IMG/VR virus record: IMGVR_UViG_3300020450_000005
Coordinates: 1-33,053 of that record
Source: a virus
Reading direction: 5' to 3' (one strand)
Length of the DNA: 33,053 nt
Shown: positions 1-33,053 of the stretch, in pieces
How the letters are laid out: each line of letters opens with the position of its first letter
Position numbering within the stretch: the stretch's first letter is position 1
Notes under the pieces: model-generated
Databases searched by the model: none
Told to the model about the DNA's origin: nothing
The model's input: the letters and a program-made list of their open reading frames with translations, nothing else
Position numbers and translations under genes: made by a program

Positions 1-77
1 AACAAAGGTAGCTCGTTAGGTAATAAGAATTTTATTATAAATGGTGCGGCACAAGTTCAACAACGTGGTGATCTAAG
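1..77. repeat. Terminal overlap of a circular assembly, left copy
   Basis: These 77 bases are identical to 32977-33053. The open tail-fibre frame entering from the right edge continues without a break at base 1. The simplest reading is that the molecule was assembled as a circle (circularly permuted or terminally redundant DNA) and the overlap left untrimmed. A real 77-bp direct terminal repeat is less likely because it lies inside a coding region. Confidence 0.95.
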
Positions 78-1083
78 TATCTCTGCTGGTGTAACTAATG
101 AAGGCTTTGCTCCAGACCGTTTTCATGTTTTGCTTTCTAATATGGGTCAGTTGGCTGGTACGTTTACGACTGTTGCTGATGCTCCTGATAACACTGGCTT
201 AACAAGGAGTATTAAATGGACAACAACTACACCAGAAAATTCTATTGATTCAAACGAATTGTATTCTATTAGGCATAACATAGAAGCTCAAAACCTACAG
301 TCTTTGGAATATGGAACTTCTGATGCAAAATATACTACTCTTTCATTCTGGGTTAAATCATCAGTCACAGGAACTTTTGGAATAACTTTATATGCGCCTG
401 ACGCAAATCAAACTGTTACAAATACTTATACTATTGCTTCTGCAAACACATGGCAATATGTCACTTGGACAATACCTCCCAACACATCAGGCACAATAAA
501 TAACGACAATGGTGAAGGGTTACGTTTTATCTGGCAACTTGCTTCTGGTTCAACGTATGACGGAGGTAGTTCTAATCAAAATAATTGGATTTCTCATGTG
601 AACGGCAGTTGGGCGTATGGTCATGCACAAGATGGAGTTGTTACTACTGACAATGCGACATTTCAACTGACGGGTTTGCAGTATGAAATCGGAGAAAAAG
701 CTACAGAATTTGAGCATGAAAGCTATTCAGTTACCCTTGAAAAAGCAAGTCGTTACTACCACAGAATAACTTTTGATAATGGTTCTAACAGGTCTTTCCC
801 TGCATATAATTCTTCTACAACACAAGCAATAGCTAACCATACATATCCTGTTACAATGCGTACTAGACCCACAGCCATTGAGACCAATGGTACGGCAAGT
901 GATTATGATGTTGCTCATACAAACACAGCAACAAATTGCAGTGCTGTTCCTTCTTATAATGAAGCTACAATATTTGGTACTAGCATTATTTCAAACTGTA
1001 GTTCAGGATTAACAGCAGGGCAGGGTAGTCAACTGAGACTTAAAAATTCTGGTGCATATTTAGCATGGAGTGCAGAACTATGA
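1..1083 (+). CDS. Tail fibre / receptor-binding protein, 3' part of a gene split by the window edge
   Basis: The frame is open from base 1 and ends at TGA 1081-1083. Joined to 32935-32976 it makes a protein of about 374 residues starting MTKARELADL. Just after the start comes NKNFIINGAAQVQQRGD, the 'N-ingaxQVxQRG' signature seen at the N-terminus of many phage tail proteins. The middle is rich in Thr, Ser, Asn and aromatic residues (for example TLSFWVKSSVTGTFGITLY), like a beta-sandwich carbohydrate-binding domain. It is the last of four consecutive fibre-locus genes, so it is probably the distal adhesin that touches the host surface. An internal ATG at 130 is not the real start, because the frame is open upstream with the conserved motif. 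The exact fold is inference. Confidence 0.85.
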   Translation, partial: NKGSSLGNKNFIINGAAQVQQRGDLSISAGVTNEGFAPDRFHVLLSNMGQLAGTFTTVADAPDNTGLTRSIKWTTTTPENSIDSNELYSIRHNIEAQNLQSLEYGTSDAKYTTLSFWVKSSVTGTFGITLYAPDANQTVTNTYTIASANTWQYVTWTIPPNTSGTINNDNGEGLRFIWQLASGSTYDGGSSNQNNWISHVNGSWAYGHAQDGVVTTDNATFQLTGLQYEIGEKATEFEHESYSVTLEKASRYYHRITFDNGSNRSFPAYNSSTTQAIANHTYPVTMRTRPTAIETNGTASDYDVAHTNTATNCSAVPSYNEATIFGTSIISNCSSGLTAGQGSQLRLKNSGAYLAWSAEL

Positions 1084-1280
1084 TATACGGAGTGTTAGGA
1101 AAAACAACAGATAATAAAGACTTATACAAAAGAACAGATGCAGATGGCAAAGTAAGAGTTAGTTGCATTTCAGAAGACCCTGAGTTTCAATCTTGGTTAA
1201 GAGCAAACAAAGACAGCTTACCTTCTGACATCAAAGCTAAAGTTGATGATGGTACACTAATAATAGAGGACGCTGACTAA
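1080..1280 (+). CDS. Small acidic protein following the adhesin, unknown function
   Basis: The protein is 66 aa if translation starts at ATG 1080, which overlaps the stop of the adhesin gene as ATGA. An in-frame ATG at 1065 would add five residues, but the ATGA junction and the GGAG about 10 bases upstream favour 1080. The sequence (MIYGVLGKTTDNKDLYKR...) is hydrophilic, with no membrane segment or motif I recognise. Its position directly behind the adhesin and before the membrane-protein genes would suit a fibre-associated or assembly protein, but that is only positional. Confidence 0.7.
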   Translation: MIYGVLGKTTDNKDLYKRTDADGKVRVSCISEDPEFQSWLRANKDSLPSDIKAKVDDGTLIIEDAD

Positions 1281-1283
1281 CTT

Positions 1284-1769
1284 ATGGATCCTCTTACTAT
1301 AAGTGCGGCTATCTCAACTGCGACTGCCGCATTTGGGGGAATTAAAAAGGCTTTCATGGCAGGTAGAGAGTTAGAGTCTATGACTCAAGACTTATCTAAA
1401 TGGATGGGTGCTGTATCTGATGTAGCTAATATAGAAAGACGAGCAAAGAATCCTTCGTTACTTACTAAAGTTTTTTATAGTCAATCAATAGAACAAGAAG
1501 CAATTGAAGCGTTTGGCGCAAAGAAAAAACTTGACCAACAACGAGACGAACTCAAAACTTTTATAATGTTCACTCATGGCACTAAAGCATGGGATGAACT
1601 TATAGCTATGGAGGGACAGATTCGTAAACGTAGACAGAAAGAGATATATGAAGCACAAGAAAGAAAAGAGAAAATTATATTCTGGCTTATACTTGTTGCT
1701 ACCTTTGGTATTGGCACTCTCGTTCTCGTTGCTATTGCATATGGTCTTTGGCTCGTTGACCAACGCTAG
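1284..1769 (+). CDS. Tail-anchored membrane protein, unknown (lysis region)
   Basis: This 161-aa protein has a small-residue-rich N-terminus (ISAAISTATAAFGGIKKAF), a charged helical middle likely to form a coiled coil (QIRKRRQKEIYEAQERKEK), and a single hydrophobic segment at about residues 132-155 close to the C-terminus (IIFWLILVATFGIGTLVLVA). A soluble body with one C-terminal anchor is the visible architecture. It begins 3 bases after the preceding gene, and the next gene starts inside it in another frame. The neighbourhood (holin, endolysin) suggests a role in lysis or at the envelope. I do not recognise a named family. Confidence 0.75.
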   Translation: MDPLTISAAISTATAAFGGIKKAFMAGRELESMTQDLSKWMGAVSDVANIERRAKNPSLLTKVFYSQSIEQEAIEAFGAKKKLDQQRDELKTFIMFTHGTKAWDELIAMEGQIRKRRQKEIYEAQERKEKIIFWLILVATFGIGTLVLVAIAYGLWLVDQR

Positions 1770-2034
1770 TGAGCATAGATTTACCCCTACGTTAAATAAT
1801 GGACATTTAACGATATGCAGATTAAAAAAGATAGAGAAAGCACATCAGAACGCCAATGGCAGAGATGCTCATGCGTGGTGGTGTTTGTACGAGGGAGCAA
1901 ATGGTAGTGGATTTCTTGAGTTGGTTGATTCATATCGTCAATGTCCAAAAGAAGTTGTTTGTCAATATGACCCTAAAGAAAAACCTCTATCAGTTAAAGA
2001 TATGTTAAATGCAATGAAGGATGCTTTTAAATGA
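1648..2034 (+). CDS. Predicted exported Cys-containing protein, overlapping the previous gene
   Basis: This 128-aa frame starts inside the previous gene and shares 122 bases with it in the +1 frame. The N-terminus looks like a signal peptide or anchor: a basic stretch (MKHKKEKRKLY) followed by a hydrophobic core (about residues 12-35, LYLLLPLVLALSF...), then ASEHRF. The mature part contains four cysteines (about residues 57, 79, 99 and 105), which suits disulfides in the periplasm. The same DNA thus encodes hydrophobic segments in two frames. If translation began at ATG 1741 instead, the overlap would shrink to 29 bases but the export signal would be lost. The next gene is coupled by ATGA. 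A spanin-like outer partner is conceivable, but I see no lipobox in the N-terminal segment. Confidence 0.65.
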   Translation: MKHKKEKRKLYSGLYLLLPLVLALSFSLLLHMVFGSLTNASEHRFTPTLNNGHLTICRLKKIEKAHQNANGRDAHAWWCLYEGANGSGFLELVDSYRQCPKEVVCQYDPKEKPLSVKDMLNAMKDAFK

Positions 2035-2303
2035 CACAGGAAGAATTAGAAGAACTAGAAATAGAAGAAAAAAAACTTAGGCTTGAAAATAACAATGCCA
2101 AAGAAGACCAACAAAGATACATGGTATGGTTTTCTGCTGTATCTGTTACTGTTTATATTGGTGTACTTATGACAGATCTTGTTAGTTTAGAAAGACTTGA
2201 CCACTTATCTTCTATAGGTAATACTTGGGTACTAAGTAATATGGGTATCATTGGAGCATTTATAGCAAGTAATGTATTTATAAAAAATGGAAATAGTAAA
2301 TGA
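2031..2303 (+). CDS. Small two-helix membrane protein, holin-like
   Basis: This is a 90-aa protein with a highly charged N-terminal helix (residues 1-28, Glu/Lys-rich). Two hydrophobic segments follow, near residues 31-50 (MVWFSAVSVTVYIGVLM) and 66-85 (WVLSNMGIIGAFIASNVFI), and the C-terminus is short and basic. Size and layout are those of a class II holin or antiholin, though a clearer holin candidate lies downstream at 2993. The start ATG overlaps the preceding stop (ATGA), and its own stop overlaps the next start in the same way, so these genes are translationally coupled. Confidence 0.75.
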   Translation: MTQEELEELEIEEKKLRLENNNAKEDQQRYMVWFSAVSVTVYIGVLMTDLVSLERLDHLSSIGNTWVLSNMGIIGAFIASNVFIKNGNSK

Positions 2304-2467
2304 GTACAGTAAACAAAGCAGGAAATTATACCAAACCAACTATGAGAAAAAGATTATTTAATAAAATAAAAGCAAGCTCAAAAGGTGGTAGAGCAGGGCA
2401 ATGGTCAGCACGAAAAGCACAGATGTTAGCCAAACAATATAAAGCAAAAGGAGGAGGATATAGGTGA
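2300..2467 (+). CDS. Tiny basic conserved marine-phage protein (55 aa)
   Basis: The protein is MSTVNKAGNYTKPTMRKR, then a Lys/Arg-rich stretch with GQWSARKAQMLAKQYKAKGG near the C-terminus. From memory, this protein with its 'GQWSARKAQ-LAK-YKAKGGGY' ending is widespread in small marine podoviruses. It overlaps both neighbours (ATGA at 2300, and GTGA at 2464 at its own stop). It has no acidic patches or hydrophobic segment and a very high positive charge, which suggests nucleic-acid or cell-wall binding. Its function is not established as far as I know. Confidence 0.8.
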   Translation: MSTVNKAGNYTKPTMRKRLFNKIKASSKGGRAGQWSARKAQMLAKQYKAKGGGYR

Positions 2468-2625
2468 AAAAGAAAAAATCATTAACACAAAGACAGAAAG
2501 ATACTCTTAAAAGACATTCAAAACATCATTCAGCAAAACATATGGCAAGTATGAAAAAAGATATGATTGCAGGTATGTCATTCTCAGCATCACATAAAAA
2601 AGCTATGAAAAAAGTAGGGAAATAA
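2464..2625 (+). CDS. Tiny basic conserved marine-phage protein (53 aa), GTG start
   Basis: The GTG at 2464 overlaps the previous stop, with an AAAGGAGGAGG Shine-Dalgarno a few bases upstream at 2447-2457. The product begins MKKKKSLTQRQKDTLKRHSK, is dominated by Lys, His, Arg and Ser, and ends KKAMKKVGK. The pattern 'SLTxRQKxxLKRHSxHHxxKHM' recurs in marine phages next to the preceding gene. It is probably an alpha-helical basic peptide. Its stop TAA shares a base with the next ATG (TAATG). Confidence 0.8.
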   Translation: MKKKKSLTQRQKDTLKRHSKHHSAKHMASMKKDMIAGMSFSASHKKAMKKVGK

Positions 2626-2864
2626 TGGCTCTTGCTAAATCACAAAAGAGTTTAAAAAATTGGGGTAAACAAAAATGGAGAACATCATCAGGTAAACCGT
2701 CAAAAGGTAAAAGACGTTACCTGCCAGATGCCGCATGGAAAGCTCTTACTCCTGCGGAGAAAGCAGCAACAAACAAAGCTAAAGCTAAGGGCAATAAGAA
2801 AGGAAAGCAGTTTGTTGCACAGCCTAAATCAATTGCAAAGAAAACAAGAAAATATAGGAGTTAA
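2625..2864 (+). CDS. DUF5872-like basic protein (79 aa)
   Basis: The sequence SLKNWGKQKWRTSSGKPSKG followed by RYLPDAAWKALTPAEKAATN and a GKQFVAQP motif matches what I recall of the DUF5872 family found in marine phages and some large eukaryotic viruses. The family has a conserved Trp-Gly-Lys stretch, 'RYLP', and a 'KGKQFVxQP' tail, and its function is unknown. The protein is strongly basic. It is coupled to the previous gene (TAATG) and followed after three bases by another tiny basic gene. Confidence 0.8.
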   Translation: MALAKSQKSLKNWGKQKWRTSSGKPSKGKRRYLPDAAWKALTPAEKAATNKAKAKGNKKGKQFVAQPKSIAKKTRKYRS

Positions 2865-2867
2865 ATT

Positions 2868-2996
2868 ATGCCAATGGGTAAAGGAACATATGGGTCTAAA
2901 AAAGGCAGACCATCAAAAAAAGGAATGACTAAAAAACAAAAAACATTGCCAAAAGCATTGCAAGATAAAATAATGAAGGCAAAGAAAAAGAGGTGA
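2868..2996 (+). CDS. Tiny basic conserved marine-phage protein (42 aa)
   Basis: ATG 2868 follows TATAGGAG, a good Shine-Dalgarno, and the stop is TGA 2994-2996. The product reads MPMGKGTYGSKKGRPSKKG, then KKQKTLPKALQDKIMKAKKKR. The start 'MPMGKGTYG-K-GRP' and end 'LPKALQxKIMKAK' are a conserved small protein of marine phages by my recollection. The GRP and Lys-rich tract resemble an AT-hook-like DNA-binding peptide, which is inference. Its stop overlaps the GTG start of the holin gene. Confidence 0.8.
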   Translation: MPMGKGTYGSKKGRPSKKGMTKKQKTLPKALQDKIMKAKKKR

Positions 2997-3358
2997 TAAC
3001 TTCTATACTTACATCAGTAGGTTCATTAGCTTCCTCCTATCTTGAAGGTCGTACTGCTATCCAGAAGGCAGAAGCGACCATCAAGATGAAAGAAGCAACA
3101 GGAGAAATTGATTGGGATTTAGCCGCAATGAGAGCCAGTCAATCTTCATGGAAAGATGAATGGCTGACTTTACTCTTTTCAATACCTATGGTACTTTCTT
3201 TTTGTGGCGAGTGGGGTAGGCAAATAGTTACTGATGGTTTCCTTGCGCTCTCTGGGATGCCAACTTGGTATCAGGTAAGTTTGGGCAGTATTGTTGCGGC
3301 ATCATTCGCCACACGAAGTGCAAAGAAATTCTTTAATCCTGTAGGTAAGAGAAAATAA
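2993..3358 (+). CDS. Holin, GTA/marine-phage three-TM type
   Basis: This 121-aa protein starts at GTG 2993, overlapping the previous stop, with AAAGAGGTG serving as the ribosome site. Its layout is a short N-terminal hydrophobic stretch (SILTSVGSLASSYL), a charged middle, 'SSWKDEWLTLLFSIPMVLSF' (membrane helix near residues 52-72), 'GFLALSGMPTWYQ', then a second clear helix (VSLGSIVAASFATRS). The 'SWKDEFW..-P-..GFxALSxxPxWYQ' pattern is that of the GTA_holin_3TM family (PF11351). It would permeabilise the inner membrane so that the M15 endolysin at 4116 can act. Confidence 0.8.
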   Translation: MITSILTSVGSLASSYLEGRTAIQKAEATIKMKEATGEIDWDLAAMRASQSSWKDEWLTLLFSIPMVLSFCGEWGRQIVTDGFLALSGMPTWYQVSLGSIVAASFATRSAKKFFNPVGKRK

Positions 3359-3651
3359 TGGCACATGAAAATAGAAAAAAATCATTATTAAAAAAACATA
3401 ACTTATCTGGTGTTAACAAACCTAAACGTACACCTAATCATAAAACAAAATCACATATGGTTCTTGCGCAACAAGGACATGAATTAAAACTTATTAGATT
3501 TGGTCAACAAGGTGTAAGAGGTGCAGGTAAAAACCCTACATCTGCTAAAGATAAAGCAAGAAAGAAATCATATTATGCAAGACACAATGCTCAAAATGCT
3601 AAGCCAAGTAAAATGTCTGCTAGATATTGGTCACATAAAACTAAATGGTGA
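3358..3651 (+). CDS. Conserved basic phage protein, DUF6321-like
   Basis: This is a 97-aa, very basic protein. The core KTKSHMVLAQQGHELKLIRF, then GQQGVRGAG...SAKDKARKKSYYARH and SARYWSHKTKW at the end, matches a conserved marine-phage family that I associate with DUF6321 (name from memory). Conserved features are 'IRFGQQG', 'ARRKSFxARH' and a terminal 'YWxxKxKW'. It begins at TAATG directly after the holin gene. Its function is unknown, and no enzymatic motif is visible. Confidence 0.8.
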   Translation: MAHENRKKSLLKKHNLSGVNKPKRTPNHKTKSHMVLAQQGHELKLIRFGQQGVRGAGKNPTSAKDKARKKSYYARHNAQNAKPSKMSARYWSHKTKW

Positions 3652-3660
3652 GGAATAAGT

Positions 3661-4116
3661 ATGGCTAAAGGTAAAAAATCTGCATTAGCAATAGCAAAAG
3701 AAAATAAAAGAATAAACAAAAAACTCCAGGAATTATCTGCAATGAATGCAAAACTAAAAGATTATAGTTCTGTTAATAATGTTCCTTTTACCAAAGAAAG
3801 TGAACCTCAGATGAAAGCATTTTCACCTGTAAATTCATTAGAAGTTTTTAAAAATATAGAGCCGTTATCTATTGTTTCTGATTTAAATAAACAAACAATA
3901 TCAACAAAAAGTATTTCTGAATTATTCCCAGTTACAAATGAAGGCAGTGACATTTCTGAGGGATCAAATGAAATAAGCAGAAGAACAAAAAGTATGTTAG
4001 ATTTTATAAGACCATTAACAGGTATTGATATTGGTTCTGGAAGATTGACACCTAATATTAGTTTAAAAAATAAATCTATTGGACTACAATTTAAAATGCC
4101 ATTAGGAGATTATTGA
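3661..4116 (+). CDS. Hypothetical protein between the holin and endolysin genes
   Basis: This 151-aa protein starts at ATG 3661 behind TGAGGAATAAGT. The first 35 residues are Lys/Asn-rich and helical (KENKRINKKLQELSAMNAKL). The remainder is Ser, Thr and Asn rich, with two predicted amphipathic stretches and a C-terminus of alternating beta pattern (GRLTPNISLKNKSIGLQFKM). It has no membrane segment or cysteines. I recognise no family. It sits immediately before the endolysin and shares one base with its start. Confidence 0.7.
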   Translation: MAKGKKSALAIAKENKRINKKLQELSAMNAKLKDYSSVNNVPFTKESEPQMKAFSPVNSLEVFKNIEPLSIVSDLNKQTISTKSISELFPVTNEGSDISEGSNEISRRTKSMLDFIRPLTGIDIGSGRLTPNISLKNKSIGLQFKMPLGDY

Positions 4117-4592
4117 TGTTTACATTATCAAATAGAAGTTTGCAAAGATTAAAAGGTGTTAATCAAGTTCTTGTAGATATTACACTTTTAGCTATTCAAA
4201 AAACAAAAGTAGATTTTGGTGTAACTACAGGAGTAAGAACTATACATACACAACAACAGTTAGTTCAACAAGGTAAATCACAAACTATGAATAGTTATCA
4301 TTTATTACAAGATGATATGACAAGTTGGGCTGTTGATCTTGTTGCTTATGTAGATGGTGATGTATGTTGGGAAGTAAATGTATATGATGATGTTGCTGAT
4401 GCTATGAAAGAAGCAAGTCAGCAAGTAGATAGAAAGAATTTTCGTTTAAGGTGGGGTGGTGCTTGGTCTGTTCCAGATATAGCAAACTGGGATAAGTCTA
4501 TGGAAGAAGCGCAAATGTCTTATATAGATTATAAACGTAAATTAAAACAAAGACCATTTTTTGACGGCCCACATTTTGAACTCAACAAGTGA
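4116..4592 (+). CDS. Endolysin, M15-type (VanY-like) zinc peptidase
   Basis: The product is 158 aa from ATG 4116 (TGATG overlap with the preceding stop, AGGAGA 7 bases upstream). A TTG at 4113 would add one residue. The protein carries the elements of M15 peptidoglycan peptidases: GVRTIHTQQQLVQQGKSQ (residues 39-56), a histidine (H62) in SYHL, the aspartate of WAVDL (D74) and the terminal DGPHFEL (H153). H62, D74 and H153 are the probable zinc ligands. H62 and D74 are 12 residues apart, longer than the usual spacing, because of an inserted QDDMTSW. It would cut the peptide cross-bridges of the host wall, released by the holin at 2993. Confidence 0.85.
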   Translation: MFTLSNRSLQRLKGVNQVLVDITLLAIQKTKVDFGVTTGVRTIHTQQQLVQQGKSQTMNSYHLLQDDMTSWAVDLVAYVDGDVCWEVNVYDDVADAMKEASQQVDRKNFRLRWGGAWSVPDIANWDKSMEEAQMSYIDYKRKLKQRPFFDGPHFELNK

Positions 4593-4698
4593 ACAGCTTT
4601 CTTTTGATTTAGAAGATAAAGAACCTATTCCGTTTGAGTTTGTTCTTCCAGAAGACTGGCTTTATTTTTTATTCTGTGATGCTGTTAAAGAGGTTTGA
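4576..4698 (+). CDS. Possible small acidic protein at the end of the late operon
   Basis: This 40-codon frame begins at TTG 4576 inside the endolysin gene, or at TTG 4561 in the same frame, and ends at TGA 4696-4698. It reads LNSTSEQLSFDLEDKEPIPF, then EFVLPEDWLYFLFCDAVKEV. The protein-like composition, the absence of stops and the location at the tail of the operon support it. The lack of an ATG and of a clear Shine-Dalgarno count against it. It overlaps the convergent leftward gene by 14 bases. No terminator-like hairpin is visible where the two arms meet. Confidence 0.4.
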   Translation: MNSTSEQLSFDLEDKEPIPFEFVLPEDWLYFLFCDAVKEV

Positions 4699-4939
4699 TT
4701 TGCCATCTGTGTTTTTTTTCTTCCCATTCTTTTTTTAATCTTTCTACTATTCCTTTATGTTTTGGGTTTAGCATTTGCATACCACAACCACACAATACTT
4801 TTGCAGGCGCAGGAGTAAGCTCCCAGTTGAGATGATGTATGTGTTTGCAGTGAGGACACTCACATCTAGTTCTTCCTTTTCTATCTTTGCCTACTACTCT
4901 CCATTCTGTTGGTTCTAGTTTTCTAAATTTTAAACTCAT
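4685..4939 (-). CDS. Small zinc-ribbon protein
   Basis: This is an 84-aa protein from the ATG at 4939, which overlaps the stop of the upstream gene. An upstream in-frame start at 4972 is less likely. It has two cysteine knuckles: C26, C28 and C31 in CECPHCKHIHHL, and C50 and C52 in CGCG, about 20 residues apart. Together they can build one four-Cys zinc ribbon. The flanks are basic (GKDRKGRTR, KKEWEEKKHRW). It is probably a nucleic-acid or protein adaptor. It is the last gene of the leftward arm. Confidence 0.75.
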   Translation of the reverse strand: MSLKFRKLEPTEWRVVGKDRKGRTRCECPHCKHIHHLNWELTPAPAKVLCGCGMQMLNPKHKGIVERLKKEWEEKKHRWQIKPL

Positions 4940-5157
4940 GATTGATTTTCCCCTGTATATAAATCTATACATGCATTGTCATTGTTCCAATCTAGTTCAT
5001 CAGGTGGGAACTCAGGTTGAACATCATCTGGTATTGTAAATTTAATATGCACTTGGTTGTTTTGTATAGAGGATATAGTAAAATCAAACTTGTACTTGTA
5101 CTGAATACTTTCACATTCTCTTAATATCATTCTTATATTTCTTGATTGTGTGGTCAT
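4936..5157 (-). CDS. Hypothetical protein (73 aa)
   Basis: The gene is coupled to both neighbours by ATGA-type overlaps (start at 5157, stop at 4936). The protein starts MTTQSRNIRMILRECESIQY, has an alternating beta-like central part and an acidic Pro/Asp-rich C-terminus (IPDDVQPEFPPDELDW...). It has no membrane helix and no motif known to me. It lies between a signal-bearing small protein and a zinc-ribbon protein in the distal early operon. Confidence 0.7.
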   Translation of the reverse strand: MTTQSRNIRMILRECESIQYKYKFDFTISSIQNNQVHIKFTIPDDVQPEFPPDELDWNNDNACIDLYTGENQS

Positions 5158-5363
5158 ATTTTCTCTCCTAGATTAACAGGTCTATCAGGTGGTGCAGTAT
5201 ATCTATTATAGTTATACCTCTCAAAGCATTGGTCGCCAAGACCTGTATTGGTTAAATGTTCAGCGACTTCTATACATAATGCCTTGTCTCTAAACTCTAT
5301 TGAGTACAATGATCTTGGTGTTGCTTCTAATGAAATTAATACAAGAATGTATGTAATATACAC
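5154..5363 (-). CDS. Small exported or membrane-anchored protein (69 aa), GTG start
   Basis: GTG at 5363 is preceded by AAGGAGATTACT, an ideal Shine-Dalgarno at 6 bases, which fixes this unusual start. The first residues, MYITYILVLISLEA, form a short hydrophobic segment. The rest (YSIEFRDKALCIEVAEHL, then GDQCFERYNY) holds two cysteines that could pair outside the cytoplasm. Similar short proteins ('VLVxLxxxPRLYSxEFxDKxxCE') occur in marine phages from memory. The 145-bp gap upstream contains a G5T...AC5 inverted repeat (5382-5387 and 5413-5418) flanking an AT-rich stretch, so a promoter may lie there. Confidence 0.75.
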   Translation of the reverse strand: MYITYILVLISLEATPRSLYSIEFRDKALCIEVAEHLTNTGLGDQCFERYNYNRYTAPPDRPVNLGEKI

Positions 5364-5508
5364 AGTAATCTCCTTAATTTAGGGGGTCACTATACTATAT
5401 AAAAAGTATTTAACCCCCCTGTATGGCTAAATTTCAGCCTCTAATTTGATGGGATCCCCTGCAAAAACTATGAAAGGACTAGAAACGTAGTAATTGCAGA
5501 GGATCTTT

Positions 5509-5949
5509 TTAGAATTGTGTTTCTGGTTCAGACTTCCAACTATTAGATTGTTTGGGTGCAGAAGAAGTATCAGAAAAATCCTTTGATGAAAACTCTAGTC
5601 CTAAATATTTTTCTTGTGTTTCTTTATTCTGATTTACCCATACAGATAAGTTTTTGTATTTGGAAGTAGTCTTGTAATTGCCATCATGAGGTTGTCTATG
5701 CACAACATTGATATGTGCTTTGTAATCTGGTCTTCCGTCTTGCTCACCTTGTTTATCACTATTAGGTTTGAGTTCACCTATTCTTTGATAGATTCCAGTG
5801 CTACTACCTTTGCTTCCGTATTGTACTGTAGCTACAATAAACTGCATGTTGGCATCTTCTACAGATACAGAACCTTGATATTTTACTTCTGTGCTATTGT
5901 TTTTAATACTAGATATAGTTCCTTTATCTTTAATATATGTATCTGTCAT
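5509..5949 (-). CDS. Candidate single-stranded DNA-binding protein (position and C-terminus)
   Basis: The protein is 146 aa, starting at 5949 behind AGGAGGAATT. The N-terminal two thirds alternate short beta-like strands (GTISSIKNNSTEVKYQGSVS, QFIVATVQYG), consistent with an OB-like barrel. The last 35 residues are low complexity (Ser, Pro, Asn, Lys) and end in EPETQF. A flexible tail finishing in acidic residues plus a final Phe is the hallmark of SSB proteins that recruit partners. It lies directly downstream of the annealing-protein gene, where phage SSBs often sit. I cannot demonstrate the fold, so this is inference from tail and context. Confidence 0.5.
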   Translation of the reverse strand: MTDTYIKDKGTISSIKNNSTEVKYQGSVSVEDANMQFIVATVQYGSKGSSTGIYQRIGELKPNSDKQGEQDGRPDYKAHINVVHRQPHDGNYKTTSKYKNLSVWVNQNKETQEKYLGLEFSSKDFSDTSSAPKQSNSWKSEPETQF

Positions 5950-5957
5950 AATTCCTC

Positions 5958-6449
5958 CTATAGATTTGTGACATTGTTACTGTTGTTGACGTATTTATTG
6001 TTATCCCATTCACCTAAAAAGATATCAGCATCACAACCAAAGTGGGATAAGCCTTTGGTAAGTGCGTCAGTCATAGCTTTCTTTGGAGCTTCATCATCAA
6101 GTTTACCACGTGGGTCTTTCCTTGTTTCTTTTATCATGGGCATACAGCTTGCGATAGGCCCAATAGCTTTCTCCTTTTCGCCCACCCAGATAGTAACATA
6201 AGCAAAAACAACAGGTATTACTTCCTCTCCTCTTCTTATGTCTTTTGTTTCGTAGGTAGCGTTCCACCCCCACGCTTTCCCTACTTGACCAATTTCATCT
6301 GTCATCTTTCTTACTTGGTAGTGAGCATTGATAGTAGTTATCTTTCCACCCCATGATGCAGGTACACTCTTTGTGTAAGCAGGATTAGTAGTTGAGAGTC
6401 TATCCCATAGTTCTGAGTTTTGTTTTTGATAATCTTGTCTTGTGTTCAT
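5958..6449 (-). CDS. Single-strand annealing protein, Rad52/Sak-like
   Basis: The protein is 163 aa with an AGGAG site whose bases lie in the upstream gene's last codons. The N-terminus has LWDRLSTTNPAYTKSV and GKITTINAHYQVRKMTDEIG. The C-terminal half has the diagnostic block DDEAPKKAMTDALTKGLSHF followed by GCDADIFLGEWD. This 'DxxKKAxTDAxxKALSxLGxxADVF' helix is shared by phage Rad52-superfamily annealing proteins (Sak, DUF1071-type). It would bind ssDNA exposed by the exonuclease encoded next to it and promote annealing, making concatemers or repairing ends. The stop is 8 bases from the SSB-like gene. Confidence 0.85.
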   Translation of the reverse strand: MNTRQDYQKQNSELWDRLSTTNPAYTKSVPASWGGKITTINAHYQVRKMTDEIGQVGKAWGWNATYETKDIRRGEEVIPVVFAYVTIWVGEKEKAIGPIASCMPMIKETRKDPRGKLDDEAPKKAMTDALTKGLSHFGCDADIFLGEWDNNKYVNNSNNVTNL

Positions 6450-6450
6450 T

Positions 6451-7353
6451 TTATTCTCCTTTTATATTTACTCTTAGTGTACCTTTAGTATCACGCTTGA
6501 TATTAAGAAGCGGACTATAAACTTCTCTTGCATTATCAGGTACATGTTCTAATAAAAACTTTCTTGTTTCTTTTAGTTTGCTTTGTGTTTTGTCTGATTC
6601 GTTTTTTGTTTTGATATAGTTATTTGCATCATTAATAAATGAATTGCTTTGTGACATATCAACTTTAATACCACCATTTACAGGTATCTTATCTATATCT
6701 ACGTCAGTTTGTTTTGTTTTATATTTTGGTGGTGCTGTTGCTTCTGGACACTCTGGGTCAAACTTATCTACATGTTTCTTGAATCTAAAAATAGCATCAA
6801 GCATGTCTTTTTGATATCCTGCATAACTACTCACCTTTACACAATGCCATACGTTTCCAAAGATAATAGGGAAGTAGCATCCACCTATGGGGTAGTAGTA
6901 TTCAACAGTTGAAAAATTTTGGTGTAGAAGGTACAGATAGAATTGCATCTGCGGCATGTATGCTTCTATTGCTTCATCTATATTCTTAAATCTCATACCC
7001 AAAGCACTGGTATGTTTAGCTTCTACAGCACATAGTCTACTTGAACCATCTATACATACATCATCAAGATTGCCACGCATAAATCCTTCACTAAATAATT
7101 GTCTTGGGTTTATATTATCTATCTTGTTTTGTTTCGCACATTCAGTATGTTGCTTATAGAACCACTCAATATTAAATGCTTCTGTTACTGTACCTAGTTG
7201 TACTTGGAATACATCTGATAAGTCTGGGTGTTTTACTTGCCCAGTTTTTTCTTTCCAGAGATCATACCAATCTCCACTCATAATTTTAGCAACATCACTG
7301 CCACCAATATATTTGTTGCGGTCTTTCTCTGCCGCAGTAAGTACTACTGTCAT
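6451..7353 (-). CDS. YqaJ/lambda-type recombination exonuclease
   Basis: The product is 300 aa from the ATG at 7353. The upstream ATG at 7368 begins the Shine-Dalgarno region (ATGAAAGGACAAATC), so 7353 is preferred. Motifs of the PD-(D/E)XK phage exonuclease family are all present: IGGSDVAKIMSGDWYDLW (residues 16-33), E58 in GTVTEAF, D97/D98 in GNLDD, E111-A-K113 in AVEAKHT, and PQMQFYLYLLH (from residue 134). The C-terminal 80 residues are a charged extension. It should degrade one strand of linear dsDNA 5' to 3', loading the neighbouring annealing protein: a Red/RecET-like pair. A promoter with an internal dyad and a structured leader lie upstream. Confidence 0.9.
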   Translation of the reverse strand: MTVVLTAAEKDRNKYIGGSDVAKIMSGDWYDLWKEKTGQVKHPDLSDVFQVQLGTVTEAFNIEWFYKQHTECAKQNKIDNINPRQLFSEGFMRGNLDDVCIDGSSRLCAVEAKHTSALGMRFKNIDEAIEAYMPQMQFYLYLLHQNFSTVEYYYPIGGCYFPIIFGNVWHCVKVSSYAGYQKDMLDAIFRFKKHVDKFDPECPEATAPPKYKTKQTDVDIDKIPVNGGIKVDMSQSNSFINDANNYIKTKNESDKTQSKLKETRKFLLEHVPDNAREVYSPLLNIKRDTKGTLRVNIKGE

Positions 7354-7374
7354 GATTTGTCCTTTCATGTTTGG

Positions 7375-7440
7375 TGTCAGAACACATGGGGAAATATTTT
7401 TTTTTTACACAGGCAATGGTAAAAGTCATATGTTCTGACA
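7375..7440 (-). promoter_or_regulatory. Long hairpin in the leader of the exonuclease mRNA
   Basis: Arms 7375-7388 and 7427-7440 are inverted repeats. Ten base pairs (TGTCAGAACA / TGTTCTGACA) are perfect, and the next four pair on the minus-strand RNA with one U-G wobble, which would be a C-A clash on the plus strand. The 38-base loop holds a run of ten A residues in the mRNA sense. The 3' arm ends 12 bases before the AAGGA site of the exonuclease gene. It may be a regulatory leader structure or paired protein-binding half-sites. Confidence 0.55.
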
Positions 7441-7445
7441 GATTA

Positions 7446-7474
7446 AGACTAATTGCAAGAGTGCAATAAGTCAA
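7446..7474 (-). promoter_or_regulatory. Leftward promoter with operator-like dyad in its spacer
   Basis: Read on the minus strand, TTGACT (7474-7469) and TAGTCT (7451-7446) are separated by 17 bases, matching the sigma-70 layout (five of six and three of six consensus bases). The spacer holds the dyad ATTGCA-4-TGCAAT (7452-7467), which fills it almost exactly. A dimeric repressor bound there would block polymerase. The HTH proteins at 8343-8949 are candidate regulators. The promoter would serve the exonuclease, annealing and SSB-like genes. Confidence 0.5.
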
Positions 7475-7483
7475 GCCCTTAAT

Positions 7484-8026
7484 TTACTGGGATAATTTAG
7501 CTAGCCAAGTTTCTCCTGTTTTGCGAAATGGATCAACAAAGGCTACTCTATCTCTTACCATACACCGCAATGCATAGATGTTACTATCTTGAAGTATTGA
7601 TTGTGTCCAACCTTTAGGCTGTGGAAAGTACTGACAATTTTTTATTACAGTACGAACCATATGATTGACCATATCCATTGGGTATTCTGATATTATTTCT
7701 GCTGTTGTACTTATAATAGCATCAACATTTTTATCTTTATCAAAGCGTAACACACATGCTTTCTGTTTCATTATGTCCTGAACTTCTTTTTTGTTGTACT
7801 CTTCAAAATACCAATCAACCATCTTCATTATTTCTTTGTGTGATTCTAGATTGGTTGGTGTGTATTTCATTTCTAAAGGCTTACCCATATAGCCAGTGAA
7901 CTCAACACCTTCAAGTCTGTTGTGTGCATAGCGTAGTGCAGTCAATAGATTTTCTGTTGCTTTCATTGGGTCTTTGTAGTCACATAAAAGCATACGACCA
8001 TCTGCTTCATCATAATCTTTAGTCAT
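7484..8026 (-). CDS. Unknown early protein, possibly replication-associated
   Basis: This 180-aa soluble protein is rich in charged residues. The central segment DKNVDAIISTTAEIISEYP, then VRTVIKNCQYFPQPKGWTQS..., loosely recalls the 'YFPsxxE' stretch of helicase loader or inhibitor proteins of phages (G39P, lambda P type). That resemblance is weak and is my inference. No nucleotide-binding loop or metal site is seen. It starts by overlapping the nuclease gene's stop (start 8026, nuclease stop 8023). As the phage has no recognisable helicase, primase or polymerase, a factor that recruits the host replisome would be expected somewhere in this arm. Confidence 0.7.
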   Translation of the reverse strand: MTKDYDEADGRMLLCDYKDPMKATENLLTALRYAHNRLEGVEFTGYMGKPLEMKYTPTNLESHKEIMKMVDWYFEEYNKKEVQDIMKQKACVLRFDKDKNVDAIISTTAEIISEYPMDMVNHMVRTVIKNCQYFPQPKGWTQSILQDSNIYALRCMVRDRVAFVDPFRKTGETWLAKLSQ

Positions 8027-8391
8027 TTTAATTCCTTTCTGTTTTTGTTTAGTGTTGGTGCTGTGTATTTTTCAAATACATCTTGGTTCATTAATACTAT
8101 TTGTTTTATATTTTTTCCTCCTTCACTCTTTTTAAATATTGCTATGTCATTATTTTCTAATACCTCCCAAATGTTTGGGAAGCGTGATTTCTTATTTACA
8201 TTTCTGTACTTACACTCAACATACAATATTTCTGTTTGTAAGCTAATTGTTATATCACTGCGTAAGTCTGCTCGTAGGTGTCCATGCTGTCCACTAGCTA
8301 TCTGCTTTGCACATACAACACCAAGAGAATCCAGCCATTCTTTTATTTTGTTTTCGTGGTAGTTCCCTTTGCTTTTTTCTTTGGAAGGCAT
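8023..8391 (-). CDS. PD-(D/E)XK nuclease, Holliday-junction-resolvase-like
   Basis: The protein is 122 aa with the order of an Hjc or VRR-NUC type nuclease: KGNYHENKIKEWLDSLG (E13 in the first helix), an exposed basic loop with GQHG, D46 in RSDITIS, and E59-C-K61 in LYVECKYR. These are the metal-binding residues of the fold. It probably cuts branched DNA made by the exonuclease and annealing pair, before packaging. Its first 49 bases overlap the 3' end of the HTH gene at 8343 in another frame. Confidence 0.75.
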   Translation of the reverse strand: MPSKEKSKGNYHENKIKEWLDSLGVVCAKQIASGQHGHLRADLRSDITISLQTEILYVECKYRNVNKKSRFPNIWEVLENNDIAIFKKSEGGKNIKQIVLMNQDVFEKYTAPTLNKNRKELK

Positions 8392-8591
8392 TTGTCTTTA
8401 TAAACCTCTCTGTGTTTGGCTATTAGTTCTATAGCATCTTTAACTTTTATTGCAGTTGTATACCTTAACTCTACTCCTCTCATGTTTCTGTAGTAAGTAG
8501 AGTAAGGTATACCTGCGAACTTAAATGCTGAAGCTAGATCCACATGTGTGGTTTGCGATAGAGTTTCTAGTTGTGCTAAGTATGTCTTCAT
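8343..8591 (-). CDS. Small HTH DNA-binding protein
   Basis: It is 82 aa from ATG 8591. ATG 8609 and TTG 8627 are alternative starts, and none has a strong Shine-Dalgarno. Residues about 20-48 (LASAFKFAGIPYSTYYRNMR) read as a helix-turn-helix of the Cro/CI or Sau3AI-regulator kind, and the C-terminus is a basic tail (KKKAKGTTTKTK). It is a candidate early regulator that could bind the dyads at 7452, 10586 or 12015. Its start lies inside the upstream gene, with 71 bases shared. Confidence 0.65.
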   Translation of the reverse strand: MKTYLAQLETLSQTTHVDLASAFKFAGIPYSTYYRNMRGVELRYTTAIKVKDAIELIAKHREVYKDKCLPKKKAKGTTTKTK

Positions 8592-8949
8592 AATAACTTG
8601 TTGTAGCATTATTTTCTTTTGCGTCAAAGATTATTTGTTTATTATGTTGCAATACTGCACTCCCTTTTTTATTAATACCATAGGTATTGTAGATACCAAG
8701 AGCAAAAGCATGACTATTATAACGTGTAGAAACAATACAGTTATGTTTATGTTCTAAAACATTAAGAACACTACTCACATATGAAGTTTCTTCTTTTGCA
8801 AGTTCCATTATTCTTTTATGTGTTGTATGATTTACACTTCTTGTTTTGTCTGGATATTGTTTATTTAATAAAAATATAGAAGTTAGTATTTTTAATTGTC
8901 GTACTGTTAGTATAATATTATATGCCTGTTTTATTTCATGTAACATCAT
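8521..8949 (-). CDS. Winged-helix-like regulator or replication protein
   Basis: The product is 142 aa from ATG 8949 (AAGGA 9 bases upstream, ATGA overlap with the previous stop). In-frame codons up to 8988 are less likely to be translated. VRQLKILTSIFLLNKQYP followed by SVNHTTHKRIMELAKEETSY and VSSVLNVLEHK resembles a MarR-type winged helix. The last 24 residues are encoded by DNA that also encodes the N-terminus of the HTH protein at 8591, and they look like out-of-frame filler. The native protein may therefore have been extended through a lost stop. Confidence 0.6.
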   Translation of the reverse strand: MMLHEIKQAYNIILTVRQLKILTSIFLLNKQYPDKTRSVNHTTHKRIMELAKEETSYVSSVLNVLEHKHNCIVSTRYNSHAFALGIYNTYGINKKGSAVLQHNKQIIFDAKENNATTSYYEDILSTTRNSIANHTCGSSFSI

Positions 8950-9203
8950 AATAATTTTCCTTGTGTTGTGATTGGGTTTGGATTCCATTTTATATCTACA
9001 AGACCATACGTTTTTGTCTTGTCAAATTTATCTGTAAATGTACCTCTTGGTGTTAAGTATTTTAATTCGTCATAACTCACTGACATTTCCTGTCCTTGAC
9101 AACGTATTACAATACCTGCTTTTGCATCGCATGCTTTCTGCCATTGTGTACTTCTTATAGATACAACACCATGCCAAGTACGCTTTACTTTTATTGGTTT
9201 CAT
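8946..9203 (-). CDS. Hypothetical early protein (85 aa)
   Basis: The gene is coupled at both ends (start 9203 overlaps the previous stop, and its stop overlaps ATG 8949). The protein is basic at the N-terminus (MKPIKVKRTWHGVVSIRS), then contains a beta-rich centre (GIVIRCQGQEMSVSYDELKY) and a short C-terminus. A small SH3-like or Tudor-like barrel is possible from the strand pattern, but I recognise no family. Confidence 0.7.
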   Translation of the reverse strand: MKPIKVKRTWHGVVSIRSTQWQKACDAKAGIVIRCQGQEMSVSYDELKYLTPRGTFTDKFDKTKTYGLVDIKWNPNPITTQGKLL

Positions 9204-9463
9204 TCTATTATTACTCCATGATTTGCTGAAAAGTTTTTTAAGTCCTCTTCAATTTTGTGTTCGTTTTGATATTCCATACCTTCATGTACCATACTTATAA
9301 GTCTATCCTGTTCTTGTTTGGCACAACCTACTAGTAATTCCTGTTGTGGTATTTGTTGGTTTGGAAAAATAACTTTACCCAATTTTACAACATCATCATG
9401 TGATAATTTACTCATTGCTTTTATTAGGTTTTGTATGTTAATAGTTGTGTTATATGACATCAT
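9200..9463 (-). CDS. Hypothetical early protein (87 aa)
   Basis: The start is ATG 9463 or the adjacent ATG 9460, behind GGGAGATAAC. The protein is mostly helical. LIKAMSKLSHDDVVKLGKVI is a two-helix stretch, and the C-terminal part (KQEQDRLISMVHEGMEYQNE) is charged. There is no membrane segment and no catalytic motif. It overlaps the following gene by 4 bases and the small preceding frame (9460-9615) by 4 bases. Confidence 0.7.
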   Translation of the reverse strand: MMSYNTTINIQNLIKAMSKLSHDDVVKLGKVIFPNQQIPQQELLVGCAKQEQDRLISMVHEGMEYQNEHKIEEDLKNFSANHGVIIE

Positions 9464-9615
9464 GTTATCTCCCTGTCTGTTGTCATTGTTTTGTGTTTGG
9501 GAACTTGGGTGGGCAAATTAATGCCCACCCTTTTTTTATATTTACGTTTCTTATTTTGATTTATATCTTTTGGTATAGTTCTTAATTTAAATTGTTCTGC
9601 AATAGATTGTGTCAT
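9460..9615 (-). CDS. Small basic protein (51 aa) containing a perfect hairpin
   Basis: This frame fills the gap between the DUF932 gene and the 87-aa gene. ATG 9615 is one base from the TAA of the DUF932 gene, and its TGA overlaps the next ATG. It starts MTQSIAEQFKLRTIPKDINQ and continues with a Lys/Arg-rich stretch. The tight fit at both ends supports a real gene. However, the Shine-Dalgarno is weak, and the sequence contains a 9-bp perfect inverted repeat with an A-run (9507-9537) that looks like a terminator on the other strand. The gap could therefore be a regulatory spacer instead. Confidence 0.5.
   Translation of the reverse strand: MTQSIAEQFKLRTIPKDINQNKKRKYKKRVGINLPTQVPKHKTMTTDREIT
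9507..9537 (+). terminator. Intrinsic terminator pointing against the early operon
   Basis: The stem GGGTGGGCA (9507-9515) / TGCCCACCC (9522-9530) is a perfect nine pairs with a 6-base loop, followed by seven T on the plus strand. This is a textbook rho-independent terminator for rightward transcription, yet all genes here run left. In the leftward mRNA the same hairpin is preceded by seven A and followed by no U-run, so it should not terminate there. Confidence 0.75.
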
Positions 9616-9616
9616 T

Positions 9617-10546
9617 TTAGTAAGTCCATTGTTTCAATAAGTTTGTTACTTTGGCATGCCTTTTGTTACTGTCATTTATCCTAGCTACTGGCGACTCATT
9701 ACGATAAGCATTTTTATCTTCTGATGCAGGAGTATGTGTTGCCCATTCAGTCATAGCATTGTATGTAGCCCAAGCATTATGACCAAGCTCTTTACGATAG
9801 TCTCGTAATAGTCTTGTTAGAATTGTTACTTGTGTTTCATTTACTTTACGTTGACCATTTACAATATCAGTACATAAATATTTACGAAACATTTGCATAG
9901 CCTGTTGTCTTGATTGTCCTGATTGTACCATCTTATTGTATACATCTTCACTCTTCATAAATATTTCTGATGAGTGTTTTGTGTTTTCAAGTAAGCTGTT
10001 ATAGTTTGTATTTGCTGTATGTTTAAGAACAGAACCTGTAATCGCTTGACCATACATCATTCCATTTAGGCATATTAAACGCATAGCAAGGGCTTTGATC
10101 GCCAGTTTCCAGTTGCCACAATATGAATTGTAGAACTCCATTTTGAAACAAACAGTATCATTTAAACCAGAACGCACATCAAAGGATTGATCTGGGAAAT
10201 ACACTTCTCCTCTTAGCTTGCGTCCATTCTCATAGACTCTGATGTTGGGTATGACTTTACCTATATGTAGTTTCTCAGCTACTTCAAGAACCTTGTTTAC
10301 TATTGGTTCATGTAGCTGTTCAACATATTTAGATTTATGTTCACCAACAACACACATATCTCTTGTGTTAATTAGTTGTCTGCTTTCTTTGTTTTCTACA
10401 GTATGTTCAACACCATCAATAGTTATAGTTGATGTACAATAGTTAGCCCATTTTACTGGGAATGTATATTCTTCTGGGTTGTGGTATTCTTTAGCATAGA
10501 TTTTATCTAGCAAAGGTTTAGTTGCAATTGTATTGTCTAGTGGCAT
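9617..10546 (-). CDS. DUF932 (phage/plasmid-like) protein
   Basis: It is 309 aa from ATG 10546. An in-frame ATG at 10558 is part of the Shine-Dalgarno ATGGAGATAACA and is unlikely to be used. The segment DTVCFKMEFYNSYCGNWKLA, then RLICLNGMMYG and KHTANTNY, is the conserved heart of the DUF932 family found on phages and plasmids (function unknown; often near anti-restriction or recombination genes). It is the largest leftward gene product. It has its own upstream AT-rich inverted repeat and is separated from the preceding transcription unit by a terminator. Confidence 0.8.
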   Translation of the reverse strand: MPLDNTIATKPLLDKIYAKEYHNPEEYTFPVKWANYCTSTITIDGVEHTVENKESRQLINTRDMCVVGEHKSKYVEQLHEPIVNKVLEVAEKLHIGKVIPNIRVYENGRKLRGEVYFPDQSFDVRSGLNDTVCFKMEFYNSYCGNWKLAIKALAMRLICLNGMMYGQAITGSVLKHTANTNYNSLLENTKHSSEIFMKSEDVYNKMVQSGQSRQQAMQMFRKYLCTDIVNGQRKVNETQVTILTRLLRDYRKELGHNAWATYNAMTEWATHTPASEDKNAYRNESPVARINDSNKRHAKVTNLLKQWTY

Positions 10547-10585
10547 TGTTATCTCCATTTTAGTTTTGTGTTAGTAATTTAGTTT

Positions 10586-10625
10586 AGCATAAAAAAAATA
10601 TTGAATAAATAATTTTATTTATGCT
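10586..10625. promoter_or_regulatory. AT-rich inverted repeat upstream of the DUF932 gene
   Basis: Arms 10586-10599 and 10612-10625 are inverted copies matching at 13 of 14 bases (AGCATAAAAAAAAT / ATTTTATTTATGCT) around a 12-base spacer. It lies about 40 bases upstream of the DUF932 start and downstream of the minus-strand terminator at 10704. It is probably an operator or a promoter element. I find no convincing -35/-10 pair with correct spacing nearby. Confidence 0.4.
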
Positions 10626-10703
10626 GATTGAGTATGTATTGTTGTCGCAATATTTTTTTTCTGGGCGCATTCCCCCTTCCTGTGCAATGGTTCAGAACTG
10701 AGT

Positions 10704-10741
10704 ACAAAAATAGCACAACCTAGCTATAAGCTAGGTTGTGC
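10704..10741 (-). terminator. Leftward intrinsic terminator after the first early unit
   Basis: GCACAACCTAGC (10713-10724) and GCTAGGTTGTGC (10730-10741) form a perfect 12-bp stem with a 5-base loop. On the minus strand the hairpin is followed by TATTTTTG. It terminates the unit that begins at 11636 and includes the 35-aa membrane peptide gene, 6 bases after that gene's stop. Confidence 0.85.
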
Positions 10742-10747
10742 GGTTGG

Positions 10748-10855
10748 TTAGAGTAGGCAACCTATAAACACGATTGCTGTTATTAGGGTGATAAAGAAGG
10801 TGAACTCAATCACCTCCTTTACCTTCCAGTTAAGGTTACTATACCATTTAAGCAT
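10748..10855 (-). CDS. Small single-span membrane peptide (35 aa)
   Basis: ATG 10855 lies inside the last codons of the upstream gene (8-base overlap) and the frame ends at TAA 10750-10748. The peptide is MLKWYSNLNWKVKEVIEF followed by TFFITLITAIVFIGCLL. It has an amphipathic, aromatic and basic N-terminus and then one strongly hydrophobic helix. A terminator hairpin follows immediately, which argues that the transcript was shaped to include this gene. It is co-translated with the first early gene. A candidate role is early membrane takeover or superinfection exclusion, but this is only suggestion. Confidence 0.6.
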   Translation of the reverse strand: MLKWYSNLNWKVKEVIEFTFFITLITAIVFIGCLL

Positions 10856-11636
10856 CAGTTGTCTCACCCATTTTAGCAGACTCTGCTTTAGCATCTTCTA
10901 GCATCTTGGCGACTGTTGCAAACTCAGTGCTATTAGCTTTCTTTTCGTCTGCAGTCTTTAGGCTTGATGCTTCGTTGCTGATTTGAGTCAGTCTTTTTTG
11001 GAGTGACACTATGTACTGATTGGCTGTACGTCTTTCATCTGCCAATTTCTTGGTACGTTCCTCAAGCTCCTTTTGCTTAGTCCAGTGCATGTAGTCATAG
11101 TTGAAGAACAGTTTGAAACAAGCTAGCATTGCCAATTCACATTCCATGAACTTAGGAAAACCTTCTCTGTTGTTCTCAAAGACAGCCCTCTCTCTTTGGA
11201 GTTTGTTGTCGTCCATGATTGCTTGAGTGTCCTCTTGCACCTCATGTGTGTAAGTATTGACTGATTTGTACTTGTCTGTACTGTCTTTGTCCTGAATACT
11301 TTGACGATCTAGGGCTGTTTTCATGTGAACTATTGGCGATTGATTTGCCTTTGTTCTTATATTTACATTGTAGTGAGACAGTACATTCAAGATTGGGATA
11401 TAGAATCGTTCACCCCAGTATGTCCTTTTACCTACAGGGTCATACTCTACTGGTAGGATTTGCCCTGTTTTGATGTCATACTCCTCACTTGTTACAGTGT
11501 TGAGTTGGTAGTCACCACAAAGCTCTTTGAACTGTTGATATACTAGCCAAGTGATGACATTGTCAGCAGGTCGCTTATCAGTGAATGCTAGTATTGTTTT
11601 TATTGTATTATCTATTTGTTTAGTTGTATATTCCAT
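10848..11636 (-). CDS. First leftward (early) gene, unknown coiled-coil protein
   Basis: The protein is 262 aa, start ATG 11636 with AAAGGACTAACA upstream. The N-terminal 100 residues look globular (NVITWLVYQQFKELCGDY...KRTYWGERFYIPIL). The middle is polar, and the last 85 residues are a long charged helix, probably a coiled coil (QKELEERTKKLADERRTANQ, then ISNEASSLK and AKMLEDAKAESAK). There is no signal peptide or catalytic motif. Its base composition is visibly richer in G and C than neighbouring early genes, which might indicate a different origin. It is the gene next to the divergent control region, so it is probably the first expressed and could be a host-takeover protein. A TAAAAT -10-like box lies on the minus strand at 11688-11683. 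Confidence 0.75.
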   Translation of the reverse strand: MEYTTKQIDNTIKTILAFTDKRPADNVITWLVYQQFKELCGDYQLNTVTSEEYDIKTGQILPVEYDPVGKRTYWGERFYIPILNVLSHYNVNIRTKANQSPIVHMKTALDRQSIQDKDSTDKYKSVNTYTHEVQEDTQAIMDDNKLQRERAVFENNREGFPKFMECELAMLACFKLFFNYDYMHWTKQKELEERTKKLADERRTANQYIVSLQKRLTQISNEASSLKTADEKKANSTEFATVAKMLEDAKAESAKMGETTDA

Positions 11637-11703
11637 TTGTTAGTCCTTTCATTTAGAAATATATTTGAAGAAGTCTGAATACATTTTATCCAAACTATGG
11701 GAA

Positions 11704-12009
11704 CCAAAGGATTAATAAACCCTTTGGGTCAACCAAAATCGTATGCGACAAACGGTCAGCACCTTCTGTTAGGTGCGAACGGCTTGTTGCTTCTATTTTG
11801 GTTGAGGTCGCCCACTTGCCTGCGACCCTTGTCCATAGGGTTTATTGAGCCATAACCCACAATGACCCCCATCAATCCACGCAGGAAGACCACTTCAAGT
11901 GGGCTTACAAGTACTAGGGATTGTTGGGCGTGTCGCAGTGGGTACAATCGCTAGGGAGTTTGATGATGATGATATGAAATATAAAAGCTGTCACTCTAAC
12001 AGCTTTTAT
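11704..12009 (+). ncRNA. Candidate structured noncoding RNA, two helical domains plus pseudoknot
   Basis: This GC-rich island (80 of 150 bases in 11801-11950) lies in the 451-bp gap between the divergent arms. Domain 1: P1 11712-11727/11833-11848 (15 of 16 paired), P2 11729-11739/11795-11805 (11 bp), P3 11745-11751/11784-11790, P4 11759-11764/11771-11776 (6-base loop), P5 11806-11811/11822-11827. Domain 2: 11855-11860/11938-11943, 11863-11866/11932-11935, 11868-11878/11918-11928. The P5 loop CCACUUG (11812-11818) is complementary to 11896-11902, joining the domains. Wobbles in P1 (U11713-G11847), P3 (G11747-U11788) and domain 2 (U11863-G11935) pair only on the plus strand. An intrinsic terminator ends it. 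I see no tRNA, tmRNA, RNase P or group I core signature and cannot name a class. Confidence 0.65.
11981..12009 (+). terminator. Intrinsic terminator at the 3' end of the structured RNA
   Basis: ATAAAAGCTGT (11981-11991) and ACAGCTTTTAT (11999-12009) pair over 11 bases around a 7-base loop. The 3' arm supplies the U-rich run. The element is symmetric enough to work on both strands, but only the plus strand has a plausible transcript upstream. It also insulates the terminase promoter downstream. Confidence 0.65.
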
Positions 12010-12014
12010 CAAGT

Positions 12015-12031
12015 ATTCGCATCATGCGAAT
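12015..12031. promoter_or_regulatory. Operator-like dyad upstream of the late promoter
   Basis: ATTCGCAT and ATGCGAAT flank a single C, a perfect 8+1+8 dyad. It lies 20 bases upstream of the TTGACA box at 12052 and just after the terminator, a usual place for an activator or repressor site controlling the packaging and structural genes. It could also form a short hairpin. No second copy was noticed. Confidence 0.45.
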
Positions 12032-12051
12032 GAATTTCTGTTATTATGGTA

Positions 12052-12081
12052 TTGACATGGTCTTTTGGATTAGCTTAGAGT
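12052..12081 (+). promoter_or_regulatory. Likely rightward promoter for terminase and structural genes
   Basis: TTGACA at 12052-12057 is a perfect sigma-70 -35 box. TAGAGT at 12076-12081 follows with an 18-base spacer and matches TATAAT at four of six positions. The start point would fall at about 12088, the first base of the terminase small subunit ATG, so the message could be leaderless. No good Shine-Dalgarno is visible upstream of that ATG, which agrees with this. Confidence 0.5.
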
Positions 12082-12087
12082 GGGCGC

Positions 12088-12465
12088 ATGACAGTACCAG
12101 TTAAGAGCAATTTAACCCAGAAGCAGACAGCTTTGGTGGATACGTTAGTAGCAAAAGGCTGTAGCATAAAACAAGCATCAGAAGAAGCAGGATATGCTAA
12201 AGGTGAATCAGGTAGAGTGTCAGCTATGAAGGCTTTAAAGCAACCACATGTGCAACAGTATATGATGAGTCAAGTTAGCAATGCGATTGGGATTAATGCT
12301 ACAATAGCAACAGCAAAGATAATGAAGCTAGCAAATGGAGCTAAGAGTGAGTATGTACAGCTAGAAGCTAGCAAAGATATACTAGATAGAGCAGGGTATA
12401 AAGCTACAGAAAAGCACATGCATTTACACGCAGGTGATATAAAGGTAAACATAGATCTAACTTAG
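12088..12465 (+). CDS. terS: Terminase small subunit
   Basis: The protein is 125 aa. The N-terminal LTQKQTALVDTLVAKGCSIKQASEEAGYA is the helix-turn-helix of phage terminase small subunits (Terminase_2/HTH type), which recognises phage DNA. The rest is helical and would form the oligomeric ring (ATIATAKIMKLANGAKSEYV, ASKDILDRAGY). 'AAkDILDRAGYkp' is a motif common to this family near the C-terminus. The first gene of the rightward arm, it is followed by an 87-base gap, a small gene and the large subunit. Confidence 0.85.
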   Translation: MTVPVKSNLTQKQTALVDTLVAKGCSIKQASEEAGYAKGESGRVSAMKALKQPHVQQYMMSQVSNAIGINATIATAKIMKLANGAKSEYVQLEASKDILDRAGYKATEKHMHLHAGDIKVNIDLT

Positions 12466-12552
12466 CGTAGGGCTACCCAAAACATTAACCCATGCAATAT
12501 GTAAGTAGTCCTACTCAAACATTTTTAGCTAAAAAGGTACAACAATAACAAA

Positions 12553-12735
12553 ATGAAATTAACACCAGAAGAAAGAAGAATACTTAGGATAGTTGTTAAG
12601 AAAGTGCATTTAAAGCATCACCCAGAACAATTTTGTACTGATTATGAAGCTGATAAAATGATAGCTACAATTGCTGATAGCACTAAAGAAAAGCTATTAA
12701 AGGTAGGTAAAGATCATAATGTTGATGCTTTATGA
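12553..12735 (+). CDS. Hypothetical protein between the terminase subunits (60 aa)
   Basis: The protein is MKLTPEERRILRIVVKKVHL, then KHHPEQFCTDYEADKMIATI and a short helical end. It is all-helical, basic at the N-terminus, with one cysteine. No strong Shine-Dalgarno is seen. Its stop overlaps the terminase large-subunit start (ATGA at 12732), so it is translationally coupled to TerL. This position would suit a terminase accessory protein, but the family is not known to me. Confidence 0.75.
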   Translation: MKLTPEERRILRIVVKKVHLKHHPEQFCTDYEADKMIATIADSTKEKLLKVGKDHNVDAL

Positions 12736-14255
12736 CTGATTTTAAGTACAAACCTGATGGCAAGGTGCTTAAAGATTTTATGAAAGACTCTACATTTTTT
12801 AGAGGTATTCGTGGCCCTGTTGGTTCTGGTAAATCTGTTGCTTGTTGTGTTGAGGTATTTAGAAGGGCATTACAACAGGAAAAGAATAAAGATGGAAAAC
12901 GCAAAACAAGATGGGCTGTTGTTCGTAACACCAATCCACAACTAAGAACAACAACAATTAAGACTTGGTTAGATTGGTTTCCTGAGAGTGTGTGGGGGAA
13001 GTTCCACTGGTCTGTTCCCTACACACACCACATTCAACAAGGTGATTTAGATATTGAGGTTATCTTCTTAGCCCTAGATAGACCAGAGGATGTAAAAAAA
13101 TTATTATCTCTTGAAGTTACTGGTGTCTGGGTAAATGAAGCAAGAGAAATACCAAAAAGTATTATTGATGCTTGTACTATGAGGTGTGGTAGATTCCCTT
13201 CTATGCGTGATGGTGGTGCTACTTGGTCTGGTGTTATTTGTGATACCAACGCACCAGAAGAAGATCACTGGTGGGCAATAATGTCTGGAGAAGTTCCTGT
13301 TCCTGATCACATTCCTATGGAACAGGCAAAAATGTTAATCAAACCTGATAACTGGATGTTTTATGTACAACCTCCTGCTATGATAGAAACCCTTGATGAT
13401 AAGGGTGAAGTAGATAATTACAAGGATAATAAGAAAGCAGAGAACACAAAAAACATGCTTGGTAGTTATTATTCTAATCTTATTCGTGGCAAAACCAAAT
13501 CATGGATTGATGTATATGTTATGAATAGATTGGGTACAATACAGGAAGGAAAACCTGTATATCCGCAATTTGTTACAGAAACACATATAGCAGAGGAAGA
13601 AATACCTATTGCTATTGGTGTGCCTTTGTATGTTGGCATTGATTTTGGTCTTACACCTGCGGCTGTATTTGGTCAGAAAGTAAGAGGGCGGTGGTTAATA
13701 CAAGCAGAAATTGTTGCAATTGATATGGGCATTGTGCGATTTGCAGAATTGTTAAGACAAGAAATAGCTACTCGTTTTCATAACCTTGAAGTTAATATTT
13801 ATGGTGATCCAGCAGGTGATTTTAGAGCGCAAACAGATGAATCTACACCATTTCAAATACTAAGAGGAGCAGGATTAACTGCATATCCTGCACCAAGTAA
13901 TAGTGTTGATTTAAGATTAGAGTCTGTTTCTTCCCAACTTACTAAAATGGCTGATGGCAAACCTGCTTTTATGATAGATAGAAGATGTCAAAGTTTAATA
14001 AAAGGATTTCAAGGTGGCTATGCATATAGACGTATGCAGGTATCAGGAGAAAGATATGCTGACAAGCCAGAAAAAAATATGTTTTCTCATATTCATGATG
14101 CTTTACAGTATTTAATGTTAGGTGCAGGAGAAGGTAGGCAATTAATTTCTGGACAAGCACCCCTAAAATCGTTTAATGCTAGAGGTAGCTTTGATATTTT
14201 TCGTAATAGACAAGTAAAAAAACCCAGACGAGAAGGGTTATGGGCTAGAATGTAA
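12732..14255 (+). CDS. terL: Terminase large subunit (packaging ATPase and nuclease)
   Basis: The protein is 507 aa. The Walker A GPVGSGKS is at residues 28-35, and Walker B with the catalytic Glu is in VWVNEARE (E136). The C-terminal RNase H-like nuclease shows VGIDFG (D304), YGDPAGD (D359) and HIHDALQYL (D456), the expected three acidic metal ligands. It drives DNA into the prohead through the portal and cuts the concatemer. Its N-terminus is short: the Walker A lies within 35 residues, as in other podoviral TerL proteins of this type. The order TerS, small ORF, TerL, small Cys-Gly ORF, portal is typical of marine podoviruses. Confidence 0.95.
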   Translation: MTDFKYKPDGKVLKDFMKDSTFFRGIRGPVGSGKSVACCVEVFRRALQQEKNKDGKRKTRWAVVRNTNPQLRTTTIKTWLDWFPESVWGKFHWSVPYTHHIQQGDLDIEVIFLALDRPEDVKKLLSLEVTGVWVNEAREIPKSIIDACTMRCGRFPSMRDGGATWSGVICDTNAPEEDHWWAIMSGEVPVPDHIPMEQAKMLIKPDNWMFYVQPPAMIETLDDKGEVDNYKDNKKAENTKNMLGSYYSNLIRGKTKSWIDVYVMNRLGTIQEGKPVYPQFVTETHIAEEEIPIAIGVPLYVGIDFGLTPAAVFGQKVRGRWLIQAEIVAIDMGIVRFAELLRQEIATRFHNLEVNIYGDPAGDFRAQTDESTPFQILRGAGLTAYPAPSNSVDLRLESVSSQLTKMADGKPAFMIDRRCQSLIKGFQGGYAYRRMQVSGERYADKPEKNMFSHIHDALQYLMLGAGEGRQLISGQAPLKSFNARGSFDIFRNRQVKKPRREGLWARM

Positions 14256-14266
14256 AGGAGATATCT

Positions 14267-14497
14267 ATGTGTTTAGGCGGTAGAAGAAGACAACCAGAGC
14301 CAGAACCAGATCCAGAAGTAGAAATTGAGCAAGAATCTCAAGAAGAAATTGTAAAACAGGAAACAAAAAAAGCCAAACAAGATGCTTTACAAAAAATAAT
14401 TAGTAAACGTAGGGGTGGCACTGGAAGAAGGTCTTTAATTACTGGTACTGGTGGTGGTATTGGTTACTTCAATAAATATTTTGGAGGAATAGAGTAA
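14267..14497 (+). CDS. Small conserved protein before the portal (MCLGG type)
   Basis: It is 76 aa, preceded by AAAGGAGATATCT. It begins MCLGGRRRQPEPEPDPEVEI, with a Pro/Glu repeat, a charged helical centre, then TGRRSLITGTGGGIGYF. A protein starting 'MCLGG' with a Pro-rich N-terminus and a 'GRxSxlxTGxxG' C-terminus occurs at this locus in many T7-like phages. Its function is unknown; a head-assembly or connector accessory is likely from position. Confidence 0.8.
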   Translation: MCLGGRRRQPEPEPDPEVEIEQESQEEIVKQETKKAKQDALQKIISKRRGGTGRRSLITGTGGGIGYFNKYFGGIE

Positions 14498-14500
14498 GTT

Positions 14501-16054
14501 ATGGACGATTTAATAGCACTAAAATATCTTGAAAAGTATGATAAAGCAAAAGCACACAGGCAACATTTTGAAGATTTGTTTGAAGAGTGCTATGAATACG
14601 CATTACCTCAAAGAGAGTCTTTTTACACTGAATCAATAGGCGAAAGAAGGGATGATAAAATATTTGACGAAACTGCTGTTGTTGGTGTACAGGAATTTGC
14701 ATCCAGATTACAGTCTGGATTAGTTCCTAACTTTGCAAGATGGGCAGATTTCACAGCAGGAAGCGAAGTGCCAAAAGAGGAGAGGGATGGTGTTAATAAC
14801 GACCTTGATGAAGTTACAGAATATGTTTTTGAAGTTATTCAGAACTCTAATTTTGGACAAGAGGTTCACGAAAGTTTTATGGATTTGGCTGTGGGTACAG
14901 GAGTACTTCATGTACAGGAAGGTGATGCTGTTAATCCTATTATTTTCTCTGCTATTCCTTTACCTCATGTGGTTTTAGATACAGGGCCAGATGATAAAAT
15001 AGATCATGTGTACAGAGAAAGAAAAGTAAGATTTGAAGATTTGCCAATTTTATATCCTAATGGTACATTTACAGAAGAACTATTACGATATACAGAATCA
15101 TCACCAGATACTAAAACAAAAATACTAGAAGTTATTGCAAGAGATTACTCACAAGTAAATGAAGATGTGTTTTTGTTGCATGTTATAGATACAACTACAA
15201 AAACGTGTATACGCAAAGATTTATTTAGAGGATTAGGCTCTAATCCTTTTATATGTTTTCGTTGGTCTAAATGTGCAGGTGAGATCTATGGACGTGGGCC
15301 ATTAATTAACGCATTAAGTGCAATTAAAACTACTAACCTTACTATAGAACTTATACTTGAAAATGCACAGATGGCTATATCAGGCATATACCAGATGGAT
15401 GATGATGGAATTATAAACCCAGATACCATATCTTTAGTTCCTGGAACTGTTATACCTAAAGCACCAAACTCTGGAGGCTTACAACCTATAAGAGCCGCAG
15501 GTTCTTTTGATGTTGCCAACTTAATTCTTTCAGATATGAGGCTAAATATTAAAAGAGCTTTATATAATGACATGCTTGGAAATCCAGACCGTACTCCTGC
15601 AACTGCAACAGAAATAGCAGAACGTATGGCTGATCTTTCAAGACGTATTGGTTCTGCTTTTGGAAGATTGCAAGCGGAATTAGTACAACCAGTATTACAA
15701 AGAGTTGTGTATATACTAAAAAAACAAGGACGCATTGAATTGCCTACTGTAAATGGTAGACAGGTTAAGATACGTTCTGTTTCTCCACTCTCACAGGCAC
15801 AGGCAAACCAAGATATTTCATCAATGGCAAGATTCCTGCAAACTGTAGGGGGTACATTTGGCCCTGAGATGTTGAATATCTTAATTAACTCTGAAGAATC
15901 AGCCGCTTATCTTGCTAAGAAATTTGGTGTACCAGATAACTTGGTTAGGGATAAAGTAGAGCGTGACCAGATGATTCAGCAAATTCAACAGATGCAACAG
16001 ATGCAACAGCAGATGGCTCAAATGCAAGGAGAACAACAGATTGCCGCAGAATAA
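14501..16054 (+). CDS. Portal (head-tail connector) protein, podoviral type
   Basis: This 517-aa protein is of the size of T7 gp8-like connectors. The N-terminal HRQHFEDLFEECYEYALPQR, then FASRLQSGLVPNFARWADF, and a central NAQMAISGIYQMDDDGIINP followed by RAAGSFDVANLILSDM and TPATATEIAERMADLSRRIG are characteristic of the Podoviridae head-to-tail connector family. The dodecamer sits at the unique vertex, binds TerL during packaging and then the tail tubes. The C-terminus is an unusual Gln/Met repeat (QQIQQMQQMQQQMAQMQG). Its last 14 bases overlap the next gene's TTG start. Confidence 0.95.
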   Translation: MDDLIALKYLEKYDKAKAHRQHFEDLFEECYEYALPQRESFYTESIGERRDDKIFDETAVVGVQEFASRLQSGLVPNFARWADFTAGSEVPKEERDGVNNDLDEVTEYVFEVIQNSNFGQEVHESFMDLAVGTGVLHVQEGDAVNPIIFSAIPLPHVVLDTGPDDKIDHVYRERKVRFEDLPILYPNGTFTEELLRYTESSPDTKTKILEVIARDYSQVNEDVFLLHVIDTTTKTCIRKDLFRGLGSNPFICFRWSKCAGEIYGRGPLINALSAIKTTNLTIELILENAQMAISGIYQMDDDGIINPDTISLVPGTVIPKAPNSGGLQPIRAAGSFDVANLILSDMRLNIKRALYNDMLGNPDRTPATATEIAERMADLSRRIGSAFGRLQAELVQPVLQRVVYILKKQGRIELPTVNGRQVKIRSVSPLSQAQANQDISSMARFLQTVGGTFGPEMLNILINSEESAAYLAKKFGVPDNLVRDKVERDQMIQQIQQMQQMQQQMAQMQGEQQIAAE

Positions 16055-16307
16055 ACAGACTAATTTAGGTATTGATGGATTTCCCAGACCACTTGAATTA
16101 GAAAAACAAATAAATGCTAACATTCATACTTTGTTTACAAGCCCTACAGGAAATGCAGTTTTAACATATCTTAAAAGTATAACAACACAATCTATACATG
16201 GTTCTGCTGTTACTAATGATGTCTTACGACATGTTGAAGGGCAAAGATATATTGTTGGTTTAATTGAAAATAGAATGATAAAACATGAAAGGAATAAAAA
16301 TGGCTGA
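16041..16307 (+). CDS. Bbp19-like small structural protein, TTG start
   Basis: The product is 88 aa. TTG 16041 is 9 bases behind AAGGAG in the portal gene's last codons. The core LFTSPTGNAVLTYLKSITTQ, then NDVLRHVEGQRYIVGLIENR, fits the small 'FxT..G..vL..L...........LrhxEGqRxlV..I' protein encoded between portal and scaffold in podoviruses (Bbp19 family). Its role is probably in virion assembly. It overlaps the scaffold gene by 8 bases. Confidence 0.75.
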   Translation: MPQNKQTNLGIDGFPRPLELEKQINANIHTLFTSPTGNAVLTYLKSITTQSIHGSAVTNDVLRHVEGQRYIVGLIENRMIKHERNKNG

Positions 16308-17013
16308 AGAAACAACACAAGAAACTGTAGAAACAAATGTTTCACGTGAAACATCTGAGCCTACACGACCAGAATGGTTGCCAGAAAAATTTAAAACAGG
16401 AGAAGACCTTGTTAAATCTTATGAAAACCTTGAAACAAAACTTGGGCAAAAAGATAAAGATATTCGTGAGCAAGTTTTGGCAGAAGCGGAAGCCAAACGT
16501 TACGAAAATCGTCCAGAAAAAAGCGGTGATTACACGCTCCCCAAAGAAATTGACGAAGCGCAAGCGGTAGATAATAATCTTCTACAATGGTGGGCAGGAC
16601 AAGCATTTGATAATGGCTATAGTCAAGAACAATTTGAAGAGGGTATAAAAATTTATGTTGATGCTATTGATTCTTTATTCCCAACAGAAGAAGAAGAACA
16701 AAAAAAGTTAGGAGATAACCATAAAGAAAGAATAGATGCTGTTGGTTTATTTTCTAAGAAATACTTTCCAGAAGAATTACATAATTCTGTTGCTAATCTT
16801 GGTACATCAGCAGATGGGATAAAAGTTTTAGAATATGTAATGAATCAACAAAAAGAAAATTCATTACCAGTAGAGGGAAGTCAGGTAGCAGGAACAGTAA
16901 GTTTAGAAGAGTTACAAACCAAAATGAAAGATCCAAGATATTGGAATCCTTCTAAACAAGATCCTGCATTTATTAAAGAAATTGATGATGGCTTTGCCAC
17001 TTTATACGGCTAG
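16300..17013 (+). CDS. Capsid scaffolding protein
   Basis: The product is 237 aa from ATG 16300, with AAAGGA 6 bases upstream. An in-frame ATG at 16285 precedes the Shine-Dalgarno and is rejected. It is very acidic and helical, with no cysteine. It has PEWLPEKFKTGEDLVKSYEN, then a coiled middle, and a C-terminal DPRYWNPSKQDPAFIKEIDD, all typical of T7-type scaffolds. It guides prohead assembly and leaves before packaging. Residues 14-18 (VSRET) are encoded by a perfect parS palindrome at 16338-16353, an odd feature for a structural gene. Confidence 0.85.
   Translation: MAEETTQETVETNVSRETSEPTRPEWLPEKFKTGEDLVKSYENLETKLGQKDKDIREQVLAEAEAKRYENRPEKSGDYTLPKEIDEAQAVDNNLLQWWAGQAFDNGYSQEQFEEGIKIYVDAIDSLFPTEEEEQKKLGDNHKERIDAVGLFSKKYFPEELHNSVANLGTSADGIKVLEYVMNQQKENSLPVEGSQVAGTVSLEELQTKMKDPRYWNPSKQDPAFIKEIDDGFATLYG
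16338..16353. promoter_or_regulatory. Perfect parS centromere site inside the scaffold gene
   Basis: TGTTTCACGTGAAACA is identical to the near-universal bacterial chromosomal parS consensus bound by ParB (Spo0J) through its HTH. It extends to an 18-bp palindrome with the flanking A and T (16337-16354). In frame it encodes V-S-R-E-T. The chance of this exact 16-mer in 33 kb is about 1 in 100,000, assuming random sequence. It should be a functional loading site for host ParB. The phage itself shows no ParA or ParB. Confidence 0.75.
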
Positions 17014-17533
17014 AAATGTAATTTGTAAAAGCGGAAAACTATTTTTAGTAGAAGCTACATATCATGATATTCCATATATTGCTAATAATTTAAGAGAAGA
17101 AGACGAGAAAGAATTAGAAATGTATGATGCCGCACCTTATGAAGCTATTTATGATAGTTTCGTAGAATCAGAAGGAAAGGTATATACATTAATAGATCAC
17201 AATAAGCCTATTGCTATGATGGGTGTGTGTCCTATAAATAAAAATATTGGCAAAGTTTGGTTTCTTGCTACTAAAGATTTAAATAAATATTATTTATCTT
17301 TTTTAAAAAAATGTCCTGAAGTCATTGATATTTTACAAGGGAATTTTAAAGTTATTTTTAATTTTGTTCCTGCTGATCATAAAAAAACTATGCGTTGGTT
17401 AGCATGGTGTGGGTTTGTTTTTGACATAGAAAAAAAGTATTTACATAATCAACATGAGTTTTTGCAGTTTTTTCGTTGCAATGTAGATGAAAGTATGTCT
17501 TATAATACAAAGTCACAGCCTATTTATCATTGA
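16985..17533 (+). CDS. T7 gp13-like protein (GNAT-fold virion assembly protein)
   Basis: The product is about 182 aa. ATG 16985 overlaps the scaffold 3' end by 29 bases, and TTG 16982 or ATG 16988 are alternatives. VEATYHDIPYIANNLREEDE is the classic start of the T7 gp13-type family, which has an acetyltransferase-like fold. A strand IAMMGVCPINKNIGKVWFLA and NFKVIFNFVPADHKKTMRWL follow, also as expected. T7 gp13 is needed for virion morphogenesis. Catalytic acetyl-CoA motifs are not evident, so it is probably structural. A 90-base gap with AAAAAGGAGAT leads to the capsid gene. Confidence 0.8.
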   Translation: MMALPLYTARNVICKSGKLFLVEATYHDIPYIANNLREEDEKELEMYDAAPYEAIYDSFVESEGKVYTLIDHNKPIAMMGVCPINKNIGKVWFLATKDLNKYYLSFLKKCPEVIDILQGNFKVIFNFVPADHKKTMRWLAWCGFVFDIEKKYLHNQHEFLQFFRCNVDESMSYNTKSQPIYH

Positions 17534-17623
17534 GCAACCCTTTTGGATAATTGCAATGAGATGACCCTAAATAGACAACTGCATAGACGAAGTAAAATTT
17601 AACTGTAAAAAAGGAGATATACT

Positions 17624-18439
17624 ATGGCAAATAGTATTGACACAGCTTTTATCAAACAGTTTGAATCAGATGTGCATATGGCTTACCAAAGAATGGGGTC
17701 TAAATTGCGTAATACTGTAAGAACTGTTGGTAATGTAACTGGAAACACAGTTCGTTTCCAAAAAATAGCAAAGGGTTCAGCGTCTACAAAGTCACGAAAT
17801 GGTTTAGTGACACCAATGGAATTGGCGCATACTACTGTTGAAGTAACAATGCAGGACTTTTATGCGGCAGAATATATTGATAAACTTGATGAATTGAAAA
17901 CAAATATTAATGAACGTCAAGTTGTTGCTCAATCTGCGGCGGCGGCTCTTGGTCGTAAGACTGATGAGTTACTTTATACAGCTATGGACTCAGGTGCTAA
18001 TTCAACTCAGATACATGATACAGGTTCAGCACTTGCAAAAGCAGATTTATTATCATTATTTGAAACATTTGGTACTGCAAATATTCCAGAAGATGGGCAA
18101 AGATATTTGGCAATGCATCCAAAAGGATACGCAGATTTGTTTAACATAACAGAATTTGCTTCATCTGATTTTGTTGGAGAGCAAAACCTACCATTTGCAG
18201 GTGGCATGACAATGAAAGAATTTTTAGGTTTTAAGATTTTTTCAACTGCCGCTATTACAGCAGGTAAGAATATTGCTTATCATACATCTGCTGTTGGTCT
18301 TGGTGTCAACAATGATGTATCAACAGAGTTGAACTATGTGCCAGAAAGAGTGGCACACCTCGCAACCTCAATGATGTCAATGGGTGCTGTTGTTATTGAT
18401 GACAATGGTATCTATGAAGTCCTTGATAACAATTCATAA
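17624..18439 (+). CDS. Major capsid protein
   Basis: The protein is 271 aa, preceded by a strong AAGGAGATATACT site, consistent with high expression. NSIDTAFIKQFESDVHMAYQ, then TVRFQKIAKGSASTKSRNGL and the long helix QSAAAALGRKTDELLYTAMD match the podoviral HK97-fold capsid family (related to the N4 gp56 and cyanopodovirus capsids). The C-terminus ends TSMMSMGAVVIDDNGIYEVL. It is short for an HK97-type capsid protein, typical of these small marine phages. It forms the icosahedral shell with the scaffold. Confidence 0.92.
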   Translation: MANSIDTAFIKQFESDVHMAYQRMGSKLRNTVRTVGNVTGNTVRFQKIAKGSASTKSRNGLVTPMELAHTTVEVTMQDFYAAEYIDKLDELKTNINERQVVAQSAAAALGRKTDELLYTAMDSGANSTQIHDTGSALAKADLLSLFETFGTANIPEDGQRYLAMHPKGYADLFNITEFASSDFVGEQNLPFAGGMTMKEFLGFKIFSTAAITAGKNIAYHTSAVGLGVNNDVSTELNYVPERVAHLATSMMSMGAVVIDDNGIYEVLDNNS

Positions 18440-18450
18440 GGAGATTCAAT

Positions 18451-18714
18451 ATGGCTTTTAGTGCATCAGGATTATCAAGATTAGCAGGAGCATCAAATCT
18501 GAATTTGTGGGCATATACTACAACAGATACTATTGCTACTGTTAATAGCGCTAATTACTTTAATGATGCCGCAAATATGTTAGCGGTTCGTGATGTAATT
18601 ATTGTTGCAGATACAAATACACCTACAACAAATTTTTGTACGGTGTTATCCAATAATGGTACGGCAGTAGACGTATCTGATGGTACTGCAATAGCAGAAA
18701 CAGATGGTGACTAA
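18451..18714 (+). CDS. Small protein after the capsid, possible decoration protein
   Basis: This 87-aa protein is predicted to be all-beta and acidic. It begins MAFSASGLSRLAGASNLNLW, then repeats short strands (IIVADTNTPTTNFCTVLS). Small beta proteins downstream of the capsid gene are often decoration or capsid-stabilising proteins, and this sequence resembles those of marine podoviruses. A good AAGGAGATTCAAT site precedes it. The following gap contains an unusual hairpin (18715-18745). Confidence 0.75.
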   Translation: MAFSASGLSRLAGASNLNLWAYTTTDTIATVNSANYFNDAANMLAVRDVIIVADTNTPTTNFCTVLSNNGTAVDVSDGTAIAETDGD

Positions 18715-18745
18715 GGAGTGGGGGGAGAAATCCCCCTAAACCACT
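18715..18745 (+). promoter_or_regulatory. Intergenic hairpin with GAAA loop before tail tube A
   Basis: GGGGGA (18721-18726) and TCCCCC (18731-18736) flank a GAAA tetraloop, with a G-U pair at 18720/18737. No U-run follows, so it is not a terminator. The only Shine-Dalgarno-like sequence, AAGGAGT (18713-18719), is 27 bases from ATG 18746, but folding the hairpin leaves about 9 bases between them. An outer pairing AGTGG/CCACT (18717-18721/18741-18745) would instead hide the site, so two states are possible. Confidence 0.6.
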
Positions 18746-19330
18746 ATGACAAGTACAGTAGCAGATTCAGCGTTAGATATATGTAGTAGAGCATTTGTTC
18801 TTATTGGAGCAGATACAATAACATCATTTGATGACGGTTCAACAGAAGCGGTTGTTGCAACAAATATGTATGAAGATATTGTTAGGACAGCATTATCAAA
18901 TACAAGATGGAGGTTTGCAACAAATCAAGCAACATTAAATTTATTATCGTCTGCACCAACAGGGCGATATGATCGTGCATACCAATTGCCTTCTGATTTA
19001 TTAATGCTTCATGCTATTACTGTGAATGATCATTTAATTGAATATCAATTATATGGTGATAAAGCATATGCAAATACTACAGCAACAGATTCATTAATAG
19101 CAGATTATACATTTAGAGCAGGGGAAGATAAGTTTCCCAGTTACTTTACTTTAGCTGTTGAATATTCTTTAGCTGTTGCATTTTCAACGTCTGTTGCTAG
19201 AGATGCGGCAATGGCACAACAAATGATGGTTATGGCTCAACAAGCAATGGCTAAAGCTAGAAGTTTAGATTCTCAACAACAAACAACTAGGAAATTAAGT
19301 ACATCAAGGTTTGTTACTAACAGGAGGTAG
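18746..19330 (+). CDS. Tail tubular protein A (T7 gp11-like adaptor)
   Basis: The 194-aa length equals that of T7 gp11. LDICSRAFVLIGADTITSFD, then VVATNMYEDIVRTALSNTRW and RYDRAYQLPSDLLMLHAITV are family hallmarks ('a.LG...I.s......a..c...y......LLr..pW.FA...a.L......p..y...y.lP.D...'). It forms the ring between portal and nozzle. The start is decided by the hairpin-bridged site described for 18715-18745. It is followed after two bases by tail tube B. Confidence 0.9.
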   Translation: MTSTVADSALDICSRAFVLIGADTITSFDDGSTEAVVATNMYEDIVRTALSNTRWRFATNQATLNLLSSAPTGRYDRAYQLPSDLLMLHAITVNDHLIEYQLYGDKAYANTTATDSLIADYTFRAGEDKFPSYFTLAVEYSLAVAFSTSVARDAAMAQQMMVMAQQAMAKARSLDSQQQTTRKLSTSRFVTNRR

Positions 19331-19332
19331 TT

Positions 19333-21966
19333 ATGCAAAAGGTTCGTATTCCTGTAACAAATTTTCAATTTGGTGAAATAAGTCCTTCTTTAATTTCAAG
19401 AACAGATACACAAATTTATACAAACTCAGCACAAAGATTAGAAAATGTTTTTATTCGTGCAGAAGGTGGTGTAATTAAACGTGCAGGATTACGATATATT
19501 TATGAGTTTGATACTTCTGTAGAAGATACTTCTTTCACTATAACTGTAACAGATTATGCTAATATAGCTACAGGTTCTAAAATACAATTTTATAAAGATG
19601 ATGGTACATTAATTACTGTACAATTTGAAACGGCAGGGAGTTCGTCACCAAGTGCTTCTGTAGGTAATACACATTTTGTAAGAGCTAATACAGACAATAA
19701 TACAACAGCAGATAATTTATTTACTGCTATAAATGCTATAAGTGGGTTTACAGTATCAAATCCTGCATCAAATGTTGTTACAGTTGTAAGAGATAATCCT
19801 CGTTCTGCTACATATTTAACGGTTACTTCTACAGATACAACAAGATTAGCGGTAACTAATTTAAGTGGTGGGACAAAACAACAAATAAGATTGTTGCCAT
19901 TTATATTTTCAGATGATGAAAGATATTTAATTTCTTTAGAACATCAGAAAATTAGAATATTTATTATTGATTTTTTGGCTAATGGTACTTCTTCATCAGG
20001 TGCAGTATCTTTAATACAAACAATTACAACAGATGTGGATGGCGCAACAATTCCATTTACAGATAGTTATAATCAAGAAGTAACATACGCACAATCTGGT
20101 GATGTTATGTTTTTAGCTCATCAAACATTTATGATTAGAAAATTAACAAGAACAAGTTTAACTACTTTTGCAGTAAGTACATTTGAATTTGATACACGAT
20201 CAGATAATAAAAGAGTATTCCAACCTTACAATTCGTTTCAAACATTAGGTATGACAATTACACCAAGCAGTGCAGATTCTGGAACAAGAACTATGACAAC
20301 ATCTGCGGCTTATTTTGATATAACAGGAAGTCAATCAGGAGGTAATTATCCAGATTCAACACATATTGGTTCAAGGTTACGTATTCATGGTATAGAATAT
20401 GTGATCACATCTATCCAATCAACAACACAAGCAACAGGTACATTACAAGAAAATATATCTGAACAGTTGCAAGCAGATGCATTTAGAACAGTTGAAGGTT
20501 CCAGTACTGTTTTTATATCTCATGTAGGGCATGGATTAGCTGTAGGAGATTCTATTACAATAGAAAATGCAGGTGCAGTAGGTGGTATTGCTATTGGTAA
20601 TTTAAATGGAGCTAGAACTATTGCGTCTGTTGTAAGTGTAAATGAATACACAATTACAGCAGGTGCATCTGCTACATCATCTGCTGATGGTGGAGGTGCG
20701 CCAAAAATTAAATCAGCGGCGGCTACAACGTCATGGCAAGAACAATCATATTCATCAGTGCGTGGTTATCCTGCGGCAGTTGCCTTTCATGAAAATAGAT
20801 TATGGTTTGGTGGTACACTAGGAGAACCAGATGGTTTATGGAGTAGTCAATCAGGAGAATTTTTTAATTTTGATGTTGGTACTGCATTAGATAATGAATC
20901 AATACAAATCAAATCAAGTACTGGTGAAATTAATACTATTAAACATATTGTTTCAAATAGAGATTTGCAGGTATTTACATCTACATCTGAGTTTATTGTT
21001 CCTGCTTTTGACCAAAATCCTGTATCACCAACAAATGCTATGATTAGAAGACAAACACCTTTTGGTGCAGGAAATGTAAGACCTTTTGTATTTGATGGTG
21101 CTACTATATATGTTCAAAAAGAAGGGTCAATAGTAAGAGAGTTTATTTATTCAGATGCAGAAGATTCATATGTTGCTAATGCAGTATCTACAATATCATC
21201 TCATTTAATTAAAAATCCAGTACAAATGACTACATTACAAGCCGCAATAGATAGGGCTGAGTCATATGTATTTGTTCTAAATATAGATGGAACTATTGCA
21301 GTATTTAATTCAAACAGAGCAGAGAAAAGAGCAGGTTGGTCAGAATTTGTTACACATTCAAATGGTGCTTATCATTCTATATGTACTATAGATGAAAAAG
21401 TTTTTGTTGTAGGTAAATACGACAAAGGAGATACAACAAAAAAATTAGTACTAATGGAATTTGATAGTTTGTTTAATTTAGATATGTCAAAAAAATATAC
21501 AGGTAGTTCTGGTGTTTTTGATGTATCATCAGAATTTGCAAATGGTGCAGTTCTTGAGGTTATAGACAGAACAAATTATGTTGGTCAATTTACAGTAGCG
21601 AGCGGAAATATAAACGTATCATCAGTAGACAATGATTTAACATCCGCAGAAATTGGAAGAAATTTTGATGTTAATATTAAAACAAATCCTATTGATACAA
21701 TTAGTAACAAAGGGCCAGTTACAGGTGAGCCAAGAGCAATTAGCAAGGTAATACTAGATTTAAATACTACATTATCTGTTAGTGTTAATGGGGTATCATT
21801 AGGTGTTTTACAAGTAACAGATGATTTGTCACAACCTAAAACGCCTGTTACTGGGAAAAAGGATTTTAATTTACTTGGTTATGGTAAAGACCCACAAGTT
21901 ACAGTCACACAACCTGCACCTTTAAGTTTGCAAGTTAATGGTATTATTACGGAGGTTATTATTTAA
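19333..21966 (+). CDS. Tail tubular protein B / nozzle (T7 gp12-like)
   Basis: The protein is 877 aa. The N-terminus VRIPVTNFQFGEISPSLISR, then RLENVFIRAEGGVIKRAGLR, is the signature of nozzle proteins ('..nF..GevSp.l..R.D...y..g..r.eN......gG...RpGt.fi'). Beta-rich repeats follow, and a domain with RGYPAAVAFHENRLWFGGTL, then SQSGEFFNFDVGTALDNESI and LQVFTSTSEFIVP, is conserved. It is a hexamer that forms the tail tip and carries the fibres. Its TAA overlaps the next ATG. Confidence 0.92.
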   Translation: MQKVRIPVTNFQFGEISPSLISRTDTQIYTNSAQRLENVFIRAEGGVIKRAGLRYIYEFDTSVEDTSFTITVTDYANIATGSKIQFYKDDGTLITVQFETAGSSSPSASVGNTHFVRANTDNNTTADNLFTAINAISGFTVSNPASNVVTVVRDNPRSATYLTVTSTDTTRLAVTNLSGGTKQQIRLLPFIFSDDERYLISLEHQKIRIFIIDFLANGTSSSGAVSLIQTITTDVDGATIPFTDSYNQEVTYAQSGDVMFLAHQTFMIRKLTRTSLTTFAVSTFEFDTRSDNKRVFQPYNSFQTLGMTITPSSADSGTRTMTTSAAYFDITGSQSGGNYPDSTHIGSRLRIHGIEYVITSIQSTTQATGTLQENISEQLQADAFRTVEGSSTVFISHVGHGLAVGDSITIENAGAVGGIAIGNLNGARTIASVVSVNEYTITAGASATSSADGGGAPKIKSAAATTSWQEQSYSSVRGYPAAVAFHENRLWFGGTLGEPDGLWSSQSGEFFNFDVGTALDNESIQIKSSTGEINTIKHIVSNRDLQVFTSTSEFIVPAFDQNPVSPTNAMIRRQTPFGAGNVRPFVFDGATIYVQKEGSIVREFIYSDAEDSYVANAVSTISSHLIKNPVQMTTLQAAIDRAESYVFVLNIDGTIAVFNSNRAEKRAGWSEFVTHSNGAYHSICTIDEKVFVVGKYDKGDTTKKLVLMEFDSLFNLDMSKKYTGSSGVFDVSSEFANGAVLEVIDRTNYVGQFTVASGNINVSSVDNDLTSAEIGRNFDVNIKTNPIDTISNKGPVTGEPRAISKVILDLNTTLSVSVNGVSLGVLQVTDDLSQPKTPVTGKKDFNLLGYGKDPQVTVTQPAPLSLQVNGIITEVII

Positions 21967-22415
21967 TGGCTATTGGTTTTGCATTATTAGGTTTGTTTGG
22001 CGGTATACAAAAAGCTAAAGCAGAAAGAGAAGCAGGAGAACAGCGAAGGAGGTCAGCTTATCTTAATGCTATTGAAGTAGGCTATCAAAAAAAACAAGCT
22101 GAAATACAAGCAATACAACAACATAATTTTCGTTTACAAGAATACGCAATAGCAAAAGCATCAAATATTAATTTTGATAGTTTTAGAAATGTAGAAGGCG
22201 CTTCTGTTGATGCTTATTTAAAACGAAATGAAAGTACTGCATATGGTGATATTACTAGATTAGCAAGTGATAGAAAATTACAGTCTTTACAATTAAGCAG
22301 TCAACAAAAAAGATTGCGTGAAGAAGGAGACTATGCTTTAAGAGCCGCAAAAACGACAGCATTTTCTACTATGATAAATACAGGAATGAATTTTGGCAAA
22401 ACGTATATGGGTTAA
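21966..22415 (+). CDS. Internal virion (ejection) protein, T7 gp14-like
   Basis: The 149-aa N-terminus FALLGLFGGIQKAKAEREAG is a hydrophobic start followed by a helix, as in gp14-type proteins, and VGYQKKQAEIQAIQQHNFRL is an amphipathic coil. In T7, gp14 is ejected first and forms an outer-membrane pore. Position in front of the two large ejection proteins supports the role. It is coupled to tail tube B by TAATG. Confidence 0.8.
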   Translation: MAIGFALLGLFGGIQKAKAEREAGEQRRRSAYLNAIEVGYQKKQAEIQAIQQHNFRLQEYAIAKASNINFDSFRNVEGASVDAYLKRNESTAYGDITRLASDRKLQSLQLSSQQKRLREEGDYALRAAKTTAFSTMINTGMNFGKTYMG

Positions 22416-22419
22416 ATAA

Positions 22420-25251
22420 ATGGCTATTAAAATAGAACGCTCAAGGTATCAATCTCAACCTATACAAGTTGTTAAGTATGGGGATATGGCATCTTCTGCT
22501 AATCAAATTGCTAATGCTTGGGGTAGTATTTCTTCTACATTTTTTAAAGAAGCGGCAAATGTAGCTCAACAAAAAGGTGAAGAGGAAGCCAGAAAACTTA
22601 CAAATGAGCAACTTTCATTTTATAATGAAGATACAAATTCATTTGAAAATTTAAAAGCACCAAAACATTTTGGTTCTATTGGTGCGCAAGCCTATGAAAA
22701 TTTAGCAAGAAAAAGATTTTATCAAAGTATTGATAATGATTTAAAAGCTAAATCATCTGAGTTGTTTGCTTTGCACAGTCAAAAACCTAATGGTGCAGGT
22801 ATTATTGAATCAGAGTTTCAAAACTATATTGCAAACATACATAAAAATGCAGGTGATGATAATGAATATGCTAATTATGTAAAAGATGTTGGTGTTGCTT
22901 ATCTTGGTAATATATCTACTAGAATGTTGCAAATAAATGTAGAAACACAAAAGAAAAAAAATTTAGAAGCATTTAGTCAAGAATATGAAGATGCAAAAAG
23001 TGCAATAGCAAATATAAGTTTTAATGATTCAGATAAAGGTAAAAAAACTATAGATATAATAGCTAATATTAATTCTATGATAGGTGATTTAGCTAATTCA
23101 TATTCTGAAATTAATGGAAATTTATTACAAAAAACATCATTTAAAGAATTAGCATTAATATCTGGTGTTCAAGGATTAAAAAATTTTTATTCAAATGAAA
23201 ATAATGCACAATTACAAGATGATATAAATCAAGCATTAACAACTCGTACTGTTTCAAAAAATTCTAATTTACCTGAGCAAATACAAAATATGCTTAAAGG
23301 TATTTTAAATTTAAATCCAACACAACAAGAAATAAATTCAATAAAAGCATCTATTGCAAATATAACTACTGATATAAGAAATTTAAGTACTGAAGATTTA
23401 TTTGATATTACAAACGAATTTTCTATTGAATCAAATAATATAATTAGAAATGCGATAGATAGAGTAACAGAAGGTGTAAATGTTTTAAATTCAAAATCAT
23501 TAGAAGATTTAATATCTGATGATTTAAATTTTGATAATGTTTATGAAAATTTATTAAAACAAAATTCAAATTTTGCTAATCTTACAACTGCTGTTTACAA
23601 TAGTTTAAAGTCTTCTTTTGATTCACAGGTAAACGCATCTTTAATAAGTAATTGGACACAAAGTTTAAAAGGTTTAGATAAAGAAGAATTGAAGATGTCT
23701 TCTATGTATATAGGAGGTAAAAGATCTTTAAGTAGTTTGCAACAAAAATTAAAAACATCATCAAATATAACAAAAGTTGATATATCTAATTTATCTAAAA
23801 TTAAAGATGTTTTATCAAAAAGAGGTGGGCAAGGTACTTTAGATAGTGCGGCAACACAACTTAATAGTACTGCTTCACAAATACCAACTGTTTCAACAAA
23901 TTCAAGTTATGCAAATGCTTTACAAAGTATTGTTGATGGAACAGCAAATACAAGTGATACAAATGTACAAACTGTAATGAATGACATCATAAGACAAACG
24001 ACAGGAATTAATCCAGATGTTAATATGAATGTATTTTTTAGAAGTCCAGCAAGTGTAGGTGGAGAGGTTTCTAATCAAATAATAGACACAATTGCAAGCA
24101 CAGGTCATTTACCTTTAGCATTAGTTGAAAATTGGAATAATTTTGGAAAAATTAATTATTCTAATCTTGGAGAAAATAATGTTGTTGCTTATGATACTTT
24201 ATCTAAATGGTGGGTAAAATTATCTAACAATGAAGAAACAGCACATATAATAAATAATATGTATTCTTCAGATAAAAAAGCATCAATTCGTGCAAGTTTA
24301 GATTGGTTTAGTTCTGTTCAAGAATTTTTAAGTGAAAGTGATCCAAATTATAATGATCAAATAGCAAGTGCTTTTGATCAATTATTACAAAGAAATACAA
24401 ATGAAGGGTATAAAAGTATATTAGCTGAAAAAATAGATATGAATTTTACAGGCAAACCTCCATCTAGAAATGAAATAAATAAACAATTAAGAGATTTAGT
24501 AGAAGCAGATTTAAATAATATGCTTGGTGATAGTGCTGTGCCTGATCCTTATATTTATAATTATGCTACATCTTATGTAGAGTTTTTATTGATGCATAAA
24601 AAAGACGGTGTTTATCCAAATGAATATTCAGATGTAAGAGAACAGCTTGTAAAACAATTATCATTGTTAATAGACCCTGCTACACATCTTATGATTTTGC
24701 CAGAGTCACGTGGTAAATTTCAATTATTATCTTTTGGTTTAGCAAATAGAATTGGCAAAGTAAAAACAAAACGATTGCTTACAGAAATAGAAACAGAAGT
24801 AGCACAAATAGACCCTAGTCTTGAAGGAGTACAATTTGATTCATTAGATTTATGGCAATCAATTAATAGAATAGATTTAAATAACAGTTTATCAAATGTT
24901 CTTGAATTTGCAGGTCAAAGAAGAGATTTAATTATTTTTGATTCTCAAAGTATTGTGTCTGGGTTATTTAATTTATTTTCTGACAAACCAGATGACACTT
25001 TTGAGCAAAAATTAATGTTAAAGCCTGTAGATACAGGAGATCCTGGGGATATGATTTTTTCTGTTGTTCTTAGAAAAACATATGCAGACGGCAAAATTAT
25101 TGATTTAGATATTCCTTATACTGAAGATGGTGTAGAAAAACCATTAATGTATAATGTTATGGATTTTAAAGATTTAGGTAAACCTAAGGATAATGCATTT
25201 TTTGATACATTAAGTGTGTTTAATTTAGGTGCTACATTAGGTGCAAATTAA
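22420..25251 (+). CDS. Internal virion (ejection) protein, T7 gp15-like
   Basis: The protein is 943 aa, almost entirely helical, Asn, Ser and Lys rich. It begins IKIERSRYQSQPIQVVKYGD, then ANAWGSISSTFFKEAANVAQ and EAYENLARKRFYQSI-like helices, and has a long charged middle. No enzyme motif is seen. The size (T7 gp15 is about 750 aa) and location between gp14- and gp16-like genes define it. It would build the trans-periplasmic tunnel during DNA ejection. The gene is particularly AT-rich. TAATG overlap leads to the next gene. Confidence 0.82.
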   Translation: MAIKIERSRYQSQPIQVVKYGDMASSANQIANAWGSISSTFFKEAANVAQQKGEEEARKLTNEQLSFYNEDTNSFENLKAPKHFGSIGAQAYENLARKRFYQSIDNDLKAKSSELFALHSQKPNGAGIIESEFQNYIANIHKNAGDDNEYANYVKDVGVAYLGNISTRMLQINVETQKKKNLEAFSQEYEDAKSAIANISFNDSDKGKKTIDIIANINSMIGDLANSYSEINGNLLQKTSFKELALISGVQGLKNFYSNENNAQLQDDINQALTTRTVSKNSNLPEQIQNMLKGILNLNPTQQEINSIKASIANITTDIRNLSTEDLFDITNEFSIESNNIIRNAIDRVTEGVNVLNSKSLEDLISDDLNFDNVYENLLKQNSNFANLTTAVYNSLKSSFDSQVNASLISNWTQSLKGLDKEELKMSSMYIGGKRSLSSLQQKLKTSSNITKVDISNLSKIKDVLSKRGGQGTLDSAATQLNSTASQIPTVSTNSSYANALQSIVDGTANTSDTNVQTVMNDIIRQTTGINPDVNMNVFFRSPASVGGEVSNQIIDTIASTGHLPLALVENWNNFGKINYSNLGENNVVAYDTLSKWWVKLSNNEETAHIINNMYSSDKKASIRASLDWFSSVQEFLSESDPNYNDQIASAFDQLLQRNTNEGYKSILAEKIDMNFTGKPPSRNEINKQLRDLVEADLNNMLGDSAVPDPYIYNYATSYVEFLLMHKKDGVYPNEYSDVREQLVKQLSLLIDPATHLMILPESRGKFQLLSFGLANRIGKVKTKRLLTEIETEVAQIDPSLEGVQFDSLDLWQSINRIDLNNSLSNVLEFAGQRRDLIIFDSQSIVSGLFNLFSDKPDDTFEQKLMLKPVDTGDPGDMIFSVVLRKTYADGKIIDLDIPYTEDGVEKPLMYNVMDFKDLGKPKDNAFFDTLSVFNLGATLGAN

Positions 25252-28200
25252 TGAGTCAAAATTTACCTCGTTTTGATTTTAATAGAGATTACGTTCCATC
25301 TTTGCGTAGTAACCCACACCATATTAGGACATACTATGATAATGGTGTTTATAGAAAAAATCCTACATTTGGACAAACAATATCTGCATCATTTGGATAT
25401 ACATATTCACCGTTAGCAAACTGGGCTGTTGCTCATAGTGATCCAGAATATACACGTGTAGACCAAAATTATTTAAATAGCGAAACATTTAATAAAGCTA
25501 TAGAAAGTTTTGCGCCAGAATATCATTCATATTTAGCAGGTGCTAATAATGAAAAGCATATGAAATTTTTACAAAATACAATTATACAAGGACAACAAAG
25601 AAGAGAAATACTTTCAGACTCACCGTTGTTTTCACAGTTTGTTGCAGGATTTTTTGATCCTGTTAATTTTATTGCGTTGCCTTTTGGTGGCCCTGCTCTT
25701 GGGGTAGCAAGATCAGCAACAAGAGTAGGAGCAGGAGTTGGTGTATTAGTTGCAGGACAAGAAGCTCTAAGAATACCATTTGATCCTGATGCTTCTTTTG
25801 AAGAGGCCTATTATTCTATTGGTTCAGGTATTTTGTTTGGTGGTGCAATGGGTGCAATTTTTGGTGCAATGCCTAAATTGCGTAACCAAATAGAAACAAA
25901 AGCAAAAAAAGAAGTTATTGAAGCTAATAAAATTTATGATGATCCTGATTTTCAACAAATTGAAATGCATAAACAAACACGAATTACAGACCCAGATAAA
26001 TTAGGTTTAAAACAAAAAACAAGTGAGCAATTAAAAATAGATATTGAAGAATTTGATGCACAAATAAAAGGTGCTACAAAATTAAATGATAGATTATCAC
26101 AAGCAATAAAGTTTTTTAAAACAATAGAAAAACAACCTGATGGTTTTAAAAGTGGAGAATTAAGTTTACCAGTACAATATGGAAATTTTGAAAGTTATTT
26201 TAAAGCTATAAAAAAATTAGCATTAGCAGATGCGGTTAGTTTAAAAGCGGCTGGAGATACAGGGTTCTTAGCGGCAAAAAGAGCTATAATAAATAATTGG
26301 GAAAGAAAAAATAAAAGACAAGCACCTAATAATTTAAAAGATGAAACTATTGTTGCTAATAGTACTGATGATTTACTAAGAACTTTAGCAATAGGAAAAT
26401 CAAAAAAAGAAGTAGAATTACTACAAGAAATAGCAGGTTTAAAAAATAAATTAAGAGATCGTTTAAAAAAAGAAGTAAATAGTTTAAATGCAAAAGAAAA
26501 ATCTCAAATTGTAAGAGATTATATAAATGCTAGAAAACTTCCTAATAAAGATAATTTTGATATTGTTTTACAAAAAGATTTAGAAAACCTTATTGAAACC
26601 CCTGTATTGCCTTTAGTTAAAAAAGTTTATGAAATGAAAGGCAAAGTTTTAGAAGCAAATGCATGGAGAGGTGACAAAGAATTTAATGATATTGGTGTTC
26701 GTTTTATAGATGTAAATGGCAAAAAACAATTTATGAAATTAACAAATCGTGAGCATTTAAGACCTTTATTTGAAGGTAATAAATTTATACCACAAACTGA
26801 TCCACAAGGAAACAGACTTTCATTAACAGGTAATCATACAATAGATTTTAATAATGCTAGAAGAATGGCTGAAAATAAATTAGGCAATCAAATTCAAAAA
26901 AACAATACACGCATTGCTGAGTTTCAAGATAAAATACAACAATTAGAAATAGAACAAAGATTAAGATTAAAAGAAAAATATGAGTTTGATATTAATTATG
27001 TATCAAATATGTTTACAGATGGTGTTTTAAAGTGGGCTTACAATTCTATACCTACACCCATGAAGACAATTATATCAAGTAAAGTTATACCTAATCCTGT
27101 TAAAGAAATGGCTTTAAAATTAGCTAATGATTATGGCATGGCTTATACATTTCAAATGGCAGGAAGAGCTTTAGGTGGTTCTGTTTTTATTGCTAAAGGT
27201 CAGCATGTTGGTGAAGTTATAGCACTAAAAAGAGATATGTTAGATATTTGGCGACAAGATAGATTGCAAATTTCTGATTACCAAACATCAGATGCTATAC
27301 TTACAATTAAAAAAACAGTAAGAAATTATACAGGAGCTAAAGGTGGTTTCAATAAAGCAGATGAAACCTTTGCTGATTTTTCTAAAAGAATGACAAATCA
27401 TTATATTATAAATAATACAGATGATTTAACAGCAGGAGAAAAAAGTGCTGTAGAGTTAATTAAAAAACATTTCCAACGACAAGAAGCAAAATTAGTTAAT
27501 GAAGGTCTTATAGGGGATTCAAGACCACTACAAGCAAAACAAGATATAATTAAATCTGATATAGCCAGAATAGAAGATATGTTAGAAAATGGTGTTTTAG
27601 TTTTTAATGAAAAACAAAATAAATTTATTCGTGTTGAATTGAAAAAAAATACACGAACATATTTTGTTAATCAAAGATTACCTGATTTAAATAGAAGAGT
27701 TAAAAATTTAGATAACGAAATAAAAGTAGTAAGAGAAACAAAAGGTGCATTAGAAAACTTTTTCCCTAGATACTGGGATAGAGAAGCTATTAAAAGAAAC
27801 AAAGATAGATTTATTAAAATACTAGAGCAGTATTATATAGGTAAAAAGTATGTTTATTTTAAAGGTAAAAATAGAGATGTAACAGAAAAGTTACTTACAG
27901 TTGATGAATCCAAACAACGAGCGCAAGATGTGTATAAAGAAATTATGGACATGAAAGATGTCATGGATTTTGAAGAAGGTTTTTTTGGTGCTAATGTTTC
28001 TAAACATATGCGTCATAGAAAAATAGATATACCAAATGAATTAGTTAAAGATTTTATTGTTACAGATATACAGGCAGTAGCTACAGCATACGCACATAGG
28101 ACAATGCCTATGTATGAAATGAAACGTAAATTTGGTTATACAAGTCAAGAAGATTTTATAAATGAAATTACAGATCGTATGGTTATTAATGGCAATACCC

Positions 28201-29540
28201 AAGAAGAAATAAATGAAGCTGTAATGAACATGGCAGTTATGTATGAAAGGGTTGTGGGTAGAGTAATAGACAGTCCAGACAAAATGTCATTTGTTACATT
28301 TAATGCACTTAAAATAGCGGCACGATTTAGTTATTTAGGTCAGGCAGGTCTTGCGGCAATCACAGAAGTAGGTGCTTTATTTCTTAATCATGAAATTAAA
28401 ACTATAAGAAATAGTTTATTAGATTTTATGGACGATTCGTTTGCAAGAAATATGTCTAAAAAAGATGCTCAGATAAATGGAGAAATGGCTGAGATTGCAA
28501 TGGGTCAAGCTCATATGCGAATTGAGTCTGGTTCAGATAGACCAAATATGTTGAATCCTAGTTTCTGGGATAAAGCACAACATTTATTTTTTATGGGTAA
28601 TGGATTAGGCCCAATTACACATATACTTAAATGGTGGGATTCTATGGCAAGGGGTCATACAATAATTGATTATTCACTTAAAGTTAAAGATGGTACAGCT
28701 AAACCAATGGAAATATCATGGCTTGCTAAATATGATATTGATGCAGATACAGCAAAATTAATTGCAGATAGTCCCCATAAAATGGGACGAAATGGTACTA
28801 GATATGCTGATGTGTCTGAATGGACTAATGATATAGCAAAAGAAAGATATGGGGGTGCTTTATCAGGTGGTATAATGAATACTATTATGATGTCAACACC
28901 TGCTGATAAACCAATTATGATGGATGGTAGAGTTTATGTAAAACATAGTATTGCTAAGAAATGGGGTTATCCAGAAGATCCAAGAGTTAAAGGATATTCT
29001 CGTATGGAAAGTGGCATTCTTTCTGCACCTTTTCAATTTTACACATACGCTTTTGCCGCGCTTAATAAAATAACTGTTGCTTATGTTTCTGGTCATGCAA
29101 AAAATAGAGCATTAACAGCAATGATGTATATAGGATTGGGTTACTTTGCTGTTAAAATGAAAACGCCGTCTTGGGCTTGGGACAAAATGGATTATGAAGA
29201 TAGATTTATGAGAGCTTTTGATCAATCTGGAATGGCGGCATTATATTCAGATATTTATTATACTTCTATGCATACGATTAATGCATTAGGTGGGCCTGAT
29301 ATTGGTCTTGGTTTTATAAATCCTAAGTTTCAAGATACACAAATTGGAGCTTTAGTAGGTATTACAGGCTCTGCACCTTCTGTTGCACAAGATTATTTTC
29401 TTGCATTGCAAGAGTTTACTACAGGAGATACAGGAAAAGGCATGAAGGATATTTTAAGTGCTACTGGTATTTCACGGTTTTATTGGTGGAGAGATTCAAT
29501 GCAGGAGCTTGGAAGGACTCTTGACAAAACATTTGATTAA
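25251..29540 (+). CDS. Large internal virion (ejection) protein, T7 gp16-like
   Basis: It is 1429 aa, the largest gene and close to T7 gp16 in size (about 1,300). Two hydrophobic stretches lie at about residues 125-175 (FFDPVNFIALPFGGPALGVA, then GVGVLVAGQEALR) and 187-207 (SIGSGILFGGAMGAIFGA). A long coiled region follows, and the conserved-looking FNALKIAARFSYLGQAGLAA then ITEVGALFL resembles the C-terminal 'nxxxlgg.g...l.d.g' region of gp16-type proteins. I see no transglycosylase active site at the N-terminus, unlike T7 gp16. It should form the inner-membrane part of the ejection channel. Confidence 0.85.
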   Translation: MSQNLPRFDFNRDYVPSLRSNPHHIRTYYDNGVYRKNPTFGQTISASFGYTYSPLANWAVAHSDPEYTRVDQNYLNSETFNKAIESFAPEYHSYLAGANNEKHMKFLQNTIIQGQQRREILSDSPLFSQFVAGFFDPVNFIALPFGGPALGVARSATRVGAGVGVLVAGQEALRIPFDPDASFEEAYYSIGSGILFGGAMGAIFGAMPKLRNQIETKAKKEVIEANKIYDDPDFQQIEMHKQTRITDPDKLGLKQKTSEQLKIDIEEFDAQIKGATKLNDRLSQAIKFFKTIEKQPDGFKSGELSLPVQYGNFESYFKAIKKLALADAVSLKAAGDTGFLAAKRAIINNWERKNKRQAPNNLKDETIVANSTDDLLRTLAIGKSKKEVELLQEIAGLKNKLRDRLKKEVNSLNAKEKSQIVRDYINARKLPNKDNFDIVLQKDLENLIETPVLPLVKKVYEMKGKVLEANAWRGDKEFNDIGVRFIDVNGKKQFMKLTNREHLRPLFEGNKFIPQTDPQGNRLSLTGNHTIDFNNARRMAENKLGNQIQKNNTRIAEFQDKIQQLEIEQRLRLKEKYEFDINYVSNMFTDGVLKWAYNSIPTPMKTIISSKVIPNPVKEMALKLANDYGMAYTFQMAGRALGGSVFIAKGQHVGEVIALKRDMLDIWRQDRLQISDYQTSDAILTIKKTVRNYTGAKGGFNKADETFADFSKRMTNHYIINNTDDLTAGEKSAVELIKKHFQRQEAKLVNEGLIGDSRPLQAKQDIIKSDIARIEDMLENGVLVFNEKQNKFIRVELKKNTRTYFVNQRLPDLNRRVKNLDNEIKVVRETKGALENFFPRYWDREAIKRNKDRFIKILEQYYIGKKYVYFKGKNRDVTEKLLTVDESKQRAQDVYKEIMDMKDVMDFEEGFFGANVSKHMRHRKIDIPNELVKDFIVTDIQAVATAYAHRTMPMYEMKRKFGYTSQEDFINEITDRMVINGNTQEEINEAVMNMAVMYERVVGRVIDSPDKMSFVTFNALKIAARFSYLGQAGLAAITEVGALFLNHEIKTIRNSLLDFMDDSFARNMSKKDAQINGEMAEIAMGQAHMRIESGSDRPNMLNPSFWDKAQHLFFMGNGLGPITHILKWWDSMARGHTIIDYSLKVKDGTAKPMEISWLAKYDIDADTAKLIADSPHKMGRNGTRYADVSEWTNDIAKERYGGALSGGIMNTIMMSTPADKPIMMDGRVYVKHSIAKKWGYPEDPRVKGYSRMESGILSAPFQFYTYAFAALNKITVAYVSGHAKNRALTAMMYIGLGYFAVKMKTPSWAWDKMDYEDRFMRAFDQSGMAALYSDIYYTSMHTINALGGPDIGLGFINPKFQDTQIGALVGITGSAPSVAQDYFLALQEFTTGDTGKGMKDILSATGISRFYWWRDSMQELGRTLDKTFD

Positions 29541-29566
29541 TTATCTAACGAAGGTATGATACAGGC

Positions 29567-31207
29567 ATGACAATAAGTACAGCAGACAACACACCAAGAG
29601 TGTCATATACAGTGTCACAAGGAGCAACACAAACAGCATTTGCTGTACCTTTTGAGTTTTTTGCAGATGCAGATTTAAATTTTTATGTTGATGGCACTAA
29701 GAAAACATTAGCAACTCACTATACTACTTCTGCTAATGCGCAAAATAATCTTGCTCATTCGTCTGGCACTACAGGTTATATACACACAACAACAGATAAT
29801 AGTATTACTGGTGCTACTGGTGGTAGTACAGTTGTCATTACTAGAGATATAGCATTTGCCAGAACTACAGATTTCCCAACAGCAGGTGCTTTTGATGTTG
29901 ATACTCTTAATACAGAGTTAGATAGAATTACTGCTATTGCTTCTGATTTAGAAGATTTAGCATCACGATCAGTTAGACTTCTTGATTATGATAGTGAAGT
30001 TTCTATGGAGTTACCTGCATTAGCTTCAAGAAAAGGAACTGTTTTAGGTTTTAATGCAACAACTGGTGTGGCTGAAGCAGGGCCAACGATTGCAAATGTA
30101 AATTCATTATCTGCTATTACAACAAACATAAATACTTTAGCAGGTATAAGTTCTAATGTTACAACTGTTGCAGGTATAAGTTCTAATGTTACAACAGTAG
30201 CAGGTATAGCATCTAATATTTCTTCTGTTGCAGGAGTAGCTTCACTTATAACTAGTGATTTTGTATCTGACCTAAATACCTTGGCTACCAGTGATATAGT
30301 TTCAGACTTAAACACTCTAGCCACAAGTGATGTGGTTAGTGATCTTAATACTCTTGCAACAAGTGATATAGTAAGTGACCTAAATAAACTAGCAACTGAT
30401 GACATAGTTTCTGATTTAAATACATTAGCAACTACAGATATAGTAAGTGACCTCAATACTTTAGCTACCTCTGATATTGTTACAGACCTTAATCTTTTGG
30501 CTACAAGTGCTATTGTAGAAGACTTAAATCTTTTGGCTACAAGTAGTGTAATAGCTGATATGGCTACTCTTGCAGGATCAGGAGCTAATCCTAATATAAC
30601 TACATTAACTGCTAGTGGCGAGATAGTGGCGGCATCTTTGGATATTTCTGGCAATGTTGATGTAGATGGTACATTAGAAGCAGATGCTATGACGTTAAAT
30701 GGTACAGCTATAACAACTACAGCTACATTATCTACAGGTATATCAAATGGTAATCTTCCAGTCTTTACTTCTGGTGTTGTTGATGATGATTTTCTTAGAG
30801 TGTCAGGTACATCAATAGAAGGCAGGAGTGCTTCAGAAGTTCTTAGTGATATTGGTGGACAAGCCTCTTTGACTTTTGGAATTAGTAATACAAATGCAGT
30901 GAAGGTGGATAGCTCTAGTGTAGCAGATGATGAGTATGCTCGTTTTACAGCCAACGGATTAGAGAGTAGAAGTACAGCAGAAGTATTAAGTGACATTGGT
31001 GGTCAGGCTTCACTAACCTTTGGCATATCAAATACCAATGCAGTTAAGATTGATAGTGCTTCTGTTGCTGATGACGAGTACGCAAGGTTTACAGCAAATG
31101 GTTTAGAAAGCAGAAGTACCTCTGAGGTTATATCTGACATTGGAGCAACAACGGCAACAGCCGCAGAAGATACAGCCACAGCCTTGGCGATAGCGTTAGG
31201 AGGATAA
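29567..31207 (+). CDS. Tail fibre with T7 gp17-type N-terminus and tandem repeats
   Basis: The protein is 546 aa. The N-terminal TPRVSYTVSQGATQTAFAVP, then FEFFADADLNFYVDGTKKTL and ATDFPTAGAFDVDTLNTELDR, is the T7 gp17 attachment domain that binds the tail. The shaft consists of 10-residue repeats (AGISSNVTTV, residues about 192-228), nine 12-residue repeats (SDIVSDLNTLAT type, residues 230-337), then a long-unit repeat of 48 residues (residues 426-521). No tip domain is obvious. Receptor binding is likely taken over by the two downstream fibre proteins. Confidence 0.88.
   Translation: MTISTADNTPRVSYTVSQGATQTAFAVPFEFFADADLNFYVDGTKKTLATHYTTSANAQNNLAHSSGTTGYIHTTTDNSITGATGGSTVVITRDIAFARTTDFPTAGAFDVDTLNTELDRITAIASDLEDLASRSVRLLDYDSEVSMELPALASRKGTVLGFNATTGVAEAGPTIANVNSLSAITTNINTLAGISSNVTTVAGISSNVTTVAGIASNISSVAGVASLITSDFVSDLNTLATSDIVSDLNTLATSDVVSDLNTLATSDIVSDLNKLATDDIVSDLNTLATTDIVSDLNTLATSDIVTDLNLLATSAIVEDLNLLATSSVIADMATLAGSGANPNITTLTASGEIVAASLDISGNVDVDGTLEADAMTLNGTAITTTATLSTGISNGNLPVFTSGVVDDDFLRVSGTSIEGRSASEVLSDIGGQASLTFGISNTNAVKVDSSSVADDEYARFTANGLESRSTAEVLSDIGGQASLTFGISNTNAVKIDSASVADDEYARFTANGLESRSTSEVISDIGATTATAAEDTATALAIALGG
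30140..30250 (+). repeat. 30-bp fibre-shaft repeats (AGISSNVTTV)
   Basis: There are three 30-bp units (30140-30169, 30170-30199, 30200-30229) and a partial fourth. The first two differ only at their last codons, unlike the strongly codon-diverged repeats beside them, so this pair is probably a recent duplication. The protein unit AGISSNVTTV is common in marine podovirus fibres. Confidence 0.85.
30254..30577 (+). repeat. Nine 36-bp (12-aa) fibre-shaft repeats
   Basis: Nine in-phase units follow the pattern S-D-I-V-S-D-L-N-T-L-A-T. Units 1-6 are almost identical in protein, and 7-9 are degenerate. At DNA level the same residues use many codons: the SDL triplet is tct-gac-cta, tca-gac-tta, agt-gat-ctt, agt-gac-cta, tct-gat-tta and agt-gac-ctc in units 1-6. 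The 12-residue period with spaced Ile/Val/Leu suggests a trimeric helical or beta shaft. Confidence 0.9.
30842..31129 (+). repeat. Two tandem 144-bp (48-aa) fibre repeats with divergent codons
   Basis: Units 30842-30985 and 30986-31129 encode 48 residues each (LSDIGGQASLTFGISNTNAV and on). I compared them codon by codon: 45 of 48 residues are identical but only 16 of 48 codons, with 29 synonymous changes. A more divergent first unit precedes them (about 30722-30841, with TGISNGNLPVFTSGVVDDDF). Confidence 0.9.
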
Positions 31208-31208
31208 T

Positions 31209-31562
31209 ATGGCAAACGCATTTAAAGTAATTACAAGGGATGTATGTCCTGCCAGTGCAGGTTTACCTGAAACTTTGTATACAGTACAGTCAGGAAGTAC
31301 GATAGTTGTTCTGGGATTGACCTTAGCAAACGTACATACTGCACAGGTTACAGCTAGTGTTACTCTTGTAAGTACAACAACACAAACATCTCAGACACAG
31401 AATACTACTGCACATATTATTAAAGATGCACCAATACCAAGTGGAAATAGTCTTTCAGTGCTTGATGGAAAAATAATTCTTAATGTTGGTGATATTATAA
31501 AAATTGATTGTTCAGTGGCAGATAAGGTTTCAGCTATCATGAGTTATATGGAGCAAACATAA
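31209..31562 (+). CDS. Small fibre-locus structural protein
   Basis: The protein is 117 aa, all-beta in pattern. MANAFKVITRDVCPASAGLP, then LYTVQSGSTIVVLGLTLANV and KDAPIPSGNSLSVLDGKIIL, resembles short virion proteins found next to the fibre genes of marine phages ('yTvPa.ttsvviGl.laN......v.v........ikdaPiP.GssL.vl.G.Ki.l..GD'). It may form a collar or fibre joint. It starts at TAATATG after the fibre gene and overlaps the next gene by one base. Confidence 0.8.
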   Translation: MANAFKVITRDVCPASAGLPETLYTVQSGSTIVVLGLTLANVHTAQVTASVTLVSTTTQTSQTQNTTAHIIKDAPIPSGNSLSVLDGKIILNVGDIIKIDCSVADKVSAIMSYMEQT

Positions 31563-32935
31563 TGGTTGGCTATTTAACTACATTTCCAAGAGAAAGACTT
31601 ACACAAACAAGAGATACTTTTACAGCGACATCTGGGCAAACTTCTTTTGCGACTTCTGGCTATACCGCAGGAGGACAAATGCTAGATGTATATCTCAATG
31701 GAATTAAATTAGTAGAAGGCTCTGCAAACGATTTTACAGCTACCAATGGGTCTGATGTTGTTCTTGCTTCTGGTGCTAGTACTGGGGATATTTTAGAGGT
31801 TGTGAGCTTCTCAACATTTGAAACTAATGGTGGAGTTTTCACTGGTGACTTTAGTGTAGATAGTCCTACGTTTAAGGTGGATAGTTCTAATAATCGCATA
31901 GGTTTGGGAACAGCAAGCCCAACTGCACAACTCCATATTGTTGGTGATGACACAAGCAATCAGGTTATTATAGAAAACACAGATACCTCTAATAGTTCTG
32001 CACCAGACTTAATGTTGTTAAGAAAGTCTACAAGTAGTGCGGCAGATAATGATGTAATAGGTAGAATAGATTTTGCAGGGCTTAATGATGCCAATGAGCA
32101 AATAAACTATTTTACTATTTCAGCAAGGATAGATGATAATACTGATGGTACAGAAAATGGTATGTTGCGGTTACAACATATTAAGGATGGAAGTTATGTT
32201 GAGCCAGTTGTTATAGATGGTAGTGGTCAAGTAAGTGTAGGTCACGATGCTCCAACAGCCGTTTTAGATGTGAGGCGAGGCGATGCAGATGGTAAGATAG
32301 CAGAGTTTCATACTAGTACAGGGTTTGGCATTGAGCTAGGTTCAAGTCAAACTTTGGCATATATACAAGCAGGAAGCAGTCAATCACTCAAGTTTGAAAC
32401 AAATGGTTCAAATGAACGTATGAGAATTTCGTCAGGTGGAGATTTGTTTTTAGGTACTGGAGGTAGTGCTGTTAGTTCTAGTGTAGAAGGTATATCAACT
32501 TTGCATGTTGATGACGATTTCTGGATACTCAACATAGGAAATAGTAGAACAACAAGTCAACACGTTGTTCGTTTTTATAACGGAAATGGTTTAGTAGGAA
32601 GTATATCTACAAATAGTTCTGCAACTTCCTTTAACACAAGTTCAGATTACAGACTAAAAGAAAATGTAACGACATCATGGGATGCTACATCAAGATTAAA
32701 ACAACTTAAACCAAGTAGATTTAATTTCAAGGCAGACAAAGATACAACAGTGGATGGCTTTCTAGCACATGAGGTAAGTAATGTAGTGCCAGAAGCAATT
32801 ATTGGTGAGAAAGATGCCGTTGATGAAGATGGCAAACCAATTATGCAAGGTATTGACCAATCAAAATTAGTACCACTTCTTGTAAAAACAATACAAGAGT
32901 TAGAGGCTCGTATTACAGCATTGGAGGCAAAGTAA
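31562..32935 (+). CDS. Tail fibre with C-terminal S74 self-cleaving chaperone
   Basis: The protein is 457 aa. The N-terminal part has an attachment-like fold (YLTTFPRERLTQTRDTFTAT, then MLDVYLNGIKLVEG). The middle shows trimeric beta-helix style signatures: GIGTASPTAQLHI-like (here RIGLGTASPTAQLHIVGDD), APTAVLDVRRGDADGK and NGSNERMRISSGGDLFLGTG. The last 97 residues are a Peptidase_S74 intramolecular chaperone: SDYRLKENVTTSWDATSRLK, KPSRFNFKADKD, VDGFLAHEVSNVVPEAI, and a terminal helix. The catalytic serine is probably S361, where cleavage releases the chaperone after trimer folding. Confidence 0.9.
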   Translation: MVGYLTTFPRERLTQTRDTFTATSGQTSFATSGYTAGGQMLDVYLNGIKLVEGSANDFTATNGSDVVLASGASTGDILEVVSFSTFETNGGVFTGDFSVDSPTFKVDSSNNRIGLGTASPTAQLHIVGDDTSNQVIIENTDTSNSSAPDLMLLRKSTSSAADNDVIGRIDFAGLNDANEQINYFTISARIDDNTDGTENGMLRLQHIKDGSYVEPVVIDGSGQVSVGHDAPTAVLDVRRGDADGKIAEFHTSTGFGIELGSSQTLAYIQAGSSQSLKFETNGSNERMRISSGGDLFLGTGGSAVSSSVEGISTLHVDDDFWILNIGNSRTTSQHVVRFYNGNGLVGSISTNSSATSFNTSSDYRLKENVTTSWDATSRLKQLKPSRFNFKADKDTTVDGFLAHEVSNVVPEAIIGEKDAVDEDGKPIMQGIDQSKLVPLLVKTIQELEARITALEAK

Positions 32936-33053
32936 TGACCAAAGCCAGAGAATTAGCAGACCTTATAGCCAATGTGAACAAAGGTAGCTCGTTAGGTAAT
33001 AAGAATTTTATTATAAATGGTGCGGCACAAGTTCAACAACGTGGTGATCTAAG
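32935..33053 (+). CDS. 5' part of the adhesin gene that continues at base 1
   Basis: ATG 32935 overlaps the previous stop (TAATG). It encodes MTKARELADLIANVNKGS, then the motif NKNFIINGAAQVQQRGD, and runs off the right edge. The codons from 32977 are the same as those from base 1, so the full gene is 32935-32976 plus 1-1083 (374 aa). It follows the S74 fibre gene directly. Confidence 0.92.
   Translation, partial: MTKARELADLIANVNKGSSLGNKNFIINGAAQVQQRGDL
32977..33053. repeat. Terminal overlap of a circular assembly, right copy
   Basis: This is identical over 77 bases to 1-77. Remove one copy to obtain the 32,976-bp circle. Confidence 0.95.

Follow-up and report, generated by a model that had tools for sequence, protein, structure and literature searches.

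The GC-rich island at positions 11704 to 12009 of the window, which is the whole of an IMG/VR virus record of 33,053 bases, is a real, selected, and undescribed structured element, and it is probably a noncoding RNA transcribed rightwards at the early/late switch of the phage, a podovirus. The site that it occupies is a hotspot: in most of the related phages, the structured element found there is an unrelated one. This wider pattern, in which the site is fixed, the structure is kept, and the sequence is replaced, is a more interesting result than the single island, and it could not have been seen in the earlier note, which was made from one sequence. Phages of abundant ocean bacteria often have no polymerase of their own and depend on that of the host, and the timing of their gene expression is largely unexplained. 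The timing question becomes testable with a selected, undescribed RNA located at the switch and an equivalent of it in the isolate Hodr (on HTCC1062). Replacement of an RNA sequence at a fixed site while the structure is kept would be unusual and would call for an explanation such as specificity or conflict.

The element lies where the earlier note had placed it, in a divergent control region with early genes running leftwards on one side and late genes running rightwards on the other. The early genes encode a RecE-like exonuclease, a RusA-like resolvase, and a DUF932 protein, with the first gene starting at 11636, and no polymerase was found among the early proteins scanned, in agreement with that note. 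The closest isolate in the phage collection was Pelagibacter phage EXVC031P Hodr, whose TerL is 64% identical. The features of the region are as follows.

10848 to 11636, minus strand: 262-amino-acid divergent early gene; no PHROG match and only a weak, sub-threshold Pfam match
11637 to 11665, plus strand: weak candidate promoter of the RNA, TTGTTA-17-TATATT; third-best plus-strand score in the whole window
11704 to 12009, plus strand: whole structured noncoding element, the proposed noncoding RNA; z score of -6.9, substitutions avoiding paired bases (P = 6e-5), carried by only 4 contigs
11709 to 11851, plus strand: domain 1, from the minimum free energy (MFE) fold and inverted repeats I1 and I2
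11712 to 11728 with 11832 to 11848, plus strand: P1 of domain 1, 16 bp with one U-U mismatch; MFE fold and inverted repeat
11729 to 11739 with 11795 to 11805, plus strand: P2 of domain 1, 11 bp, perfect; MFE fold and inverted repeat
11745 to 11790, plus strand: inner arm of domain 1, including the hairpin at 11759 to 11776; MFE fold
11806 to 11827, plus strand: P5 of domain 1; MFE fold
11854 to 11942, plus strand: domain 2, a long irregular arm with a helix of 11854 to 11859 with 11937 to 11942 and inner helices; MFE fold
11981 to 12009, plus strand: terminator-like hairpin, possibly bidirectional, with an 11-bp stem; retained in a related contig (L001) despite a 7-nt deletion
12052 to 12081, plus strand: late promoter of terS, TTGACA-18-TAGAGT; agrees with the consensus at 10 of 12 positions
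12088 to 12465, plus strand: terS, the first late gene; terminase small subunit (phrog_2538)

The island has a GC content of 47%, compared with about 35% around it, and its plus strand folds with an MFE of -120.5 kcal/mol over 331 nt (z score of -6.87; 0 of 100 shuffles as good), so that the earlier description of a noncoding GC-rich island with a large fold holds. P1, P2, and the second arm were recovered in the MFE fold at the positions given previously. The minus strand folds nearly as well (z score of -6.05). A terminator had also been proposed at the 3' end; the 11-bp hairpin is present at that place, and the proposal is a fair but not a strong one, in that the hairpin is symmetric, its U run sits inside the stem, and the terminator scan lists it on the minus strand only. 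The proposed contact between the P5 loop (11812 to 11818) and 11896 to 11902 was not supported: the two segments are complementary and invariant among the copies compared, but a 7-nt match has a chance probability of about 14%, and the contact has a marginal net energy of about -1.5 kcal/mol before any pseudoknot penalty. Two further pairings were considered and set aside, namely, that of the P5 loop with the start of the terS mRNA, which is broken by a G-to-A change in L001, and the alternative hairpin at 11701 to 11730 (I3), which is weakened by the L001 changes. A 52-amino-acid open reading frame (11697 to 11855) overlaps the island, but it probably is not coding, because the codons that differ between the window and L001 almost all encode different amino acids, with no excess of synonymous change.

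The candidate promoter at 11637 to 11665 has an altered -35 element in L001, where it also lies 175 nt further from the RNA. Downstream of the island, the TTGAC of the late promoter was present before terS in 89 of the 89 unique relatives listed. In the relatives from L004 to L158, a late-promoter motif, TTGTGCG-TTGACA, is nearly universal about 30 to 100 nt upstream of terS. About 26 nt after it there are usually two runs of 5 to 8 G, 4 to 14 nt apart, just before terS (e.g., GGGGGGGAACACAAGGGGGGG); the window is without these G runs. Adjoining the late promoter at 12014 to 12032 of the window is a palindrome, TATTCGCATCATGCGAATG, identical in L001 and L166, that resembles a dyad operator or a second hairpin. 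On the other side of the control region, a noncoding gap of about 290 nt (10559 to 10847) behind the 262-amino-acid early gene contains a leftward terminator-like hairpin (GCACAACCTAGC...GCTAGGTTGTGC), and the early gene therefore may be its own transcription unit.

The island did not correspond to any known RNA class that we searched for. Rfam gave no match at the gathering threshold for the window or for the loci of 18 relatives, and a permissive scan of the island gave only sub-threshold chance matches (e.g., OrzO-P at 22.3 bits versus 60). ARAGORN found 0 tRNA or tmRNA genes in the window. These results bear out the earlier statement that the island could not be fitted to tmRNA, 6S, RNase P, group I, GOLLD, or ROOL. 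The Rfam models of phi29 pRNA and of the c4 antisense RNA were likewise unmatched at the gathering score in the window, and there was no match among phage records searched for similar DNA or prokaryote genomes searched for an exact pattern. Home-made covariance models of both domains, run over 97 loci (631 kb), returned nothing beyond the four known copies and the opposite strands of those copies. Searches of the open-licence literature, where absence is weak evidence, turned up no account of a pelagiphage RNA of this kind; for the related pelagiphage Polarivirus skadi, sigma-70 promoters were reported but no terminators or RNA switches (PMC10504331).

The helices of the island are under selection in the lineage of the window. 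The island sequence was found in only three other contigs, L002 (98.9% identity), L001 (93.8%), and L166 (carrying the L001 variant), which together with the window form two haplotype groups. Because only the window sequence went into the structure prediction, comparison with L001 is still a clean test. Over 280 ungapped positions there were 15 substitutions, and the proportion changed was 2 of 178 paired positions versus 13 of 102 unpaired positions (Fisher P = 6e-5). Both paired changes keep a G-C or G-U pair on the plus strand. At 11724, the L001 change converts the single U-U mismatch of P1 to A-U, and the changes at 11916 and 11917 make new pairs with 11881 and 11882 in domain 2; in the hairpin at 11759 to 11776, the loop (11765 to 11770) varies while the stem is invariant. 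The L001 fold has an energy of -109.9 kcal/mol, compared with -90.9 ± 6.2 kcal/mol for 400 sets of random substitutions of the same types introduced into the window, and it was better than 399 of these 400 controls (fraction as good, 0.003). The same test gave a similar fraction (0.007) on the minus strand and thus does not choose between strands. Element divergence was 5.4%, compared with 7.8%, 8.7%, and 16% at the fourfold sites of terS, terL, and the early gene, respectively. With only two haplotype groups, the element's own copies contain no doubly changed pair.

The earlier note had taken the plus strand as the working strand. In the window the support for this is weak, consisting of the two wobble-compatible changes, and changes at 11704, 11706, and 11834 disrupt pairs of the minus-strand fold but none of the plus-strand fold; good support comes from a syntenic family of elements, family A. 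This best-sampled family comprises 13 contigs found through the early gene (L169 to L181), in three sequence variants that are 11 to 20% apart, and it carries a 250-nt hairpin with two arms. Of the 105 pairs in the late-strand consensus, 32 show compensation on both sides, and 98.6% of cells are paired, versus 36 to 47% when the partner is slid by one to three columns. The late strand also has the lower energy (-136.3 versus -101.9 kcal/mol), while the opposite strand has more broken cells and only a few pairs with variation on one side. Two-sided compensation alone could arise from homogenization of DNA repeats, but G-U pairs are tolerated on one strand only, which such homogenization could not produce, and family A therefore most likely works as a late-strand RNA. 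Family A is syntenic with the window element but not homologous by model search, so strand and mechanism reach the window by analogy. In family A (alignment A4), a second conserved noncoding stretch of about 500 nt with long invariant blocks lies between the hairpin and the late promoter; as a further structured RNA it was rejected, with few compensated pairs.

Relatives were fetched by terS (80) and by terL (80), and their terS-upstream regions fell into more than 20 clusters that could not be aligned with one another by blastn. Stretches of 150 nt upstream of terS had a mean z score of -1.77, compared with -0.33 in downstream coding DNA of the same loci, and z scores below -3 were found in 27% of the upstream stretches versus 4% of the coding ones (Mann-Whitney P = 4e-11). 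While terS and terL are conserved (64 to 100%), the upstream element is replaced between lineages. In each of the 11 informative clusters, the late strand had more G-U than A-C (578:451, counts that are not independent), but base composition and mutation bias account for part of this excess, and the strand in the window therefore is assigned by position, not by homology. The strand energy difference over whole regions of the relatives was discarded as strand evidence, being largely base composition, and UUCG hairpins on the minus strand of the relatives proved to be mostly ordinary terminators behind the early gene. Upstream of terS in L103, L105, L107, and L091, stems are rewritten between relatives while a CUAUC or UCUAUC loop, absent from the window, is retained; this is possibly a protein-binding or kissing loop. 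Twelve of 80 contigs start no more than about 250 nt upstream of terS (e.g., L010, L011, L014, L036, L055, and L062), and assemblies may break at this variable, hairpin-rich site.

The best overall explanation, which we put forward tentatively and rate as somewhat short of probable, is that the island specifies a discrete rightward RNA of about 300 nt that regulates the passage from early to late expression, preferably as an antisense RNA to the divergent early leader. Such an RNA would be transcribed rightwards from the control region, would end at the hairpin at 11981 to 12009, shortly ahead of the distinct late promoter that serves terS, and would act on the early-to-late switch of a phage that relies on its host for RNA polymerase. 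In the preferred form, the RNA would lie opposite the early gene's leader as an antisense RNA, and early expression would be shut off, through pairing or collision, by transcription in the rightward direction; the stable fold may set both the lifetime of the RNA and the specificity of pairing, as in plasmid antisense RNAs. The antisense model would also fit the rapid turnover of sequence under a retained structure. The 5' arm of the hairpin, read on the late strand, is exactly antisense to the Shine-Dalgarno (SD) sequence and start codon of the early gene in family A, L018, L038, and Hodr. The window structure itself begins about 70 nt away from the early start codon, leaving the early SD sequence uncovered, and therefore only an early leader starting further right would overlap the RNA. 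We also observed that, in L006/L169 and in Hodr (L161:1591-1790), an SD sequence and AUG sit on the hairpin's 3' arm, and the codons after them resemble those at the beginning of the divergent early gene, as though the ribosome-binding site of that gene had been duplicated in inverted orientation. A broader proposal, which we regard as doubtful but worth stating, is that related pelagic podoviruses share a hyperdiversifying class of large structured RNAs at a fixed early/late site, with shape, strand, and position kept and sequence replaced; the window RNA would be one of more than 20 such undescribed families and would set a lineage-specific early/late or superinfection specificity.

The other explanations rank roughly in the order in which they are taken here. 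The main rival, itself unlikely, is that the element acts as DNA, as a replication origin or a packaging (pac) site, its inverted repeats folding into hairpins when the DNA is single stranded or supercoiled, with any RNA being incidental or a replication primer. A noncoding spot between divergent operons beside terS is a common location of origins and packaging sites, the phage requires the replisome of its host, and in the window the two strands fold almost equally well. The sign of the GC skew switches near the island, although the skew also tracks gene direction. The one-strand wobble tolerance of family A is unexpected for DNA hairpins, and there is no cluster of DnaA boxes (45 one-mismatch boxes in the window, compared with 66 expected from shuffles, with one in the island flank); with occurrences at the chance level, we rejected a host-type origin defined by such boxes. 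Quite unlikely is a put-like antiterminator, in which the nascent RNA would bind its own RNA polymerase and cause read-through of the 11981 to 12009 hairpin into the late operon. The order of structured RNA, terminator-like hairpin, and late genes would suit it, as would dependence on host polymerase, but terS has a promoter of its own between it and the hairpin, no sequence match is known, and size and shape differ from those of put sites, which are roughly 70 nt.

About as improbable is a leftward 5' leader of the early gene, acting from the minus strand as an attenuator or in a riboswitch-like manner. The good minus-strand fold and the minus-strand call of the terminator scan speak for it, but the three changes that break minus-strand pairs only and the late-strand preference of family A point the other way, and a leftward promoter of good score was not found right of the island within the window. 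A packaging RNA that works with terminase, as phi29 pRNA does, would explain the position directly upstream of terS in all relatives; it is nonetheless very unlikely, since a direct partner of the conserved terS and terL would hardly allow the element to be replaced, and Rfam, including the phi29-type pRNA, was unmatched. Least credible of all is a chance fold or an inverted-repeat by-product of template switching, for although inverted repeats can arise and homogenize without selection, the substitution pattern between the two haplotype groups and the strand-asymmetric compensated changes in family A both disfavor it.

Several known systems offer points of comparison for the regulatory RNA that we prefer. 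Phage HK022, which relies on host polymerase, has put RNA hairpins ahead of a terminator; the island is much larger and is separated from the late genes by a promoter. The phi29 pRNA (RF00044) is also a phage noncoding RNA; the island adjoins the terminase genes but has no match to the pRNA model. GOLLD and ROOL are likewise large structured phage noncoding RNAs, with poorly known functions (structures in PMC12286853); in contrast to them, the island is about 300 nt, is lineage restricted, and has no Rfam match. The nearest isolate, EXVC031P Hodr (OQ414635), has a divergent early gene followed by terS, with a long hairpin between them. The Hodr sequence is unrelated to that of the window, its outer stem overlaps the early gene SD sequence, and the region is not annotated as RNA. 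Antisense control RNAs, such as ColE1 RNA I/II, CopA/CopT of R1, and the phage c4 RNA (RF01695), change quickly in sequence while their shape is kept. The island is larger than these and has no sequence or model match to them, and its antisense action is putative; by analogy with them, it would be a structured RNA facing the leader of a gene that diverges from it or overlaps it.

Follow-up and report, generated by a model that had tools for sequence, protein, structure and literature searches.

The virus analysed here is a Hodr-like podovirus known from a 33,053-base record, the whole of which is referred to below as the window. Within its scaffold gene it carries one copy of a sequence identical to the chromosomal parS of Alphaproteobacteria. 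Across the clade to which this virus belongs, we consider it likely that the sequence is a functional parS, kept by selection on the DNA and serving to recruit the ParB protein of the host.

A lone parS among the head genes

The 16-mer TGTTTCACGTGAAACA was found in one exact copy at positions 16338-16353 of the window, enclosed in an 18-bp palindrome, ATGTTTCACGTGAAACAT, that spans 16337-16354 and to which no strand is assigned. The site matched the 16-bp palindromic parS consensus without mismatch, and no second match was found in the window even when up to three mismatches were allowed. It is in frame, VSRET forming codons 14-18 of the scaffold gene, so that the presence of an exact parS inside this gene, first proposed by the first-pass annotation, was borne out. 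The same annotation had held the match to be far beyond chance for 33 kb, and the numbers agree: about 1e-5 exact copies are expected (1.2e-5 from base composition and 1.1e-5 under a first-order Markov model), the dinucleotide shuffles bearing on matches with up to three mismatches and not on the exact match. An RNA element was considered for the palindrome and rejected, as its arms abut without a loop and its motif is that of the host parS.

The scaffold or capsid assembly gene lies on the plus strand, from its start at 16300 (MAEETTQETVETNVSRETSEP..., MAEET...) to a stop ending at 17013, and was recognised by matches to phrog_3742 and phrog_1052 (head assembly) and by tblastn to annotated pelagiphage scaffolding proteins. 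Its N-terminus, which holds VSRET, looks disordered and is poorly alignable. Upstream of the site, also on the plus strand, are the genes for the terminase large subunit (12732-14255; phrog_2) and the portal or head-tail connector (14501-16054; phrog_332, E 9.5e-95), followed in the portal-scaffold gap by a small ORF (16041-16307, plus strand) with a weak Bbp19-like match below the cut-off. The major capsid gene (17624-18439, plus strand; phrog_3437, E 1.6e-56) is found downstream. The closest named relative of the window is Pelagibacter phage EXVC031P Hodr, with a portal DNA identity of 67%. The early region (4685-11636, minus strand) encodes a YqaJ/RecE-like exonuclease, a RusA-like resolvase and a DUF932 protein, its nameable genes also including a second exonuclease-family match; because no DNA polymerase was recognised there or elsewhere among the ORFs scanned, replication of the phage may depend on host enzymes. 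A predicted protein at 29567-31207 contains many near-repeats of the VSDLNTLATSDI type.

The canonical site was present exactly once in each of ten phage records and was missing from Hodr. ORF scans yielded neither ParA nor ParB, and a profile search, which covered ParB, detected no ParB_N domain (PF02195) in these 11 records while matching control genomes; the description of the phage as one without partition proteins of its own therefore held. A tyrosine integrase domain was likewise absent from the same 11 records.

Selection on the DNA site among relatives

A search with the scaffold protein, blind to the site, recovered 80 IMG/VR loci, seven of which carried it (L001-L006 and L070); the 14-bp core was intact in each of the seven, and L006 departed from the 16-mer in the first, outer base alone. 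Further site-bearing lineages came from a pattern search combining the core with the PEW motif of the scaffold. The scan of relatives suggested by the first-pass annotation gave a divided answer, the site being retained at the same place in scaffolds that are as little as about 45-50% identical and absent from many relatives with 70-80% identical portals. On the portal tree it was clustered and spanned more than one clade, with five changes, three of them forced by starred branches. The GC content of site-bearing contigs was 34-39%, and that of most site-less relatives 40-48%, with some down to 36%. In the stretches read from HTVC041P, HTVC201P and Eistla the core site was absent even with up to two mismatches, and it was also absent from the stretch of roseophage CRP-902.

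Where VSRET occurs, its codons do not vary. All 23 distinct VSRET sequences were spelled GTT TCA CGT GAA ACA, and in a codon alignment of 19 distinct scaffolds the VSRET codons were invariant at five of five positions, which was so for one of the 26 other invariant residues with degenerate codons (hypergeometric 3.5e-5); a nearby invariant arginine in the same alignment used AGA, CGA, CGC and CGT. This is the synonymous-site comparison by which the first-pass annotation had proposed to judge its reading, and it came out in favour of the DNA. Scaffolds keeping VSRET in other codons, which would have spoken for the protein, were not found in IMG/VR by codon-degenerate back-translation of VSRET before PEW, in scans that covered AGY serine and AGR arginine codons with PEW spelled with GAA. 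Because part of the aligned sequences had been recruited by the exact-pattern search, the argument rests on the unbiased sets and on the codon-degenerate scans.

In a sister lineage the palindrome has been relocated about 320 bp upstream, between genes. There, L120 (L547) encodes a scaffold without VSRET and carries ATGTTTCACGTGAAACAT exactly, between the portal stop and the small ORF preceding the scaffold, and in the L120/L546 lineage parS stands just upstream of the homologue of the small ORF. At the same intergenic place L546 and L552 have ATGTTTCACGTGGAACAA and L549 has ATGTTTCATGTGAAACAT, both host-type variants. Judging from these loci, the palindrome has become separated from the protein motif and has been kept in the same portal-scaffold interval of the late region, where it always fell in this phage group, coding or intergenic. 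The region preceding the small ORF in L546, L547, L549 and L552 also contains a conserved intergenic block ahead of parS, in which a TTGACT...TATACT-like stretch may be a promoter and an inverted repeat immediately before the site, GGAAGTGAAG ... CTTCGCTTCC, may form a hairpin.

These observations leave little room for a coincidence at the protein level, in which the scaffold needs VSRET and the match of its DNA to parS is accidental. The in-frame position of the site is what such a coincidence would give, and the Hodr clade keeps VSxET despite changed centres (VSHET, VSNET and VSQET). However, besides the zero synonymous variation and the lack of any alternative coding in the IMG/VR scans, the exact codons have a probability of only ~0.02 in one sequence under window codon usage, a scaffold reading VSRGT, with an E-to-G replacement, still keeps a host-type parS, and intergenic sites occur where the scaffold lacks VSRET. 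We regard this explanation as barely credible, and for the clade taken together the data already refute it; codon invariance and relocation indicate instead that the site is maintained by selection on DNA.

Host chromosomal parS and its variants

The exact 16-mer was present in 205 of the 289 genomes of the Alphaproteobacteria, the class of our reference G001 (a Rhodobiaceae MAG), and the reversed control 16-mer in 0 of 289. It lay at or near gidB-parA-parB in all alphaproteobacterial genomes examined for location, confirming its identification as the chromosomal ParB-type centromere. In genomes of plausible hosts the parS at this locus was the same as the phage site, which settles positively the comparison with host parS near parAB/gid that had been called for. 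The phage copy, a candidate site, differs from its chromosomal counterpart in being read in another frame (VSRET, not MFHVKH) and in having no par genes beside it. In the family of G101, probably the Pelagibacteraceae, the exact 14-bp core was next to or inside gidB in 17 of 20 genomes (L502-L521); two others had a one-mismatch core at gidB, and in the last one the contig ends before gidB. The parS at gidB in this family can encode MFHVKH.

Variants of the site recur on both sides. G316, which we take to be the genome of Pelagibacter ubique HTCC1062, has TGTTCCACGTGAAACA, the reverse complement of which, TGTTTCACGTGGAACA, is found at gidB-parA-parB in L513 (probable HTCC1062) and L515. The phage site encoding VSRGT is this same TGTTTCACGTGGAACA, exact in L533 and altered in L541 in the first, outer base only. 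A second variant, TGTTTCACATGAAACA, is carried by eight of 18 genomes in the G273 family (G273 and seven relatives) and by G097, was confirmed to lie at the par locus in G273 and G097, and is the form found in part of the Hodr clade (VSHET, with A or G as last base). These are small alphaproteobacterial genomes (L433, L434; G487-G493), and the CA centre of their TGTTTCACATGAAACA departs from the CACGTG core. The phage variants TGTTTCACGTGGAACA and TGTTTCACATGAAACA appear, then, to match parS variants of hosts, in the sense that the two sets of motifs overlap and not that phages pair with hosts.

Among the isolates only Hodr has a stated host, HTCC1062, and the Hodr site, TGTTTCAAATGAAACA, has an altered centre and differs from the TGTTCCACGTGAAACA of the probable HTCC1062 genome. 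Because other relatives of Hodr, part of its clade, show CACAAG or no site, the Hodr clade may have lost the function of the site or changed it. Record L247 (OQ414635.1) bears the name EXVC031P Hodr and the locus tags EXVC032PBaldr, and its name and sequence may have been crossed. Assignment of hosts by a portal search of genome contigs was tried and set aside: the 11 MAG contigs that it returned belonged to conflicting taxa (Euryarchaeota, Opitutae, Rhodobacterales and others), none of them had the site, and they are probably mis-binned. The hosts of this clade are most probably marine Alphaproteobacteria with small genomes, SAR11 and the like.

The sharing of variants also bears on whether the palindrome is an operator for a phage regulator, or for some other host DNA-binding protein, that resembles parS by chance. 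ParB is the predicted ligand, and to that extent such a reading has an opening; but the variants seen are host parS variants too, a single copy genome-wide is unusual for an operator, and the NBS of Noc type is distinguished from parS by specified positions (PMC7383237). We consider an operator of this kind very improbable.

Lone sites on other phages and the possible use of host ParB

Beyond this clade, the exact 16-mer matched at least 120 stretches in IMG/VR, 119 of which were fetched (median 8.2 kb). The count of at least 119 stretches (L081-L199) compares with five (L602-L606) for the control TGAAACACGTGTTTCA, a palindrome with identical dinucleotide content. Among the matches listed, one of the 119 fetched stretches encoded a relative of ParB (L158) and none a relative of ParA or GidB, with the proviso that in stretches so short individual cases may hide distant par genes or be misassigned host DNA. 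The listed sites lay in genes for a terminase (L153), a portal (L177), a scaffold of a different family (L193), a head protease (L084), primase-helicases (L170, L187) and an endolysin (L172); protein searches found no isolates close to the parS-bearing L193, L084 and L153. These matches suggest that a lone parS is common on phages. They slightly favour the view that unrelated phages repeatedly acquire one host-type parS, a widespread mimicry of the centromere in which the acquired copy would sit inside structural or replication genes and the genomes would be handled by host ParB.

The nearest known case is the Bacillus phage phi29, the genome of which has four exact copies of TGTTCCACGTGAAACA and no annotated parAB; Spo0J, the ParB of its host, has been implicated in steering the phage genome by trapping it in spores (Meijer et al. 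2005, as reported in PMC9437464). Host parS without phage ParB is common to both; in contrast to the several sites of phi29 and its spore-forming host, for which a dormancy route is known, the phages described here have one site, in or beside the scaffold gene, and non-sporulating marine Alphaproteobacteria as hosts. Plasmid-like prophages (P1 and similar) likewise have parS on phage DNA, but they encode ParA/ParB and use a centromere of their own, whereas here the site is of host type and the 11 records yielded no ParB gene. The CtrA or LexA sites of phages (PMC9437464) are also sites for host cell-cycle or stress proteins; those are promoter operators, whereas the present site is a predicted centromere for a sliding clamp. 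Among openly licensed papers we found none on parS in pelagiphages or on orphan parS in lytic phages, and as far as searched, the use of host parS by a phage without partition genes has been described for phi29 only.

It is established that ParB loads at parS as a CTP clamp and then slides (see PMC8367383), and the phage genome should therefore be coated with it. Host ParB would load in this way on the phage parS, the phage supplying no ParB, and slide into neighbouring phage DNA; binding and spreading of this kind are very likely. The host ParA would then treat the coated genome as a centromere and tie it to the ParA/nucleoid positioning system, and the benefit would be to place or faithfully segregate phage genomes in slow or paused infections of slowly growing cells. 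Positioning or segregation is the purpose that we put forward as most likely, by analogy and tentatively, at a little under even odds. Sequence alone cannot choose among positioning or segregation, titration and the silencing of late genes.

With titration, the phage site would be a decoy, the many parS of replicating phage genomes drawing ParB off the single chromosomal parS and halting host segregation or cell-cycle progress to the advantage of the phage. A single site in each phage genome would be enough for this. Nearly all Pelagibacteraceae examined have one canonical parS at their par locus, and the exact 16-mer, where present, usually occurs once per host genome, so that a modest phage copy number would outcompete the host. 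Yet an element that titrates would be expected to gather several sites and each of the records has one, and phi29, with four, causes entrapment and not titration; we think a decoy unlikely. Silencing, to which we give about the same small weight, would have spreading ParB clamps repress the head genes around the site at an early stage or during starvation of the cell. The constant position in the portal-scaffold interval fits this idea, as do accounts of repression near parS3 and parS4 in Pseudomonas (PMC5521831) and of long-range silencing by the KorB clamp (PMC11790492), but no conserved operator or promoter is known at the window site, and the lone parS of other phages sits in unrelated genes.

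If host ParB is indeed recruited to position or segregate these genomes, phages without lysogeny or partition genes would exploit the chromosome-segregation machinery of hosts that are among the most abundant bacteria in the sea. The site would then be a concrete starting point for understanding slow or carrier-state infection in SAR11-like cells, and, as lone parS are enriched in viral contigs, it may be part of a general and testable phage-host interface.
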